This document shows positions 1-64,000 of a DNA stretch of 64,000 bases, one piece after another; position 1 is the first letter of the stretch, and the number at the start of each line of letters is the position of its first letter. Position numbers and translations under genes: made by a program. Below the pieces are notes generated by a model. It did no database searches. It saw only the letters and a list, made by a program, of their open reading frames with translations, and was not told where the DNA came from. Source of the stretch: Gloeobacter violaceus PCC 7421 (lineage in GTDB: Bacteria > Cyanobacteriota > Cyanobacteriia > Gloeobacterales > Gloeobacteraceae); assembly GCF_000011385.1 (NCBI RefSeq), contig NC_005125.1, positions 2,480,001 through 2,544,000 of the forward strand, written 5' to 3'.

Positions 1-397
1 GCACATCGCCCGGCTCGATATCCACTTCGACATCCACCGGGCTCAGCGCGTCGTTGGCGCCGGGAACGACGACGATTGTGTTCTCACCGCTATCGGCTAC
101 GGTGATGAGCGCCGTGCCGCTCGCTCCTGCCGTCGCCAGTACCCGTTGCGTATCCAGGCCTTCCTGGCTTACGAAGGCGCGCAGACTTCCACCGAAACCG
201 TCGTCTCCCACCCGGGCGATCAATATGACCGGCGTCCCCAGACGGTAGGCCGCGATTGCCTGATTGGCGCCTTTGCCGCCCGCGAAAAACTGCACCGATT
301 GGCCCAGGAGCGTTTCGCCCGGCTGTGGATGACGCGCGGCGCGCACGACGATGTCCATGTTGATGCTGCCGGCTACGACCACCTTCGCGCTGCCCAT
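1..397 (-). CDS. rbsK: Ribokinase (PfkB family), 5' part; gene runs off the left edge
   Basis: This is the N-terminal 132 residues of a ribokinase, which phosphorylates ribose to ribose-5-phosphate in the cytoplasm. The PfkB N-terminal pattern is plain: GSINMD near residue 10 and GGKGANQA near residue 41, followed by the RVGDDGFG segment. ATG at 395-397 starts exactly where ribokinases start. The catalytic C-terminal GAGD motif lies outside the window, so a related PfkB sugar kinase cannot be fully excluded. It is divergent from murC, with about 270 bp between them that hold a perfect hairpin and a murC promoter candidate. Confidence 0.85.
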   Translation of the reverse strand, partial: MGSAKVVVAGSINMDIVVRAARHPQPGETLLGQSVQFFAGGKGANQAIAAYRLGTPVILIARVGDDGFGGSLRAFVSQEGLDTQRVLATAGASGTALITVADSGENTIVVVPGANDALSPVDVEVDIEPGDV

Positions 398-430
398 GCT
401 TTCCTCATAAGCGAATGCCTGTCATTTATA

Positions 431-465
431 GCCCTCCGCGTCCGGATAGGACGGACGCGGAGGGC
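431..465. repeat. Perfect 14-bp inverted repeat between rbsK and murC
   Basis: The arms GCCCTCCGCGTCCG (431-444) and CGGACGCGGAGGGC (452-465) pair without mismatch around a 7-nt loop. No T-run follows on either strand, so it is not a standard intrinsic terminator. It sits between two divergent genes and could be a palindromic element or a cruciform-like barrier. The function is unknown. Confidence 0.6.
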
Positions 466-583
466 CGCTGCCTTTTCGGTAGATTGAAGAGCACAGAGAA
501 CAAAGCACCAGCGAAAAGCAGCGCACCTGGATTGTGAATGGCGATCCCGCAAGTCTTGGGGAAAAAAACTTAATCCCCAGGGC

Positions 584-612
584 TTGACATGGTAGATTAT
601 GGCCGTCATGAT
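584..612 (+). promoter_or_regulatory. Candidate sigma70-type promoter for murC-murB
   Basis: TTGACA at 584-589 is a perfect -35 box, followed after 17 bp by CATGAT (607-612), which matches four of six -10 positions. The predicted start of transcription is about 50 bp upstream of the murC ATG. This is sequence resemblance only. Confidence 0.5.
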
Positions 613-666
613 CTCGCGGGTCGTGATGTTTCTGTCTACAACAACCGGTGTGAAACAGGAGTGAAT

Positions 667-2043
667 ATGTCGCTGGACCCGCTGGTAACGGGTGAGGTTT
701 CTCATTTTGTCGGTATCGGTGGCATCGGCATGTCCGGCCTGGCTCTGGTATTGCGTTCGCAAGGAAAGCGCGTCAGCGGTTCGGATCTCAAGCCCAACCT
801 GCAGACCCAGCGCCTGGAAGCCTCGGGCATCTCGGTGTTCTACGGCCACCGCGCCGAAAATCTGCAGGGAGTGACGCGGCTGGTCTATTCGAGCGCCATC
901 CAACCCGACAACCCGGAACTGTTGGCGGCGCGCAGGGGAGGCGTCGCCGTCCGCCACCGCGCCCAGGTGCTCGCCCAACTGGCGGAAGGCTACCGGATGA
1001 TCGGCGTGTCGGGTACCCACGGCAAGACCACCACCAGCAGCTTGATCGCGGTGATGCTTTACCACTGCGGCTTGGACCCGACGGTGGTGGTGGGAGGCGA
1101 AGTGGACGAACTGGGTGGCAACGCCCGTTTGGGATCCGGCCCGCACCTGGTGGCGGAGGTGGACGAATCGGATGGGTCGCTGGTGCTCTTTTCGCCGGAG
1201 GTGGCCGTGGTCACCAACATCGAGGGCGACCACCTCGACCATTACGCCAACCTCGAACAGATCGTCGAAGCTTTTCAGCAGTATGCCAATCAGGCGCGGG
1301 TGGTCGTAGGCTGCCTCGACTGCCAGGCGGTGCGCGACCGGATGCCGTTGACTGTGAGCTACAGCCTGGATGGTCACCCGCAGGCCGACTACACCGCCGA
1401 CCGGGTGAGTTTCACCGCCCAGGGCACCACCGCCCGCGTCCTTGAGCGCGGCGAGGTATTGGGAGAATTGAGCCTCAAATTGTTGGGCCGCCACAATCTG
1501 GCCAACGCCCTGGCGGCGGTGGCGGTGGGCCGCTATCTGGGCCTCAGCTTCGAGCAGATTGCCGCCGGGCTGCGCGAATTTCGCGGTGCCCACCGCCGCT
1601 TTGAGCGGATCGGCGAGCGCGACGACATTGTCTTCGTAGACGATTACGCCCACCATCCGAGCGAAGTGCGTGCCACCCTGGCCGCCGCCCGCCTGCAGGG
1701 CCGCCGGGTGGTGGCGGTCTTTCAGCCCCACCGCTACAGCCGCTCGCAGCTGTTGCTCGACGAATTCGGTACGGCCTTCGGCGATGCCGACGCGGTGGTG
1801 GTCACCGAGATTTATGCCGCCGGGGAGGCAAACACCCTCGGTGTGAGCGGCGAATTGGTGGCCCGCAGGATTGCCGCTCACCACCCGGACGTGCACTTCG
1901 AGGCGACCAGCGACAGTCTCAAGCGCCACCTGGAGGCCCATCTGCGCCCCGGGGATCTGGCGCTATTTTTGGGGGCGGGCAACCTCAACCGGATCATTCC
2001 CGAACTGTTGCAGCGGGCGGAACCGCCGGCACTTGCCCTATGA
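667..2043 (+). CDS. murC: UDP-N-acetylmuramate--L-alanine ligase MurC
   Basis: MurC adds L-alanine to UDP-MurNAc, the first amino acid of the peptidoglycan stem peptide, in the cytoplasm. The Mur-ligase N-terminal Rossmann domain starts with VGIGGIGMSGLA. The ATP loop GTHGKTTTSS follows near residue 118, then the central-domain EVDESDGS and NIEGDHLDHY, and the C-terminal DDYAHHPSE. I chose ATG 667 because AGGAG lies 5 nt upstream and homologues start here; an in-frame ATG at 589 would add 26 unconserved residues. The stop overlaps the murB start in ATGA, so the two are translationally coupled. Confidence 0.96.
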   Translation: MSLDPLVTGEVSHFVGIGGIGMSGLALVLRSQGKRVSGSDLKPNLQTQRLEASGISVFYGHRAENLQGVTRLVYSSAIQPDNPELLAARRGGVAVRHRAQVLAQLAEGYRMIGVSGTHGKTTTSSLIAVMLYHCGLDPTVVVGGEVDELGGNARLGSGPHLVAEVDESDGSLVLFSPEVAVVTNIEGDHLDHYANLEQIVEAFQQYANQARVVVGCLDCQAVRDRMPLTVSYSLDGHPQADYTADRVSFTAQGTTARVLERGEVLGELSLKLLGRHNLANALAAVAVGRYLGLSFEQIAAGLREFRGAHRRFERIGERDDIVFVDDYAHHPSEVRATLAAARLQGRRVVAVFQPHRYSRSQLLLDEFGTAFGDADAVVVTEIYAAGEANTLGVSGELVARRIAAHHPDVHFEATSDSLKRHLEAHLRPGDLALFLGAGNLNRIIPELLQRAEPPALAL

Positions 2044-2933
2044 AAGATCAGCTGCAGCCGGGGGTCTCACTGGCGCTGCTCACCGCGTACCAGGTGGGCG
2101 GCCCGGCCGAGTGGTATCTGCAGCCGACCAAAGCCGAGGTGCTCGACGAAGCCCTCGGTTGGGCACGCCGCTCCGAGTTGCCGGTCACGGTGATTGGGGC
2201 GGGGACCAATTTGCTGATTAGTGACGTGGGCATCGGTGGATTGGTCGTCCACCTGCGCAGCTGGCGGGGTACCCAGATCCTCGAAGAGGGGCTCATCGAA
2301 GTCAAAGCCGGCGAGTCGATCGCTGCTCTGGCCTTTCAGACGGCCCGCCGCGGCTGGGCGGGGCTGGAGTGGGCGGTGGGGGTGCCCGGCAGCATCGGGG
2401 GGGCCGTGGTGATGAACGCCGGAGCCCACGGCGCCCAATTTTCCGACACCCTCGAAAGTGTCGAAGTGCTCACCGAGACCGGCGAGCGGCGGCGGGTGGC
2501 GGCGGGGGAACTCGGGCTTACCTATCGCTCGTCGCTATTGCAGCAGCGCGATTGGGTGGTGCTCAGCGCCCGGCTGCGGCTTGCTCCCGGCCACCAACCG
2601 GCCCGCCTTATCGAGCACATCGACGAATTTAATACCTTTCGCCACCGCACCCAGCCCTCGGGCTTTCCCAACTGCGGCAGCGTCTTTCGCAACCCCGGCG
2701 GCGAGAAAAAAGCCGGCTGGATGCTCGACCGCTCCGGGCTCAAGGGCCAGAGCGTCGGGGCGGCCCAGGTGGCCGAGCAGCACGCCAACTTCATCCTCAA
2801 CCGCGGCGGCGCCACTGCCCGCGACATCCTCACCCTGATGACCCGCATGCGCGACCGGGTCGTTGCGGACTGGGGCATTGCGCTCAAGCCGGAGGTGCGA
2901 TTTTTGGGGCGTGGTTTGAACTGGGCGGGCTGA
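2040..2933 (+). CDS. murB: UDP-N-acetylenolpyruvoylglucosamine reductase MurB
   Basis: MurB is a FAD enzyme that reduces UDP-GlcNAc-enolpyruvate to UDP-MurNAc. Seen: the FAD-binding segment VIGAGTNLLIS, the PGSIGGAVVMNAGAHG block, the active-site region PNCGSVFRNPG, and the C-terminal GGATARDILTL before the conserved final Glu region (LKPEVRFLG). At 297 residues it is a normal type-II-like length. It overlaps murC by 4 nt, and the order murC-murB is common in cyanobacteria. The two genes supply consecutive steps of cell-wall precursor synthesis. Confidence 0.96.
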   Translation: MKDQLQPGVSLALLTAYQVGGPAEWYLQPTKAEVLDEALGWARRSELPVTVIGAGTNLLISDVGIGGLVVHLRSWRGTQILEEGLIEVKAGESIAALAFQTARRGWAGLEWAVGVPGSIGGAVVMNAGAHGAQFSDTLESVEVLTETGERRRVAAGELGLTYRSSLLQQRDWVVLSARLRLAPGHQPARLIEHIDEFNTFRHRTQPSGFPNCGSVFRNPGGEKKAGWMLDRSGLKGQSVGAAQVAEQHANFILNRGGATARDILTLMTRMRDRVVADWGIALKPEVRFLGRGLNWAG

Positions 2934-2953
2934 TTTCGAGCTAGCATCTAAGC

Positions 2954-3574
2954 GTGGCGTTGTCCCTGGCGTTGTACGCATTTGCATTTTTGGAACTGCC
3001 GCTGCCCATCTGCCCGCCCATTGGCTGGCGCGGTGTTCCGATCGAATTTATCGAAGTCGGGTCGCTTGCGGCGGCGGTCGATTACACGCTGCCCTGGCGG
3101 ATCATCCAGAACGACGACGAGCAGGTGTTGCAGGCGGCTTTGCTCCACGACCGGGTGATCTGCGACCTGTTTCGCCAACAACCGGTATTGCCGCTGCAAT
3201 TCGGCACGGTCTTCGTCTCCCTCGATGGACTGTCCCATCACCTGGGGCGCCACGGCGAGCGCTACCGCGAGCGCATCCGCAACCTCACCGGCATGGGCGA
3301 ATACACCCTCAAACTTGCCCCGCAACTTTTGCACAGCCACGAGGACGACTTCGAGCAAACGGATCTCGAACTCGCAAGGCTGCAGGGACAACTCAAAGAG
3401 CGCTACAGCCGCATCGTGGACGGCTCCCCCCAACGCGGCGTCGAGCGGGTTCACCTGCTCATCCCGGTCTGCGAAGAGAGTTCGCTGCGCCAGCAGGTCC
3501 ACGACTGGCAAAGCGAGTACCGTTGCTGGCAACTCGACATCCTCGGCCCACTGCCGCCCTATCATTTCGCTTGA
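2954..3574 (+). CDS. GvpL/GvpF-family protein, no other gas-vesicle genes nearby
   Basis: The 206-residue protein has the GvpF/L layout: an N-terminal half with PLQFGTVF (residues about 79-86), a charged helical middle (LELARLQGQLKERY), and a C-terminal ferredoxin-like half ending in the family signature GPLPPYHFA. GvpF/L proteins help assemble gas vesicles by binding the shell protein GvpA. No gvpA, gvpN or other partner is present here, so its role in this organism is open. The only reasonable start is GTG 2954, with no clear ribosome-binding site and just 20 nt after murB, which suggests it may be read through from murCB. Confidence 0.8.
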   Translation: MALSLALYAFAFLELPLPICPPIGWRGVPIEFIEVGSLAAAVDYTLPWRIIQNDDEQVLQAALLHDRVICDLFRQQPVLPLQFGTVFVSLDGLSHHLGRHGERYRERIRNLTGMGEYTLKLAPQLLHSHEDDFEQTDLELARLQGQLKERYSRIVDGSPQRGVERVHLLIPVCEESSLRQQVHDWQSEYRCWQLDILGPLPPYHFA

Positions 3575-3581
3575 CGTTGCT

Positions 3582-4235
3582 TCAGGGCTGTCCGGCGGGG
3601 GTGCTCGGTGCACAGTCCATAAACGGGCCGGGCCTGCAGGGAAGAGCGCGGTTGAAGGGCGGTTGTTCAGGAGCAGGCGGTGAGCATTTGGCAAAATTGT
3701 TTGGCCCGAGGCTGAATGAGGAACCGGCCTGGCACTCGCCCGCGGTCTTAGAAACAGGCTGCAACCCCCAGATGGCCTCCACGTAACGGGCAATATCACC
3801 TGGTAAACTCGCAGCAGTACGCGCCCAGCGCACCAGCTTACCGGCGCTGAAGGTCTCGGCAATTTCGACCCGCAGTGCTCTGCTCACCCGGGCAACGGTG
3901 CCACTCACCGACAGCGGCAGAGTCTTGCCCAGACGGCGCACCTTAAGCCCCTGAGCGGTAAACCAGTCGCCGACGAGCTTGTAGTTGGCCTCGGTGGGTT
4001 CCTTGAGGCGGACATAAAACGACTGCACCGGATCGTCCGGCTTGGCGGCCCGGGCCGTGGCGGGTACCGGTTGCTCGACGCTACCTGGATAGACTGTTCG
4101 ACCCACACCGGACAGGTTGATTGAAAACTGCTTGGTTTCCGGTTGTGAAGCAGCCTGAAGCGGCACCGTGTCGGCAAAAAGCGCTGCAAGGAGTGGCACC
4201 GACAAAGACATTCTGAACCAATTCAATTTGCGCAT
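3582..4235 (-). CDS. Secreted S53 (sedolisin/kumamolisin) propeptide-like protein without a protease domain
   Basis: Residues 1-28 look like a signal peptide (basic start, hydrophobic core, LQA cleavage area). Residues about 70-160 match the Pro-kumamolisin activation domain: SFYVRLKEPTEANY, then DWFTAQGLKVRRLG, LPLSVSGTVARVSRALRVEI and ASLPGDIARYVEAIWGLQPV in family order. In S53 proteases this domain folds and inhibits the enzyme. Here the gene ends 57 residues later in a Pro/Cys-rich tail, and no Ser-Glu-Asp catalytic domain follows on either side. It is either a remnant or a free-standing inhibitor-like prodomain. Convergent with the GvpL/F gene, 7 nt apart. Confidence 0.72.
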   Translation of the reverse strand: MRKLNWFRMSLSVPLLAALFADTVPLQAASQPETKQFSINLSGVGRTVYPGSVEQPVPATARAAKPDDPVQSFYVRLKEPTEANYKLVGDWFTAQGLKVRRLGKTLPLSVSGTVARVSRALRVEIAETFSAGKLVRWARTAASLPGDIARYVEAIWGLQPVSKTAGECQAGSSFSLGPNNFAKCSPPAPEQPPFNRALPCRPGPFMDCAPSTPAGQP

Positions 4236-4327
4236 TACCGGCAGTTCCCCGTATTAGCCTGCCTGGGCACTTTTAGTGTACGCACAAATTAAACCGGACA
4301 TCCGTGGTCATTGACCACTAGAGGCGT

Positions 4328-5485
4328 TTAGCCGAAAAGCACCGCGCTTGCCGCCGCCACGCCGCTTCCCGGGGTGAAGCCGTCGTAGCCCAGGGTGCGC
4401 AGGGCGCCTTCGAGGGCAGCGATGGCCGTAAGCACGTCGCGCTCACCCACGAAGCCTAGATGGCCGATGCGCACGATCTGCCCTTCCATCTCCCCCTGGC
4501 CGCCCGCGATCACGATGTCGTAGTGCTTCTTGAGCGTGGCGCGCAACTTGTCGCAGGCAATACCCTCCGGCGGCACGACGGCGGTAATCGCCGGGCTTGC
4601 GGAGTGGTCGTCCGGATTGAACAGCGCCAGCCCCAGAGCGCGTAAAGCGGCGCGGGTGGCGTCGCGCAGGCGGGCGTGGCGGGCAAACAGCGCGTCGAGC
4701 CCCTCGGCTCTCAGCATCTGCAGCGTCGTCTGCAGGGCAAAGACGAGATTGACCGGCGTGGTGAAGGGAGTGTTGTTTTTCTTGAGGGCCTTGCGGTACT
4801 TGCGCAGGTCGAAGTAGTAGCGCGGCATCGTCGAGCGCTCGCAGGCGGCCCAACCCCGCTCGCTTACCGCCAAAAACCCGAGTCCCGGCGGGATCATATA
4901 AGCTTTTTGCGAGCCGGAGCCGACAAAATCGAGCCCCCAGGCGTCCACCGGCACGCTCGTCGCCCCGAGGCTGGTCACCGCATCGACGATCGACAGCGCC
5001 TCGCCGTGGGCGCGGATGTAACCCACGATCGTCTCCAAGTCGTTGATCACCCCTGTCGAACTCTCGCTGTGGGTGACGACCACCGCTTTGATGGTCTTGT
5101 CGGTGTCCGCTTCGAGGGCGGCTTTGAAGGCGTCCGTAGAGAGGGGTTGTCCGTAAGGAGCGAAGATAACCTCGACATCGAGGCCGAAGGCCTGGGCTAC
5201 TTCCACCCAGCGCTCGCCGAATTTGCCGTTGGCACCGACCAGCACCCGATCGCCGGGGGAGCAGGCATTGATGATCGCCGCTTCGAGAGCCCCCGTGCCG
5301 CTCGAAGAGAGCATCAGCACCTCAGAAGCCGTCTGGTGCAGCCACTTGAGGTTCTCGGACACCTCCGCCATGATCTTGGCAAATTCGCCGCTGCGGTGAC
5401 CGATGGGAGCTTTGGCCATGGCCAAGAGCGCCCGCTCCGGCATCGGCGTCGGACCGGGAATCATCAAAAACAACTTGTCGTCCAT
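4328..5485 (-). CDS. Alanine/serine--glyoxylate aminotransferase (class V, PLP)
   Basis: This class-V aminotransferase converts glyoxylate to glycine using alanine or serine as donor, a photorespiratory step. Seen: the N-terminal IPGPTPMPE and HRSGEF, the SSSGTGALEA phosphate-binding loop, the Asp of SIVDAVTSLG, and the PLP lysine in GSGSQKAYMIPPG. The length of 385 residues is standard. Cyanobacterial members were formerly annotated as a soluble hydrogenase small subunit. Donor specificity (alanine versus serine) cannot be read from the sequence. Confidence 0.88.
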   Translation of the reverse strand: MDDKLFLMIPGPTPMPERALLAMAKAPIGHRSGEFAKIMAEVSENLKWLHQTASEVLMLSSSGTGALEAAIINACSPGDRVLVGANGKFGERWVEVAQAFGLDVEVIFAPYGQPLSTDAFKAALEADTDKTIKAVVVTHSESSTGVINDLETIVGYIRAHGEALSIVDAVTSLGATSVPVDAWGLDFVGSGSQKAYMIPPGLGFLAVSERGWAACERSTMPRYYFDLRKYRKALKKNNTPFTTPVNLVFALQTTLQMLRAEGLDALFARHARLRDATRAALRALGLALFNPDDHSASPAITAVVPPEGIACDKLRATLKKHYDIVIAGGQGEMEGQIVRIGHLGFVGERDVLTAIAALEGALRTLGYDGFTPGSGVAAASAVLFG

Positions 5486-5616
5486 GACGGAAGCGCCTCT
5501 GCTTTGAACCCTGGCATTTTAGCAACTGTCCCGTAGCCAGGAATACATTCTTATCACACCCGGCTTGGTGGCAAGCGGAGGAGGTAGACTATCCAGGATG
5601 TAGAGATCCGGCCGCC

Positions 5617-6390
5617 ATGACCAACGCCCACACGCTCAAGCTCAAAGACATCGCCGGCAAAGATCCGGGCGTCATCCGCGTCCTCGACCAGGGCTTTATC
5701 CAGCTGGTGGATTACATGCCCTCCGACTACCCCTTCGGCCAGGTCGTCGAAGGCGCCACTGCCGGGGACATCGCCATCGTGGCCGCCGCCCGGGTCTCCT
5801 ACGGTACGGTTACCAAGGGAACCGATGCCGACCGCAAGCTTATCGAGTTTCTCCTGCGCCACGGCCATACCAGTCCGCTGGAGATGGTCGAATTCAAATT
5901 CATCGTCAAAGCACCGGTGGTGATGTGGTGGCAGCACGTCCGACATCGCATCCAAGAAATGAATTTTCAGTCGGGACGGTATACCCCTTACCCTGAGAAC
6001 GAGTTCTATCTGCCCGAGAAACTGCGCGCCCAGGACAAGGTCAACAAGCAAGGCTCGGTGCTGGTGGACTTTTTGAGCAGTGACGAAGAGCGGGCATTGC
6101 TCGAAGAATTGAGAGCGCACTACGAGGCAGGCTTTTCCTTATATAAGAAGATGCTTGCCAAAGGAGTGGCCAAAGAAATGGCGCGTCTCGCCCTGCCGGG
6201 TTGGGCACTCTACCACACCGCCTACGTCAAGATGAACGCCCATGCGCTGATGCACTACCTGGCCAAGCGCACCGAACCCGATGCCCAGTACGAAATCCGG
6301 GTTTACGCCCAGGCCATGGAGCGTATATTCGCCGAAAAGCTTCCCTGGGTGCATGACACCTGGCGCAATAGCCGGGGTGCGGCGATGTGA
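5617..6390 (+). CDS. thyX: Flavin-dependent thymidylate synthase ThyX
   Basis: ThyX makes dTMP from dUMP with FAD/NADPH and methylene-tetrahydrofolate. The family signature RHRxxxxxxxS is present as RHRIQEMNFQSGRY, followed by YTPYPENEFY; the conserved EMARLALP and the MNAHALMHYLAKR dUMP-binding region lie in the C-terminal half. The length of 257 residues is typical. It is divergent from the aminotransferase gene upstream and is followed by the psbA leader region. Confidence 0.95.
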   Translation: MTNAHTLKLKDIAGKDPGVIRVLDQGFIQLVDYMPSDYPFGQVVEGATAGDIAIVAAARVSYGTVTKGTDADRKLIEFLLRHGHTSPLEMVEFKFIVKAPVVMWWQHVRHRIQEMNFQSGRYTPYPENEFYLPEKLRAQDKVNKQGSVLVDFLSSDEERALLEELRAHYEAGFSLYKKMLAKGVAKEMARLALPGWALYHTAYVKMNAHALMHYLAKRTEPDAQYEIRVYAQAMERIFAEKLPWVHDTWRNSRGAAM

Positions 6391-6613
6391 GGGCAAAAGG
6401 CTGAGAGTTGCTTAAAATTCTGCAACAATTCTCCCGAAGCCGCTTTCCCGGGCTGGAGGAGGCTTTTAGGGTTTCAAGAACCCATTGGATTCGGTCTATA
6501 GTGGCCATTTGCGAGGAGATTGCCGCCTTTCTCTTAGAGAAATATGTGATCCCCTTGATAATTCGTAAAGTAGCTGGTTACATGGAAGCGTAATCTTCGC
6601 TCTGAGGAGAGAG
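6391..6613 (+). other. Intergenic region thyX-psbA, probably psbA control region
   Basis: The 223 bp hold no convincing gene. Just after thyX, GAGAGTTGC (near 6402) can pair with GCAAC plus ATTCTC (near 6421) as a small stem-loop. A 61-codon frame (6408-6593) crosses the region but has no family features and is treated as chance. The last 60 bp carry the psbA promoter candidate and the GAGGAG ribosome-binding site at 6603-6608, 5 nt before the psbA ATG. Confidence 0.5.
6555..6584 (+). promoter_or_regulatory. Candidate psbA promoter
   Basis: TTGATA (6555-6560) is a good -35 box, followed after 18 bp by TACATG (6579-6584), a weak -10. Transcription would start about 20 nt before the psbA ATG. 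It is weaker than expected for a highly expressed gene, so an alternative promoter further upstream is possible. Confidence 0.3.
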
Positions 6614-7696
6614 ATGACTGCAACTCTTGAACGTCGTTCTTCACAAGGGCTGTGGGACCGCTTCGCCGATTGGGTGACCTCCACCAACAACCGCTTCTAC
6701 GTTGGTTGGTTCGGCGTCCTGATGATCCCCACCCTGCTTTCTGCGACGATTTGCTTCGTCGTCGCTTTTGTCGCCGCCCCGCCGGTGGACATGGACGGCA
6801 TCCGCGAGCCGATTTCCGGTTCGCTGCTGTACGGCAACAACATCATCACCGGGGCGGTGATCCCGTCTTCCAACGCCATCGGCCTGCACTTCTACCCAAT
6901 TTGGGAAGCGGCTTCGATGGACGAGTGGCTCTACAACGGCGGCCCCTACCAGCTGGTGGTCTTCCATTTTCTCATTGGGGTGTTTTGCTACCTGGGCCGC
7001 GAGTGGGAGCTCAGCTACCGTTTGGGCCTGCGTCCGTGGATCTGCATCGCCTACAGTGCTCCTGTGGCGGCGGCGGCGGCGGTCTTCTTGATTTACCCGA
7101 TTGGCCAGGGCAGCTTCAGTGACGGTATGCCGTTGGGTATTTCGGGCACGTTCAACTTCATGTTTGTTTTTCAGGCGGAGCACAACATTCTGAACCATCC
7201 CTTCCACATGCTGGGGGTGGCGGGTGTGTTCGGCGGTTCGCTGTTCAGTGCGATGCACGGTTCGCTGGTGACTTCTTCATTGATTCGTGAGACGTCGATG
7301 GAAGAGTCCCAGAACTACGGATACAAGTTTGGCCAGGAAGAGGAGACGTACAACATCATTGCGGCGCATGGTTACTTTGGCCGTTTGATTTTCCAGTACG
7401 CCAGCTTCAACAACAGCCGCAGTTTGCACTTTTTCTTGGCAGCGTGGCCGGTGATTGGGATTTGGTTCACGGCGCTGGGCATCAGTGTGATGGCGTTCAA
7501 CCTGAACGGCTTCAACTTCAACAGCAGCATCGTGGATTCTCAGGGTCGTGCGATATACACGTGGGCGGACATCGTCAACCGAGCGAATTTGGGAATGGAA
7601 GTGATGCACGAGCGCAATGCTCACAACTTCCCCTTGGATTTGGCTGGAACGGAGTCGGCTCCGGTGGCGGTGGGCAACGCCGACCTCAACGGCTAA
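6614..7696 (+). CDS. psbA: Photosystem II reaction-centre protein D1 (PsbA), Glu130 form
   Basis: D1 carries the redox-active Tyr, half of the special chlorophyll pair, and most Mn4CaO5 ligands. The 360-residue protein shows all landmarks: the five-helix pattern, [15 protein letters not shown] with Asp170, [15 protein letters not shown] with Glu189 and His198, and [13 protein letters not shown] with His332, Glu333, His337, Asp342 and Ala344. The last 16 residues are the peptide removed by CtpA. Counted from Met1, residue 130 is Glu (YLGREWELS), the form usually found in high-light or stress D1 isoforms. It is followed by psbD and psbC in the same direction, an unusual place for cyanobacterial psbA. 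Confidence 0.98.
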
Positions 7697-7727
7697 TCGC
7701 CTCACTGTCCACTGGTTTAAACTTTCT

Positions 7728-7754
7728 GGAGAAGGGGGCATAGCTCCCTTCTCC
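7728..7754 (+). terminator. Hairpin after psbA (partial terminator or mRNA stabiliser)
   Basis: GGAGAAGGG (7728-7736) pairs perfectly with CCCTTCTCC (7746-7754). A TCCTCC stretch rather than a T-run follows, so it is at best a leaky terminator. It could end or protect the psbA message while letting some transcripts run into psbD, which starts 73 nt downstream. Confidence 0.5.
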
Positions 7755-7827
7755 TCCTCCTCAGATAGACCGGTAGCCAGAATTGGCAAGACCGACATAA
7801 AACGATCCTTAAACGGAGACTTGAGCA

Positions 7828-8889
7828 ATGACCATCGCTGTAGGAAGAAGTGAGCAGAGCCAAGGGTGGTTCGACGCCCTTGACGACTGGCTCAAGAAGG
7901 ACCGCTTCGTTTTCATCGGTTGGTCCGGCCTGCTGTTCTTCCCCACTGCTTACCTCGCCGTGGGTGCCTGGCTGACCGGCACGACCTTCGTCACCTCCTG
8001 GTTTACCCATGGGCTCGCCAGCTCCTACCTTGAAGGTGGCAACTTCCTGACCGTCGCCGTCAGCTCGCCTGCCGACGCGATGGGTCACTCGCTGCTTCTG
8101 CTGTGGGGTCCTGAAGCCCAGGGTGACTTTACCCGCTGGTGCCAGATTGGCGGGCTTTGGGCGTTTATCTCCTTTCACGGCGCTCTGGCGTTGATGGGCT
8201 TCATGCTCCGCCAGTTCGAAATTGCTCGCCTGATCGGCATCCGTCCTTACAACGCGATCGCCTTCTCGGCTCCGATCGCCGTGTTCGTTTCGGTCTTCTT
8301 GATGTACCCGCTGGGCCAGCACTCCTGGTTCTTCGGCCCCAGCTACGGCGTCAACGGCATCTTCCGCTTCTTGCTGTTCTTCCAGGGCTTCCACAACTGG
8401 ACGCTGAACCCCTTCCACATGATGGGTGTGGCGGGTGTGCTCGGTGGTGCCCTGCTGTGCGCCATCCACGGCGCCACGGTCGAGAACACCCTGTTTGAAG
8501 ACGGCGAAGCGCCCAACACCTTCAAGGCCTTCGACCCCGCCCAAGAAGAAGAGACCTACTCGATGATCCTGGCAAACCGCTTCTGGAGCCAGATCTTCGG
8601 TATCGCCTTCTCCAACAAGCGCTGGCTGCACTTCTTCATGCTGTTCGTGCCCGTCACCGGTCTGTGGATGGCTTCCATCGGCATTATCGGTGTGGCCCTG
8701 AACCTGCGGGCTTACGAGTTCGTTTCCCAGGAAATCCGCGCTGCGCAGGATCCTGAGTTTGAGACTCTCTACACCGCGAACATTCTGATCAACGAAGGTA
8801 TCCGCGCCTGGATGGGTCCCTACGACCAGAACTACGACGAGACGCTCAAGTTCCCTGAAGAGGTGCTGCCCCGTGGAAACGCGCTTTGA
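7828..8889 (+). CDS. psbD: Photosystem II reaction-centre protein D2 (PsbD)
   Basis: D2 pairs with D1 in the PSII core and binds QA and half of the reaction-centre chlorophylls. The 353 residues match the family end to end: [16 protein letters not shown] at the start, FLMYPLGQ with Tyr160, the [24 protein letters not shown] helix with the P680 His, and the invariant C-terminus [25 protein letters not shown] precedes the ATG. The final 17 nt overlap psbC, an arrangement conserved from cyanobacteria to chloroplasts. Confidence 0.98.
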
Positions 8890-10297
8890 TCAGTCGTTTG
8901 ACGCGCAAAATATTCGCGTCAGACAAGAAGACTACGCCTGGTGGGCGGGCAATGCCCGGCTCATCAACCTGTCCGGTAAGCTCCTCGGAGCGCACGTCGC
9001 CCATGCAGGCTTGATCGTGTTCTGGACGGGTGCTATGACCCTGTTCGAACTGGCCCACTTTGAGACGGCCAAGCCGATGTACGAGCAGGGCCTGATTCTC
9101 CTGCCGCACCTTGCCACCCTGGGTTGGGGCCTCGGCACCGGCGCGAACGGCTTCCAGGTGGTAGACACCTGGCCCTACTTCGTCGTTGGTGTGCTCCACC
9201 TGATTTCTTCGGCGGTGCTCGGTTTCGGCGGCATCTACCACTCGATCTGGGGGCCGGACATCCTGTCGGGCTTCTTCGGCTACGACTGGAAAGACAAGAA
9301 CAAGATGACCACCATCCTGGGCATCCACCTGATCCTGCTTGGGATCGGTTGCTTCCTGCTGGTGGCCAAGGCCTGCTGGTTTGGCGGCATCTACGACCCC
9401 TGGTTCTTCGACAACAACAACCAGTGGGCCGGCCAGGTGCGCACCGTCACCAATCCGACCCTCGACCCGACGGTCATCTTCGGCTACGTCCTGAAGAGCC
9501 CCTTCGGCGGCGACGGCTGGATCATCTCGGTGGATAACCTTGAGGACATCATCGGCGGCCACATCTGGATCGGTGCTGTCTGCATCGCGGGCGGCATCTG
9601 GCATATCGTCACCAAGCCGTTCGGCTGGGCGCAGCGCTCGTTCATCTGGTCGGGCGAAGCGTACCTGTCCTACTCGCTCGGTGCCCTGTCGCTGATGGGC
9701 TTCATCGCCAGTGCCTACGTTTGGTTCAACAACACCGCCTATCCCTCCGAGTTCTACGGTCCTACCGAAATGGAGGCCAGCCACGCCCAGAACTTCGTGT
9801 TCATGGCGCGCGACATCAAGCTCGGCACCGACATCGGTGCGGCCCAGGGTCCGACCGGCCTTGGCAAGTACCTGATGCGTTCGCCCTCGGGCCAGGTGAT
9901 TTACGGCGGTGAAACCATGCGCTTCTGGTCGATCAAGACCCCCCTTGACGAGATGCTCAAGGAAGGTGTTGAGATCCAGAACAACAAGCTGGTCTATCCC
10001 GTAGGCGGCACCACCGGCTACTCGGTCGAGAAGATCATGACCGAGATCCAGCCCTGGCAGATCCGTCGCGCCGCCGAGTACATGACCCACGCGGCCATCG
10101 GCTCGCTCAACTCGGTGGGTGGTGTGGCGACTGAGATCAATACGATCAACTACACCTCGCCCCGCATCTGGCTGTCGGGAAGCCACTTCATCCTGGGCTT
10201 CTTCCTGCTGATTGGTCACCTGTGGCACGCCGGTCGCGCCCGGGCCGCCAACGCCGGCTTCGAGAAGGGCATCGTCCGCGGCACCGAAGGAGCCTAA
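8873..10297 (+). CDS. psbC: Photosystem II antenna protein CP43 (PsbC), GTG start inside psbD
   Basis: CP43 is the inner antenna protein and gives one Mn-cluster ligand. I chose GTG 8873 because it overlaps psbD by 17 nt, as in other psbDC pairs, has GAGG 9 nt upstream, and gives METRFD followed at once by the conserved [28 protein letters not shown] holds the Glu354 and Arg357 equivalents. The lumenal loop after it is odd: 39 residues separate ETMRFW from IQPWQ, against about 24 in typical CP43 as I remember it, and the C-terminus ends early at IVRGTEGA. Total length is 474 residues. A strong terminator follows. Confidence 0.97.
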
Positions 10298-10321
10298 CTT
10301 AGGTTGCTTCAAGCCTCGAAG

Positions 10322-10349
10322 AAAGCCCCTGCTTCGGCGGGGGCTTTTT
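10322..10349 (+). terminator. Rho-independent terminator of the psbA-psbD-psbC cluster
   Basis: AAAGCCCCTGC (10322-10332), a TTCG tetraloop, and GCGGGGGCTTT (10337-10347) form an 11-bp stem with one T-G pair, then run into TTTTT. It lies 25 nt after the psbC stop. The 140 bp between it and the helicase gene hold nothing I recognise. Confidence 0.9.
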
Positions 10350-10490
10350 GTTCTGTTCTACTGATGAAATGATCCACACTGGTGCGGCCTTTATTAGACC
10401 TCTAGCATGAACCGAATTGCGGAACGAGTTTCCAATGGTTTGAGCTGTTTATCTTGGCATTCGCGCAAGAAGTCTATTGAACGAGCCCTA

Positions 10491-11645
10491 TCAGCCGGAA
10501 AGTCTGGATCCCTGGGGTGCAACGGCATAGTCGAAGTTTAATAGGGTCAGGCGCGGCAGGCGCTTGCCAATGGCGCGCTCGATCGCCCGCAATTGGTCTT
10601 CTTCTTCGGGGGAGACGAAGGTGAAGGCGTCGCCGGTGCGCTCGGCTCTCGCCGTGCGGCCGACGCGGTGGATGTAATCCTCAGCGGCCTGGGGGACATC
10701 GAAGTTGACGACATGTCCGAGTGCCTCGATGTCGATACCGCGCGAGGCGATGTCTGTGGCCACCAGCACCCGGTACTTGCCGCTTTTGAAGCCCGCCAGA
10801 GCCTCGGTACGCTGCCCCTGGGAGCGGTTGCCGTGGATGCGCTCGCAGCTGATTCTGGCTTTGCTGAGATACTCAGACAGGCGGTTGGCGCGATGCTTGG
10901 TGCGCGTAAACACGATCACCTGGCGCATCCCTTCGCGCTCCAGCAATTCCAGCAAAAACTTCGATTTAAGATTCTGGGCCACCGGATAGACGCTGTGGGT
11001 GATACCGACTGCCGGGGCGGCCTTGCGCTCCTGGTTGAGGGTAACGGGGTTGCGCAGAATTTCGGTGGCGAGCTTGGCGATCGGTCCCGGCATGGTGGCA
11101 GAGAAAAAGAGCGTCTGGCGACGGTGGCCCGTGTGTCTGAGGATGCGGCGGATGTCGGGCAAGAAACCCATCTCCAGCATCCGGTCGGCCTCATCGAGCA
11201 CCAGGATCTCCAGGTTCGCAAGCCGGGCATAGGGCTGATCGAAGTGGTCGAGCAGACGGCCCGGTGTGCCGATCAGCACCTCGACGCCCTTGTGAAAAGC
11301 ACGCGCCTGGGGCTCAGGGGACACACCGCCGATAATCGAGGCGCCGCGCAGGGCGCTGTAGCGAGCAAGCTGGCCGAGGTGCATCTCGATCTGGCCGGCC
11401 AGTTCGCGCGTCGGTGTCAGCACCAGCGCCCGGGTGGTACTGCGGGGCTGGGCAATGAGCTGCTGCAAAATCGGCAATAAAAAAGCGGCTGTTTTGCCGC
11501 TGCCGGTCATTGCGCAGGCGAGCACATCGCGGCCCGCCAGTGCCGGTGGTATGGCCAGAGTCTGGATGGGCGTGGGCTGGGTAAAACCCAATTGCTCAAC
11601 AGCGCGCACCAGGTCCGGGTGCAATTGGAGATCAGCAAAAGTCAT
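10491..11645 (-). CDS. DEAD-box ATP-dependent RNA helicase
   Basis: A 384-residue DEAD-box helicase core with the motifs in order: TPIQTLAIP (Q motif), AMTGSGKTAAF (I), PTREL (Ia), GTPGRLLDH (Ib), VLDEADRM (II, DEAD), SATMP (III), IVFTRTK (IV), VATDIASRGID (V) and HRVGRTARA (VI). It is a minimal helicase with little C-terminal extension, of the RhlE type. I start at ATG 11645 (MTFADLQLHPDL) because the longer frame adds 48 residues unlike any helicase. An RRM protein gene lies 150 bp upstream in the same direction; cold-shock RNA remodelling is a plausible joint role. Confidence 0.93.
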   Translation of the reverse strand: MTFADLQLHPDLVRAVEQLGFTQPTPIQTLAIPPALAGRDVLACAMTGSGKTAAFLLPILQQLIAQPRSTTRALVLTPTRELAGQIEMHLGQLARYSALRGASIIGGVSPEPQARAFHKGVEVLIGTPGRLLDHFDQPYARLANLEILVLDEADRMLEMGFLPDIRRILRHTGHRRQTLFFSATMPGPIAKLATEILRNPVTLNQERKAAPAVGITHSVYPVAQNLKSKFLLELLEREGMRQVIVFTRTKHRANRLSEYLSKARISCERIHGNRSQGQRTEALAGFKSGKYRVLVATDIASRGIDIEALGHVVNFDVPQAAEDYIHRVGRTARAERTGDAFTFVSPEEEDQLRAIERAIGKRLPRLTLLNFDYAVAPQGSRLSG

Positions 11646-11794
11646 AGGTGATTGCCTCAGTGGGTGATGGGAGTGCCTGGCACGACAGAAGGCCGCAAGA
11701 CGTTCCGGCAACCGCCCACTAGGCGCAAATTCAAGCAAACGGTGCAAGGCGGCCGGTGCAACAGTCCTGCACCGGCCGCCGATTCGCACGGGTT

Positions 11795-12100
11795 TTAGTA
11801 GCGGCGATCCCGGCCGCCGCCGCCGCCGCCACGGTTTCCACCACCACCGCCGCCGCGGTCGGGGCGGGGTTCTGCTTTGTTGACGCGCAGCTCGCGGTTA
11901 TTCCAGGTCGCTCCGTCCAGTTCTTCGATGGCCTTGGCCTCGGCCGCTTCGTCCATGTCGACGAAAGCAAATCCGCGCGGACGGCCGCTCTCACGGTCGG
12001 TCGGGATCTTGACCGACTTCACTTCACCGTACTCAGCGAAAGCCTCGGCGATTTCCTGCTCGGTGGCAGAAAAGGGCAGATTACCAACAAATATCGTCAC
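11795..12100 (-). CDS. Glycine-rich RNA-binding protein with one RRM domain
   Basis: The 101-residue protein is an RRM (residues 1-80) plus an Arg/Gly-rich tail. RNP2 is IFVGNLPF and RNP1 is RGFAFVDM; the tail reads DRGGGGGGNRGGGGGGRDRRY. Cyanobacterial Rbp proteins of this build are induced by cold and are proposed to protect mRNA structure. I chose GTG 12100, preceded by CCGGAGA at 6 nt, because family members begin TIFVGNLPF; the longer frame adds 11 residues that do not fit. Upstream of the DEAD-box helicase gene. Confidence 0.93.
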   Translation of the reverse strand: MTIFVGNLPFSATEQEIAEAFAEYGEVKSVKIPTDRESGRPRGFAFVDMDEAAEAKAIEELDGATWNNRELRVNKAEPRPDRGGGGGGNRGGGGGGRDRRY

Positions 12101-12284
12101 AGTATGTCTCCGGAAAAAACTGACCAACCGCAAAGAACATGAAAGTGACTTTACCGCTGGCTAGGCTGCTCCACCCTAGCACAGGGAAGCTGGGTGAACT
12201 GTCGGCTGCATAGCAGTGGCCCGTTGTCTGGCACATTTGCCGGGAATAGGCCATGATCTGGCCATCGAACCGTGGTGGTGCCGG

Positions 12285-12629
12285 ATGCCCGACATTCCCT
12301 CTCTTTGTGCTCTTTCGACTGCTCACTGCGTCGCGCTTTGTGCCTTATTGATCCCGGCGAACCTGGTGAGCACCGCCTTTACCCTTGGTCTCGCCGTACT
12401 GCGGTATCCGACCGAGCGGGTGCGGCGGGCAGCGGTCCTGAGCGTCCTGTGTGTCCTGGCAATGGTCCTGCACGTATTGAGCTGGTTTGTGCTGGGGGTC
12501 GTTATGGCCCCGACCTACATCCTGCTTATCCTGGCTGGGATATGTCTCAGTCTCAATCTTTGGGTCGTCGCTCACCCGGTCAGCCTGCAGCGAGGGATCG
12601 CGCGACTTGGCAAATTGCGCAGCACTTGA
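12285..12629 (+). CDS. Small membrane protein, unknown function
   Basis: A 114-residue hydrophobic protein from ATG 12285; a longer frame from 12216 adds 23 residues without support. Three hydrophobic stretches are visible: VALCALLIPANLVSTAFTLG, AVLSVLCVLAMVLHVLSWFV and APTYILLILAGICLSLNLWV, then a short basic tail. No family is recognised. It is divergent from the RRM gene, so the 150 bp between them hold two promoters and the RRM leader. Confidence 0.5.
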   Translation: MPDIPSLCALSTAHCVALCALLIPANLVSTAFTLGLAVLRYPTERVRRAAVLSVLCVLAMVLHVLSWFVLGVVMAPTYILLILAGICLSLNLWVVAHPVSLQRGIARLGKLRST

Positions 12630-12736
12630 AAATGGGCGCAGCGGTCTAGCACACAACTGTTGGCGCAGGAGTACATGAACGCCTATTCCGCCAGCCACGA
12701 TAGCTCGTAAACTTGCAAAACAATGGGTGGGAAAAA

Positions 12737-12808
12737 TGGGTCGGGTGGGGATCGAACCCACGCAACACCGGTTAAAAGCCGGATGCTCTACCGCTGAGCT
12801 ACCGACCC
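12737..12808 (-). tRNA. trnK: tRNA-Lys (anticodon UUU)
   Basis: On the minus strand the acceptor GGGTCGG pairs with CCGACCC, followed by discriminator A. The D arm is GCTC/GAGC, the anticodon loop CTTTTAA carries TTT, and the T arm is GTGGG-TTCGATC-CCCAC. The basal anticodon-stem pair is T-T. CCA is not encoded. It is a complete cloverleaf of 72 nt. Confidence 0.96.
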
Positions 12809-12923
12809 ACAGCAGCCACAAGCTTTCTCAATATAACAGGACGGCTGCTCTGTCAGCAGCCCCACTGACGGCCCTAAAGCCCGGTGGGCTATCCTGGCAA
12901 TAGATGTGGTTCGAGGGTGCACC

Positions 12924-13106
12924 GTGTTCGGACTGATTCTCTTTCTTGCCCTGGCGGTCTATATCACCGGCGCCTGGATGTTCTCGCGGGGAGCACGCCG
13001 CTTTTACTCCGAAGATCAAGTGTGGACGCTGGCCGCCATGTGGCCGGTGCTGCTGTTGACCTCTTCGCAGTTTCGCAGAAACTTCAACCGCGCCCTCAAG
13101 CCCTGA
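12924..13106 (+). CDS. Small single-helix membrane protein, unknown function
   Basis: The 60-residue protein starts with a transmembrane stretch (FGLILFLALAVYITGAWM) followed by a basic and aromatic region (SRGARRFYSEDQVW), a second mildly hydrophobic segment and a basic end. I chose GTG 12924, with GAGG 7 nt upstream, over GTG 12906. Cyanobacteria encode many such short membrane proteins, but I cannot name this one. A good terminator follows at 13150. Confidence 0.6.
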   Translation: MFGLILFLALAVYITGAWMFSRGARRFYSEDQVWTLAAMWPVLLLTSSQFRRNFNRALKP

Positions 13107-13149
13107 TCGTCGGCAAGAGGACCTGCATGACAACCGAAAGGTCCTGCAG

Positions 13150-13178
13150 ACCCGCCCAGGTGTACCTGGGCGGGTTTT
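13150..13178 (+). terminator. Rho-independent terminator
   Basis: ACCCGCCCAGG (13150-13160) and CCTGGGCGGGT (13165-13175) pair perfectly around a TGTA loop and run into TTT. The polarity fits the small plus-strand gene ending at 13106. The ABC transporter gene on the other strand stops just beyond it. Confidence 0.85.
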
Positions 13179-13188
13179 GCATCGGGGC

Positions 13189-14973
13189 TCAAACCGAGGC
13201 GCGTTCGAACTGGCGGTTGTAGAGCGCCGCGTAAACGCCGCCGCTGTCGATCAGGCTGAGATGATTCCCAGCCTCGATAATCCGGCCGCGCTCAAGCACC
13301 AGGATGCGATCGGCGTCGCGGATGGTGGACAGGCGATGGGCGACGATGATCACGGTGCGATCTTGCATTAGACGGTTGAGCGCTTCTTGCACCAGCGCCT
13401 CCGATTCGTTGTCAAGGGCGCTGGTTGCTTCATCGAGGATCAAAATCTTCGGATCCAACAGCACGGCGCGGGCGATAGCGATGCGCTGGCGCTGACCGCC
13501 GGATAAACCCCGTCCCCCCTCGCTCACCTTCGCGTCGTAGCCCCCGGGCAAGTCCTGAATAAACTCGTGGGCGTTGGCAATCTTGGCCGCCCGGACAATT
13601 CTGTCCAGCATGCCCTTGATGTCGGCCTCGTCGCAGCCGTAGGCAATGTTCTGGGCGATGGTGCCGGAGAACAACAGCGTTTCTTGAGGCACAATACCGA
13701 TCTGACGGCGCAGGCTCTTGAAGGTCACCGCGCGCACGTCCGTTCCATCGATGCGCACGGTGCCCTGCTGTGGGTCGTAGAAGCGGGGCAGCAGATTCAC
13801 CAGCGAAGACTTGCCGGACCCGGAAGGACCGACTAGGGCAACCACCTCTCCCGGCTCGACACGCAAGTTGACATTGTTGAGCACCGGGCGATCGTCGGCG
13901 TAGGAAAAATCGATATTGCTAAACTCGATGCGTCCTTTGACCGGACTGAGGGGAACGGCATCCGGCGCCTGCAACACGGTCGGCTTCAAATCAAATAATT
14001 CGAAGACCCGGTCAGCAGAAGCACCGGCCTGGCGTAACTCGTTAAGGTTCTCGGTGATCATCCGCACCGGATCAAGGAGTAGGCCGATGCCGGTGGCAAA
14101 AGAGGCAAATTCGAAAGCCGGCAGGTTGCCGGCGCTAATCTGCCAGGCGCCTACCCAGAAAACCAACAGCACCCCCAGAGCCTGCATCAAACCGATGACC
14201 GGATACTGGATGGCTTTGATCTGTTCGGTGCGAAAGCGCGCCAGCCGGTTTTCATCGGACAATTCGCCAAAACGGCGCTGCTCGTAATCTTCGGCGGCAA
14301 AAGCCCGGATGATGCGGATGGCACTGAAAATTTCATAAAGTCGCGAGGACAAATCGGCGATCTGCTCCTGGCTGGTGCGCGACAAATCAGCCAGCTTGTT
14401 GCCGAACCACCCGAAAAGCCAGCCGATGAGCGGGGAGACCACCAGCGTCACCAGGGTCAACTGCCAGTTGAGGTAGATGAGATAGCTCACCACCGCGATA
14501 ATCGTGAGCACACAGGGGATGAACTGGTTAAAGAAGCGCCGCAAAATTTCGCCAAGTTTGTCGATGTCGCTGGTCAAACGCACGGTCAAATCCCCCGTGC
14601 GCTGGGAAGCAAAACTCGCCAGATCCAGCGACTGCAAGTGGGCGTAGACGCGCGCGCGCAAGTCGGTGATCGCCTGCAGAGCGGCTTTGGCCATCAGAGT
14701 GTCCTGGCCGTACTGAAAAATACCGCGCACCACGAACACCCCAAAGGTGATCCAGGCAAGCTCCGTAATCGCCGAGAGATTGCCCTCACCCAAAAATTTG
14801 GTCAGCCGCCCAACCATGTAGGCCAACAGCGGCATCGTCGAAACAAACCCGATCATCGAGGCCAGCGCCGCGAAAATCACGCGCCGGTGCGGCGCAACAT
14901 AGGGTATCAGGCGGCGATAGTTTTCTGGTAACCAGGCCATCTCGCGTTCAGTCACTATTTCAAATTGTGACAC
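13189..14973 (-). CDS. ABC exporter, fused membrane and ATPase domains (MsbA-like)
   Basis: A 594-residue half-transporter. Residues about 20-310 form the six-helix exporter domain (RVIFAALASMIGFVSTMPLL, then paired helices near 140-185 and 245-280). The ATPase domain has Walker A GPSGSGKSSLV, Q-loop GIVPQETLLF, signature LSGGQRQR, Walker B ILILDEATSALD and the H-loop His in IIVAHRLSTI. Lipid A flippase and drug-exporter families share this layout, so the substrate is unknown. The start is GTG 14973 or in-frame ATG 14940; neither has a good ribosome-binding site. Confidence 0.9.
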   Translation of the reverse strand: MSQFEIVTEREMAWLPENYRRLIPYVAPHRRVIFAALASMIGFVSTMPLLAYMVGRLTKFLGEGNLSAITELAWITFGVFVVRGIFQYGQDTLMAKAALQAITDLRARVYAHLQSLDLASFASQRTGDLTVRLTSDIDKLGEILRRFFNQFIPCVLTIIAVVSYLIYLNWQLTLVTLVVSPLIGWLFGWFGNKLADLSRTSQEQIADLSSRLYEIFSAIRIIRAFAAEDYEQRRFGELSDENRLARFRTEQIKAIQYPVIGLMQALGVLLVFWVGAWQISAGNLPAFEFASFATGIGLLLDPVRMITENLNELRQAGASADRVFELFDLKPTVLQAPDAVPLSPVKGRIEFSNIDFSYADDRPVLNNVNLRVEPGEVVALVGPSGSGKSSLVNLLPRFYDPQQGTVRIDGTDVRAVTFKSLRRQIGIVPQETLLFSGTIAQNIAYGCDEADIKGMLDRIVRAAKIANAHEFIQDLPGGYDAKVSEGGRGLSGGQRQRIAIARAVLLDPKILILDEATSALDNESEALVQEALNRLMQDRTVIIVAHRLSTIRDADRILVLERGRIIEAGNHLSLIDSGGVYAALYNRQFERASV

Positions 14974-14991
14974 GATTGCGGCGCCGTCAGG

Positions 14992-15717
14992 CTACAGCGA
15001 AAGGAGGGTTGCCGGATCGATGGCCTGCCAGGTCGCTGTGGCCGACTTGCGCCAGTACTCAAAATGCAGGTAAGGAGCCGTGGCCAGGCCGCTGCTGCCG
15101 ACCCGGCCGATCGGGGCTCCTTTTTGCACCCATTCGCCCGGCCGGACCAAAACCTCCTGCAAATGCCCGTAGCGGCTTCGCCCTCCCTCGCTGTGGCCCA
15201 GCACCACGGCGTTTCCTAGCGGACCCGTCGCACCGGCCGCCAGCACCAATCCGGCCGCCGCCGCCGCCACAGGCGTTCCCTGGGCCGCAGCCAGGTCGAT
15301 ACCGCGGTGAAAGGTGACCGCCCCGGTCAGCAGGTGGATGCGCTCACCGAATGGAGCAATCACAGGCGCCGCCACGGATAAAGGTGAGACCAGAGCTTCG
15401 GTAGTAGCTTCCGGCACCTCTACCGGCACCAGCGAGTCGAGCAGCGGAGCGGCAACTGCCAGGGGCACAGCGGCCTGGGCGGGGCGGGCTCCCACGCGCG
15501 GTGGTTTGGGCAGACGGCGCGGGCTGGGACGGCTGATCTTCAGGCGTAGCGGCGCAGCAGGGATAGGGATCGCCTCCGGAAGTACTTGAGGGCTTGCCGG
15601 GTCAATCAGGCTGACAGCACTGCCCATCGCTTCTTGAGAAGCCGACACCGCCCAGGGAATGCCCAGAGCAGCGATCAGGACTGCGCACAACAGGGCACTA
15701 GAGAGCCGTGGAGGCAT
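14992..15717 (-). CDS. Exported M23/LytM-domain protein, altered active site
   Basis: From ATG 15717 the protein has a signal peptide (SSALLCAVLIAALGIPWAVSA), a Pro/Ala-rich linker (about residues 30-130), then an M23 domain. HRGIDLA supplies the first zinc ligands and RYGHLQEV the second catalytic region. The usual HxH near the end is YLH (APYLHFEYW), so the first of the two histidines, normally catalytic, is Tyr. It may bind peptidoglycan or activate amidases rather than cut, as EnvC/NlpD-type LytM proteins do. The upstream frame to 15819 is not supported. Confidence 0.82.
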   Translation of the reverse strand: MPPRLSSALLCAVLIAALGIPWAVSASQEAMGSAVSLIDPASPQVLPEAIPIPAAPLRLKISRPSPRRLPKPPRVGARPAQAAVPLAVAAPLLDSLVPVEVPEATTEALVSPLSVAAPVIAPFGERIHLLTGAVTFHRGIDLAAAQGTPVAAAAAGLVLAAGATGPLGNAVVLGHSEGGRSRYGHLQEVLVRPGEWVQKGAPIGRVGSSGLATAPYLHFEYWRKSATATWQAIDPATLLSL

Positions 15718-15817
15718 GCAATATCTTTCCAACGGGGCGAATGAGCAAGAGTTTATCGCAAAGGCCCACCGATGCCAACCGGGCTGATAGCCTGGTGGGT
15801 GTACGACTGGGTCCGGC

Positions 15818-16180
15818 ATGCGCGCAACGGATTTTGATTTGGGGGAACTGATCGGCAGGGCATTGCTGGCCGGTTTGGGGGCGGCGGCACGGCTTGCGGA
15901 AGCTCTCGATCGGCCGGGACAATTGGGCGAGCAAGTCTATCTGCTGCAGCGCGAACTGGATAGACCTGAGCAACTGGCAGCGGCTCTGATGCGCAAAGGT
16001 GAACGGACCCTCGCCGAAGCACGCGCCTACGTCGAAGGCCGACCGTTGCCTGGGCCGAGCGAAACCGCCATTGTCCGCTGCGTGAGCCTTGACGATGTAG
16101 ACCTACCGGCATTGCACGCCGAGATGGCCCGACTGCGCTCAGCCATCCGGGCACATGCCAGGCAAGCCGAAACGGACTAG
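15818..16180 (+). CDS. Hypothetical protein
   Basis: The 120-residue protein starts at ATG 15818, is Ala/Leu/Arg-rich and is likely mostly helical, with no signal peptide or membrane segment. Visible blocks are ELIGRALLAGLGAAARL and QVYLLQRELDRPEQLAAALMRKGERTL. I recognise no family. Its stop overlaps the end of the convergent DUF6679-like gene by 4 nt. Codon use resembles the neighbours, which supports it as a real gene. Confidence 0.55.
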   Translation: MRATDFDLGELIGRALLAGLGAAARLAEALDRPGQLGEQVYLLQRELDRPEQLAAALMRKGERTLAEARAYVEGRPLPGPSETAIVRCVSLDDVDLPALHAEMARLRSAIRAHARQAETD

Positions 16181-16458
16181 CGTTCCGACTCGGGGCAGTC
16201 TTCGGCAATAAGCATCGCACTGTCGTGGCGCTTGGAGAGAGTCGACAGCTTGCGCGTCACCGAGCCGATATTGTCGATGCGAATGATTTCTTCCCAGGAG
16301 GCAATTTCGTCTTCATCGTCGGTGGTGTAGCGCACGGTCACCACGTCGCCTTCGATGTCAAGGATGCGTACCTGCTCCAGCCAGCGTCCCTGGTCGCGCA
16401 AAAAGAGGCACACATCGAGTTTGTCCTGGCAGATCTGGTACAGCTTGCGGTGAAGCAT
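16177..16458 (-). CDS. Conserved cyanobacterial protein (DUF6679-like)
   Basis: The 93-residue acidic protein matches, from memory, a small cyanobacterial family with the layout MLHRKLYQIC, CLFLRDQGRWLEQ, RILDIEGDVVTVRY, then DEDEIASWEEIIRIDNIGSVTRKL. The beta-rich pattern suggests a small barrel-like domain. No function is known. The gene is convergent with the hypothetical gene at 15818. Confidence 0.7.
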   Translation of the reverse strand: MLHRKLYQICQDKLDVCLFLRDQGRWLEQVRILDIEGDVVTVRYTTDDEDEIASWEEIIRIDNIGSVTRKLSTLSKRHDSAMLIAEDCPESER

Positions 16459-16548
16459 TTGTTAGTGAATCAAGCCTGTGGCTCTGGCGAGAAAACAGAC
16501 GTAGGGCAACGCCCGGCCTTGTCCCAGTATACTGGGTAATCAAAACGG

Positions 16549-16620
16549 CGGCGGTTGGCTGATTGGTAAAGCGGCGAACTCATAATTCGTGACATACTGG
16601 TTCGAATCCAGTACCGCCGA
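16549..16620 (+). tRNA. trnM: tRNA-Met (anticodon CAU)
   Basis: Acceptor CGGCGGT pairs with ACCGCCG and is followed by discriminator A. The anticodon stem GCGAA/TTCGT (one G-T pair) presents loop CTCATAA with anticodon CAT, and the T arm is ACTGG-TTCGAAT-CCAGT. It lacks the three G-C pairs of an initiator stem, so it is elongator Met or the lysidine-modified Ile2 species; the sequence alone does not settle which. CCA is not encoded. Confidence 0.9.
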
Positions 16621-16634
16621 GATCGACTCCTCCC

Positions 16635-16949
16635 ATGGAACAACTGAACAGCCAAGACTGGGCCTCGTGGTCTATTCAGCTCGGAGCCGGAGCCCTGAGT
16701 GGCATCGCAATCGGTTATGCAATACGCAAACTGGCGTTGGTGGCGCTTTTTTTTGTCGGTCTCGGGCTGGTGTTCGTGTACGCACTCACCCAGTGGGGTA
16801 TGGCCAGTGTAGACTGGCGGGCCTTCGACGCTCAGCTGCAGTGGGTGGCCCGCCAGTGGCAGCAATGGGCCTCCGGCCTGTTTGACAATTTGAGTGTGAC
16901 CGGCGCGGGCTTTGCGGCCGGTGTGCTGCTCAGCCTGCGGCTGCGCTGA
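16635..16949 (+). CDS. FUN14-family membrane protein
   Basis: The 104-residue protein has the FUN14 pattern: a glycine-rich first helix (GAGALSGIAIGYAIRK), a second helix (LVALFFVGLGLVFVYALTQ) ending in a WG/VDW segment, an amphipathic middle, and a third helix (AGFAAGVLLSLRLR). FUN14 proteins are small membrane proteins; in mitochondria FUNDC1 is a mitophagy receptor, but bacterial roles are unclear. It starts 14 nt after the tRNA-Met gene and may share its transcript. Confidence 0.75.
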   Translation: MEQLNSQDWASWSIQLGAGALSGIAIGYAIRKLALVALFFVGLGLVFVYALTQWGMASVDWRAFDAQLQWVARQWQQWASGLFDNLSVTGAGFAAGVLLSLRLR

Positions 16950-16999
16950 AGGCGGTGCGGCAAAAGTACAATTGAGTGAATCGACTTGGGTAACGGCGG

Positions 17000-17776
17000 A
17001 TGAAGCTCACGCGCATCGATCTGAATTCCTGGATTGTCGAGATGGCGGGACAGGTTATCTTGATCGATCCCTGGCTGGTCGATCCGCTCGTATTCGGCGC
17101 CGGTTGGTTGATTGAGCTAAGCCACGTCACTCCCCCCGCCTTTACCCCCGAGACGCTGCCGCCCGTCGATTTGTTGTTGATCTCCCAGGCCCAGCCCGAC
17201 CACTGCCACCGCCCGACCCTCGAACGCCTGTCGCGGGCGCTCCCGGCGGTGGCTTCCCCGGCTGCCGCCCGGGTACTGCGCGAACTCCAATTTTCCAGCG
17301 TGCAGGCGCTCACAAATTTTGAGCAGTTCCGTCTTGGGAACCTGCGCGTTACGGCCGTGCCCGGAGCCGAGGTCCAGTTCGAGCAAGAAAACGGTTATTT
17401 GCTTCGCGACGAGGGCACCGGCGAGACGCTCTACTACGAGCCGCATCGGAGTACGCCCGAGATTCAGCGGCGGGTGGTAGGTCTGGGCAGTGTCGATGTG
17501 CTGATGATGCCGGTGGTGGGATTGCAGCTGCCATTGCTCGGAGAAGTGGTGATGGGGCCGGAAAGTGCCCTGGCGATGGCCAGAACTGTCAAACCCGACA
17601 CGATTGTGCCCACGACCCTGGGAGAAGTGCACACAGGTGGGATCGCCGGTCAGTTGTTCAAACCCACCGGCAGCGTCGAAGAGTTTACGGACAAACTTAC
17701 CGCAAGCGGCCTTGCCAGCCGGTTTTTGCACCCGGCTCCCGGGGAGACTCTCGAACTGGTATTTTCCAGGCGCTGA
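17000..17776 (+). CDS. Metallo-beta-lactamase-fold hydrolase-like protein
   Basis: The 258 residues fit the UPF0173/MBL-fold pattern: a short first beta strand (LNSWIVEMAGQVILIDPWLVDP), an LLLISQAQPDHCHRPTL block where MBL enzymes have HxHxDH, then VPGAEVQFEQENGYLL and VDVLMMPVVG. Only the Asp-His of the metal motif is kept and the first two histidines are Gln/Ala-like positions, so metal binding may be altered. Some cyanobacterial members look the same. Substrate unknown. Confidence 0.72.
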   Translation: MKLTRIDLNSWIVEMAGQVILIDPWLVDPLVFGAGWLIELSHVTPPAFTPETLPPVDLLLISQAQPDHCHRPTLERLSRALPAVASPAAARVLRELQFSSVQALTNFEQFRLGNLRVTAVPGAEVQFEQENGYLLRDEGTGETLYYEPHRSTPEIQRRVVGLGSVDVLMMPVVGLQLPLLGEVVMGPESALAMARTVKPDTIVPTTLGEVHTGGIAGQLFKPTGSVEEFTDKLTASGLASRFLHPAPGETLELVFSRR

Positions 17777-17812
17777 GTGAAAACGCCTTCAACCACCCAG
17801 GGCCATTCGGGG

Positions 17813-18679
17813 CTAGGAAATTTGCTCGGCCCACTCGCTCAAGTAAGCGTTGACCAGTTCGGGCCGCTCGTCGTGGGGGCAATGGCCCGCTGGAATCAAC
17901 TGCAATTGACCGCTCGGGTACGCCTCGAGAAAGCGCTTTGCCCGATCGACGTTCATCCAGGGATCGCTCTCGCCCCACAGCAACAACAGCGGTCGCCGGA
18001 GGCTTCCCAGCAATTCGTCGACGTAGCGGCCCTGGGGAGTCTGGAAGACCGAGGCAAACACTACCGCCGCCCCCGGATCGCACGAAGGGCGATAAATGTC
18101 GGCGACCAGCTCGTCTGTCACCGCACCCTGGTCGTGGTAGACCTGGCCCAGCACTCGCCGGATGTTCGAGGGTTGGCGAAAATACTGAAACAGCAGCCAG
18201 CTTGCCCAACTCTGGGAGAAAAAGCCCTTGGCCACCTCGCCGGTCAATTTCTGAAACGCATTCGGCTGGGGGGCTCCCGAAAACGGCCCCGCACCATTGA
18301 TGAGCACCAGGCCCTTTACCCATTCCGGGTGGTCCGCGGCCAGCACCAGGGCCGCGTAGCCGCCCAGGGAATTGCCCGCCACCACCGGCGGCCGGCCGAT
18401 AATCTCGCTTGTAAAATCGCGCAGTTGATCGCGCCACAACTCGCCGCTGTAGGCGATGTTGGGCTTTTGGGTGCGGCCAAACCCCAATAGATCGACAGCC
18501 CAGACCGGATGGTGCTCACTGAGCGGCCCGATGTTCTTGCGCCAGTGGTCGGTGGAGGCTCCGAAGCCATGCACCAACAGCAGAGGCACTCCGGGTCGGT
18601 CGGTGCCGGCTTCGACGTAGTGAACCTGCCAGCCGCGCCAGGTCCATCTTTTACTGGTGCTCGCCAAAGATGTTGCCAT
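17813..18679 (-). CDS. Alpha/beta-fold hydrolase
   Basis: A 288-residue alpha/beta hydrolase with the oxyanion motif LLVHGFGAS, nucleophile elbow GNSLGGYA, the acid in LLWGESDPW and the catalytic His in PAGHCPHDERPE. A cap domain lies between residues about 135 and 215. Related cyanobacterial and plastid proteins are often annotated as esterases or pheophytinase-like enzymes, but the substrate cannot be read here. The gene is convergent with the MBL-fold gene and divergent from the DUF2993 gene. Confidence 0.88.
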   Translation of the reverse strand: MATSLASTSKRWTWRGWQVHYVEAGTDRPGVPLLLVHGFGASTDHWRKNIGPLSEHHPVWAVDLLGFGRTQKPNIAYSGELWRDQLRDFTSEIIGRPPVVAGNSLGGYAALVLAADHPEWVKGLVLINGAGPFSGAPQPNAFQKLTGEVAKGFFSQSWASWLLFQYFRQPSNIRRVLGQVYHDQGAVTDELVADIYRPSCDPGAAVVFASVFQTPQGRYVDELLGSLRRPLLLLWGESDPWMNVDRAKRFLEAYPSGQLQLIPAGHCPHDERPELVNAYLSEWAEQIS

Positions 18680-18766
18680 TACTTAACATTTTAGCGGACC
18701 GCCGGACAGAGGAAACGGCAGTTTGCCTATGCCATCGTGGAATCGTTGTGCGAGAGGACTTGCTGC

Positions 18767-19582
18767 ATGAGCCGGCGTGCCGTACTGTGGGCAACAACCT
18801 TCGTGATGCTTGCGAGCGTGTTTGGTCTGCCCGTTCAATCCCAGATGCTCAGCAACCTGCTCGGCCCGTTGCTGGAGGCGTGGATCCGCACCCAGGTCCA
18901 GCAGGTAGACGACCTGCGCGTTGCGGTGAGCGGACCGGATAGCGAAGTGGCGGGCGGGCGCATCCAGAGTATCGAAATTTCTGGCCGCAACATTGTCTAC
19001 GAGGGAATTCCCGCCCGCTCGCTCGCGATGCGCGGCTCCGACATTCGCCTGGATACTCGCGGCAGTCTGGCAGGCGGCGGGTTGCGCCTCGAAAAGTCCG
19101 TCCTTGCCGATCTGGCCTTGCGCCTCTCCGAGCAGGACATCAATACCTACCTGGCTTCCCGGGCCTTTCAAGACCAGGTGCGCGATCTCAAAATTACGCT
19201 GCCTGCACAATTCGGCGGTGACGGCACGACGCAGATTCCGCTCGAGATCCGCAACCCGCGCGTGCGGCTATTGGCCGACCGCCTGGAAGTCCAGGCCGTG
19301 GTGCGCCTCGAAAACGGCGAACCGGCTGCGTTGCGCTTAGCCAGCGGCGTGGCGGTTGCCTCCCCGCGCGAACTGCGGCTTGTGGAGCCCCGCATCGTCT
19401 CCGAGAACGGTCAGAGCGCTCCTCTCGAAGCGCTCGTCAATCTGCCCATCTTGCTTGGGCCGGAAGTGGAAGTGCGGCGGGTGTCCCTGACCCCCGGCAT
19501 GCTCGTGCTGGAAGGTTCCTACCGCATCGAGGCCGCCCCGCCGGTGGCGGGCGCTGCGGACCGACGCCCGCAGGTACGCTGA
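18767..19582 (+). CDS. Exported DUF2993 (LmeA-like) lipid-binding protein
   Basis: The 271-residue protein has a signal peptide (AVLWATTFVMLASVFGLPVQS) and then the DUF2993 pattern: LLGPLLEAWIRTQV, the repeated GGRIQSIEISGRNIVYEGIPA, and LSEQDINTYLASRAFQD in the middle. The family is related to LmeA, a periplasmic phospholipid-binding protein of mycobacteria. Cyanobacteria have several members of unknown role. ATG 18767 is the chosen start because the signal peptide begins there; the longer GTG 18737 frame adds a cysteine-rich stub. Confidence 0.8.
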   Translation: MSRRAVLWATTFVMLASVFGLPVQSQMLSNLLGPLLEAWIRTQVQQVDDLRVAVSGPDSEVAGGRIQSIEISGRNIVYEGIPARSLAMRGSDIRLDTRGSLAGGGLRLEKSVLADLALRLSEQDINTYLASRAFQDQVRDLKITLPAQFGGDGTTQIPLEIRNPRVRLLADRLEVQAVVRLENGEPAALRLASGVAVASPRELRLVEPRIVSENGQSAPLEALVNLPILLGPEVEVRRVSLTPGMLVLEGSYRIEAAPPVAGAADRRPQVR

Positions 19583-19586
19583 GGCG

Positions 19587-20138
19587 TTACGGCGGTGCCG
19601 TCGTCATCGAATCCTGGTTGGCTTCCAGACGCGCGGTTCCCCAACCCCTGGCCTTCTGGGAGGCGCGCAGAATAAACGCGGCCAGATTCTGAGCTTCGTC
19701 GTCTTCGATCCAGTCGCTCTTGCGGCAGTTGAAAGTCTCCTCGCTGCCGTCGTAGCTCATCGGCAGGCGCATGTACTGCACCAGAGACTGAATGTTGTCC
19801 CGTGGGGGGGTGGCTCCCTGCAGCTTGGCAAGCGCCAACGAGACTTTGGGGTTGGGCGTGGTGGTGCCCCCCACGTGGCAGTTCTGGCAGTTCGATTCGA
19901 ACAGTTTCTTGCCGGCGTAGATCTGCTGGGGGCTGAAAGTCTGCAAATTGCCCACCCCGTCGGCCGGCAGGTCCACCGGTCCACGCACCCCCAGGTTGAC
20001 GGTGACGTACTTGTCTTTGAGTGCGGCGGCGTCCCTGTCGTCGTCTGCACCGCTACAACCCGCAAGCAGCAGGCCGCACAGGCCCAATACAAAGGCGCTG
20101 CGCAAAGTCGAGGCACGCCGACAATGCCCGAACGTCAT
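19587..20138 (-). CDS. PsbV2-like c-type cytochrome, lipoprotein, predicted His/Cys haem ligation
   Basis: The 183-residue protein has a lipoprotein signal (LLLAGC, Cys28), one haem site CQNCH (84-88), and the PsbV core GATPPRDNIQSLVQYM followed by SYDG. Where cytochrome c550 has its distal haem His, this protein has Cys138 in the segment ETFNCRKSDW, 50 residues after His88. PsbV2 of Thermosynechococcus has exactly this His/Cys ligation, as I recall. AGGGGGA lies 8 nt before the ATG. It follows a second PsbV-like gene by 33 nt, and both should face the periplasm. Confidence 0.85.
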   Translation of the reverse strand: MTFGHCRRASTLRSAFVLGLCGLLLAGCSGADDDRDAAALKDKYVTVNLGVRGPVDLPADGVGNLQTFSPQQIYAGKKLFESNCQNCHVGGTTTPNPKVSLALAKLQGATPPRDNIQSLVQYMRLPMSYDGSEETFNCRKSDWIEDDEAQNLAAFILRASQKARGWGTARLEANQDSMTTAPP

Positions 20139-20171
20139 AAAGATTCCCCCTGTATCTATAGAGTGCCCGAG

Positions 20172-20672
20172 CTAGCGGGTGTCCTTGCCCTGGCCCCAGT
20201 TGGGGTTGGAGGTCGCTTCTTTGATAATGTGCCCGGCAATCAGCCGCAGCTTTTCGTCGCCCAGACCCGTGAAGGAGGCGTGCTCGCCCGTCTTTAGCAG
20301 GTCGGTCCGGCCGTCGTAGCTCGTCGGCTTTTTCATGTAATCGACCAGGCCGGCGACGGTGTTGCGCGGCGGGGTGGCATTGGTCAGCGCGTCGTAGGAC
20401 AGGCTGACGTCGGTGCTGTTGTAGGTGCCGTAGGTCTGGCCGCCGACGTGGCAGCGCCCGCACTCGGCCTGGAACAGCTTTTTCGCCTGTTTGAGATCGG
20501 CGGTGCTGAAGTTTGAAAGCTCACCGGTGGCGGCGGAGACCACGTCCGGTTTGGCGACCGGGGCGGGCTCGCTGGGTGCTTCAGCGGTGGTGCTCTGCTC
20601 GCCGCCGGCACAACCGGCCACGGCCAGGGCAAGGGCTAGGGTCGCTAGCCGTCCGAACTGCCTGCTAAACAT
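20172..20672 (-). CDS. psbV: PsbV-like cytochrome c550, lipoprotein form
   Basis: From ATG 20672 the 166-residue protein has a lipobox (LAVAGC, Cys21), a Pro/Ala linker, one haem site CGRCH (71-75), and the c550 core NATPPRNTVAGLVDYMKKPTSYDG. His131 (KTGEHASF) is placed as the distal ligand, so bis-His ligation is expected. PsbV normally stabilises the oxygen-evolving complex and is exported as a soluble protein; a lipid anchor is unusual. AGGAGAAC precedes the ATG, while an upstream in-frame TTG at 20696 would put it inside the coding frame. Confidence 0.87.
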   Translation of the reverse strand: MFSRQFGRLATLALALAVAGCAGGEQSTTAEAPSEPAPVAKPDVVSAATGELSNFSTADLKQAKKLFQAECGRCHVGGQTYGTYNSTDVSLSYDALTNATPPRNTVAGLVDYMKKPTSYDGRTDLLKTGEHASFTGLGDEKLRLIAGHIIKEATSNPNWGQGKDTR

Positions 20673-20692
20673 AGAATGCTTAGTTCTCCTCT

Positions 20693-20893
20693 TCAACTGC
20701 GGGGTTCCTCGATCAGCTCGACACGGGGGTGGTTGCGCACCTCCAGGATGATACGCTTGGCGTCCTCGAGGGCGAGTTGGCTGTGCTCATCCTGAAAAGG
20801 AATATCAAACCGCCGGCAAATAGTGAAGACCTGGGCGATATTCAGACCGTAGTCCTCGGCCAATGCAGCGATCGAAACGTCTGCAAATCCCAT
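20693..20893 (-). CDS. Small conserved protein with IF2-N-like helical fold
   Basis: The 66-residue protein (MGFADVSIAALAEDYGLN start, ATG 20893) has the short helical pattern ALAEDYGLNIAQVFTICRRFDI and LALEDAKRIILEV, similar to the N-terminal domain of IF2 and to a small cyanobacterial family. It ends 20 nt before the psbV-like pair in the same direction, so the three may form an operon. No function is known. The 11 extra N-terminal codons of the longer frame look unconserved. Confidence 0.6.
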   Translation of the reverse strand: MGFADVSIAALAEDYGLNIAQVFTICRRFDIPFQDEHSQLALEDAKRIILEVRNHPRVELIEEPRS

Positions 20894-20994
20894 GGCACTT
20901 CCCTGACAGGCGTGATCCCACCCCATTGTGCATCATTCGGTCCGTTGCGCATAGATTTCGGCAAGGCCCGCCTGCACCGGCCGTCAGACGGGAT

Positions 20995-21702
20995 TTAACA
21001 GACGTAAGTGCCCACCGCCTCGCCCTGCACCGCCCGGTAGATGCTGTTTTTTTCGAAGACATTGAAAACCAGGATCGGGATGTTGTTTTCGCGGCACAGG
21101 GCGATGGCGGTCGAGTCCATCACCCGCAGATTTTGGACCAGCACTTCGTGGAAGGTAATTTTCTCGAAGCGCACCGCCTGGGGGTTGAACTTCGGATCGC
21201 TGTCGTAGATGCCGTCGACGCGGGTCGCTTTAAAGATTACCTGAGCGTCGATTTCGGCGGCGCGCAGGGCGGCGGTGGTGTCGGTGGTAAAAAATGGATT
21301 GCCCGAACCGGCCCCGAAGATGACCACCCGTCCTTTTTCGAGGTGGCGCATCGCCCGGCGGCGGATAAACGGCTCGGCCACCTCCTTCATCTCGATGGCC
21401 GAGAGTAACCGCGTCTGGACCTGGAACTGCTGTTCGAGGGCATCCTGCAGCGTCAGGGCGTTCATCACCGTGGCGAGCATCCCGACGTAGTCGGCCGTCG
21501 CCCGGTCCATTCCCGAGGAGCTCGCCTTGACGCCGCGGAAGATATTGCCGCCGCCCACCACCACCGCCAGTTCGGTACCCGCTTCCACCACCCGGGCGAT
21601 CTCACCGGCAAGCGACTTGACTACCTCCGGGTCGATCCCGAATTCGCGGTCGCCCATCAGGGCTTCCCCGCTCAGCTTCAAAAGGACGCGGCGATACTTC
21701 AT
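20995..21702 (-). CDS. pyrH: UMP kinase PyrH
   Basis: PyrH phosphorylates UMP to UDP in pyrimidine synthesis. From ATG 21702 the 235-residue protein has the amino-acid-kinase fold: [71 protein letters not shown] and the C-terminal GEAVGTYV. The longer frame adds 16 residues without support. Head to tail after petE, with the petE terminator between them. Confidence 0.95.
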
Positions 21703-21758
21703 GGCGATTTGGCGCTGGCTAGAGAGGATTGTCCTGTCAAAGAATAACACCCTCGATC

Positions 21759-21781
21759 AAAAAACCGGCCCGCAGGCCGGT
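21759..21781 (-). terminator. Rho-independent terminator of petE
   Basis: Read on the minus strand, ACCGGCC-TGCG-GGCCGGT forms a perfect 7-bp stem followed by TTTTT. It lies 30 nt after the petE stop and before pyrH. Confidence 0.88.
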
Positions 21782-21810
21782 GGGTGAAATAAAGACCGCT
21801 ATGCGGACAC

Positions 21811-22200
21811 TTATTTGATAGTCAGCGTGCCGACCATGCCGGTGCTCTTGTGGGGGGTGCAGTAGAAGGCGTAGTCTCCCTTCTTGGCGTTGGCCGGAAT
21901 GGTCGAAATGTAGGAATCTTTGGGTTTGTTGAGCAGCTTGCTCTGGCTCATCGCCTTCGCCCCGGCCGGGTCGGCCGACTTGGCGGCATCGAAGACGGCA
22001 TTATGGGGGCCGGCCTTGTTCATCGTCCATTTGATCGTATCGCCGGGTGCCGCGTCGATCTTGGCAGGGACGTAGACAAGCCGGCCGGTGTCGGCACCCA
22101 TCTTGACTTCGATTTCTTTGGCACCGGCAGCCAGGCCAGTGGCGCAGACCGCCACCAGGGCAGCCAGCGAGCAAGCTGCAAATTTAGACCATGAGATCAT
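21811..22200 (-). CDS. petE: Plastocyanin precursor (PetE)
   Basis: Plastocyanin is the periplasmic/lumenal copper protein that carries electrons from cytochrome b6f to photosystem I. The 129-residue precursor has a signal peptide (FAACSLAALVAVCATGLAAGA) and all four copper ligands: His66 in GPHNAVF, and Cys114, His117 and Met122 in YCTPHKSTGM. ATG 22200 is preceded by CCTCCGAA and GGAG. It sits 20 nt after gatB in the same direction, and a terminator follows. Confidence 0.96.
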   Translation of the reverse strand: MISWSKFAACSLAALVAVCATGLAAGAKEIEVKMGADTGRLVYVPAKIDAAPGDTIKWTMNKAGPHNAVFDAAKSADPAGAKAMSQSKLLNKPKDSYISTIPANAKKGDYAFYCTPHKSTGMVGTLTIK

Positions 22201-22219
22201 TTCGGAGGTTCTCCATGCA

Positions 22220-23884
22220 TTATGCGTGGGCGTCTTGGTGACTAACGGGCGTGTCCGGCTCTTCGGAAGCGGCGGTGATGGCTTCTGCCGACCCGGCCTC
22301 GGCGGTGATCGCTTCGGTGGGTGCCTCGGGTGGGGCATCCTCGACAGCGGGGGGCGCCTCGGGGGTCTCGGCGGCAGACTCCGGCTCCGGGGGCGGTGCA
22401 GTCGGTTGCTCGGCAAGCTTGCTTTGCAATAGATCGTTGACCACCTGCGGGTCGGCGCGGCCGGCCGTCTTCTTCATCACCTTGCCGACGAAGAATCCGA
22501 GTAATTTGGTGCGTCCACCCCGGTAGGCAGCCACCGAATCGGATTCTCCAGCCAGCACCTCATCCACGATCTGTTCAAGCTGCCCCCTGTCACTGATTTG
22601 TGTCAGACCGCGCTCTTCGACGAGGGCGCGTGGGGAGCCCCCTTTCTCGAACAGGTCGGGTAGAAGCTCGTTAGCTATCCGGTTGCTAATAATACCCTGG
22701 TTGATGAGCGCAAGCAATTCGGCCGAAACCTCGGGAGTGACCTTGATCTGCGAAATCGACCGGCGCGTCTCGTTGAGGTGGGCGGCCACCGCCCCGCTGA
22801 CGAAGTTGGCCGCCTGCTTGGCAGGTATCCCCAGGGCCACTACTTGCTCGAAATATTCGGCCACCTCGCGCTCGTCGGTCAGCACGCCCGCGTCGTAGGA
22901 CGACAATCCGAGCGTCTCGCGGTAGCGATGGCGTTTTTGTGCGGGAAGTTCGCCAAGCCGCTGCCGGTAAGCGTCGATCTGAGTGCCATTTAGTGCAATC
23001 GGCACGAGATCCGGTTCCGGGAAGTAGCGGTAGTCGTTCGCTTCTTCTTTGGAGCGCATCGAGATGGTGCGCTGGGTGGCTTCGTCCCACAGCCGGGTCT
23101 CCTGCACGATGCGCTCGCCTGAGAGGAGGCAATCGACCTGGCGGGCAAATTCGTACTCCACCGCCCGCTGCAGCGAGTTGAAGCTGTTGAGGTTTTTGAT
23201 TTCGACTTTGGTGCCGAATTTGCCCTCGCCTGCGGGCCGCACCGAAATGTTCAGATCGAAGCGCAGCGAGCCCTCCTGCATGTTGCCGTCGCACACCCCG
23301 AGATAACGCACGATGCGGCGCAACTCCCCGGCGTAGGCGGCAGCCTCGGCGGCTGTGCGGATGTCCGGCTCCGAGACGATCTCGCACAACGCCACCCCGG
23401 CGCGGTTAAAGTCGACCAGCGAATGGGTCGAACCCGAGAGGCGATCTGCCCCGGCGTGCACGAGCTTGCCCGCGTCCTCCTCCATGTGCAGCCGGGTGAT
23501 GCCGATGCGTTTGGCCGGTTCGCCCTCCACCTCGATTTCAAGCCAGCCGCGCTCCGCCAGGGGCAGGTCGTACTGCGAGATCTGGTAATTTTTGGGCAGG
23601 TCCGGATAGAAGTACTGCTTGCGGTCGAACTTGCTCAGCCCCTGGGGATGGATCTGGCAGTTGAGGGCACTGGCAGTCAGCACCGCGTAGTCGAGGGCCT
23701 GCTGGTTGAGCACCGGCAGGGTGCCCGGCTGGCCGGTGCAGATCGGGCAGATGTTCGTGTTGGGGGTGTTGCCGAAGCGGGTCGAACACCGGCAGAATAG
23801 CTTCGTCTCGGTGGAGAGCTGTACATGCACCTCCAGGCCGATCACCGCTTCGTACTGGACTTTGGGTGGGGCCGTGCTGGTCAT
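22220..23884 (-). CDS. gatB: Asp/Glu-tRNA(Asn/Gln) amidotransferase subunit B, with acidic C-terminal extension
   Basis: GatB holds the kinase-like site of GatCAB, which turns Glu-tRNA(Gln) into Gln-tRNA(Gln). Seen: EAVIGLEVHVQL, FCRC with NTNICPICTGQPG (zinc site), KFDRKQYFYPDLPKNYQISQ, LHMEEDAGK and the YqeY-like tail with GKVMKKTAGRADPQVVNDLL. After residue about 490 comes a Pro/Glu/Ala-rich stretch of about 65 residues (APPPEPESAAETPEAPP onward) that GatB proteins normally lack. The start is ATG 23884, or ATG 23899 with five more residues. gatA and gatC are not here. Confidence 0.95.
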   Translation of the reverse strand: MTSTAPPKVQYEAVIGLEVHVQLSTETKLFCRCSTRFGNTPNTNICPICTGQPGTLPVLNQQALDYAVLTASALNCQIHPQGLSKFDRKQYFYPDLPKNYQISQYDLPLAERGWLEIEVEGEPAKRIGITRLHMEEDAGKLVHAGADRLSGSTHSLVDFNRAGVALCEIVSEPDIRTAAEAAAYAGELRRIVRYLGVCDGNMQEGSLRFDLNISVRPAGEGKFGTKVEIKNLNSFNSLQRAVEYEFARQVDCLLSGERIVQETRLWDEATQRTISMRSKEEANDYRYFPEPDLVPIALNGTQIDAYRQRLGELPAQKRHRYRETLGLSSYDAGVLTDEREVAEYFEQVVALGIPAKQAANFVSGAVAAHLNETRRSISQIKVTPEVSAELLALINQGIISNRIANELLPDLFEKGGSPRALVEERGLTQISDRGQLEQIVDEVLAGESDSVAAYRGGRTKLLGFFVGKVMKKTAGRADPQVVNDLLQSKLAEQPTAPPPEPESAAETPEAPPAVEDAPPEAPTEAITAEAGSAEAITAASEEPDTPVSHQDAHA

Positions 23885-23943
23885 AAAGCTTGCATTCAAC
23901 CGTTCGTCGTTCTCAATTTTGGCATAGAGGGTACAAGGGAAGC

Positions 23944-24612
23944 ATGGAGAACGGCAGCTGGCAACTGGTCCTCACCCGATTTCAGCAGAGCATCCTCGAT
24001 CTGCTGTTTCTCTACTTGCCCAACCTCGTCGGCGCCCTGCTGATTTTTTTGGTGGGTTGGCTGATTGCCGGGGTGGCAAGCCGGGTGGTCAGCGGCATTT
24101 TGCAGCGGGTCAATTTTCAAAAACTGCTCGGGGAGAATTTCAATCTGCAGCTATTCGAGAACACGACGCTGCGCATCGACGCGCCGCGCCTGAGCGGCCA
24201 GGTGACCTACTGGTTTTTGTTTGTCACCTCGGTACTGCTCGCGGCCGACGCGGCCAACCTGCCTCAGGTCGAGCAGTTCGTGACGGGTTTGTTCACCTAC
24301 GTACCCCAGATTCTCTCGGCTCTCGCCATCGTGCTGCTGGCGGTCGTGCTCGGTTCGCTGCTGCGCCGGATCATTGTGGCAAGCCTGCCCGCGGGCTACG
24401 CCTACGTCGGCTCCGCCGTCCAGGCTTTGATCTACGGTCTGGCGCTGTTGGCGGCGCTTGCGGAGCTGGGCATCTCGCGGGTAGTGATTTACATTCTAAT
24501 AGGCGGCATTGTCGGTCTGGTGACGATCAGCGGCGGCATCGCCTTCGGCTTGGGAGGCCGCGAGGCGGCACGCGAAATCATCGACCAGATACGCAAGCCG
24601 CGCGAGCCTTAG
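23944..24612 (+). CDS. Membrane protein with conserved TM-helix repeats (MscS-related)
   Basis: The 222-residue protein, AAGGGAAGC before ATG 23944, has about four to five membrane segments. Two copies of the 'TM_helix' pattern typical of MscS-like channel N-termini are visible: LPNLVGALLIFLVGWLIAGV and VPQILSALAIVLLAVVLGSL. The glycine-rich end (LVTISGGIAFGLGGREAARE) matches these proteins. No MscS beta domain follows, so channel activity is uncertain. Divergent from gatB. Confidence 0.75.
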   Translation: MENGSWQLVLTRFQQSILDLLFLYLPNLVGALLIFLVGWLIAGVASRVVSGILQRVNFQKLLGENFNLQLFENTTLRIDAPRLSGQVTYWFLFVTSVLLAADAANLPQVEQFVTGLFTYVPQILSALAIVLLAVVLGSLLRRIIVASLPAGYAYVGSAVQALIYGLALLAALAELGISRVVIYILIGGIVGLVTISGGIAFGLGGREAAREIIDQIRKPREP

Positions 24613-24636
24613 ATGCAGCTCCCGGTGTATCTTTGA

Positions 24637-25365
24637 ATGAAGACGGCCAACTCGAAAGCCTATAGAAGACAGCCAGTTGGGAAAAAGTCAGTGACAAAAA
24701 CTGCAGATGCAACTGGGAATGCTTCAACGGCGGAACGAGATCAAAACATCGTTCTGCCCAATGTCACCTGGCAAGCTTTCCAGGCCATCCTCAAAGCATT
24801 GCCCGAGGGGCGCTCTGTGCGCTTAGCTTACCATCAGGGAACCCTTATCCTCATGAGCCCATCGAAGAAGCATGAATGGGCTAATCGGTTATTGGAAAGG
24901 TTTATTGTCGCCTTTTGCGAGGAACTTAATGTCGCAGTAGAAAGTCTCGGTTCAACTCTTTGGGAGAGTGAACTGGTCGCGAGCGGCATTGAGCCTGACA
25001 GTTGTTTTTATATCCAAAATGAACGGGCTGTTCGAGGCAAGGAAATAATTGACTTGTCGGTGGATCCACCGCCTGACTTGATGGTTGAAGTCGATATCAC
25101 TAACTCGTCAAAGGGAAAATTTCCTATTTGCGCGGCGCTTGGAATACCCGAGCTGTGGATATACGACGGAGATGCGTTAAGCATCTATCACTTGCGGCAA
25201 GATTTCTATGCGGAGTCCCAAACCAGCCTTGTCTTTGAGCGCATATCGGTCCTTCAACTGACAAACTTTATCGAGCTTGGCCAATCGGAAGGCATGAGCG
25301 CTGCTGTTGCCGCTGCACGGATCTGGTTCCGGCAGCAGAGGGACTCAGGAGCGCCGCTCGACTAA
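24637..25365 (+). CDS. Uma2-family PD-(D/E)XK nuclease-fold protein
   Basis: The 242-residue protein carries the Uma2 (DUF820) pattern, very expanded in cyanobacteria: RLAYHQGTLILMSPSKKHEW, GIEPDSCFYI (Asp), PDLMVEVDIT (Glu), then KGKFPICAALGIPELWIYDG with the Lys one helix later. Its DNA is visibly richer in A+T than its neighbours, a sign of transfer. Function is unknown; the family is often mobile. The start ATG 24637 lacks a clear ribosome-binding site and GTG 24691 is an alternative. Confidence 0.82.
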   Translation: MKTANSKAYRRQPVGKKSVTKTADATGNASTAERDQNIVLPNVTWQAFQAILKALPEGRSVRLAYHQGTLILMSPSKKHEWANRLLERFIVAFCEELNVAVESLGSTLWESELVASGIEPDSCFYIQNERAVRGKEIIDLSVDPPPDLMVEVDITNSSKGKFPICAALGIPELWIYDGDALSIYHLRQDFYAESQTSLVFERISVLQLTNFIELGQSEGMSAAVAAARIWFRQQRDSGAPLD

Positions 25366-25368
25366 GGA

Positions 25369-25445
25369 CAACGACCGAGACGCCCTGCGTGTGACGCGCC
25401 GCACAGCGCGTAAACTCCGGTCGTTGCTACCAATAGGGAGCAACA
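25369..25445 (+). other. Structured intergenic RNA candidate upstream of the HAD gene
   Basis: CAACGACCG (25369-25377) pairs perfectly with CGGTCGTTG (25418-25426). Inside lie two small hairpins, ACGC-CCT-GCGT (25380-25390) and ACGCGC-CGCACA-GCGCGT (25394-25411), giving a three-way-junction-like shape. GTTGCT (25423-25428) could instead pair with AGCAAC (25439-25444), which excludes the outer stem. The whole lies just before the HAD gene's AAGGGA ribosome-binding site. It could be a leader with two states, or only a palindromic element. Confidence 0.35.
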
Positions 25446-25458
25446 CCAAGGGATAGCG

Positions 25459-26124
25459 ATGCTCGCAGCACTGTTTTTTGATCTTGACGGAACCCTGGCC
25501 GACACCGATCCCCTGCACTTTCAAGCCTGGCAGGAATTGTTGGACGAACTTGGCCTTGCCATCGACCGGACTTTTTACCGCACGCGCATCAGCGGCCGGC
25601 TCAACCCGGATATTGTCAAAGAGCTGCTGCCGGCACTTTCTCCTGAAGAAAGTAACCAGTTCATCGAGCGCAAGGAAGGCCGGTTTCGGGAGCTGGCAAC
25701 CGGGCTTGCACCGCTGGCCGGGGCGCTCGACGTGCTCAACTGGGCGAACGGTCGAGGGCTCAAGTACGCCCTGGTGAGCAACGCCCCCAGCGAGAACGCC
25801 CGCTTCATGCTGGGGGCGCTGAAATTGGAGAAGGCATTTGCGACGATGGTTTTGGGGGAGGAGGTGGCCGCGGGCAAACCCGACCCGCTACCTTACCGGG
25901 TGGCTCTCGAACGGCTGGGGGTGAGCGCTTCGCGGTCGCTCGCCTTCGAGGATTCACCTTCGGGGGTGCGATCGGCGGTGGGGGCGGGCATTCCCACCGT
26001 CGGCATCGCCACCACCCACCCACCGGAAAATCTGCTCGAACTGGGGGCCAAGCTCGTGATCCCCGACTTCGACGACCCACGGCTCTGGGTGTTGCTGCGC
26101 AGCGCCGGATCGCTTGAGTGCTGA
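25459..26124 (+). CDS. HAD-superfamily phosphatase/mutase (beta-phosphoglucomutase-like)
   Basis: The 221-residue HAD hydrolase has motif I FFDLDGTLADTDP, motif II ALVSNAPSENA, motif III Lys in AAGKPDPLPY, and motif IV FEDSPSGVRSA. The cap follows motif I, as in subfamily IA phosphatases such as beta-PGM and Gph. The second Asp of DxD is present. The substrate is unknown. AAGGGA lies 6 nt before the ATG. Confidence 0.88.
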   Translation: MLAALFFDLDGTLADTDPLHFQAWQELLDELGLAIDRTFYRTRISGRLNPDIVKELLPALSPEESNQFIERKEGRFRELATGLAPLAGALDVLNWANGRGLKYALVSNAPSENARFMLGALKLEKAFATMVLGEEVAAGKPDPLPYRVALERLGVSASRSLAFEDSPSGVRSAVGAGIPTVGIATTHPPENLLELGAKLVIPDFDDPRLWVLLRSAGSLEC

Positions 26125-26199
26125 GAAATAGTTAGGCCATCTGCGCCGGGTCAGAGGAGGAAGTGCGTATGGCTCCTGGAAGGTGCAAGCTCCGATATC

Positions 26200-27087
26200 T
26201 CATCTTGCGAGTCGATCCAGATAGCCCAGTAAGGCTTCGCGCACCGGCAGGAGACTCTTGTACAACTGCATGGGTTCGGGAATCTGCCGGACGGCTGTGG
26301 CGAGGGCGCGGGCCATCGCAGGCTGCTGCTCTAGAACGTGCAGAGGGTGGACGTACGTGCGGATAGTAAACAGCACCGTCCGGCTCTCGGCAAGCCGCCG
26401 CAGCGTCTGGCGCTCGATGCGGATCCAGAGTCGTTCGGCGGCATCTTGGGCGGTTATTTGCGAATCACGCTTCGCGCCGCCGGGCAACAAAAACAGTTCC
26501 GGCGAATCGACGATGGTCCAGTTGATGCGCCACATCGGAGTTTCGACCCGCAGGCGCTCGAAGAAACGGTCCACCGGCCCGGCCAACTGCTCAGCGTAGC
26601 CCGGTACGGGCGCGTGAATGCCGGTGAGGAGCAGGCCCACTTTTTCAGTCAATAGCCAGCGCGAAGGAAAACAGACGCAGGCGGCCGAGAGGATATAGCC
26701 TTCCTGCGTAGGCCGCATCAGACAGAGATCTTCCTGCACCAGCCGCGCCGCCAGCTCCAGCGGCGCAAAGCCATGGTCCGCCGGATTCCAGATTTCGCCG
26801 CTCATCCGGTTTTCGAGCCGACTGTCTTTGAGGCGGTAATGCTCTGGAAAGTACTCCGGCAGATGATCAAGCAACAGTTCCAGGACTTCTTGCTGCTCGG
26901 TTTCGCTTCCGGGCATCGCTACCAACACCTCGCCGCGCCGCTCGGTGAGCAATCGACACTTGAGAGTCAAATACTCTTCGAAGCGCTCGTCGATTTCGAT
27001 CCACCGGCTGGGCTCCAGTGGCGCCAGGCCGATGTGCAGCCGCCACTGCCCATCGGCATAGGGAAAGTACAGGGGAGACTCTTGCAC
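26200..27087 (-). CDS. DUF3445 protein (haem-dependent oxidative N-demethylase family)
   Basis: The 295-residue protein has the DUF3445 pattern from memory: WIEIDERFEEYLTLKCRLL, then LLLDHLPEYFPEHYRL, ACVCFPSRWLLTEKVG, IHAPVPGYAEQLAGPVDRFFERL and the middle WTIVDSPELFLL. A bacterial member is the alpha subunit of a haem-dependent dimethylamine-type demethylase. Which residue binds haem I cannot tell. No partner subunit is visible. Between it and the flanking genes I see no operon partner. Confidence 0.75.
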   Translation of the reverse strand: MQESPLYFPYADGQWRLHIGLAPLEPSRWIEIDERFEEYLTLKCRLLTERRGEVLVAMPGSETEQQEVLELLLDHLPEYFPEHYRLKDSRLENRMSGEIWNPADHGFAPLELAARLVQEDLCLMRPTQEGYILSAACVCFPSRWLLTEKVGLLLTGIHAPVPGYAEQLAGPVDRFFERLRVETPMWRINWTIVDSPELFLLPGGAKRDSQITAQDAAERLWIRIERQTLRRLAESRTVLFTIRTYVHPLHVLEQQPAMARALATAVRQIPEPMQLYKSLLPVREALLGYLDRLAR

Positions 27088-27208
27088 CGTGAAAACCGAA
27101 GTGCCGCGTCGATGACATCAGGGTATCGCGGCGGGTGCTGCTGCGTCTTTGCGGCGCTTGCCATCCGGCGCTCTACAATGCGGGTGTCGGCAAAAGGCGA
27201 TTTTTTCA

Positions 27209-27775
27209 ATGGCCCAACGGACAACCGACACCATGCGCTGGACCGCGGCGGATCTGGATTTGCTGCCGGACGACGGCAGCCGCTACGAGATTGTCGCAGG
27301 GGAGTTGCTTGTGAGCAGAGCACCGCACTGGGGACACCAGAAAGCTTGTGTCCGGCTTTGTGCTGCGCTCGATGCCTGGTCTACGGCGACGGAACTGGGA
27401 GAGGCGAGTATCGCCCCTGGTGTGCTCTTTGGCGAATCGGACAATGTGATCCCCGATGTGGTTTGGGTGAGCCGTGGACGTCTTGAGGTCATCCTCGACG
27501 CTGCCGGGCATCTCACCGCCGCGCCGGAACTGGTAGTCGAAGTGCTCTCGCCGGGCGCCGACAACGAACGGCGTGACCGCGATCTGAAGCTGAGGCTCTA
27601 CTCGGCGCGCGGGGTGCGGGAGTACTGGCTGGTCGATTGGCGAGCACAGCAAGTCGAAGTGTACCGCCGGGAACAAGCTTCCCTGGCGCTGGCCGCGACA
27701 TTGCTTGCGGGGGATACGCTCACCAGTCCGCTGCTGCCTGGGTTTGCCTATCCGGTGGCCGGAATTTTTGCCTAA
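27209..27775 (+). CDS. Uma2-family PD-(D/E)XK nuclease-fold protein
   Basis: The 188-residue protein has the Uma2 core in order: [30 protein letters not shown] (Asp), [10 protein letters not shown] (Glu), [21 protein letters not shown] (Lys region) and [10 protein letters not shown]. It is the second Uma2 copy in the window, about 1.9 kb from the first, and has the normal GC-rich codon use of the neighbourhood. Its stop overlaps the alaS stop by 4 nt on the other strand. Function unknown. Confidence 0.88.
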
Positions 27776-30387
27776 GCGCCGAGCGCGCCGGAAAGCTTCG
27801 AAGACGCCTCGCTGAGGGCATTTTTGAGCTTCTCGGGCTGCTTGCCGCCCGCCTGGGCAAGATTGGGCCGCCCGCCGCCGCCGCCGCCGGTGATTTTGGC
27901 CACCTCGCCCACGAACTTGCCGGCGTTGAGCCCTTTGGCAACCGCGCCTTTGCCGAAGGCCGCCACCAGCGAGACTTTGTCGGCCGCCGGGGCGGAACCC
28001 AACACGACGGCACCCCCCTCGCCCAGTTTGGCGAGCAAGTGCTCGGCCGCCGATTTGAGCGCCTCCGGTTCGGTGTCGCCCAAATCGGCCACCAGCACCC
28101 GGAAGCCGCCGGTGGTCTCCGCTTGGCCTAGAAGCGCCTCGGCGCGGGCGGTGGCGAGGGCCGCTTTCAGCGAATCGATTTGCTTTTGCGCCTGCTTGAG
28201 GTCGCTTGTCAGGGCTGCCACCCGCTGCGGGATTTGCTCGACCTGGACTTTGAATTCATCGGCGAGTTGGCGGGTGACCGTATCGCGCAGGCGCAGATAT
28301 TCGAGCACCGCCGGTCCCGCCACCGCTTCGATGCGGCGCACCCCGGAGGCGATACCCGTCTCCGAAACCATCTTGAACAAGCCAATCTCGGCGGTGTTGC
28401 GCACGTGGGTGCCGCCGCACAGTTCGATGCTCACCCCCGGCACGTCGATCACCCGCACCTCGGAGCCGTACTTCTCGCCGAAAAAGGCGAGTGCCCCGCG
28501 CGCTTTGGCCTGATCGATGGGCATCACTTCCTGCGAGAGCGTATGGGCCTCGGCGATCCAGGTGTTGACCAGATCTTCGACCTGCTGAATTTCAGCCTGA
28601 CTGAGCGCCTTGGGCCAGGAGAAATCAAAGCGCAGCCGATCGAAAGCCACCAGCGAACCTTGCTGCTGGACGCTTTCGCCCAACACTTTTTTGAGGGCCG
28701 CCTGCAGCAGGTGGGTGGCGGTGTGGTGGGCCTGGGAACGGCGGCGGTCGGCCAGATCGATCTGCGCCTGTACAGAGTCACCGGTGGCAACGGTCCCGCG
28801 CTCGATGCGGCCGGTGTGCAAGATCACCGTGTCGCGCTTCTGGACATCTTCGATGCGCACCAGCAGGTCCGGACCGCTCAAATAACCCCGATCGCCGATC
28901 TGGCCGCCCCCTTCCGGGTAGAAAGGCGTCTGATCGAGCACCAGCTGCACACTTGCCCCCGCACTCGCCCGTTCGATGGGTTCACCCTCGAAGAGCACCA
29001 GCTTGACCATCGCTTTTGAAGCGACGTTGCGGTAGCCCAAAAAATCGGTGCGCTCAAGGTCGGCAAGGCTCGCTCCCTGGGTGAGGTCGACCGTTTTGGC
29101 CGCCCGGCGCGCCCGCTCGCGCTGCTTTTCCATGGCTTCTTCGTAAGCCGCCACGTCCACTTCGAGGCCGCGCTCGGCCGCCACCTCCATCGTCAATTCC
29201 AGCGGAAAGCCGTAGGTGTCGTAGAGCATGAATGCGTCAACTCCCGAAATCCGCTTTTCGCTGCGGCCCAGGATCTCATCGAGCAACCGCTCACCGGTTT
29301 CCAAAGTCTGCAGGAACTGGCTTTCTTCGGTGGCAAGCCGAGTCAGGATCAATTCGCGGCTTTCAAGCAGGTTCGGGTAGGCCCCGCCCATCAACTCGAC
29401 GGCCACCGTCGCCATCTGGGGCAGGAAGCTGCCTGCAATGCCCAGCATCCGCCCATGGCGAACCATCCGGCGAATGAGCCGACGGAGGATATAGCCGCGC
29501 CCGAGGTTGCCCGGCAGTACCCCGTCGGCCACCAGATGCACCACCGCGCGGGTGTGGTCGCCGATGATTTTAAATGATGTTTTTTGCTGGTCGTCCGCCT
29601 TGAAGTAATCGCGACCACTCAGTACTTCGGCTTTGCGGATAATCGGGAAGACCAGGTCGGTCTCGTAGTTGTTGGGGACCCCCTGGAGCACCTGGGCCAT
29701 GCGCTCCAGGCCCAGGCCGGTGTCGATGTTCTTGCGCGGCAGTTCGCTGAAGGTGCCCTCGCTGTCGCGGTTGAGCTGCATGAACACCAGATTGTAGATC
29801 TCCAGAAAGCGGCTGTCGTCGTCGAGATCGATGTCCCCTTCGCCCCGCTCGGGGTGAAAGTCGTAGTAGATTTCTGAGCACGGCCCGCAGGGTCCGGTGG
29901 GGCCGGATTCCCAAAAATTGGAATCGGCGCCCATCTTGCGCACGCGCACGGGCGGCAGACCGGCCACCTCCTGCCACAGAACCAAGGCTTCCTCGTCCTC
30001 CTCGTACACGCTCACCCAGAGTCTTTCGGGCGGCAACTCGAACACGCCGGTGACCAGTTCCCACGCCCAGCCGATCGCCTCGCGCTTGAAGTAGTCGCCG
30101 AACGAAAAGTTGCCCAGCATCTCGAAGAAGGTGTGATGGCGGGCGGTGCGGCCGACGTTCTCGATGTCGTTGGTGCGCACGCACTTTTGGGAGGTGGTGA
30201 CCCGCGGGGCGGGCCGCTCGCGCTTGCCCATGAACACCGGCTTAAACGGCAGCATGCCCGCGATCGTCAAGAGCACCGTCGGGTCGTCCGGCACCAGCGA
30301 GGCGCTCGGCAGACGCCGATGCTGCTTGCTCTCAAAAAACTGCAGGAACTTCTCGCGGATCGCATTTCCATTCAGGACGGTCGGCAT
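27772..30387 (-). CDS. alaS: Alanyl-tRNA synthetase AlaRS
   Basis: The 871-residue enzyme charges tRNA-Ala and clears Ser/Gly mischarging. Domains in order: class-II catalytic core (residues 1-240: [39 protein letters not shown]), tRNA recognition region, editing domain with [12 protein letters not shown] and the CGGTH zinc motif, a coiled linker, and the C-Ala domain with [15 protein letters not shown] at the end. Length is standard. A paralogue lacking the catalytic core lies 84 bp upstream in the same direction. Confidence 0.97.
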
Positions 30388-30471
30388 GACGGAGGCACTG
30401 GCAAGCTACCTTCCCATTCTAAAAAAACATCAATGCCTCGGAAGCGGTGGTGAAGCGAGATTTTCCCGCCC

Positions 30472-31821
30472 CTACGTGTCGTTGAAGGTGTCGTAGAGCT
30501 TCGCAAAGGCCAGATCCAGCGCCGCTTTGAGTCTGGTGGGCTGCCGCCCTGCGGCCTGGGCGATTTGGGCGTTACCCTGTGTGTCGCCGCCACCGGTCAG
30601 TTGGGCGAGGGCGGCGGCAAACTGGCCGGCATTGAGACCGAGGCCCACCGCCTTTGGGCTAAATGCCACGGTGAATGCCACCGCGTCCGCCCCAGGAGAA
30701 GATCCCAGCACCACCGTTCCTTCGCCCAGCTTGCTCAGCGTCCCTTCGGCCGCCGCCGCCAGTGCTGCGGGTTCGGTGTCGCCCAGATCGGCCACCAGCA
30801 CCCGGTACTGGCCGTACTGCTCGACTTCGCCCAGGCAGGCTTCGCAGCGGGCAAGCGCCAGGGCGACTTTGAGGTCCTCGACCTGGGAGATCGCCCACTG
30901 CGCCTGGGTCAGTACGGCCCCAAGCCGCTCGGGCAACTGGGCGAGGGGGGCTTTGAATTGTTCGCCCAATATCCGGGTGACCTGCTCGTGGGCACGCAGG
31001 TAATCGAGCAAGGCCAGCCCCGCCACCGCCTCGAGGCGCCGTACACCCGCCTCCGGCTCGCTGTGGCCGACGATCTTGAACGGTCCAATTTCGATGGTGT
31101 TGGAGACGTGGGTGCCGCCACACAGTTCGAAACCGATCTCCGGGGTGCCGATAACACGCACCTGCTCGCCGTAGCGCTCTCCCGGAAAGGGCAAGGCCCC
31201 GATTTGCCGGGCTTTTTCGGCGGGCATCGTCTCCACCCCCAGAGGGTGGCCTTCCAGCACCCAGAGATTGACCACCTGCTCGACGCGGGCCACCTCCTGC
31301 CCGCCCAGGGACTGGGGGGCCGCAAACTCGAAGCGCAAACGGTCAGAGGCTGCAAGCGCTCCGCGCTGCTCGATTTCGGCTCCCAGCACCCTGCGCAGGG
31401 CGGCATGCAGCAGGTGGACGGCGCTGTGGTGCGTCTGCACCAGCCGGCGGCGAATGGCGTTCACCTGTGCCTGGACGGTCTCGCCGACTTTCAGTTCGCC
31501 GCGCTGCACTTTGCCTTTGTGCAGGTAGACGGCACCCTGTCTGCGCACCGCCTCGACGGCCACGACCAGATTTTCGGCCGCGAGCACCCCCTGGTCGCAG
31601 GCCTGGCCGCTGCCTTCGGCCAAAAAGGGACTGTGGCTGAGCACCACCACCACCTCGGCCCCGGCTACCGCCTCGGCGCAAGGTTTGCCGCCCGCCAGGA
31701 TGCCTAGCACCTGCGCGGGAACGGCAAGGGTGCGGTGCCCGACAAAAACCGTCTTTGCTTCGCCGTTGCGGTCGGCTGTGGCCGCCGCTTCCGGCTGTCC
31801 CTGGGCGCGCGATTCTTCCAT
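30472..31821 (-). CDS. AlaRS paralogue lacking the catalytic core: free-standing editing protein (AlaX-like) with C-Ala domain
   Basis: The 449-residue protein matches AlaRS only from the editing region onward. It keeps the HxxxH of the zinc/editing site (HHSAVHLLHAAL) and the CGGTHV motif, the RVIGTPEIGFEL segment, the coiled linker, and the C-Ala end with LGEGTVVLGSSPG and GLNAGQFAAALAQLTGGG. The usual TPFYxExGGQ motif is worn to SPFLAEGSGQ. AlaX proteins hydrolyse Ser-tRNA(Ala) in trans. Close likeness to the adjacent alaS points to a tandem duplication that lost about 430 N-terminal residues. The first 22 residues are low-complexity. Confidence 0.87.
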   Translation of the reverse strand: MEESRAQGQPEAAATADRNGEAKTVFVGHRTLAVPAQVLGILAGGKPCAEAVAGAEVVVVLSHSPFLAEGSGQACDQGVLAAENLVVAVEAVRRQGAVYLHKGKVQRGELKVGETVQAQVNAIRRRLVQTHHSAVHLLHAALRRVLGAEIEQRGALAASDRLRFEFAAPQSLGGQEVARVEQVVNLWVLEGHPLGVETMPAEKARQIGALPFPGERYGEQVRVIGTPEIGFELCGGTHVSNTIEIGPFKIVGHSEPEAGVRRLEAVAGLALLDYLRAHEQVTRILGEQFKAPLAQLPERLGAVLTQAQWAISQVEDLKVALALARCEACLGEVEQYGQYRVLVADLGDTEPAALAAAAEGTLSKLGEGTVVLGSSPGADAVAFTVAFSPKAVGLGLNAGQFAAALAQLTGGGDTQGNAQIAQAAGRQPTRLKAALDLAFAKLYDTFNDT

Positions 31822-31949
31822 CTGGTGATGCCGAAAGCGACTGCCCTTTTTCTAAGGGACAAGCGCGCCGGGTATTAAGGGCAGCAGGCGGCCCCGCACC
31901 CCTCGGCGGCGCCCACACTCGCGGCACTGTCAGTTCATGACTGCGCGAA

Positions 31950-33320
31950 TTATGGTTGCGAAGTGGTTGGTACCGCCACCCTGGGGACGCGGAAGAACAG
32001 AAAGTACACCCCCAGACCCAGACCCATGAAGCCGAGGGCGAACCAGGATTGGGGAGTGGTCAGCAGCGAATTGACGATGAGAAAACCCGAGGCGGCGAGA
32101 AACACCAGAGGCACCAGCGGGTAGGGCCGGACTTTATAGGGACGGGGCAGATCCGGCGCCTGGGCGCGCAGGATCATCAATCCGACGACGGCAAGGGCGT
32201 AGAACAGCCAGGCGGCAAAGCCGAAGTAATCGACCAGGGTGCCGAAGTCGCCGGGCAAAACCAGCATCGACGCCCACGCCCCCTGGGCCACCAGCGCCGC
32301 GGCGGGCACCGCCCGGGGGCTCACGTAGCCAAAAAAGCGCGGAAACTGGCCGTCGCGGGCCGCCGCGTAAAAGACGCGCGCCCCGGTGATCAGCGAACCG
32401 TTGGTGCTGCCAAAGGTCGAAATTGCCACGGCGATGGGCACCAGGACGCCGCCAATCGGCCCAATCACCTGCACCGCCAGGTTGGTGGCGACGGCCCGGG
32501 AGCCCGCCATCTGGGCGGGGGTGAGCGCCGAGAGGTAGGCGACGTTAGCAAGCACGTAGACCGCCATCACCCCCAGGGTGCCGAAGACGATCGCCCGGGG
32601 CAGGTTGCGCTCGGGCTCGCGCAGTTCTTCGCTCACATAGTTGAGGTTGTTCCAGCCGTCGTAGGCCCACAGGCAGGTGATCATCGCGAGGCCAAAGGCG
32701 CTCGGCGCGGCGATCGACCCGGCAAACGGGTCGACAAAGTGGCTGGAGCCGCCCTGGAAGAAGGCGGCAAAGCCCATGGCGATGATCCCGGCCAGGGCCA
32801 GCAATTTCAGTGCCGTGAAGACCACCTGCACCACCGCTCCCTGGCGCACCCCCAGACAGTTGACGGCCGTGAGCAGCAAGATCGTGGCGACGGCGATCGC
32901 CTTGATGCGCCAGTCGCCGTCCACGCCCGCCCCGCGCGGGTCGAGGCCGAAGAGGACGCTGCCCAGGTAGCTTGCAAAGACGATGCTGATAATCGCCTGG
33001 GAGCCGGTCTTCATCACAAAAAACTGGGTCCAGGTGAACATGAAGCCCAAAGGCCGGCCGAGGGTGCGGCTCAAGTAGGCGTACTCGCCCCCGGCCACCG
33101 GCAAGGCCGCCCCCAGTTCGGCGTAGCACAGTGCCCCCGCCAACGACAGCAGGCCCCCCACCACCCAGACGGCCAGCGCCATCCCCACCGAGCCCACCTG
33201 CTCGACCACCCGGCCGGGGCTTGCGAAGATGCCGGAGCCAATCGTGATGCCGACGATGAGCGCCGCGCCGTCTATCAATCCCAACGAACGGCGCAGAACG
33301 CCCCCGGACGTCGAAGCCAT
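31950..33320 (-). CDS. Amino-acid permease (APC superfamily, LAT-like)
   Basis: From ATG 33320 the 456-residue protein shows about 12 hydrophobic helices and the APC helix-1 motif GITIGSGIFASP, then ALCYAELGAALPVAGGEYAYLSRTLG. The conserved CLWAYDGWNNLNYVSEELREPERNLPRAI block is characteristic of LAT-type exchangers. It should move amino acids across the cytoplasmic membrane. The substrate is unknown. The longer frame to 33458 adds 46 residues without support. Confidence 0.88.
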   Translation of the reverse strand: MASTSGGVLRRSLGLIDGAALIVGITIGSGIFASPGRVVEQVGSVGMALAVWVVGGLLSLAGALCYAELGAALPVAGGEYAYLSRTLGRPLGFMFTWTQFFVMKTGSQAIISIVFASYLGSVLFGLDPRGAGVDGDWRIKAIAVATILLLTAVNCLGVRQGAVVQVVFTALKLLALAGIIAMGFAAFFQGGSSHFVDPFAGSIAAPSAFGLAMITCLWAYDGWNNLNYVSEELREPERNLPRAIVFGTLGVMAVYVLANVAYLSALTPAQMAGSRAVATNLAVQVIGPIGGVLVPIAVAISTFGSTNGSLITGARVFYAAARDGQFPRFFGYVSPRAVPAAALVAQGAWASMLVLPGDFGTLVDYFGFAAWLFYALAVVGLMILRAQAPDLPRPYKVRPYPLVPLVFLAASGFLIVNSLLTTPQSWFALGFMGLGLGVYFLFFRVPRVAVPTTSQP

Positions 33321-33366
33321 GGACTGTTCCCAAAAAATTGTGCTCAGTATAGCGGATAGCGCAGGT

Positions 33367-33843
33367 CTAATCCGGATACCAGAACATGCCCTTGATGCCC
33401 TCGGGGTCGGGAATAAATCCGAGTCGGCGGTAGAAATCGACCACGTGCGGGTCGGCAAACAGGGTGATGTTGCTGATGTCGGCGGCGCGCAACTCGGCGA
33501 CGATCCGGTCCATCATCGCCCGGCCGAGGCCCTTGCCTTGAAATTCCGGGTGAACCACGACATCCCAAATGGTGGCGTTGAAGGCGTGGTCGGAGGTGGC
33601 GCGGGCGAAACCTACCAGTTGCTTGAAGTCTCCGCGCTGCTCGTACATCGAGATGACGCAAAAACTGTGGTCGATCGCCTTTTTGACCTTGCGCAGGGGG
33701 CGACGCGACCAGCCGACCGCGTCGCACAGCTCTTCGAGGGCGTAGAGGTCGATGTCGCGGTCTGTCGAGAAGAATACATTGCTGTGGACCTCCCCGCCGC
33801 TGGCGGAGTCGGAACCGGTGAACAGGCGCTTCCAGAAGCTCAT
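33367..33843 (-). CDS. GNAT acetyltransferase (Ycf52/cyanobacterial SNAT-like)
   Basis: A 158-residue GNAT protein with the acetyl-CoA loop [17 protein letters not shown] and the C-terminal [21 protein letters not shown]. The N-terminal part ([25 protein letters not shown]) matches the plastid-type Ycf52/NSI family, whose plant members acetylate proteins and serotonin. In cyanobacteria a member was shown to act on serotonin in vitro, as I recall; its real substrate is unclear. It is 46 bp upstream of the permease gene in the same direction. Confidence 0.85.
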
Positions 33844-33929
33844 CGAGTAACGCGCGGGTGGAGGAGGAGACAGCTATTCCATTAAAGCCATAGTCCCACG
33901 ATTTTGCCGTTTGTTTCGGAGCGCGCCCA

Positions 33930-35084
33930 TCAGGAGGAACGGCTTGCCTGGGAGCGCCGCCAGGCTTCCCAGCCGGTATAGGCCAGCAGCAAGGTGGCGA
34001 GCACCGTGTAGGTCCCCCCGGCGGGCATGCCGGAGATGGCCAGGGCGATGCTGCCCGCCCACAAGGTGAGCGCGTAGATGACTATGACCACCGAGCGATG
34101 CGACAGACCCGCTTTGAGCAATCGGTGGTGCAGGTGGCGCTTGTCGGGTTTGAAGGGCGAATCGCCCGTGCGCAGGCGCTGGAGGATCACCGAGGCGGTG
34201 TCGAAGATGGGCACCGCCAGGATGCAAAACGGAATAAAAAGCGCCACCGTCGTCACCGACTTGACCACGCCGATCACCGAGAGGCCCCCCAGCAGGAAGC
34301 CCAGAAAATAGGCACCCCCATCCCCCATGAAAATCTGGGCCGGGTTGAAGTTGTAGCGCAAAAAGCCCAGGGCTCCCCCGGCTACCGCCGCCGAAATTAG
34401 GGCCGCCTGCCACTGGCCGGTGAAGACCGTGACGCTGAAGGTGACCACCGCGGCGATGCCGCAGACCCCGGCTGCGAGACCATCAAGGCCGTCGATAAAG
34501 TTGATGGCGTTGACCACCCCCACCAACCAGAGGATCGTGATGGGCAGGCTCAACCACCAGACGAGCTTGACGACGCCCACCCCCGGCAGCGACAGGACGT
34601 CCACATCGACGCCGACGCTCCACGCTCCGGTGGCGATGCCCACCTGCACCAGCAACCGCAGCCAGGCGGGTTGGCTGCGAAAGTCGTCGGAAAGCCCCAG
34701 AAAGAAGAACAGGACTGCTCCAATCGTGACGCCCCAGATTTCGTATTCTTTTTGGGGCGGCAGGAAGCCGAAACTGCCCAGACCCCAGACCAGCAACAGG
34801 GCAAAAGTAATCCCCAGAAAGATCGAGACGCCTCCGAGGCGCACCATCTCGCGGGTGTGCACCTTGCGCTCGTCGGGCCGATCGACGCCCCAACCCTGGC
34901 GCAGGCCCACCGTGCGCACCAGCGGGGTGATGGCCAGCACCGCAACGGTGGCCACCACGAAGGCAATGGCACAGCTGAGCAGGTCGCCCGAGATGCCCGG
35001 TTGGACCGCCCCGGCACCCCACGCTGCGGGCGTTGCCCCCAACCATCCGCACGCCACCGCCACCAGAGCTATAAGGAAGGGCAT
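33930..35084 (-). CDS. Undecaprenyl-phosphate GlcNAc-1-phosphate transferase-like protein (WecA/TagO/MraY)
   Basis: From ATG 35084, 384 residues and about 10-11 membrane helices. Family motifs: DRPDERKVHTREMVRLGG, LGLSDDFRS (metal Asp pair), VVNAINFIDGLDGLAAG, QIFMGDGGAYFLGF and HLHHRLLKAGLSH. The last is typical of WecA/TagO rather than MraY. The enzyme likely starts an outer polysaccharide or wall polymer on undecaprenyl phosphate. The first 35 residues include a hydrophobic stretch. The long upstream frame to 35441 is rejected. Confidence 0.88.
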   Translation of the reverse strand: MPFLIALVAVACGWLGATPAAWGAGAVQPGISGDLLSCAIAFVVATVAVLAITPLVRTVGLRQGWGVDRPDERKVHTREMVRLGGVSIFLGITFALLLVWGLGSFGFLPPQKEYEIWGVTIGAVLFFFLGLSDDFRSQPAWLRLLVQVGIATGAWSVGVDVDVLSLPGVGVVKLVWWLSLPITILWLVGVVNAINFIDGLDGLAAGVCGIAAVVTFSVTVFTGQWQAALISAAVAGGALGFLRYNFNPAQIFMGDGGAYFLGFLLGGLSVIGVVKSVTTVALFIPFCILAVPIFDTASVILQRLRTGDSPFKPDKRHLHHRLLKAGLSHRSVVIVIYALTLWAGSIALAISGMPAGGTYTVLATLLLAYTGWEAWRRSQASRSS

Positions 35085-35232
35085 CCACCCGCACAAGACG
35101 CAGCCACTTGAGTTTATCGCCTGTTGCGTCCGGCGGGCACCCTGGGAAGCAGGGAGTTGGCCGAATTCGTTCAACTTTTGTCCGAGCGCTGTAGTATGGT
35201 GCCGAAACCTGCCCCTACCAGTCTTTGAAACC

Positions 35233-36336
35233 ATGAAAAGAAGAGAATTTGCCGCTGGAGCGGCGCTGCTCACCCTATTGGGAGCCTGCGGCAGCTCAGA
35301 CAAAGTGTATATAGGCGTTGCGGGTCCGCTCTCGGGTCCCCAGACGGTCCAGGGAGAATACATCCTCAAGGCGGTCGAACTGGCGGTCGAACAGGTCAAC
35401 GTCAAAGGGGGCGTCAAGGGCAAGCAGATCGAAGTGGTCACCGGCGACGATCAGGCCAAACCCCTGGACGCCACCAGCGTGGCGCGCAAGCTCGCTTCGA
35501 CCGAAGGGGTGATGGGAGTGGTCGGCCACTTCAACTCCGGCTGTTCGATTCCGGCCTCGTCGATCTACAACCAGGGCAACCTGGTGATGATCACCCCCGG
35601 CAGCACCAATCCCGCCCTCACCGAAAACGGCCTCAAGAACGTCTACCGCATCGTCGGCCGCGACGATCAGCAGGGGGCGGTCGACGGCGATTTTGCGCTT
35701 CGCTCCCTTCAGGCCCAGCGCGTCGCCATCCTGCACGACAAGACCCCCTACGGCCAGGGACTCGCTTCGTTTTTCCGCGAGACGGTCGAAACAGGCGGGG
35801 CGGAGGTGACCTTCTTCGAAGGGATCACCCAGGGGGACCGCGATTTTCGGGCGGTGCTCACCCGCATCAAGGGCATCGACCCCGACACGATCTTCTACGG
35901 CGGGGTGTTCGTCGAGGCGGGTCTGGTGGTGAGCCAGGCGCGTGAGCTGGGTATCAAGTCGCGCTTTATCAGCGGCGACGGCACCAAAGAGCAGAGCTTC
36001 ATCGACATCGTCGGGAAGAACGCGGGCGACATCTACATCAGCGGTCCGGCCCTGGTCAACAACGCCGCCTTCGTGGACGCCTACATGGACAAGTACAACA
36101 ACGAAGAGCCCGGTCCCTTTTCACCCTACGCCTACGACGCGGCGCGCATCTTGATCGCCGCCATGGAAAGTGCCCCCGAGTTGACCCGGGAGGCGGTAGC
36201 TGCAGAGGTGCGCAAGCTCAAAAATTTCGCGGGTCTGGCCGGTTCTATCACCTTCGACGCCAAGGGCGACCGCGACAAGGCCCCCTTCGACATCTTCGTG
36301 ATCAAAGACGGCGAGTTCGTGCCGTACAGGGCGTAG
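35233..36336 (+). CDS. Branched-chain amino-acid-type ABC transporter substrate-binding lipoprotein
   Basis: From ATG 35233 the 367-residue protein has a lipoprotein signal (LLTLLGAC) and the type-I periplasmic-binding fold of LivJ: VAGPLSGPQTVQGEYILKAVELAVEQVN, then VGHFNSGCSIPASSIYN, MITPGSTNP and YRIVGRDDQQG. It should capture an amino acid or peptide-like solute for an ABC importer. No permease or ATPase genes are next to it, so the partner is elsewhere. The open frame continues upstream to 34420 by chance. Confidence 0.9.
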   Translation: MKRREFAAGAALLTLLGACGSSDKVYIGVAGPLSGPQTVQGEYILKAVELAVEQVNVKGGVKGKQIEVVTGDDQAKPLDATSVARKLASTEGVMGVVGHFNSGCSIPASSIYNQGNLVMITPGSTNPALTENGLKNVYRIVGRDDQQGAVDGDFALRSLQAQRVAILHDKTPYGQGLASFFRETVETGGAEVTFFEGITQGDRDFRAVLTRIKGIDPDTIFYGGVFVEAGLVVSQARELGIKSRFISGDGTKEQSFIDIVGKNAGDIYISGPALVNNAAFVDAYMDKYNNEEPGPFSPYAYDAARILIAAMESAPELTREAVAAEVRKLKNFAGLAGSITFDAKGDRDKAPFDIFVIKDGEFVPYRA

Positions 36337-36345
36337 TCTTTTTTT

Positions 36346-36504
36346 ATGGACCGCCCCAAACTCGTCGCCATCGTCACCGGTGCTCTGGCTCTGGCCCTGG
36401 GTATCGGTTATCTCGTGCTGGTGCAGTTATTAGACCTTCGCGATTTCGAACCGGCACCTACCGAAGAGACACCGCCCGCCCGCAGCAGACCTTCGACCCC
36501 TTAG
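36346..36504 (+). CDS. Small single-helix membrane protein
   Basis: This 52-residue gene starts at ATG 36346, 9 nt after the binding-protein gene. One transmembrane helix (LVAIVTGALALALGIGYLVLVQLL) is followed by a short acidic, Pro-rich tail (FEPAPTEETPPARSRPSTP). The layout resembles small cyanobacterial membrane proteins annotated as hypothetical. The tight spacing suggests co-transcription with the binding-protein gene. It is too short to identify with certainty. Confidence 0.55.
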   Translation: MDRPKLVAIVTGALALALGIGYLVLVQLLDLRDFEPAPTEETPPARSRPSTP

Positions 36505-36537
36505 CCTGGAAACGTAGCGTTTGCACAGGGACTTGCC

Positions 36538-37386
36538 ATGGGGCTTTTATCGGGAAGGGTGGCGGTGGTGACGGGGGCAAGCCGGGGAGCAGGCCGCGGA
36601 ATTGCCCTGGCTTTGGGCGATACGGGGGCGACGGTCTACGTCACCGGCCGCACGGTGCGCGGCGGATCGCTCCCCTTCATCGGCGCCCCCGGCACGATCG
36701 AGGATACGGCAGAAGGGGTCACGGCGCGGGGTGGCCGGGGTATCGCCGTGCGCTGCGATCACACCGATGACATCCAGAGTGCCGCTCTTTTCGAGCGGGT
36801 AGCCCACGAGCAGGGCCGCCTGGATCTGCTAGTCAACAACGCCTGGGGCGGCAACGAGGGGTCTTTCGCCGAGGTGCCTTTTTGGGAAGAACCCCTGACC
36901 AACTGGGATTGCATGTTCACCGCCGGGGTACGCGCCCATCTGGCCGCCAGCCGCTTTGCGGTGCCTGTGATGCTGAAGGCGGGCTGCGGACTCATCGTTT
37001 GTACAACTTTTTATGACGAAGGCCGCTTCATCGGCAATCTGTACTACGACCTGGCCAAGGCGAGCATCAACCGCCTGGCCTTCGGTCTGGCCTGCCAGTT
37101 GCGCCCCCACGGCATCGCCGCGGTTGCCCTCTCGCCGGGGTTCATGCGCACCGAACTGGTGCTGATGCACCCGGATCCGCAGGTGGGCGAGCCGGGCGAA
37201 TCGACCGAGTACATCGGCCGGGCGGTAGCGGCCCTCGCGGCCGACCCGCACATCCTGGAGCGCAGCGGCCGGGTGCTGGTGGTGGGCGAATTGGCGCGCG
37301 AGTACGGCTTGTGCGACATCGACGGCAGCCAACCTCCCCCCTTTCGCCTGCCGCCAGGGGCACACCCCCAGCCCCCGCGGCGATGA
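36538..37386 (+). CDS. Short-chain dehydrogenase/reductase (DHRS1-like)
   Basis: A 282-residue SDR oxidoreductase. NAD(P)-binding TGASRGAGRGIA lies near residue 13, with the dinucleotide Arg in VTGRTVRGG, NNAWGGN in place of NNAG, and the catalytic Tyr-Lys in YYDLAKAS. The Ser of the triad is replaced by Thr in CTTFYDEG. The overall pattern resembles DHRS1. The C-terminal tail is Pro-rich. Substrate unknown. It ends 20 nt before a convergent gene. Confidence 0.85.
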   Translation: MGLLSGRVAVVTGASRGAGRGIALALGDTGATVYVTGRTVRGGSLPFIGAPGTIEDTAEGVTARGGRGIAVRCDHTDDIQSAALFERVAHEQGRLDLLVNNAWGGNEGSFAEVPFWEEPLTNWDCMFTAGVRAHLAASRFAVPVMLKAGCGLIVCTTFYDEGRFIGNLYYDLAKASINRLAFGLACQLRPHGIAAVALSPGFMRTELVLMHPDPQVGEPGESTEYIGRAVAALAADPHILERSGRVLVVGELAREYGLCDIDGSQPPPFRLPPGAHPQPPRR

Positions 37387-37405
37387 TCCGGTTTGCAGCG
37401 CCCTC

Positions 37406-37873
37406 TCAGTGCGAACCCCGGCTCCAGATGCCGCTTGCGCGCATTTCGGGGTCGGACGAATCGGCCCCGTCTTCGAAGGAGAAGGCCGAGCCGGCCTGCG
37501 GATCGTTCGAGCCCTCCGGACCCCCAGAACCGTAATCGCCGCCGCGCGGCTTCAAAATCGCGAACACCGCCTCGGATCGCTCTCCCGCCGCGACCACGAT
37601 CAGAATTTTGTTGTCGCGCACGCCGTCGGTAAAATATCGAACCCGCTGCTCGGACAAACCTGCCTCCAAAAGGCGGGGGGCCAATCCTTCGAGGGCGCCG
37701 GGCTCGCCGACGATGAGGTCCGAATCGACCCAGGGCAGATCTTCCACCCCCGGCAAGGCGTAAATCCTAGGGGCGAACCCGGCCGCGCGCAGATCGAGCA
37801 CCGCCTGCTCAGCAGTGTCCTGGTGGCGAAACAGAACGGCGATCTCCCCGGGGCTTCGATCGTTGGCTTGCAT
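37406..37873 (-). CDS. General-stress-type protein (YflT/17M-like domain)
   Basis: From ATG 37873 the 155-residue protein has a domain of the YflT type: IAVLFRHQDTAEQAVLDLRAAGF at the start, then GLSEQRVRYFTDGVRDNKILIVVAAGERSEAVFAIL. The tail is Gly/Asp/Ser-rich (GGDYGSGGPEGSNDPQAGS) and probably disordered. In Bacillus such proteins belong to the general stress response. Function here is unknown. The first ATG upstream (37915) adds 14 residues. Confidence 0.6.
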   Translation of the reverse strand: MQANDRSPGEIAVLFRHQDTAEQAVLDLRAAGFAPRIYALPGVEDLPWVDSDLIVGEPGALEGLAPRLLEAGLSEQRVRYFTDGVRDNKILIVVAAGERSEAVFAILKPRGGDYGSGGPEGSNDPQAGSAFSFEDGADSSDPEMRASGIWSRGSH

Positions 37874-37981
37874 GGCTTTTTGCTCCCTCGGCTTGATGTT
37901 CGGCCATTTTTGCACGGCCGGACGCGCGCCGTCCTCCGCCCCCGGGCCGGCCGGGCGGGACGCCCGTTTTCTCCAGCCGTC

Positions 37982-38317
37982 CTATCCGCCCAGACGGTTG
38001 AGCAACGCCTCCAGCGAATCGGGCAGTTTGAAAAGAATATTCAGGTGCTCCGACTCCAGTTGGGGCACATAACCGGGGGACAATTCCATATAGATCTGAA
38101 TCAGGCCCGGCTCGTCGAGCACGACCCGCGAGGCCGATTCCACCAGCCGGTGCAAATCCGTCGCTTCTAAAGTGGCGATGTTTTCGAACACCACGGCGGT
38201 GGGCTCCTCACCCCAACTGATGGTGCCGATCGTGCCCAGGCTGTTTCTGGTGACCGACGCGAGCGCTTGCACTTTGATCTGTTCGTCGATGAGCGGGGAG
38301 ACGATGATTTTGAACAT
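37982..38317 (-). CDS. Hypothetical protein
   Basis: The 111-residue protein starts at ATG 38317 and shows an alternating alpha/beta pattern: IVSPLIDEQIKVQALASVTRNSLG, TAVVFENIATLEATDLHRLV, then ELSPGYVPQLESEHLNILFKL. No family is recognised. No signal peptide or membrane segment is present. It is 108 bp upstream of the stress-type gene on the same strand. The 209 bp between it and sdaA hold the divergent promoters; I see no other gene there. Confidence 0.5.
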   Translation of the reverse strand: MFKIIVSPLIDEQIKVQALASVTRNSLGTIGTISWGEEPTAVVFENIATLEATDLHRLVESASRVVLDEPGLIQIYMELSPGYVPQLESEHLNILFKLPDSLEALLNRLGG

Positions 38318-38526
38318 GCCGGGCTTCCTCGAAGGACGTTCGGCAACCAGATTAAGGCCATCTTCGCACCGCCGGCTTCTACCTTAATCCGGAGAAAATA
38401 CCGCCGTGGCGGCCGATGAACCTCTGTGACAACCGCGGGGGACGGCCCGGCCGTGGCCGATAATTGAACCAGGGGCGCGCCGCAGCGAGGGGGCGCTTGG
38501 TCGGTAAGTCGTTCGAGAGCCTGGGC

Positions 38527-39897
38527 ATGGGTGCAATCACCACTTCGATTTTCGAGCTGTTCAAAGTCGGTCCGGGGCCTTCGAGTTCCCACACGATCGG
38601 GCCGATGAAGGCGGCTTTCGATTTTTTGATTCGCATCAACGCCCTGGACGACACTCAGGTGCTCGCGGCTTCGGCGGTCGAAGCGTTTTTATTCGGCTCT
38701 CTCAGTGCCACCGGCAAAGGCCACGGTACCGACCGGGCGGTGATTGCGGGGCTGTTGGGCTGGACACCCGAGGGGTGCGATCCGGTTGCTTTTTCAGCCC
38801 TGCTCAGTGACGACAATGAACACTACTTTGTCGCTATCCATGATCGCCGCATCCCGATAAGTGCCGCCAATATTCACTTTGTCAAAGGCCAGCAGGACTT
38901 TCCCTTCAGCAACACGATGATTCTGCGGCTGATGGGCGATGATTCAGTACTTTTCGAGCAAGAATATTACTCGATAGGCGGTGGTTTCATCCAGCGCAAG
39001 GGCGAAGATGCGCAGGCCGGCCCCCCTGTCGAGCCGCCCTACGGCTATGGAACGATGAAGGAACTCAAAGCGCAGATGACCACCCACAGCCTGGGGCTCG
39101 ACGAAGTGATCCTGGCCAACGAGATGGTGATCACTGGCCAGGGCCGCAAGCAGATTTATCGGCGCATCGACGATATTTTCGACTTTATGCACCGGGCGGT
39201 GCGCCGGGGCCTCAAAAGCGAAGGCATCCTGCCCGGCACCATCCGGTTGGAGCGCAAGGCCCCCGGCCTCCACCGCACCGCCCGCGCCCTGCGGGGCAAC
39301 CCGGATAGCTTTCTGGTCTTTCTCAACGCCTACAGTCTGGCGGCTTCCGAAGAAAACGCCGCCGGCCGCATCGTGGTCACCGCCCCCACCTCGGGCGCTT
39401 CGGGGGTGATTCCCGGTGTCAGTTATCTACTCAAGAAGCACTACCGCTACGACAAGCAGAAGCTGCGCTCGGGCCTGCTTGCCGCCGCCGCCGTCGGATT
39501 TCTGGTCAAGCACAACGCCAGCATCTCGGGGGCGGAGATGGGCTGCATGGGGGAAGTGGGCACCGCCGCGGCGATGGGGGCGGCGATGCTCGCCCACTGC
39601 GCCGGCCACCCGATCGAAGTGGTGGAGGCCGCCGCTGAGATTGCCATCGAGCACCACCTGGGCATGACCTGCGATCCGATCGGCGGCTACGTGCAGATTC
39701 CCTGCATCGAGCGCAACGCCATGGGAGCGGTCAAGGCCTACAACGCCTATTTGCTCGCCTCGGCGGGAAGCTCCAGCAAGCAAAAAATTTCCCTGGACAA
39801 TGTCATCCGGGTGATGCGCGCCACCGGCCTCGACATGTCCAGAAAGTACAAAGAAACCTCCGAGGCGGGCCTTGCCCTCAGCAGTACCGAGTGCTGA
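38527..39897 (+). CDS. sdaA: L-serine dehydratase, single-chain Fe-S type
   Basis: The 456-residue enzyme deaminates L-serine to pyruvate using a 4Fe-4S cluster. The beta part starts FELFKVGPGPSSSHTIGPMKAA and the alpha part holds TAPTSGASGVIPGV. Cluster cysteines sit in AEMGCMGEVGTAAAMGAA, HLGMTCDPIGG and IPCIERNAMGAVKAYNA. The start is ATG 38527; the longer frame adds 21 residues. It is followed closely by the gamma-glutamyltransferase-like gene, whose putative -10 box lies just after its stop. Confidence 0.94.
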   Translation: MGAITTSIFELFKVGPGPSSSHTIGPMKAAFDFLIRINALDDTQVLAASAVEAFLFGSLSATGKGHGTDRAVIAGLLGWTPEGCDPVAFSALLSDDNEHYFVAIHDRRIPISAANIHFVKGQQDFPFSNTMILRLMGDDSVLFEQEYYSIGGGFIQRKGEDAQAGPPVEPPYGYGTMKELKAQMTTHSLGLDEVILANEMVITGQGRKQIYRRIDDIFDFMHRAVRRGLKSEGILPGTIRLERKAPGLHRTARALRGNPDSFLVFLNAYSLAASEENAAGRIVVTAPTSGASGVIPGVSYLLKKHYRYDKQKLRSGLLAAAAVGFLVKHNASISGAEMGCMGEVGTAAAMGAAMLAHCAGHPIEVVEAAAEIAIEHHLGMTCDPIGGYVQIPCIERNAMGAVKAYNAYLLASAGSSSKQKISLDNVIRVMRATGLDMSRKYKETSEAGLALSSTEC

Positions 39898-39930
39898 AAC
39901 GAAGCGTCCTCTGCTATACTGCGCCCACGT

Positions 39931-41460
39931 TTGGGGACCAGGACGACGCTGAGCACGACCTGCGGAGTGATCGCCGCCGGACACGCCGAGACGGCGGCGG
40001 CCGGAGTCAAAATTTTGCGCCTGGGCGGCAACGCCTTCGATGCGGCGGTGGCGGGAATGTTGGCGTCGTTTGTAGCCGAGGCGACGCTCACCTCCGCCGG
40101 GGGCAGCGGCTTCCTGCTGGCCCACACGGCCACCGGCGAGGACATTCTGTTTGATTTTTTCTCCCAGACGCCTTTGCGCCGCCGGGCGGCCCGCGAGGTG
40201 AACTTCTATCCGGTCTCGGTCAATTTTGGCGACGCGGCGCAGGAATTTCACATCGGCCCGGGTTCGATGGCCGTCCCCGGCAACGTAGCGGGCCTGTTCC
40301 ACGTCCACCGCCGCCTCGGCCGCTTGCCGATGGCGGTTGTCGCCGCCCCCGCCGTCGCCCTGGCCAAGAACGGCCTGCTGGTCAGCGATTTTCAGAGCTT
40401 TTGCCAGTCGGTGCTGGAGCCGATTTTGCTGGCCACGCCTGAGGCACGACAAATTTTTGCCCCGGTGGGCCGCCTGCTCGCACCGGGGGAGCGCCTGTCG
40501 ATGCCCGAATTCGCCGACACCCTCGAATGGCTGGTGGCGGAAGGGCCGGCAGTGTTCTACGAGGGCGAAATCGCCCGGCGTCTGGTGGCCGACTCGGAGC
40601 GGTTGGGCGGCCACCTCACCGCCCGAGATCTGCGCGAATACCGGGTCATCGAGCGGGTACCCCTGGGTTGCGGCTACCGGGGCTACCGGGTGCTCACCAA
40701 CCCCGAACCGAGCGCCGGGGGCACCCTCATCGCCTTTGCGCTGCGGCTACTCGAACAGGCGGATTGCATCCGGCAGTCCTACGCCTCACCCGAGCACCTC
40801 GGCCTGCTTGCAAATGTGATGCGTCTGACCGACGAGGCACGCCGCCACGACTTTGCCTCCGGCAGCGAAGCTCTTCTATCCGCTGGCACACTGGCGCGCT
40901 ACGTCCGTCGCCTCACCAAGCCCTGGGGCAGCACCACCCACCTGAGCGTCCTGGACGAGGAGGGCAACGCCGCGAGCGTCACTTCCACCAACGGCGAGGG
41001 TTCCGCCTACGTCATTCCCGGCACCGGCATCATGGTGAACAACATGCTGGGCGAGGACGACCTGCACCCGGAGGGCTTCGAGAGTTGGGCCGAAAACCGC
41101 CGCATCGCCTCGATGATGGCGCCCTCGCTGGTGCTCGAAGACGGGAGGCCCTGGGTGGTACTCGGTTCCGGTGGCTCCAAGCGCATCCGTACCGCGCTGT
41201 TGCAGGTGATTTCAAACCTGGTGGACTTTCAGATGCCCCTTTCGGAGGCCGTTGCAAGCCCCCGCCTACATTGGGAGAACCACGTTCTGCACCTGGAGCC
41301 GGGTCTGCTTGCCCCGACCCACAGCCTCCACGACGCGGTGATCCGCTGGCGCGAGCAAAACTTTTTTTTCGGCGGCGTCCACGCCGTCGCCTGCGACGCG
41401 CTCGGAAACCTGACCGGCAGCGGCGACGGCAGGCGCAACGGTGCGGCGAGGTTTAGTTAG
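39931..41460 (+). CDS. ggt: Gamma-glutamyltransferase-family protein
   Basis: The 509-residue protein has the Ntn-hydrolase pattern of GGT: AGVKILRLGGNAFDAAVAGML near the start, TSAGGSGFLL, and the nucleophile Thr at the cut between chains in WGSTTHLSVLDEEGNAASVTSTNG. The C-terminal half holds MMAPSLVLEDGRPWVVLGSGGSKRI. It may break down glutathione or gamma-glutamyl amides. No signal peptide is evident, so it may be cytoplasmic. Start uncertain: TTG 39931 (TATACT lies 10 nt upstream, so nearly leaderless) or GTG 39967. Confidence 0.88.
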   Translation: MGTRTTLSTTCGVIAAGHAETAAAGVKILRLGGNAFDAAVAGMLASFVAEATLTSAGGSGFLLAHTATGEDILFDFFSQTPLRRRAAREVNFYPVSVNFGDAAQEFHIGPGSMAVPGNVAGLFHVHRRLGRLPMAVVAAPAVALAKNGLLVSDFQSFCQSVLEPILLATPEARQIFAPVGRLLAPGERLSMPEFADTLEWLVAEGPAVFYEGEIARRLVADSERLGGHLTARDLREYRVIERVPLGCGYRGYRVLTNPEPSAGGTLIAFALRLLEQADCIRQSYASPEHLGLLANVMRLTDEARRHDFASGSEALLSAGTLARYVRRLTKPWGSTTHLSVLDEEGNAASVTSTNGEGSAYVIPGTGIMVNNMLGEDDLHPEGFESWAENRRIASMMAPSLVLEDGRPWVVLGSGGSKRIRTALLQVISNLVDFQMPLSEAVASPRLHWENHVLHLEPGLLAPTHSLHDAVIRWREQNFFFGGVHAVACDALGNLTGSGDGRRNGAARFS

Positions 41461-41502
41461 GTGACAGGTTTCAGCATAAAAACAACGAGCCATCCCCTTC
41501 GC

Positions 41503-41703
41503 CGCAGTCGACACGCGTCGTGCAGGCCCTAGAAAAATAAGCCCTTCCCACCCGCCAAGTTTCGTTCCTAACCGTGCCGATAAGTCCGGGGGGTGTCGGG
41601 GGGTGGCACCCCACCGACGCGGGGAGGGGGAGAGCGCGAGAGGGGAACCCGAAGGGGGTTCCACCTCTCGCTCCACAGAATCGAGTGCAAAGCCAATTGC
41701 CAG
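41503..41703. repeat. Dispersed repeat, copy A, with large internal hairpin
   Basis: This stretch matches 59413-59560: both begin CGCAGTCG, share the CACGC / GTGCA block, the AGTTTC stretch and the GGGGGGTGT-GGGGGGTG signature 82-83 nt in, and continue in CCTCTCGC and a GCCAA end. Copy A carries about 50 bp not in copy B, containing an inverted repeat of AGAGGGGAACCC with GGGGTTCCACCTCT around GAAG. No gene lies here (41461-41712). Both copies sit next to a toxin-antitoxin-type gene. Probably a non-coding family, function unknown. Confidence 0.65.
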
Positions 41704-41712
41704 GTGTCAAAG

Positions 41713-41985
41713 TTACTTCGCAAATTGCTCGCGCTCAGCTGCCTCGCCGTGCCAGCTTTCCCAAAAGTTTTTCATCTGCTCTTCTGGAACAAACTCGCCT
41801 TTCGCAGCGGAGACAAGGGCTGCGTCTATCTGTTTAAGGTAGTAACGCTGCTCAGCTATATAATTATCGATGGCTTCACCCACCAGAGCGCTGCGGTCCT
41901 TGTCGTAACGAGCGGCAATCTCATCGAGAGCGGCGCGTTGCTCCCCGGTCATCCGGATGGAGACAGTGACCTTTGATTTGCCCAT
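41713..41985 (-). CDS. Ribbon-helix-helix antitoxin-like protein without a toxin partner
   Basis: From ATG 41985, with GGA 7 nt upstream, the 90-residue protein has a CopG/ParD-type N-terminus: KVTVSIRMTGEQRAALDEIAARYDKDRSALVGEAIDNYI. It would be a dimeric DNA-binding antitoxin or autoregulator. The C-terminus (VPEEQMKNFWESWHGEAAER) could bind a toxin. No toxin gene is adjacent: downstream lies the dispersed repeat, upstream the TPR gene. It may be a remnant of a cassette. Confidence 0.75.
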   Translation of the reverse strand: MGKSKVTVSIRMTGEQRAALDEIAARYDKDRSALVGEAIDNYIAEQRYYLKQIDAALVSAAKGEFVPEEQMKNFWESWHGEAAEREQFAK

Positions 41986-42039
41986 TGCAGCTTCCATAAG
42001 CTTTCCATAAGCTAGCACGCCCGGAATTTGACCAGCTGC

Positions 42040-43713
42040 TCAAAGATCTTTTGCCAGCAGGGAAATATCGGCCTTTTGCCACGCGGTCTCAAATTCCCGC
42101 CGAACCGCTTCCGCTTCGCCGGATTTGCCCTGGGCATCGAGGCTTTCAGCCAGGCCAAACAGCGAGCGCGGGTTGCGGGCATTCTCTGCCAGATCCGTGC
42201 GAAAGACAGCTTCGGCTCCGGCATATGCACCGCTCGACAGCAACGCGCCCCCCAAAGATTCGCGCACCGGGTAGTACCAGAAGGGCGGCTCCGAATAATC
42301 GAGACTGTCCTGAAGCGCCACGGCTCGCTCCCAATAGAAAAGTGCGGCAGGCTGATTGCCACGGGCGGCGGCGATGCGGGCGCGCAGGATCTCCTGGGCA
42401 AGGCGCAAGGACTTCGCGTAGGAAGACCGAAAAGCATCGCCGGTGCTGGTGGCTACCCGCAGCCGGTTTGGATCGGTAGGCGGGGCGGGTTCTTTGTAGG
42501 AGCGGCTGCTGTCAAGGGCGATGGCTTTCAGTTCCGCCTCGGCCTGGGGCAATTGGCCTTTGGCGACCTGGGCAAGGCCCCGGCCGTAGTGGCGCAGACC
42601 GCTTGCGTAGTACCACCAGCGGTCTTTGCCCGATTCAGAGACTTTGGGCGGAGGCAACACCAACAGCTCGTCCCACCGCCCGAAGCGGACCAGCACCGGC
42701 AGGCTCGCCCAGGCATCCTCGCCGTACAGTTTCGATTGTTTGACGGCGGCGGCTCTGGCGTCGGCAAGACGGCCCTGCATTCCGTAGGAGTAGATCAAAA
42801 ATTCCAGGCAGTGGGAGCAGGCGGCGTCTTTGTTGTACTTCGGATCTTGCAGTTTGTGGGCGGTGAGGGCGTGGTCGATGGAATGGACGTTGCTCGTGTC
42901 TGCCCGTTCGTAATCGCCGACGCGCAGGTAGGTGTGGGCGGGCATGTGGACCAGGTGATCGGCGGCGGAATCCATCGGCAGGCGGGCGAGCCGCTCGGCG
43001 CTGGGCAGGGCGCGTCCGGGCGTCTTCGAGGCTTCGACGGCGTGGATGTAGTGGTGGTTGGCTCCCAGATGCTCCGGCTCGCGCGCAAGCACCGCTTCGA
43101 GTACGGCGACGAGCTTCTCCGTGTCGGGGGCGGGAGTGCCGTCTTTTCGCCAGTACTGCCACGGTCTGAGAACCATCAGACTCTCGGCATAGAGTACCGC
43201 CGCGTCCAGATCCTCGGGGTAGCGCCGGGATAACCCGGCCATCGCCTGGCTATAGTCGACAGCCAACCGGTCGTAATCGGGGTTGGCTCCAGCGGAGTGG
43301 CGGCGAGCGAGAGCGGCGATGTAGGCTTGCTCTTTTTCGGAGGCGTACCCGGCGAGGGTCTGGGCTTTGCGGATGGCTCGGTAGGCAGCCTTTTCCTGCT
43401 CGGCTGTCGGCGGTCTGTTGATATAGCTGCTGTTGGCCAAAGAAACTCCCCAGTGGGCCATCGCCAGTTGGGGATCGAGTCGGGCGGCCTGCTTGAAGGA
43501 TTTTTCGGCCTCCTGGTGCGCGAAGGCATAAATCAGCGTCATTCCCCGATCAAAAGCCTGCTGAGCTTCCGGCTTGCGGGTGGAGACCGGCAGGTGGGCG
43601 AGCACCGGTTGGCTTGCCATAGTCGCCTCCGGTGCGGGCACAAGGGCCGGAGCCACGGCGAAGGCAACGACGAGGGCTACAAAAGCGGCTTTTGGCAGTT
43701 TCGAGAGGTCCAT
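42040..43713 (-). CDS. Exported TPR-repeat protein
   Basis: The 557-residue protein has a signal-like N-terminus (AAFVALVVAFAVAPALVPAPE) and scattered TPR units, such as AQQAFDRGMTLIYAFAHQEAEKSFKQAARLDPQ. The core holds conserved blocks known from a bacterial TPR family: NHHYIHAVEAS, HMPAHTYLRVGDYERA, CSHCLEFLIYSYGMQGR and the terminal LFGLAESLDAQG. Function is not known; TPR domains usually serve protein contacts. It is transcribed away from the gene debris around 44 kb. Confidence 0.82.
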   Translation of the reverse strand: MDLSKLPKAAFVALVVAFAVAPALVPAPEATMASQPVLAHLPVSTRKPEAQQAFDRGMTLIYAFAHQEAEKSFKQAARLDPQLAMAHWGVSLANSSYINRPPTAEQEKAAYRAIRKAQTLAGYASEKEQAYIAALARRHSAGANPDYDRLAVDYSQAMAGLSRRYPEDLDAAVLYAESLMVLRPWQYWRKDGTPAPDTEKLVAVLEAVLAREPEHLGANHHYIHAVEASKTPGRALPSAERLARLPMDSAADHLVHMPAHTYLRVGDYERADTSNVHSIDHALTAHKLQDPKYNKDAACSHCLEFLIYSYGMQGRLADARAAAVKQSKLYGEDAWASLPVLVRFGRWDELLVLPPPKVSESGKDRWWYYASGLRHYGRGLAQVAKGQLPQAEAELKAIALDSSRSYKEPAPPTDPNRLRVATSTGDAFRSSYAKSLRLAQEILRARIAAARGNQPAALFYWERAVALQDSLDYSEPPFWYYPVRESLGGALLSSGAYAGAEAVFRTDLAENARNPRSLFGLAESLDAQGKSGEAEAVRREFETAWQKADISLLAKDL

Positions 43714-43769
43714 CGCGGTGCTTCGGGTATGTCAGTACACATTATCCTTCCGGATACATTTGCCGGTAC

Positions 43770-44053
43770 AGGCTTGCAGGGAAAGACAGGCCCAAATTTG
43801 AAGGGAAGTTTGTTTATTCGGTGGACTCCACAGGCGTCTACTGTCGGCCCACCTGTAAAAATGTCCGCTTTTTCGATCGATGCGAGGCGGCGGAGCAGGC
43901 CGGGTTCAGACCCTGCAAACGCTGCTGTCCCGACCAGCGTCGCTTCGCCAGAAAAACGCGGACGCAGTGGCCAGGGCCTGCCGGCTGATCAAGGCTTCCG
44001 AGACTGTCCAGCCACTGGAGACGCTGGCCGCGTCGGTTGGTTTGAGTCCTTTC
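43770..44053 (+). pseudogene. Broken ada: metal-binding and start of AraC-type domain, frameshifted and truncated
   Basis: Frame starting near 43770 encodes the Ada N-terminal alkyl-phosphotriester domain: KFVYSVDSTGVYCRPTC, then AGFRPCKRCCPD with the cysteines of the Ada zinc site. Around 43940 the homology jumps frame (about 1 nt) and continues as NADAVARACRLIKASETVQPLETLAASVGLSPF (43955-44053), the start of the AraC helix-turn-helix. After residue F the likeness ends. So it is two fragments of one gene with a frameshift and no C-terminal methyltransferase. No proper start codon is identified. Confidence 0.72.
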
Positions 44054-44191
44054 GGCCAATATGTGGGTACAAACAAATCCATTGTGTAAACCGGCTTCAA
44101 TCTCTCGCAGCCAGAGCCGACTGCGTTGATGAAAGTTCTCAGACTGAACGACGGCGGCAATCAGCAGTGAGGTGTCACAAAGTACTGTCAC
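44054..44191 (-). pseudogene. 3'-truncated PIN-domain (VapC-like) toxin gene fragment
   Basis: From GTG 44191 on the minus strand the reading is VTVLCDTSLLIAAVVQSENF, then HQRSRLWLREIEAGL and FVCTHILAE. This is the N-terminal half of a PIN RNase with the first catalytic Asp (CDTS) and the AEL-like acid helix. The match stops at AE, exactly where the ada remnant on the other strand begins, so the two were probably joined by one rearrangement. The remaining PIN acids are lost. No antitoxin gene lies upstream. Confidence 0.6.
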
Positions 44192-44231
44192 GGCCAAAGG
44201 CGAATCGGAGCGTTGTTCGCTGAAGGTGCTT

Positions 44232-44288
44232 CCAGTGCCTTGGTCATCACCTCCGGGTACTTGAGGGCGGAGCCGGTGTTGATGAGCA
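44232..44288 (-). repeat. Partial copy of the thrC 3' end
   Basis: The 57 bp match 44346-44402, the end of thrC, with about five mismatches. Read in frame on the minus strand they give LLINTGSALKYPEVMTKALE beside the true LINTGSALKYPEAMSEALAMR. The two copies are 114 bp apart. The copy is either a fossil of a duplicated thrC tail or a repeat made by slippage. Confidence 0.75.
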
Positions 44289-44334
44289 ATTTCCCTCTGG
44301 TGCTGGAAGAACTGGAAGTGTAAAGGGTAGCCGG

Positions 44335-45522
44335 CTACCGCATCGCCAGTGCCTCGCTCATTGCCTCCGGGTACTTGAGAGCGGAGCCGGTGTTGATGAG
44401 CACCACCCGATCGCGGGAAGCCAGATCGCCGCGCTCGCGCAGGATTTTGGCGGCAGCCAGGGTGGCGGCTCCTTCCGGTGCTGCAAATATCCCGGTGCGA
44501 CCGGCCAAAAGTTTCATCATCTCGCCGCACTGCTCGTCGCTGACGGCGATGGCGGTGCCGCCGGTCTCGCGCACCGCCTGCAGCACCAGAAAATCGCCCA
44601 GGGCCTTAGGTACGCGCAGTCCGGAGGCAAAAGTCCGGGCATCCGGCCAGAATTCGGACTCGGTGCGGCCCTCCTCGAACGCCTTGACCAGCGGAGCGCA
44701 GCCTTCTGCCTGCACGACAATGAGCCGGGGCAGACTTCCCGTCACCCAGCCCATCGCTTTCAATTGCTGCAAGCCCCGCCAGATGCCGATGATTCCGACG
44801 CCGCCCCCGGCCGGGTAGAGGATGGCATCGGGCAACTGCCAGTTCATCTGCTCGGCAAGTTCAAGACCCAGGGTCTTCTTGCCCTCGATGCGGTAAGGCT
44901 CCTTGAGCGTCGAGACGTCGAACCAGCCATGCTCGCGCACCCCCTGGGCAATCAATTTTCCCGCGTCCGAAATCAACCCGTCCACTAATGTCAGATCCGC
45001 GCCGTACAGACGGCATTCGAGCTGGTTGACGGCCGGGGCGTCCCTGGGCATCGCCACGTGCACGCGCAAACCGGCGGCGGCCCCGTAGCAGGCCCAGGCA
45101 CCGCCCGCGTTGCCCGCCGTGGGCAGGGCCACCTCCCGGATACCGAGTTCTTTAGCCTTCGAGATGCCGCAGGAGGCACCCCGCGCCTTGAAGGAGCCGG
45201 TAGGATTGAGCCCGTCGTCTTTGATCCAGACTGTCTCCAATCCCCAGGTTCGGGTGAGCGCGTCGATGGGTAGCAGTGGTGTGAACCCTTCGCCGAAGCT
45301 CACGATATGGGCCGGGTCCATCACGGGCAGCAGTTCCCGGTAGCGCCACATCGACTCGCCGCGGCGGGCGAGCGTCTCTTTATCCACCGAGGCACGGACC
45401 TGTTCGAGGTCGTACTCGACCAACAAAGGCGAAGCGCAGGCAGTGCAAAGGTTGTGGACTTTGCGCGGATCAAAGCGGCTGTCGCAGCGCGGGCAAATCA
45501 AATGGCTGATAAAAGCAAACAT
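44335..45522 (-). CDS. thrC: Threonine synthase
   Basis: The 395-residue PLP enzyme makes threonine from O-phosphohomoserine. An N-terminal zinc-ribbon (CPRCDS, CTACAS) is followed by the fold-II core with GLNPTGSFKARGA (PLP Lys), PTAGNAGGAWACYGAA, and the YPAGGGVGIIGIWRG phosphate-binding loop. The start is ATG 45522. The zinc ribbon is a feature of the plant/cyanobacterial-type enzyme. A copied piece of its last codons lies downstream in the debris region. Confidence 0.93.
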   Translation of the reverse strand: MFAFISHLICPRCDSRFDPRKVHNLCTACASPLLVEYDLEQVRASVDKETLARRGESMWRYRELLPVMDPAHIVSFGEGFTPLLPIDALTRTWGLETVWIKDDGLNPTGSFKARGASCGISKAKELGIREVALPTAGNAGGAWACYGAAAGLRVHVAMPRDAPAVNQLECRLYGADLTLVDGLISDAGKLIAQGVREHGWFDVSTLKEPYRIEGKKTLGLELAEQMNWQLPDAILYPAGGGVGIIGIWRGLQQLKAMGWVTGSLPRLIVVQAEGCAPLVKAFEEGRTESEFWPDARTFASGLRVPKALGDFLVLQAVRETGGTAIAVSDEQCGEMMKLLAGRTGIFAAPEGAATLAAAKILRERGDLASRDRVVLINTGSALKYPEAMSEALAMR

Positions 45523-45626
45523 CGCGACTATTTCAGAGGACAGAAGCCAAAACAGGTATTCATTTCATAGCATGGGAAACATAGACAACTTTCGTTCCAG
45601 TATTCGTGGGCGAGAAAGGTACTTCC

Positions 45627-46214
45627 GTGCATCTGTTTGGCCGCAACGTCTTCGTGTGGTTGGTCGCTGCTTTCGGTTCGTTCCTCGCTCTGGCCGGCTG
45701 CCAGACCGTCGGGGATCTGACCACCGAGGCAAAAGCCTTTGTAGAGCGGGCGGCAGCGCCCTCCCAACCGCCCGCCCCGGGGACTGAGAAGCCCCAGACG
45801 GACGCCCTGGGCCAGATGGAGGAGCGCATCGTGCGCGACATCAACGCGATCCGCGAGCGCAACGACCTCGCACCCCTCAAGCCCAACGCCAAGCTCGCCC
45901 GAGTGGCCCGTAACTACAGCCGATTGATGGCCGAGCAGAACTTTTTCAGCCATACCGGCCCCAAAGGCGACAGCGTCGCCGACCGGGTGCGCTCGGCAGG
46001 AATCTTTTATCTGGTGGTGGGCGAGAACCTGGCCTACGTCAGCGGCTCGAAGCGACCGGTCGAAATCGCGGTACAAGGCTGGATGAAAAGCCCCGGCCAC
46101 CGCGAGAACATCCTGCGGCCGGTGTACATGGAGACCGGGATAGGTGCCTGGAAAAAGGGCAACAAAATATACTACACGCAAGTATTTCTCACCCAGGTCT
46201 CGCTAAGACGCTAG
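45627..46214 (+). CDS. CAP-domain (SCP/PR1-like) lipoprotein
   Basis: From GTG 45627 (AAAGG 7 nt upstream) the protein has a lipoprotein signal (GSFLALAGC), a linker to residue about 65, then a CAP domain: IVRDINAIRERNDLAPLKPNAKLARVARNYSRLMAEQNFFSHTGP, VGENLAYVSGS and QGWMKSPGHRENILRPVYMETGIG with the conserved His and Glu. An in-frame GTG at 45606 is less favoured. It is exported and anchored outside the cytoplasmic membrane. CAP proteins act in matrix, lipid or protease roles; here unknown. Confidence 0.85.
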   Translation: MHLFGRNVFVWLVAAFGSFLALAGCQTVGDLTTEAKAFVERAAAPSQPPAPGTEKPQTDALGQMEERIVRDINAIRERNDLAPLKPNAKLARVARNYSRLMAEQNFFSHTGPKGDSVADRVRSAGIFYLVVGENLAYVSGSKRPVEIAVQGWMKSPGHRENILRPVYMETGIGAWKKGNKIYYTQVFLTQVSLRR

Positions 46215-46347
46215 TCGCTGGAGTCAACCATGAAAGATCCCGCCGAAGTGCTCGTCGCCCATTGCGATGCACTGGATGAAGGCGCAATAGGTATTGCGCC
46301 GGGGGCCGGTGGGCTGGCCGGGGGCGCTGAAGGGAAGCACCGCCGCT

Positions 46348-46785
46348 TCAAATGCCGGGTAGTTTGCCTTTGATCACCTGGAAGAGATCCGCGGGTAGGT
46401 TTTCCTGCAGTACGTTGCTGAAGGTGGGGACAAAATTGTCGAGCTTGTCGGCGGGCACCCCCACCTGGCCGAGGCGGGCGAATAGTTGCGCGGCGGCCCC
46501 GACTCCGCCCAGGCCGCCCACGGCCCCGGCCACTTTGCCCACCATGCCGCCCAAAAAGGACGATTCTTCTTTTTGCTTTTCGGTGACAAGGGCCTGCTCG
46601 ATCCAGCCGCGGGCCGCCGGAAAGCGCTCCATCAACGTGTCGAAGGTGCCCGCTTCCAGTTGCCGGCTGAGAAACTGAAAAGCCACCCCGGCGGCGGAGA
46701 CGGCCACCGATTGGGGGATGCCGAGGCGGGCGGCGATCTGGACCACGATCTGCTCGGCCGGGGAAGCGGTTGCGCTGGATACCAT
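46348..46785 (-). CDS. DUF2780-family protein
   Basis: The 145-residue protein begins MVSSATASPAEQIVVQIAARLGIPQSVAVSAAG and has a Gly/Ala-rich middle (GGMVGKVAGAVGGLGGVGAAAQLFARLGQVGV) before KLDNFVPTFSNVLQENLPADLFQVI. The layout matches DUF2780, a bacterial family of unknown role. The span 46215-46347 before it holds only a short questionable frame (see rejected). Confidence 0.7.
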   Translation of the reverse strand: MVSSATASPAEQIVVQIAARLGIPQSVAVSAAGVAFQFLSRQLEAGTFDTLMERFPAARGWIEQALVTEKQKEESSFLGGMVGKVAGAVGGLGGVGAAAQLFARLGQVGVPADKLDNFVPTFSNVLQENLPADLFQVIKGKLPGI

Positions 46786-46891
46786 AGAGCACCTGGAAAG
46801 TGAATGCCGAGATCATATCAACATGTCCGCCCGTTCCTCTGCTTGCGGGCAAACTGCCGCTCCACCGAGGCGCTACGATAAAAACGCCTCG

Positions 46892-47200
46892 ATGGAAACC
46901 GCCATGTCCGATGCTTTCAGCGCCCAAATCAGCGAGCGGATCTGCCGACACATGAACGAAGATCACGGCGACGCCATCGCCCTCTACGCCCGCGCCTTCG
47001 GTGGTGCAGGCGACTGCGAAGCCGCCCGGATGCTGTCGATCGACGCGCAGGGCATGAATTTGCTGGTCAGCGACAAAGACGCCCAGGTACCGGTTCGCGT
47101 CACCTTCGAGCGGCCCCTCAAAGACGCTGAGGACGCGCATCAGACGCTGATTGGCATGGTCAAAACGGCCCGCGCCCGACTTTCCGGGCAACCCTCCTGA
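46892..47200 (+). CDS. DUF2470-domain protein
   Basis: The 102-residue protein has the DUF2470 motif ERICRHMNEDHGDAIALYARAFGG near the start and TFERPLKDAEDAHQTLIGMVKTAR near the end, with IDAQGMNLLVS between. The domain is found C-terminally in haem-utilisation HugZ-like proteins and alone in cyanobacteria. ATG 46892 is chosen; ATG 46904 is also possible. Followed 11 nt later by a coiled-coil gene, likely in one operon. Confidence 0.8.
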   Translation: METAMSDAFSAQISERICRHMNEDHGDAIALYARAFGGAGDCEAARMLSIDAQGMNLLVSDKDAQVPVRVTFERPLKDAEDAHQTLIGMVKTARARLSGQPS

Positions 47201-47211
47201 GGTATTGCGCC

Positions 47212-47592
47212 ATGGCCCTCAGCGAAGAACAAGTCGCGCGCCGCGCCCTCGCCATCCGCATCAAACAGCAGCTCACCGAGCTGTCCAAGGAAATGCAAAA
47301 GTGGCAGGGTTACGTGGAGCTGGCCAAGAAGCAAAATCGCCCGGACATGTCAAGCCAGGCCGAGCAGCGCATTGCCGAACTGACCGAGCGGGCGCGCGCC
47401 CTCTGGAAGCAGCGCGACGAATTGCTCACCGAGGAGCGCTTCGCCGAACTGGAAATTGACGACGAACTGGCGGCCCTCAAGCGGCAGGTCCAAAAAGACG
47501 ACGGCGTCACCGACGCCGAATTTGAAGAGATCGACGACGAACTCGAACGGCTCAAGCGGCAGGCCGAAAGCGACCGTCCTCCCGCCGATTAA
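47212..47592 (+). CDS. Small coiled-coil protein
   Basis: The 126-residue, highly charged protein is probably one long helical hairpin or coiled coil: [21 protein letters not shown], then [20 protein letters not shown] and [14 protein letters not shown] with DELERLKRQ. No family was recognised. It follows the DUF2470 gene closely and its stop overlaps the tatD stop by 4 nt on the opposite strand. Confidence 0.6.
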
Positions 47593-48380
47593 GCCGCGGG
47601 AGTCGGCAGGCGAAATAGACGCCGGGCGTTGGCGGCGGTCAACTGGGCAACCGCTTCTGGAGTTTTACTGCGCAACTCGGCCACTTTCTCGGCGACGTGG
47701 GCGACGTAGGCGGGCTCGTTGCGCTTGCCGCGCTTGGGGACCGGCGCCAGGAAGGGACAATCGGTCTCCACAAGCAATAGCTCGTCGGGCACCACCCCCA
47801 CCGACTGCTGCAGCAGGATGGCGTTTTTGAAAGTGACGATGCCGCTGAAACTGACAAACATGCCCAGTTCGACAAACCAGCGGGTCTCCTCGGGCGTGCC
47901 GCCCCAGCAGTGCATCACTCCCCGCATCGGCCCCATCTCTTCGAGAATGCGCCGGGTGGCAGGTGCCGCGTCGCGACAGTGGATGATTACCGGCAGGTCC
48001 AGTTCCTGGGCGAGGGCGATCTGGTCGCGAAAGGCCCGCTCCTGCTCCGCAGGATTGTCGGCTTTAAAAAAATCGAGGCCGGTCTCGCCGATGGCCACCA
48101 CCCGCTTATCCGAACGGGCGTAGTCGCGGATGCGACCGGCGAGAGCTGCGTCCCAGCGCCGCTCGACATCGAGCGGGTGGAGCCCCACCGCCAAAAACAC
48201 CTCCGGGTAGCGGTCGGCCAGCGCCTGCATGCCCGGGAAATCCTCCGGCTTGACGCAGGCGTGCACCAGTTGCACCACCCCCGCCGCGCGCCAGTTGTGG
48301 GCGACCGCGTCCAGGTCGGCGGCAAAATTTTCGTAGTTGATGTGGACGTGGGTGTCGACTAGACCGCTCAGCGTCGCCAT
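47589..48380 (-). CDS. tatD: TatD-family metal-dependent hydrolase
   Basis: From ATG 48380 the 263-residue protein has the TatD metal site in order: [20 protein letters not shown] (Glu), VIIHCRDA (His), GVMHCWGG (His) and [12 protein letters not shown] (Asp). TatD proteins are 3'-5' DNases or quality-control hydrolases. The cyanobacterial-type reading [22 protein letters not shown] is also present. The longer frame to 48533 has an unconserved basic N-terminus. Confidence 0.92.
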
Positions 48381-48495
48381 GGTTTGCCCTTGACCGTTCT
48401 TTACAATCCTAGCTTCGCCGCCCACCCCGCCGCGACCGGAGCGCCGGGGGCGCGGTACGATGAGGAAGCTTTTTGTTCTGGAAGTACATTTAGCC

Positions 48496-49038
48496 ATGCG
48501 GATTCCACCCATCGAGCCGGAAAGCGCCGACAAGCAACTGAAAACCGTCTACGACGCACTCAAAAAGCAATACGGAACTGAACTGAACCCGCTCAAGGTG
48601 CTCGCCCACCGGCCCCAGGTGATGCGGGCGGTGATGAATCTGTATGGAGCGATCCACACCCACAGCGACACGATTTCCGACGAACTCAAAGAACTGATCA
48701 GCCTGCGCGTCGCCCAGATCAACAGCTGCCGCGACTACTGCGTGCCGATGCACACCTATATGCTCCACAAACAGGGCACCGTCGAGGAAAAAATCCGCGC
48801 CCTCCCCCGCTCCGCCACCAGCGATCTGTACTCAGAAGCCGAAAAAGTCGCCCTCGAATACGCCGAGCGGATCACCGTGCCGTCCACGATGGTCACCGAG
48901 GGCCTGTTCGAGCGGCTCAAAGCCCACTACGGCGAAGGGGACATCGTCGAATTAACCGCAGTGATCAGCACCCTCAACTTCTGGACGAAATTTATTGACG
49001 CCCTCGAAATTCCCCTCGACGACGTGTTCAAAGAGTAG
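48496..49038 (+). CDS. Carboxymuconolactone decarboxylase/AhpD-like protein
   Basis: The 180-residue helical protein has the CMD/AhpD signature: [24 protein letters not shown], with CxxxC and a following His. [16 protein letters not shown] precedes it and VEYA-type [37 protein letters not shown] follows. Family members act in peroxide defence or as carboxymuconolactone decarboxylase. Start ATG 48496; an upstream GTG/ATG at 48460 would add 12 residues. Divergent from tatD. Confidence 0.85.
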
Positions 49039-49092
49039 AGCGCGACCTTACCGAACGGCGTAAAGCCTCCGGATTTATCCGTGGGGAGGATG

Positions 49093-50523
<1,431 letters not shown>

Positions 50524-51351
50524 TTAAGCGGGAACGGGAGTGCGGCTGTAGAAGTCGGACAACAGCTCAAAGAGTGCGCGGTCGGGACATTCTTGGGGCA
50601 CCACGCCTTCGGGGCAAGCAAGAAGGTGATCGGCGATGTTGAGGTAGTACTGGCAGACCGGTTCGAGGGAAGGGTCGGTCTCGGCCATCTCGAAGATCGT
50701 CTTGCCCTTGACGCGCGAAACGCGAATGTCTTCGATGAGGGGCAAAATTTCGAGTACTGGCATCGGCACCGCCTCGACGTACTTGTCGATGAGGTCGCGT
50801 TTATTGGTGCGGTTGCCCACCAGACCCGCCAGTTTCAGCGGGTGGGTGCGGGCCTTCTCGCGGCACGATGCGGCGATGCGGTTGGCGGCAAATAGAGCGT
50901 CAAATCCGTTGTCGGTAATAATCACGCAGTAATCGGCGTAATTGAGCGGGGCGGCGAATCCGCCGCAGACGACATCGCCCAGGACATCGAACAGAATCAC
51001 GTCGTGATCTTCGAAGGCGCGCAACTCTTTAAGCAGCTTCATCGTCTCGCCCACCACGTAGCCGCCGCAGCCGGCCCCCGCCGGCGGACCGCCCGCCTCC
51101 ACGCAGTGCACGCCGCCGTAACCTTCGTAGATCACATCTTCGGCGTAGACATCTTCGTAGTGATAATCTTTCTCTTCGAGCGTGTCGATGATTGTCGGGA
51201 TGAGAAACCCAGTCAGGGTAAACGTGCTGTCGTGCTTGGGATCGCAACCGATTTGCAATACCCGACGGCCACGCTTGGCCAAAGCCACCGAAATGTTGCA
51301 GCTGGTCGTCGATTTTCCGATGCCACCCTTGCCGTAGACTGCTAGCTTCAC
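50524..51351 (-). CDS. chlL: Light-independent protochlorophyllide reductase ATPase subunit L
   Basis: ChlL is the NifH-like ATPase that passes electrons to ChlN-ChlB. Seen: Walker [25 protein letters not shown] (switch), and the two cluster cysteines in GAGCGGY and DVVCGGFA. I start at GTG 51351 (KLAVYGKGG follows at once) because AGGAG lies 7 nt upstream; a longer frame adds 8 residues including that site. The 275-residue product is near the usual length. Oxygen sensitivity of the cluster makes it a dark-phase enzyme. Confidence 0.96.
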
Positions 51352-51479
51352 GACGATACTCCTTTGCGCAAACAACGGAGATCTAGGCCGTTGCTGGGTT
51401 TCACTCTACACTACAACCGCAAATGCCCAAGAAAATGCGGCTCATTGCAACGTTATATGAAGAGCGGGGGATGCCCGGA

Positions 51480-51507
51480 TTGACATGTCGGGACAGTCTG
51501 TTACAAT
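51480..51507 (+). promoter_or_regulatory. Strong sigma70-type promoter candidate upstream of the DUF3155 gene
   Basis: TTGACA (51480-51485) is perfect, followed after 16 bp by TACAAT (51502-51507), five of six. Transcription would begin near 51514, so the coding start at GTG 51551 fits, and the longer frame beginning at 51485 does not. The rest of the 199-bp chlL-DUF3155 gap should hold the divergent chlL promoter. Confidence 0.7.
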
Positions 51508-51550
51508 CCGTGAAGTTTTAACCGCTCGTACTCGTGAGGAGGTTCTGGTC

Positions 51551-51856
51551 GTGTCCAGAAGCGCCATCCCGGCAGACCGGCGCGGTCGCCAGCTGCTCAA
51601 ACAGATTCCCCAGTTTCGCATTTGCTGCTCTGAGGACAAGCCGGTCACCGCCGCCCGCCGATTCGTTCAAGAAAACAACATCGTGCCGCCGGCGGTGATC
51701 GCGGTGCAGCGCAACCAGCAGGCGGCCGAGCGCTTTTTCTGGTCGACGCGGGGACTATTTGGGGCGCGCTACGCCGAGGAGCACTATTTTCTATTTCCGT
51801 CGCTGGTGGCGATCGTGCACCAGCAGGCCAATGTGGGCGAGCAAAAAGTCGGCTGA
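51551..51856 (+). CDS. Conserved cyanobacterial protein (DUF3155-like)
   Basis: The 101-residue protein fits, from memory, a small cyanobacterial family: RGRQLLKQIPQFRICC, SEDKPVTAARRFVQENNI, PPAVIAVQRNQQAAERFFW, then RGLFGARYAEEHYFLFPSL. GTG 51551 is chosen because AGGAGG lies 8 nt upstream and the promoter candidate starts transcription just before it. Function unknown. It precedes ndhH copy 1 by 51 nt in the same direction and may be co-transcribed. Confidence 0.75.
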   Translation: MSRSAIPADRRGRQLLKQIPQFRICCSEDKPVTAARRFVQENNIVPPAVIAVQRNQQAAERFFWSTRGLFGARYAEEHYFLFPSLVAIVHQQANVGEQKVG

Positions 51857-51907
51857 CCAACCGAGGCTATGCTTGAAGTAGAGCCCCACCCGTAAAGAGA
51901 CATTGCC

Positions 51908-53089
51908 ATGTCGATGCTTGAGACCCGCGCGGAGCGCATGGTCATCAATCTCGGGCCGCACCACCCCTCGATGCACGGTGTGCTGCGCCTGATTGTCACC
52001 CTTGACGGCGAGAATGTGGTCGATTGCGTGCCGGTGCTCGGCTATCTGCACCGCTCGATGGAGAAGATTGCCGAGAGCCGCACAATTATCCAGTACCTGC
52101 CCTACGTGACGCGCTGGGATTACCTGGCGACGATGTTCACCGAGGCGATCACCGTCAACGCGCCGGAGCAGTTGGCCGGGGTACAGGTACCGCGCCGGGC
52201 GCGGTACATCCGTGTGATCATGCTCGAACTGTCGCGGATTGCCAGCCATCTGTTGTGGCTCGGACCGTTTATGGCCGACATCGGCGCCACCTCGCCGTTT
52301 TTTTATATCTTCCGCGAGCGGGAGATGATCTACGACCTCTTTGAGGCGGCCACCGGCATGCGGATGATGCACAATTACTTTCGCGTCGGCGGGGTGGCGG
52401 TGGACTTGCCCTACGGCTGGGTAGACAAGGCAAGAGACTTCTGCAATTACCTGCCGCCCAAAATCGACGAGTACGAACGGCTAATCACCAACAACCCGAT
52501 CTTCCGAGGCCGCGTCGAAGGCCTCGGCTACATCGGCCGCGAGGATGCGATCAACTGGGGGCTTTCCGGGCCGATGCTGCGCGCCTCGGGGGTCAACTGG
52601 GATCTGCGCAAGGTTGATCACTACGAAATTTACGACGAACTGGACTGGAATGTCGCCTGGGACACCGGCGGCGACACCCTGGCGCGCTACGTCGTGCGCA
52701 TCCAGGAAATGCGCGAATCGGTCAAAATGATTCGCCAGGCCCTCGATCAACTGCCCGGCGGCCCCTACGAGAATCTGGAGGCCCAGCGGCTGTCCGGCGG
52801 CCCCAAGTCCGAATGGAATGGCTTCGACTACCAGTTCATCGGCAAGAAGTCCTCTCCGACTTTTAAGATGCCCAGGGGCGAGCACTACGTGCGCGTCGAA
52901 GCGCCCAAGGGCGAGCTGGGGGTGTATCTGATCGGCGACGACAGTACCTTCCCGTGGCGCTGGAAGATTCGGCCGCCCGGGTTTATCAACCTGGCGGTCC
53001 TGCCCAAGCTGGTGCAGGGGACGAAGCTTGCCGACTTGATGGCGATTCTCGGGTCGGTGGACATCATCATGGGCGAGGTCGACCGCTAG
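51908..53089 (+). CDS. ndhH: NAD(P)H-quinone oxidoreductase subunit H, copy 1
   Basis: NdhH is the 49-kDa-type subunit of cyanobacterial NDH-1 that lines the quinone site with NdhK. The 393 residues have [62 protein letters not shown] and the terminal [16 protein letters not shown] second, diverged ndhH lies at 60605-61789. It overlaps the next gene by 4 nt at the stops. AGAGACATTGCC precedes the ATG. Confidence 0.95.
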
Positions 53090-53430
53090 CGCCCCGGCTG
53101 TAACCAGTACAGGACGCTCGTGGCGGCGAAGATCGCCATCATCCCGATCGACAGGCCGTACCAGAACTGCAAGGGCCGGTCCAGCAGCACGGTTTCCTCC
53201 GGGGCGAACCAGCCCATCTCGGCGGCCTGGCGCAAAATCCGGCCGCTCAGCCAGCAAAGAGCGAGCAGCAGCAAGCCGCCCACGACCACACCGCCCGAAT
53301 CCTGCCGGTAAAAGCTGTACCAGGCGAGGGTCGGCCAGTCGATGCCGGGCGTGCTCTGCCGCCACAGCCGCCAACCCAGAAGCGCGCAGGCGAGGGCCAC
53401 CCCGCCCAGGTAGAGCGCCCGGTTCAGCAT
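53086..53430 (-). CDS. Small membrane protein, unknown function
   Basis: The 114-residue protein has about three hydrophobic stretches: [38 protein letters not shown], and [21 protein letters not shown]. No family recognised. It shares 7 nt with the end of the lipoprotein gene upstream and 4 nt with ndhH downstream, so it is probably in an operon with the lipoprotein gene. Confidence 0.6.
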
Positions 53431-54353
53431 CCGCCGCCCCCGCCGGTATAGATGACTTCCCAGGTTCCCTCCCGGCGCTTGAGGATCTGATAGCGGTAGA
53501 CTTCGTTTGCTGTCTGCTCGACAATCAACTCCGGGGTGCCGTCGCGGTCGAGATCGATAGTATCGCGGAACACCTGGCCGATAAAGTCCTGGCCGTAGAT
53601 GTCAGAAAAGCGCTTTTGCTCGGCGTAGACCACCTGCCAGCCTTCGTCGACGGATTCGAGCAGCACAAAGGCCGTCGCCCCCGCCCGCCCCACCGAATCG
53701 GCCAGGGCGCTCACGGTGCCCACCAGGGCCGGTTTGCCCGCCACGCTGATCCGGGCGGCGTCGGTCAACTGGGCGGCTTGCAGATAGGACGGGGTCAGGC
53801 CCAACTGGCCGAGCCGTTCGCGGGCCGTCCGCTCGAGGAGGGCGCGCTCCTGAGCGGTGAGTGCCGCCGCCGGTTGGGGCGAATCGAGGAGGAGCGCCGT
53901 GCTCGCAAGCCAGTAGGTGAGCCCCTGGGCGCTGAAGGTTTCTGGGCCCGCCGGGACGCTCAACTGCAGCCGGGCGCTGTACTGGGCCGGGTAGCAGCTG
54001 TATTCGGCCGCCCCGGTGGCCTGCACCCTGCCCACCAGCTGTCCCTGGCGGTAAAGGGGCAGCACCCGCTCCGCTGTATGGCGCTCCATGAATTTCGTGT
54101 CGCCGGTCGGCTCGTAGAAATGGCCCTTCTCGATTTTGACCACCGGCTCGATGGTCACCCCGCCGTGCTCGCGGTCCTGGGTGACCAGAAACAGGACCGT
54201 ATCGACGTAGCCGGGAGCCGAACAGGTGACCAGCAACAGGCTGCACAGCGCCAAAAGCTGTCTCCATGCTCTTGCTGGAGGAAATGAAGGCAGTGCGATG
54301 GCTGGGAAATTCCAGGAATAGTGCTGACTTTTGAGCGACATCCAGATGGGCAT
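53424..54353 (-). CDS. Lipoprotein with a VCBS/FG-GAP-like segment, unknown function
   Basis: The 309-residue protein has a lipoprotein signal (LLALCSLLLVTCSAPG). The middle is a mixed domain with many Gln/Thr, and the end holds DTIDLDRDGTPELIVEQTANEVYRYQIL, a calcium-binding-loop-like repeat often found in secreted proteins. The extreme C-terminus is GGGGGC. I cannot name it. The start may be ATG 54353 or ATG 54341 (MSLKSQHYSW). Upstream of a membrane-protein gene that it overlaps. Confidence 0.6.
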   Translation of the reverse strand: MPIWMSLKSQHYSWNFPAIALPSFPPARAWRQLLALCSLLLVTCSAPGYVDTVLFLVTQDREHGGVTIEPVVKIEKGHFYEPTGDTKFMERHTAERVLPLYRQGQLVGRVQATGAAEYSCYPAQYSARLQLSVPAGPETFSAQGLTYWLASTALLLDSPQPAAALTAQERALLERTARERLGQLGLTPSYLQAAQLTDAARISVAGKPALVGTVSALADSVGRAGATAFVLLESVDEGWQVVYAEQKRFSDIYGQDFIGQVFRDTIDLDRDGTPELIVEQTANEVYRYQILKRREGTWEVIYTGGGGGC

Positions 54354-54470
54354 GTGCCGGCGGACCCCTGCGGACTACCAGACTAGCGCACCTGTGCCTG
54401 GCGGTATCATGGGGTGGGTTTTCAAGTGACGCAACCCACTCTATTGCTGTTTATTCGGGAGAAGACGCCC

Positions 54471-54908
54471 ATGGCCCTCAACGTCGGAGACAAAGCCCCC
54501 GACTTCACCGCCAAGGACACCCACGGCAACACCGTGTCGCTCGCCAGTCTGGCCGGCAAGAAGTTTGTCCTCTACTTTTACCCCAAAGACGACACCCCCG
54601 GCTGCACCAAGGAAGCCTGCTCCTTCCGCGACAACTGGTCGACTTATCAAGCCCAGGGTCTCGGCGTCTACGGTGTGAGCATGGACGACGAGGCGTCCCA
54701 CCAGGCTTTCACCAGCAAGTACGCACTGCCCTTTCCGCTTCTGGCCGACACCGACGGTACACTTGCCAAAGCCTACGACGCCGACGCCGGCAACTACGCC
54801 AAGCGCATCACCTACGTCATCGACGAAGCGGGCAAGATCGCTCAAGTCTTCACCTCCGTCAACTCCGCTTCCCACGCGAGCGATGTGCTCGCCGCCGTCG
54901 GTGTCTAG
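54471..54908 (+). CDS. Peroxiredoxin, PrxQ/BCP type
   Basis: The 145-residue thiol peroxidase starts ALNVGDKAPDFTAKDTHG and has the peroxidatic Cys with the nearby resolving Cys in DDTPGCTKEACSFRD, the PrxQ spacing. It should reduce peroxides with thioredoxin. No signal peptide. ATG 54471 is chosen over the upstream codons of the longer frame. A second PrxQ starts 3 nt after its stop. Confidence 0.9.
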   Translation: MALNVGDKAPDFTAKDTHGNTVSLASLAGKKFVLYFYPKDDTPGCTKEACSFRDNWSTYQAQGLGVYGVSMDDEASHQAFTSKYALPFPLLADTDGTLAKAYDADAGNYAKRITYVIDEAGKIAQVFTSVNSASHASDVLAAVGV

Positions 54909-54911
54909 GCG

Positions 54912-55391
54912 ATGAGCGAACCGCTCAACGTGGGCGATCCGGCGCCGGAGTTTGCTGCGGAGCAGACCAGCGGCGAGCGGCTGTCCCTCGCCGATCTACG
55001 CGGGAAAAAAGTGGTGCTCTACTTCTATCCGCGCGACAACACCCCCGGCTGCACCAAGGAGGCCTGCGCTCTGCGCGACCGTTACGCCCGGTTGCAGGCG
55101 GCGGGAGTGACTGTGGTGGGGGTGAGCACCGACGGCGTGCGCTCCCACCAGAAGTTCACCGAAAAGTTCGCCCTGCCCTTTGCACTGTTGGCCGACACCG
55201 AGGGCGCCATCGCCCAGGCCTACGGCGCGTGGGGCGAAAAGAAGTTCATGGGCCGCACCTCGATCGGCATCTTGCGCCACACCGTCGTCATCGACGAAGC
55301 GGGCCGCATCGCTCACATTTACAGGAAGGTCAAACCCGAGGAGCATGCCGATCAGATCCTGCGGGATCTGGGGATTGCTTTTGAAGCCTGA
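54912..55391 (+). CDS. Peroxiredoxin, PrxQ/BCP type, second of a tandem pair
   Basis: The 159-residue protein is a diverged paralogue of its neighbour: LNVGDPAPEFAAEQTSG, then the catalytic NTPGCTKEACALRDR and FMGRTSIGILRHTVVIDEAGRI. The C-terminus KPEEHADQILRDLG is typical of BCP. The tandem pair is probably one operon, ending in a terminator at 55411. Two enzymes may differ in peroxide or reductant preference. Confidence 0.9.
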   Translation: MSEPLNVGDPAPEFAAEQTSGERLSLADLRGKKVVLYFYPRDNTPGCTKEACALRDRYARLQAAGVTVVGVSTDGVRSHQKFTEKFALPFALLADTEGAIAQAYGAWGEKKFMGRTSIGILRHTVVIDEAGRIAHIYRKVKPEEHADQILRDLGIAFEA

Positions 55392-55410
55392 GAAGGGCTT
55401 TTGCCGTCCC

Positions 55411-55446
55411 AACCTCCCCGGCACTTCAGCTGCGGGAGGTTTTTTG
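55411..55446 (+). terminator. Rho-independent terminator of the peroxiredoxin pair
   Basis: AACCTCCC (55411-55418) pairs with GGGAGGTT (55434-55441) around a 15-nt loop and is followed by TTTT, 20 nt after the stop. Confidence 0.82.
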
Positions 55447-55596
55447 TCGGCCGCCACGATTCTCCTGGCTGATACATTTCCCGTGGCCGAATTGTTGACT
55501 GGCGGGGAAGGAATAGGTTATGGTCTTACGAAAAATGGCAGCCGATTTTGAAATTTTTCTCCGGGCTGTTCTGGGAAACGCGACACCCGCTATCCG

Positions 55597-56352
55597 ATGA
55601 CTGATTTCGACGACATCCCGGTAATCCAGCGCGCCGCTGCGACGGCGCCGATACCTGTCCCGACGACGAAGCGCCCGCTTCCCAAGCCTCCGGTGCTCGC
55701 CGCGGTGGCCGGTATGGTGGTTGCCGTGGGTCTGGGGTTATTTTTGTTATTGCCCAAGCCCGGGGAAGAGTCGCCCAAGGCGGCCCAGGCGAGTGCCCCT
55801 GCGAGTGGTGCAAAGTCGGCGAGCGCGCCTGCGGGCACGCTGCTTGGCCACTACCGCTACAAAGAAGCTTTCAGGGGCGATCTGGTGCAGATTGACTTCT
55901 GGCGGGACACCGACCGGCCCATCTTGTTGCACAAGGGGGCGGTGGAGAGTTACCGACAGCTGGTGCAGGCGGCCCGCGCGGAGGGGGTGATTTTGGTGAC
56001 GCTCTCGGGATTCCGCTCCGAGCGCTACCAGCAAGAAGTTTACGCGCGCCAGTTGGGCAAAGCCGGCACCACCAGCACCGCCACGCTCATCAACGCTCCG
56101 CCCGGCTACTCCGAGCACCACACCGGCTACGCCATCGACTTTGGCGACGGTACCGTGCCAGGGGCGAATCTCAGGCCGCGCTTCGAGCAGACCGTCGCCT
56201 TTCGCTGGCTCACCGCCAACGCCCGCAAGTTCGGCTTCGAGATGTCCTTTCCCAAGGACAATCCCCAACGGGTGAGCTACGAGCCCTGGCACTGGCGCTA
56301 CGTGGGCGACAAGCGCAGCATCGAGACGTTTTATCTGGGCAAGGGCCGTTAG
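55597..56352 (+). CDS. D-alanyl-D-alanine carboxypeptidase, M15/VanY family
   Basis: The 251-residue protein is membrane-anchored by one helix (VLAAVAGMVVAVGLGLFLLL) and has an Ala/Pro linker, then a VanY domain: VILVTLSGFRSERYQQEVYAR, the zinc motif SEHHTGYAIDFGDG and the second His-Glu motif YEPWHWRYVG. It trims the terminal D-Ala of peptidoglycan. The active site should face outward. Convergent with gltX, 21 nt apart. Confidence 0.9.
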   Translation: MTDFDDIPVIQRAAATAPIPVPTTKRPLPKPPVLAAVAGMVVAVGLGLFLLLPKPGEESPKAAQASAPASGAKSASAPAGTLLGHYRYKEAFRGDLVQIDFWRDTDRPILLHKGAVESYRQLVQAARAEGVILVTLSGFRSERYQQEVYARQLGKAGTTSTATLINAPPGYSEHHTGYAIDFGDGTVPGANLRPRFEQTVAFRWLTANARKFGFEMSFPKDNPQRVSYEPWHWRYVGDKRSIETFYLGKGR

Positions 56353-56373
56353 CGAAACAAACACCGGCACTGT

Positions 56374-57966
<1,593 letters not shown>

Positions 57967-58113
57967 CGGCCCCTCGAATGTTGCGCGCTGTCACATTTTA
58001 TACCCGGGCGGTGGGGCCCGGGGAGCGGGTAGGCACCTCTGCCGAAAGCGGGAGGATACTGGAGGGGGCGGTTCTTAGACTAAGCTCAGGCCATCGTCCG
58101 CCCGGGGGACCCC

Positions 58114-58834
58114 ATGTTCAACGACCGACCGCAGACCGACCGGATGTTCTTTCCGCCCGAACGCCCGGAAGTAACCAGCGAACTGAGCAACAACGTGGTG
58201 CTCACGACGCTCAACGATCTGTACAACTGGGCGCGGCTTTCGAGCGTCTGGCCTCTGATGTACGGCACGGCCTGCTGCTTTATCGAATTTGCCGGACTGA
58301 TCGGCTCGCGCTTCGACTTCGACCGCTTCGGGCTGGTGCCCCGCGCCTCACCGCGCCAGGCGGACCTGATCATCACCGCAGGCACGATCACGATGAAATT
58401 TGCCCCGGCCCTGGTGACGCTCTACCAGCAGATGCCCGAGCCCAAGTACGTGATCGCCATGGGCGCGTGCACGATCACCGGCGGCATGTTCTCCACCGAC
58501 TCGCCCACCACCGTGCGCGGCGTCGATAAGCTCATACCGGTGGACGTGTACATTCCGGGTTGCCCGCCCAGGCCCGAGGCGATCTTCGATGCGATCATCA
58601 AATTGCGCAAGAAGATGGCCACCGAGGATTTTCGCGAGCGCTACGACACAATTGCCCAGACCCACCGCTACTACACCGCCGCGCACCGGATGAAGGCCGT
58701 GGCCGACCCGCTCACCAGTGAGTACATTCGCCTGGAAAGCCGCCAGGCCGCCCCGCCCGCCCTGGCCGCCGCCATCGAGATGGGCATTCCCCTGGACTTG
58801 CAGCGCACGCCCCAACTGGAGGAGCAGATCCGCG

Positions 58835-58863
<29 letters not shown>
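58114..58863 (+). CDS. ndhK: NAD(P)H-quinone oxidoreductase subunit K
   Basis: NdhK (PSST-like) carries the last iron-sulphur cluster before quinone. Its four cluster cysteines are clear: the pair in GTACCFIEF, and one each in MGACTITGG and [11 protein letters not shown]. The 249-residue protein has an extended C-terminal tail after [14 protein letters not shown]. In most cyanobacteria ndhC comes just before it; here the 147 bp upstream hold no ndhC. The ATG at 58114 is preceded by GGGGGACCCC. Confidence 0.95.
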
Positions 58864-59374
<511 letters not shown>

Positions 59375-59412
59375 GGCAAACTTGATCCAGCGGTCAGCAA
59401 AAGACACCGAGG

Positions 59413-59560
59413 CGCAGTCGCCACGCAAAGCGTGCACGCATAGGAAATATCAGCCAAGCCTACCCACCCAGTTTCCCGCCAACCTTGCCTCTCAGTCTGG
59501 GGGGTGTTGGGGGGTGCCGCCTCTCGCCCACAAACTATCGGGCCAAGCCAAGGTAAACAG
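59413..59560. repeat. Dispersed repeat, copy B
   Basis: Shares the order of motifs described for copy A (41503-41703): CGCAGTCG, CACGC and GTGCA, AGTTTC, and the GGGGGGTGT-GGGGGGTG run at a near-identical distance, then CCTCTCGC and GCCAA. The hairpin insert of copy A is missing here. With the terminator copy at 59587 it fills the 342 bp between ndhJ and the antitoxin gene; no gene lies there. Confidence 0.6.
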
Positions 59561-59586
59561 ATCTTGCCACGAGGGGCGACCCCGCC

Positions 59587-59630
59587 CAAAAAAAGGGGTG
59601 CGACGAAGCGCACCCTTGCATCTACCCGAT
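59587..59630 (-). terminator. Left copy of a duplicated terminator
   Basis: The 44 bp match 60546-60590 with two or three changes. On the minus strand the stem GGGTGCG-CTTCGT-CGCACCC is followed by a T-run, as at the right copy. But no minus-strand gene lies upstream of it: it stands alone next to plus-strand genes. That points to duplication rather than use. The two copies bracket the phd-vapC pair. Confidence 0.75.
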
Positions 59631-59716
59631 TGATGGCGGTCTTTCCCGGCTTCGGTACCCTCTCAGCCCGACAAGCAAGCTAATCTGGACAGACTGGACA
59701 GAAGAGGGTGGCGCCC

Positions 59717-60010
59717 GTGGATTCGCAAGAGACACCGGTTCAAGCTGTGCAGAGCACCTGGCAGCTGCAAGAAGCAAAAAACCAATTTTCAAAGGTTGTG
59801 GACTTGGCCGTAACTGTAGGGCCACAGATTGTCACTCGCCATGGCGAGCCTGTGGCAGTAATCCTGTCGGTGGCTCAGTACCGTAAACTGACCGTGCCGC
59901 GCCAATCGCTCGTCGATTTTTTGCGCTCTTCGCCGCTGGTAGGAGCGCAAATCGACCTCAGGCGTACTGAAGTAGACGAGCGTTGGCCGGTTGCGCTCGA
60001 TTTTCAATAG
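59717..60010 (+). CDS. Phd/YefM-type antitoxin
   Basis: The 97-residue protein from GTG 59717 (GAGGG upstream) has the Phd/YefM start: TWQLQEAKNQFSKVVDLAVTVGPQIVTRHGEPVAVILSVAQYRKL. This domain binds DNA and represses its operon. The C-terminal part (SSPLVGAQIDLRRTEVDERW) should wrap the toxin. GTG 59708 is an alternative. The toxin gene follows 2 nt after its stop. Confidence 0.92.
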   Translation: MDSQETPVQAVQSTWQLQEAKNQFSKVVDLAVTVGPQIVTRHGEPVAVILSVAQYRKLTVPRQSLVDFLRSSPLVGAQIDLRRTEVDERWPVALDFQ

Positions 60011-60012
60011 CG

Positions 60013-60462
60013 ATGGCTTATCTGTTGGACACGTGTGTGGTCTCAGAATTGATCAGACCGGCTCCAGAAGCCAGGGTGCTTGCGTTTATGGAGCCGCTTG
60101 ATCCCGAGGCGTGCTACCTCAGTGCTTTGACTGTCGGGGAGCTGGGCAGGGGTATCGAACGCATGCCCGCTTCGAAGCGCAAAGAAACGCTCAAAGCCTG
60201 GTTGCACGGGCAACTACTGGTGACCTACGCCGATCGGATCTGGCCTGTGGATACAGATGTCGCGCATTGCTGGGCTGAGCTGAGTGCGGCCCTTGAAGCT
60301 GTGGGCAGAACCTTGCCGTTGTTTGATTCGCTCATTGCCGCTACAGCCGTTGTTCACCGGGCTGCGATCGTCACTCGCAATATCCAGGATTTTAATGCCG
60401 CCGGGGTGTCGGTCGTAAACCCGTGGGACGGCTACACCCTTCACCCGCCAACGGAGATATAG
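60013..60462 (+). CDS. VapC-type PIN-domain toxin
   Basis: The 149-residue PIN RNase starts AYLLDTCVVSELIRP with the first Asp, has the second acid in LSALTVGELGRGIERM (Glu), an Asp in PVDTDVAHCW, and the LFDSLIAATAVVH and VTRNIQDF motif pair with two further Asp residues. Such toxins cleave specific RNAs when free of antitoxin. Start ATG 60013; the longer frame overlaps the antitoxin. The pair sits between two ndh gene groups, bracketed by terminator copies. Confidence 0.93.
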   Translation: MAYLLDTCVVSELIRPAPEARVLAFMEPLDPEACYLSALTVGELGRGIERMPASKRKETLKAWLHGQLLVTYADRIWPVDTDVAHCWAELSAALEAVGRTLPLFDSLIAATAVVHRAAIVTRNIQDFNAAGVSVVNPWDGYTLHPPTEI

Positions 60463-60545
60463 CGGTATCGAAAGGGGGTTGCTTCGGCTTATCCCCTGGT
60501 CACGGCTACTCCTCGTTCGACCGGATTTTGCGGCGATGTGAGTCT

Positions 60546-60590
60546 CAAAAAAAAGGGGTGCGACGAAGCGCACCCCTGCATCCACCCGAT
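60546..60590 (-). terminator. Terminator of the ndhH-copy-2 transcript (right copy of a duplicate)
   Basis: On the minus strand, GGGGTGCG-CTTCGT-CGCACCCC is a perfect 8-bp stem followed by eight T. It starts 15 nt after the ndhH stop, so it is well placed to end that transcript. The same sequence, slightly changed, lies at 59587-59630. Confidence 0.88.
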
Positions 60591-60604
60591 ACCTCTTGTC
60601 CGGT

Positions 60605-61789
60605 TCAGCGGTCGACCGAGCCCATGATGATGTCGATTGAACCGAGAACCACGACCAAATCTGCGACCTTCGTGCCCTGCAAAATCATCGGCAAGATAGC
60701 CAGGTTGGCAAAATCCGGCGTGCGGATCTTCCAGCGCCAGGGCGTCGTGTCGTCGCGGCCGACGACGTAGATGCCCAATTCACCCTTCGCTTCTTCCGAG
60801 CGGGCGTAATATTCGCCCGTAGGAATTTTGAAGGTCGGCGAAGACTTTTTACCGATGAACTGGTAGTCGAAACTGTTCCACTCCGACTTCGGCCCCTCGG
60901 CAAGACGGCGTGCCTCCAGTTGCTCGTATGGACCGCCGGGCAACTGATCGAGGGCCTGACGAATAATTTTGACCGACTCGCGCATCTCTTTGATGCGCAC
61001 GATGTAGCGCGCCAGACAGTCGCCGCCGGTGTCCCAGGCGATATCCCAGTCCAGTTCGTCGTAGATTTCGTAGTGATCGACTTTTCTAAGATCCCACTTG
61101 ACGCCCGAGGCGCGCAGCATCGGCCCGGATAGCCCCCAGTTGATTGCATCCTCGCGGCTGATATAGCCTAAGTTTTCGATGCGGCGGCGGAAGATCGGGT
61201 TGTTGGTGATCAGCCGTTCGTACTCGTCGATCTTTCCCGGTATCACGTCGCAAAGGTCATGGGCCTTGTCGACCCAGCCGTAGGGCAAATCCACCGTTAC
61301 CCCGCCGACGCGAAAATAATTGTTGCCCACCATGCGCAGCCCGGTGGCCGCCTCGAACAGGTCGAGAATCAATTCGCGTTCGCGCAGGATATAGAAAAAC
61401 GGCGACTGCGCTCCCATGTCGAGCAAGAACGGCCCCACCCACAGCAGGTGATTGGCGATGCGCGACAGTTCGAGCATGATCACGCGGATATAACTCGCCC
61501 GGCGCGGCACCTTTACCCCGGCCATCGCCTCCGGAGCGTTGACCACGGGCGCTTCGTTCATCATCGCCGCCGCGTAATCCCAGCGCGAACAGTAGGGCAA
61601 ATACTGGATAATCGTGCGGTTCTCGCCGATTTTCTCCATGCCGCGGTGCAAGTAACCCAACACCGGCCGGCAATCAACGACGTTCTCGCCGTCGAGGGTG
61701 ACGATGAGCCGCAGTACGCCATGGGTGGAAGGGTGGTGCGGTCCTAGATTGAGGACCATCTGGTCGGCGCGGGTTTCGATGGTGACCAT
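60605..61789 (-). CDS. ndhH: NAD(P)H-quinone oxidoreductase subunit H, copy 2
   Basis: From ATG 61789 the 394 residues are homologous to the ndhH at 51908 over the full length, but diverged: HHPSTHG against [19 protein letters not shown] against [12 protein letters not shown], and [13 protein letters not shown] against [12 protein letters not shown]. The invariant quinone-site and HRG segments are kept, so it should be functional. A MidA/NDUFAF7-type gene precedes it by 60 nt. The extra first eight residues of the longer frame are not conserved. Confidence 0.95.
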
Positions 61790-61849
61790 CGGGCGGGGTC
61801 TCGAAGTACACACAAGACTAGTCGTATTGCCCAGGCCGTGGAATGCACC

Positions 61850-63040
61850 CTAAGACAGAGTTTGAGCGGGTAGCGAAAGACCCGCGAGCGGCAGGTCCGG
61901 ATCGGTGTTTTTGCCCTGGATCAGCACGCCGAAATCGCCCATGCTGCCGGGATCGACCAGGGTGCGCAGCGCCTCCCGTCGCCGCAGCGCTGCGTTGAGT
62001 TGGGCGTTGTTCTCGATGGCCCCGGGGGCACCCAAGGCCGCGAGCCGCTCCCCGAGACCCAGAGCGAGCAAAAAGAAGCTCTGGCGGGTAAAACCCAGGC
62101 TCCGAAGAGCATAGGCGGCACCGTGGGTTTGGAGGGCGGTGAAGTTGACGTGGGCGGTGATGTCCTGGTTGCCGATGTGCAGGTACGGATTGTCGTGGAC
62201 CCGGTGGCGGTGGTAGCAGGCGAGCGTGCCGCTGCGGTGCTGGGGAGCGTAGTACTGGCGGGCGGTGTAGCCGTAATCGACGGTGAGCACATAGCCGCGC
62301 GCCAGCCGCCGGGCCACCGCCTCGAGCCAGTCGAGGGCCGCCAGATTCACCTCGCTGCGGTAACCCTCGCCCAGTGGCGCTGTCGCTATGCCGCAGCGAT
62401 CGAGAAAGGCTGCGAGGCGGGGGGTGGAAGGGGCTGCCGCCACCTCGACAAAATCGCGCTCCCCTTCAAGGGCGACATAAATCTCGAGCAACTCCCCCCG
62501 GTGGACGACGAACTGGTGCACCGGCAGCGCGTCCACCAGCTCGTTGGCAAAAAAACAGCCTGCCACCGAGTCGGGGGCAATTTGCTCCAAATCGCACCAA
62601 CGCACCGGCAGACCGGCAAGCACCCGGCGCTGCTCGGCGAGCTGTGCTGCAGAGCGCTCGACAATCCGGTAGTCGAGGGCAGCGGCAAAATCCGGCAGGT
62701 TTGCGTGGGCATGGCGCAAAAAATCGGCGGCAAACAGCCCCTGTCCCGCTCCCATCTCCACGAAGTCGAAACCCTCGGGTTTTCCCAGATGCCGCCACAG
62801 CTGGGCGGCCTGAACGGCCAACAGTTCGCCGAAGTCGCTTCCCAGGTGCGCAGCCGTGATGTAATCGCCCCACCCGCCGATGCGCCCCGGGTGCGTGGCG
62901 TAGTAGCCGAGTTCGGGATGGTAGAGCGCCAGGTCCATGAACTGGGCAAAATTCAGCCGCCCGCCCGGGCTCGCTGCGACCCGCTGCGCGATGAGTGTGC
63001 GCAGGGCGGGATTGGAATCGTCTACTGGTGGTGTTTCCAT
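61850..63040 (-). CDS. MidA/NDUFAF7-family SAM-dependent protein-arginine methyltransferase
   Basis: The 396-residue protein has the family pattern: FAQFMDLALYHPELGYYATHP near residue 30, GDYITAAHLGSDFGEL, the SAM motif VEMGAGQGLFAADFL, and NELVDALPVHQFVVHRGELLE. The mitochondrial member methylates an Arg of the 49-kDa complex-I subunit, the NdhH homologue, and is needed for complex-I assembly. The gene lies just upstream of ndhH copy 2 on the same strand, 60 nt apart. Activity on NdhH is inference from family and neighbourhood. Confidence 0.9.
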   Translation of the reverse strand: METPPVDDSNPALRTLIAQRVAASPGGRLNFAQFMDLALYHPELGYYATHPGRIGGWGDYITAAHLGSDFGELLAVQAAQLWRHLGKPEGFDFVEMGAGQGLFAADFLRHAHANLPDFAAALDYRIVERSAAQLAEQRRVLAGLPVRWCDLEQIAPDSVAGCFFANELVDALPVHQFVVHRGELLEIYVALEGERDFVEVAAAPSTPRLAAFLDRCGIATAPLGEGYRSEVNLAALDWLEAVARRLARGYVLTVDYGYTARQYYAPQHRSGTLACYHRHRVHDNPYLHIGNQDITAHVNFTALQTHGAAYALRSLGFTRQSFFLLALGLGERLAALGAPGAIENNAQLNAALRRREALRTLVDPGSMGDFGVLIQGKNTDPDLPLAGLSLPAQTLS

Positions 63041-63085
63041 GGCTGCTTCTACAATGAACTGCGGACCCTCGCCGAACCGCAGACG

Positions 63086-63601
63086 ATGGAGAAAACCGTA
63101 TCCCTCCGCCCTACGGCCGAAGCCGACCTCGATTTTGTCCTAGCACAGGAGCAAAGCCCCAACAACCGGCCCTACATCCGTCAATGGTCGGTAGACGAAC
63201 ACCGCGCCCGCCTGCTTGATCCGGACTGGGCGCACCTGGTGATCGAGTCGGAGGGCGAAGCGGTGGGCTATGTGATCTTGCACGGCCTGCGCAATTCAGA
63301 TGACAGTTTGTGTTTGAAGCGCATCGTCGTTGCCCGCAAAGGCGAAGGCTTCGGTCGGCGGGCGGTGCAACAGGTCAAGCGCTTCGCCTTCGATCGGGTG
63401 GGCTCCCATCGGTTGTGGCTGGAGGTCAAAGATTTCAATACCGCCGCCAGGCACCTCTACAGGTCGGAAGGTTTTGTGGCGGAAGGAATAATGCGCGAGA
63501 GCGCCAGAATCGGTGAGCGGTACGATTCGCTGATTGTGATGTCCATTCTGGAGCAGGAATATCGCCCGCCAACGGCTGCAGACTGCACGGATACTCTGTG
63601 A
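63086..63601 (+). CDS. GNAT acetyltransferase (RimJ/RimL-like)
   Basis: The 171-residue protein has the GNAT acetyl-CoA loop VVARKGEGFGRRAVQQVK and the C-terminal VKDFNTAARHLYRSEGFVAEGIMR, typical of RimJ/L acetyltransferases. The N-terminus is VSLRPTAEADLDFVLAQEQ. Substrate unknown. Start ATG 63086; the long upstream frame is a shadow of the MidA gene. Divergent from midA, with 45 bp between. Confidence 0.82.
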   Translation: MEKTVSLRPTAEADLDFVLAQEQSPNNRPYIRQWSVDEHRARLLDPDWAHLVIESEGEAVGYVILHGLRNSDDSLCLKRIVVARKGEGFGRRAVQQVKRFAFDRVGSHRLWLEVKDFNTAARHLYRSEGFVAEGIMRESARIGERYDSLIVMSILEQEYRPPTAADCTDTL

Positions 63602-63722
63602 TTGCGCTTACCTAAGAGAAATTACCGATTTATTTCACCTGCTCCTGGAGGTAGCTTTCGATGCTGAAAGCTGCCCATTTCGTGGTAAATATTTGAGGAA
63701 AACCGTAGGAGTGAATGGAGCT

Positions 63723-64000
63723 GTGTTCAGGAAGCTGCTAACGGCGGCAGCCTTGGGTATGCTGCTGTCTACCCCGGCCCGGGCCATCGATCTACGCGTG
63801 GCGGTCGAAGAAGAAGTCAGCGCCATCACCGTCGGCAGTTCGGTGGAAGCGCGGCTGGTCGACGAGCGCGGCCAGACCCTTGGAACGCTCCCGGCGATGC
63901 AGCCTTTGACCATGGCCGCGGCAGGCAGTCAGGTGCAGGCGCTCAATGTGCGCGTGGGTCGCATCCGTGTGGTGCCGAGCAGGCCCGAGGGGCTGGTCTT
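63723..64000 (+). CDS. SpoIID/LytB-like exported protein, 5' part; gene runs off the right edge
   Basis: From GTG 63723 the reading has a short signal peptide (FRKLLTAAALGMLLSTPARA) and then IDLRVAVEEEVSAITVGSSVEARLVDERGQTLGTLPAMQPLTM. This matches the N-terminus of the cyanobacterial SpoIID-like family, whose sporulation namesake is a lytic transglycosylase acting on peptidoglycan. The catalytic region lies beyond the window. GTG 63711 in the same frame is an alternative start. Confidence 0.65.
   Translation, partial: MFRKLLTAAALGMLLSTPARAIDLRVAVEEEVSAITVGSSVEARLVDERGQTLGTLPAMQPLTMAAAGSQVQALNVRVGRIRVVPSRPEGLV

Follow-up and report, generated by a model that had tools for sequence, protein, structure and literature searches.

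Cytochrome c550 (PsbV) is treated as a soluble extrinsic subunit of photosystem II (PSII). In thylakoid-less cyanobacteria PSII resides in the plasma membrane and its donor side opens to the periplasm, a large space that extends unbroken along the cell, which raises the question of how such a cytochrome is kept beside the photosystem. The question is posed directly by two adjacent genes in a 64,000-nucleotide stretch of the Gloeobacter violaceus PCC 7421 genome (NC_005125.1, positions 2,480,001 to 2,544,000; hereafter the window, whose numbering is used throughout), both of which encode PsbV-like cytochromes with a predicted lipoprotein signal. The features of the pair, and the evidence for each, are as follows.

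20172..20672, minus strand: psbV (cytochrome c550), divergent short-loop, predicted lipoprotein form, 166 aa (PF14495, tree, structural model)
20610..20627, minus strand: PsbV lipobox LAVAGC, predicted lipidated Cys21 at 20610-20612
20535..20609, minus strand: PsbV flexible Ser/Ala/Pro/Glu-rich tether from the predicted lipid Cys to the haem domain (model pLDDT)
20448..20462, minus strand: PsbV haem motif CGRCH (residues 71-75), His75 proximal ligand (sequence)
20280..20282, minus strand: PsbV His131, predicted distal ligand (invariance in the order and loop spacing)
19587..20138, minus strand: psbV2, predicted lipoprotein form, 183 aa (TIGR03046, 4LJI match, Foldseek)
20055..20072, minus strand: PsbV2 lipobox LLLAGC, predicted lipidated Cys28 at 20055-20057
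19875..19889, minus strand: PsbV2 haem motif CQNCH (residues 84-88), His88 proximal ligand (sequence)
19725..19727, minus strand: PsbV2 Cys138, predicted distal ligand (family invariance and alignment with 4LJI)

Family identity of the gene pair

The two genes, which we take to be gll2337/gll2338, are both on the minus strand, with psbV2 33 bases downstream of psbV. PsbV is numbered from the ATG at 20672; starting instead at the in-frame TTG that lies 24 bases upstream would give a protein of 174 aa. Translation of the open reading frames bore out the motifs described in the original prediction, namely a lipobox in each protein (ending in Cys21 of PsbV and Cys28 of PsbV2) and a single CxxCH accompanied by the PsbV core. 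Just upstream of psbV, between pyrH and psbV and on the same strand, is a 77-aa ORF (20693-20926, minus strand) without a Pfam match, while the gene convergent with psbV2 (18737-19582, plus strand) encodes an LmeA-like phospholipid-binding protein (PF11209, 93.9 bits).

The pair was compared with its counterparts in nine genomes of the Gloeobacterales (G000-G008), the thylakoid-less cyanobacteria. Near relatives are Aphanocapsa lilacina HA4352-LM1, two Gloeobacterales MAGs and Candidatus Cyanaurora vandensis (L132), the last of which is included in the order sample. The distinct sequences comprised 177 PsbV (9 from the order and 168 from outside) and 106 PsbV2 (9 and 97, respectively). The proposed membership of both proteins in the PsbV family is supported by a Pfam search, in which PsbV and PsbV2 matched PF14495 (Cytochrom_C550) at 137.8 and 147.8 bits, above the cut-off of 27. 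The downstream protein scored 252.9 bits against TIGR03046 (PsbV2; curated equivalog cut-off 148.35), and its best match, both in a sequence search of the PDB (E 2.6e-41) and in Foldseek (E 9.4e-13), was PsbV2 of Thermosynechococcus elongatus (4LJI). The upstream protein reached 106.7 bits against TIGR03045 (PsbV), under the curated equivalog cut-off of 177.75, a value attained in none of the nine Gloeobacterales genomes. The best match of its structural model is a PSII-bound PsbV (chain V of 4yuu, Z 14.9), with PsbV2 of 4LJI at Z 14.8; the models show the fold without haem.

In a 130-sequence tree that used cytochrome c6 as the outgroup, Gloeobacterales PsbV (100/92) is sister to all other PsbV, the joint clade being supported at 95/87, and the PsbV2 group (93/88) is separate from the upstream protein. 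As both clades contain members of the order, the PsbV/PsbV2 duplication predates the split of the Gloeobacterales. The PsbV2 side of the tree is poorly resolved, and the Gloeobacterales PsbV2 do not form one clade there. By profile and tree the upstream protein is a divergent sister branch of PsbV, and by its TIGR03046 score the downstream protein is an ordinary PsbV2. The divergence of Gloeobacter PsbV and the psbV-psbV2 pair, whose adjacency is also present in other genomes, were already known, as was the His/Cys ligation of PsbV2.

Haem ligation and the distal loop

The original prediction assigned His/Cys haem ligation to the downstream protein. Cys138 lies exactly 50 residues after His88, the same spacing as in T. 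elongatus PsbV2, and aligns with the ligating position of 4LJI, which is Cys in all 97 PsbV2 compared. A search for another distal His in the protein found none after the CxxCH His, which, with the invariance of the Cys, indicates that the predicted His/Cys ligation is a PsbV2 family trait, already known from 4LJI. The residues are thus as predicted, and the arrangement is not special to this genome. The window's PsbV2 resembles that of T. elongatus in its TIGR03046 score, its CxxCH, its distal Cys spacing and its adjacency to psbV, but carries a lipobox rather than a type I signal, has two residues fewer after the Cys and has a longer C-terminal tail.

In the upstream protein the His reported at the distal place, His131, was confirmed by translation. 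It lies 56 residues after His75 and is the sole post-haem His that is invariant in PsbV of all nine Gloeobacterales genomes. His148 and Met113 were rejected as distal ligands; G006 and several PsbV from elsewhere have another residue at the former position, and the latter is not invariant. MAFFT does not align His131 with His92 of canonical PsbV, the loop of the order being shorter. The last helix follows the distal ligand at a distance of 14 residues in eight of the nine PsbV of the order (26 in G006, which has a different, longer loop); the 162 other PsbV that were scored all have 23 (6 of the 168 were unscored). The same distance is 14 residues in PsbV2 of the order, 16 in other PsbV2 and 15 in most cytochrome c6. 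Canonical PsbV therefore carries, after the distal His, 9 inserted residues that the Gloeobacterales lack, and the similar spacing to the last helix places His131 like the Met of c6 and the Cys of PsbV2. This supports, by inference, a bis-His haem in PsbV of the order, carried on a short, c6-like distal loop.

Relative to the PsbV of PSII (1MZ4, 1S5L; TIGR03045, PF14495), the window's protein shares the fold (Z about 13-15), the CxxCH, the YDG core and a conserved C-terminal Lys plus three residues. It differs in the missing insertion, in its score below the TIGR03045 cut-off, in a 3-residue insertion after the haem motif and in having a lipobox followed by a disordered tether. In the model, almost every one of mature residues 1-26 has a pLDDT below 50, and 40-51 residues separate the predicted lipid Cys from the first haem Cys in the nine PsbV of the order.

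Distribution of the lipobox among cyanobacteria

Lipoboxes were called by pattern (regex) and by eye. PsbV carries one in all nine Gloeobacterales genomes versus none of the 168 sequences from other cyanobacteria; PsbV2 carries one in eight of nine, versus no clear case among the 97 from elsewhere, where three are ambiguous. Outside the order the pattern matched two PsbV (L336 and L340) and four PsbV2, each of which was inspected. In both PsbV the pattern falls in the n-region before Arg-Arg or upstream of the real start, and the PsbV2 match in L013 was likewise discarded as lying upstream of the real start or in the n-region; in the ambiguous PsbV2 (L071, L129 and L263) the Cys lies 5-12 residues before an AxA site. 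Conservation across the order in divergent orthologues, combined with absence outside it, rules out a chance lipobox. The sole member of the order without a PsbV2 lipobox is G006, whose PsbV2 (L029:1474-1965) has a type I signal (GPLQA-Q), showing that a lipid anchor on PsbV2 is not indispensable. The same protein has an odd CHLAG haem surrounding.

Genes for Lgt and LspA are present in all nine Gloeobacterales genomes, and the window's two proteins thus combine a lipobox after a hydrophobic stretch with the genes for lipoprotein processing, the combination used here to recognize a lipoprotein. The lipoprotein signals first noted on this one pair accordingly recur through the order, and the anchor predicted from the lipobox holds across the clade as a trait of thylakoid-less cyanobacteria. 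This order-wide signal strengthens the suggestion, made in the original prediction, that lipid anchors could hold both cytochromes to a PSII exposed to the periplasm. As all cases fall in one clade, a single evolutionary event, or two, may account for the correlation between the lipobox and the lack of thylakoids.

Three other proteins rule out that the Gloeobacterales lipidate their secreted proteins in general. No lipobox was found in the six cytochrome c6 of the order, plastocyanin (21811-22164 in the window) has a type I-like signal, and so do most PsbU matches, which are themselves weak; G007 PsbU has a possible LLSC. PsbO is usually called soluble. A lipobox Cys was, however, observed in PsbO of all nine Gloeobacterales genomes (LTGCGSD in the window's own genome, L188, and LTAC in others) and of at least 9 of 15 other cyanobacteria (loci L168-L192). 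The PsbO lipobox also occurs in many thylakoid-bearing species, and an extrinsic subunit can therefore bear a lipobox in the presence of thylakoids as well; a lipidated PsbO would be a wider trait and, unlike PsbV, no marker of the thylakoid-less order. The lipobox of CyanoP is kept in those Gloeobacterales members whose start was read, and a standard lipobox has been noted in Gloeobacter Ycf48 (PMC8038367).

No report of a lipidated or lipobox-bearing PsbV or PsbV2 was found in the open-access literature, to which the search was confined, subscription papers lying outside it. A 2025 comparison of signal sequences that included Gloeobacter dealt with the hydrophobicity of the H-region (PMC12341915).

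Proposed tethering at the plasma membrane

Taken jointly, these data make it likely that PsbV, and probably PsbV2, is tethered to the plasma membrane beside a periplasm-facing PSII. We infer lipidation, docking onto PSII and the function of the anchor as follows. Both proteins would be exported by Sec, diacylglycerylated by Lgt at Cys21 (PsbV) and Cys28 (PsbV2) and cut by LspA. Lipid and flexible tether would then keep both cytochromes at the periplasmic face of the plasma membrane near PSII, the haem being predicted to be bis-His in PsbV and His/Cys in PsbV2, and PsbV would cap the PSII donor side, just as cytochrome c550 caps it in other organisms. The anchor may stand in for lumen confinement of a soluble extrinsic subunit: a soluble protein freed during repair would diffuse off, while an anchored one would stay in the plane of PSII. 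Thylakoid-less cyanobacteria thus probably hold both cytochromes on the cell membrane rather than confining them in a closed compartment.

The proposed anchor has parallels among known proteins. CyanoQ, Psb27 and CyanoP are cyanobacterial PSII lipoproteins of the donor side, lipid-anchored as the pair is predicted to be, but contain no haem. None of the nine Gloeobacterales genomes yielded a match to CyanoQ (PF05757) or Psb27 (PF13326), while the same search matched them in 9 and 15, respectively, of 15 other cyanobacteria. The absence of Psb27 from Gloeobacter, and the poor conservation of its PsbO, PsbU and PsbV, were noted earlier (PMC7368068). In Synechocystis lacking CyanoQ, PsbV is destabilized, according to Kashino 2006 as cited in PMC12661325, and accumulation of CyanoQ requires its own lipid anchor (PMC5033237). 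The anchor of the cytochromes may assume part of the docking role of CyanoQ, and an anchored PsbV could make CyanoQ dispensable. In Blastochloris viridis a diacylglyceryl Cys anchors the cytochrome PufC to the type II reaction centre on the periplasmic face (PMC7322399). The predicted arrangement in Gloeobacter is alike, a c-type cytochrome held by a lipid Cys on that face of a type II reaction centre, although PufC has four haems and an unrelated fold and is the electron donor of the reaction centre. OmcF of Geobacter (3CU4), which we take to be a lipoprotein, has the same single-haem, c6-like fold (Z 10.6) but is an outer-membrane protein of a non-phototroph.

Other readings bear on the history and the partner of the anchor. 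It is possible, though doubtful, that the anchored form with its short loop came first and that soluble, long-loop PsbV arose with the evolution of thylakoids. The short loop shared by PsbV and PsbV2 of the order, other PsbV2 and the c6 outgroup is consistent with this history, as is the fact that the change coincides with one phylogenetic split in both paralogues. However, the type I signal of outgroup cytochrome c6 favours a soluble ancestor, two sister groups cannot fix the root state of the anchor, and G006 demonstrates that the anchor can be absent inside the order. It is unlikely that one or both cytochromes, while lipidated, serve outside PSII as membrane-tethered low-potential electron carriers or periplasmic redox enzymes. 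In favour of such a role, all cytochrome chains of the PSII structures matched in the PDB searches are PsbV and none is PsbV2, His/Cys ligation is known in redox enzymes of the SoxA family (PMC4423706), and the short-loop PsbV also resembles c6-type carriers (Z 12.5 to cytochrome c6). Conversely, the upstream protein clusters with PsbV, is structurally closest to the PSII-bound form and keeps the C-terminal Lys and three residues in all nine genomes of the order. It is very improbable that the lipobox-like Cys is incidental and that signal peptidase I frees both cytochromes into the periplasm in soluble form, as happens in other cyanobacteria. AVA-G before the PsbV Cys could also pass for an AxA site and the G006 PsbV2 is clearly type I, but [AGS]-Cys ends the hydrophobic stretch in 17 of the 18 proteins of the order despite divergent signal peptides and is followed by a typical lipoprotein linker (CSGG, CAGG, CGGQ), no such Cys occurs in the 168 PsbV from outside, and the processing genes are present.

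Tethering of the pair beside PSII therefore remains the preferred reading. A further, rather speculative scenario is that the PSII cytochromes of pre-thylakoid cells were attached to the plasma membrane by lipid and had a short, c6-like haem loop. With a closed lumen both paralogues would have lost the anchor and PsbV would have gained the 9-residue insertion, such that its signal peptide and loop would record the origin of thylakoids. If the tethering is correct, a lipid anchor on both cytochromes would be a molecular answer to the problem of keeping water oxidation assembled on a membrane that faces the periplasm, and the lipid-anchored pair would mark, in a testable way, the transition of photosynthesis from the plasma membrane to thylakoids.
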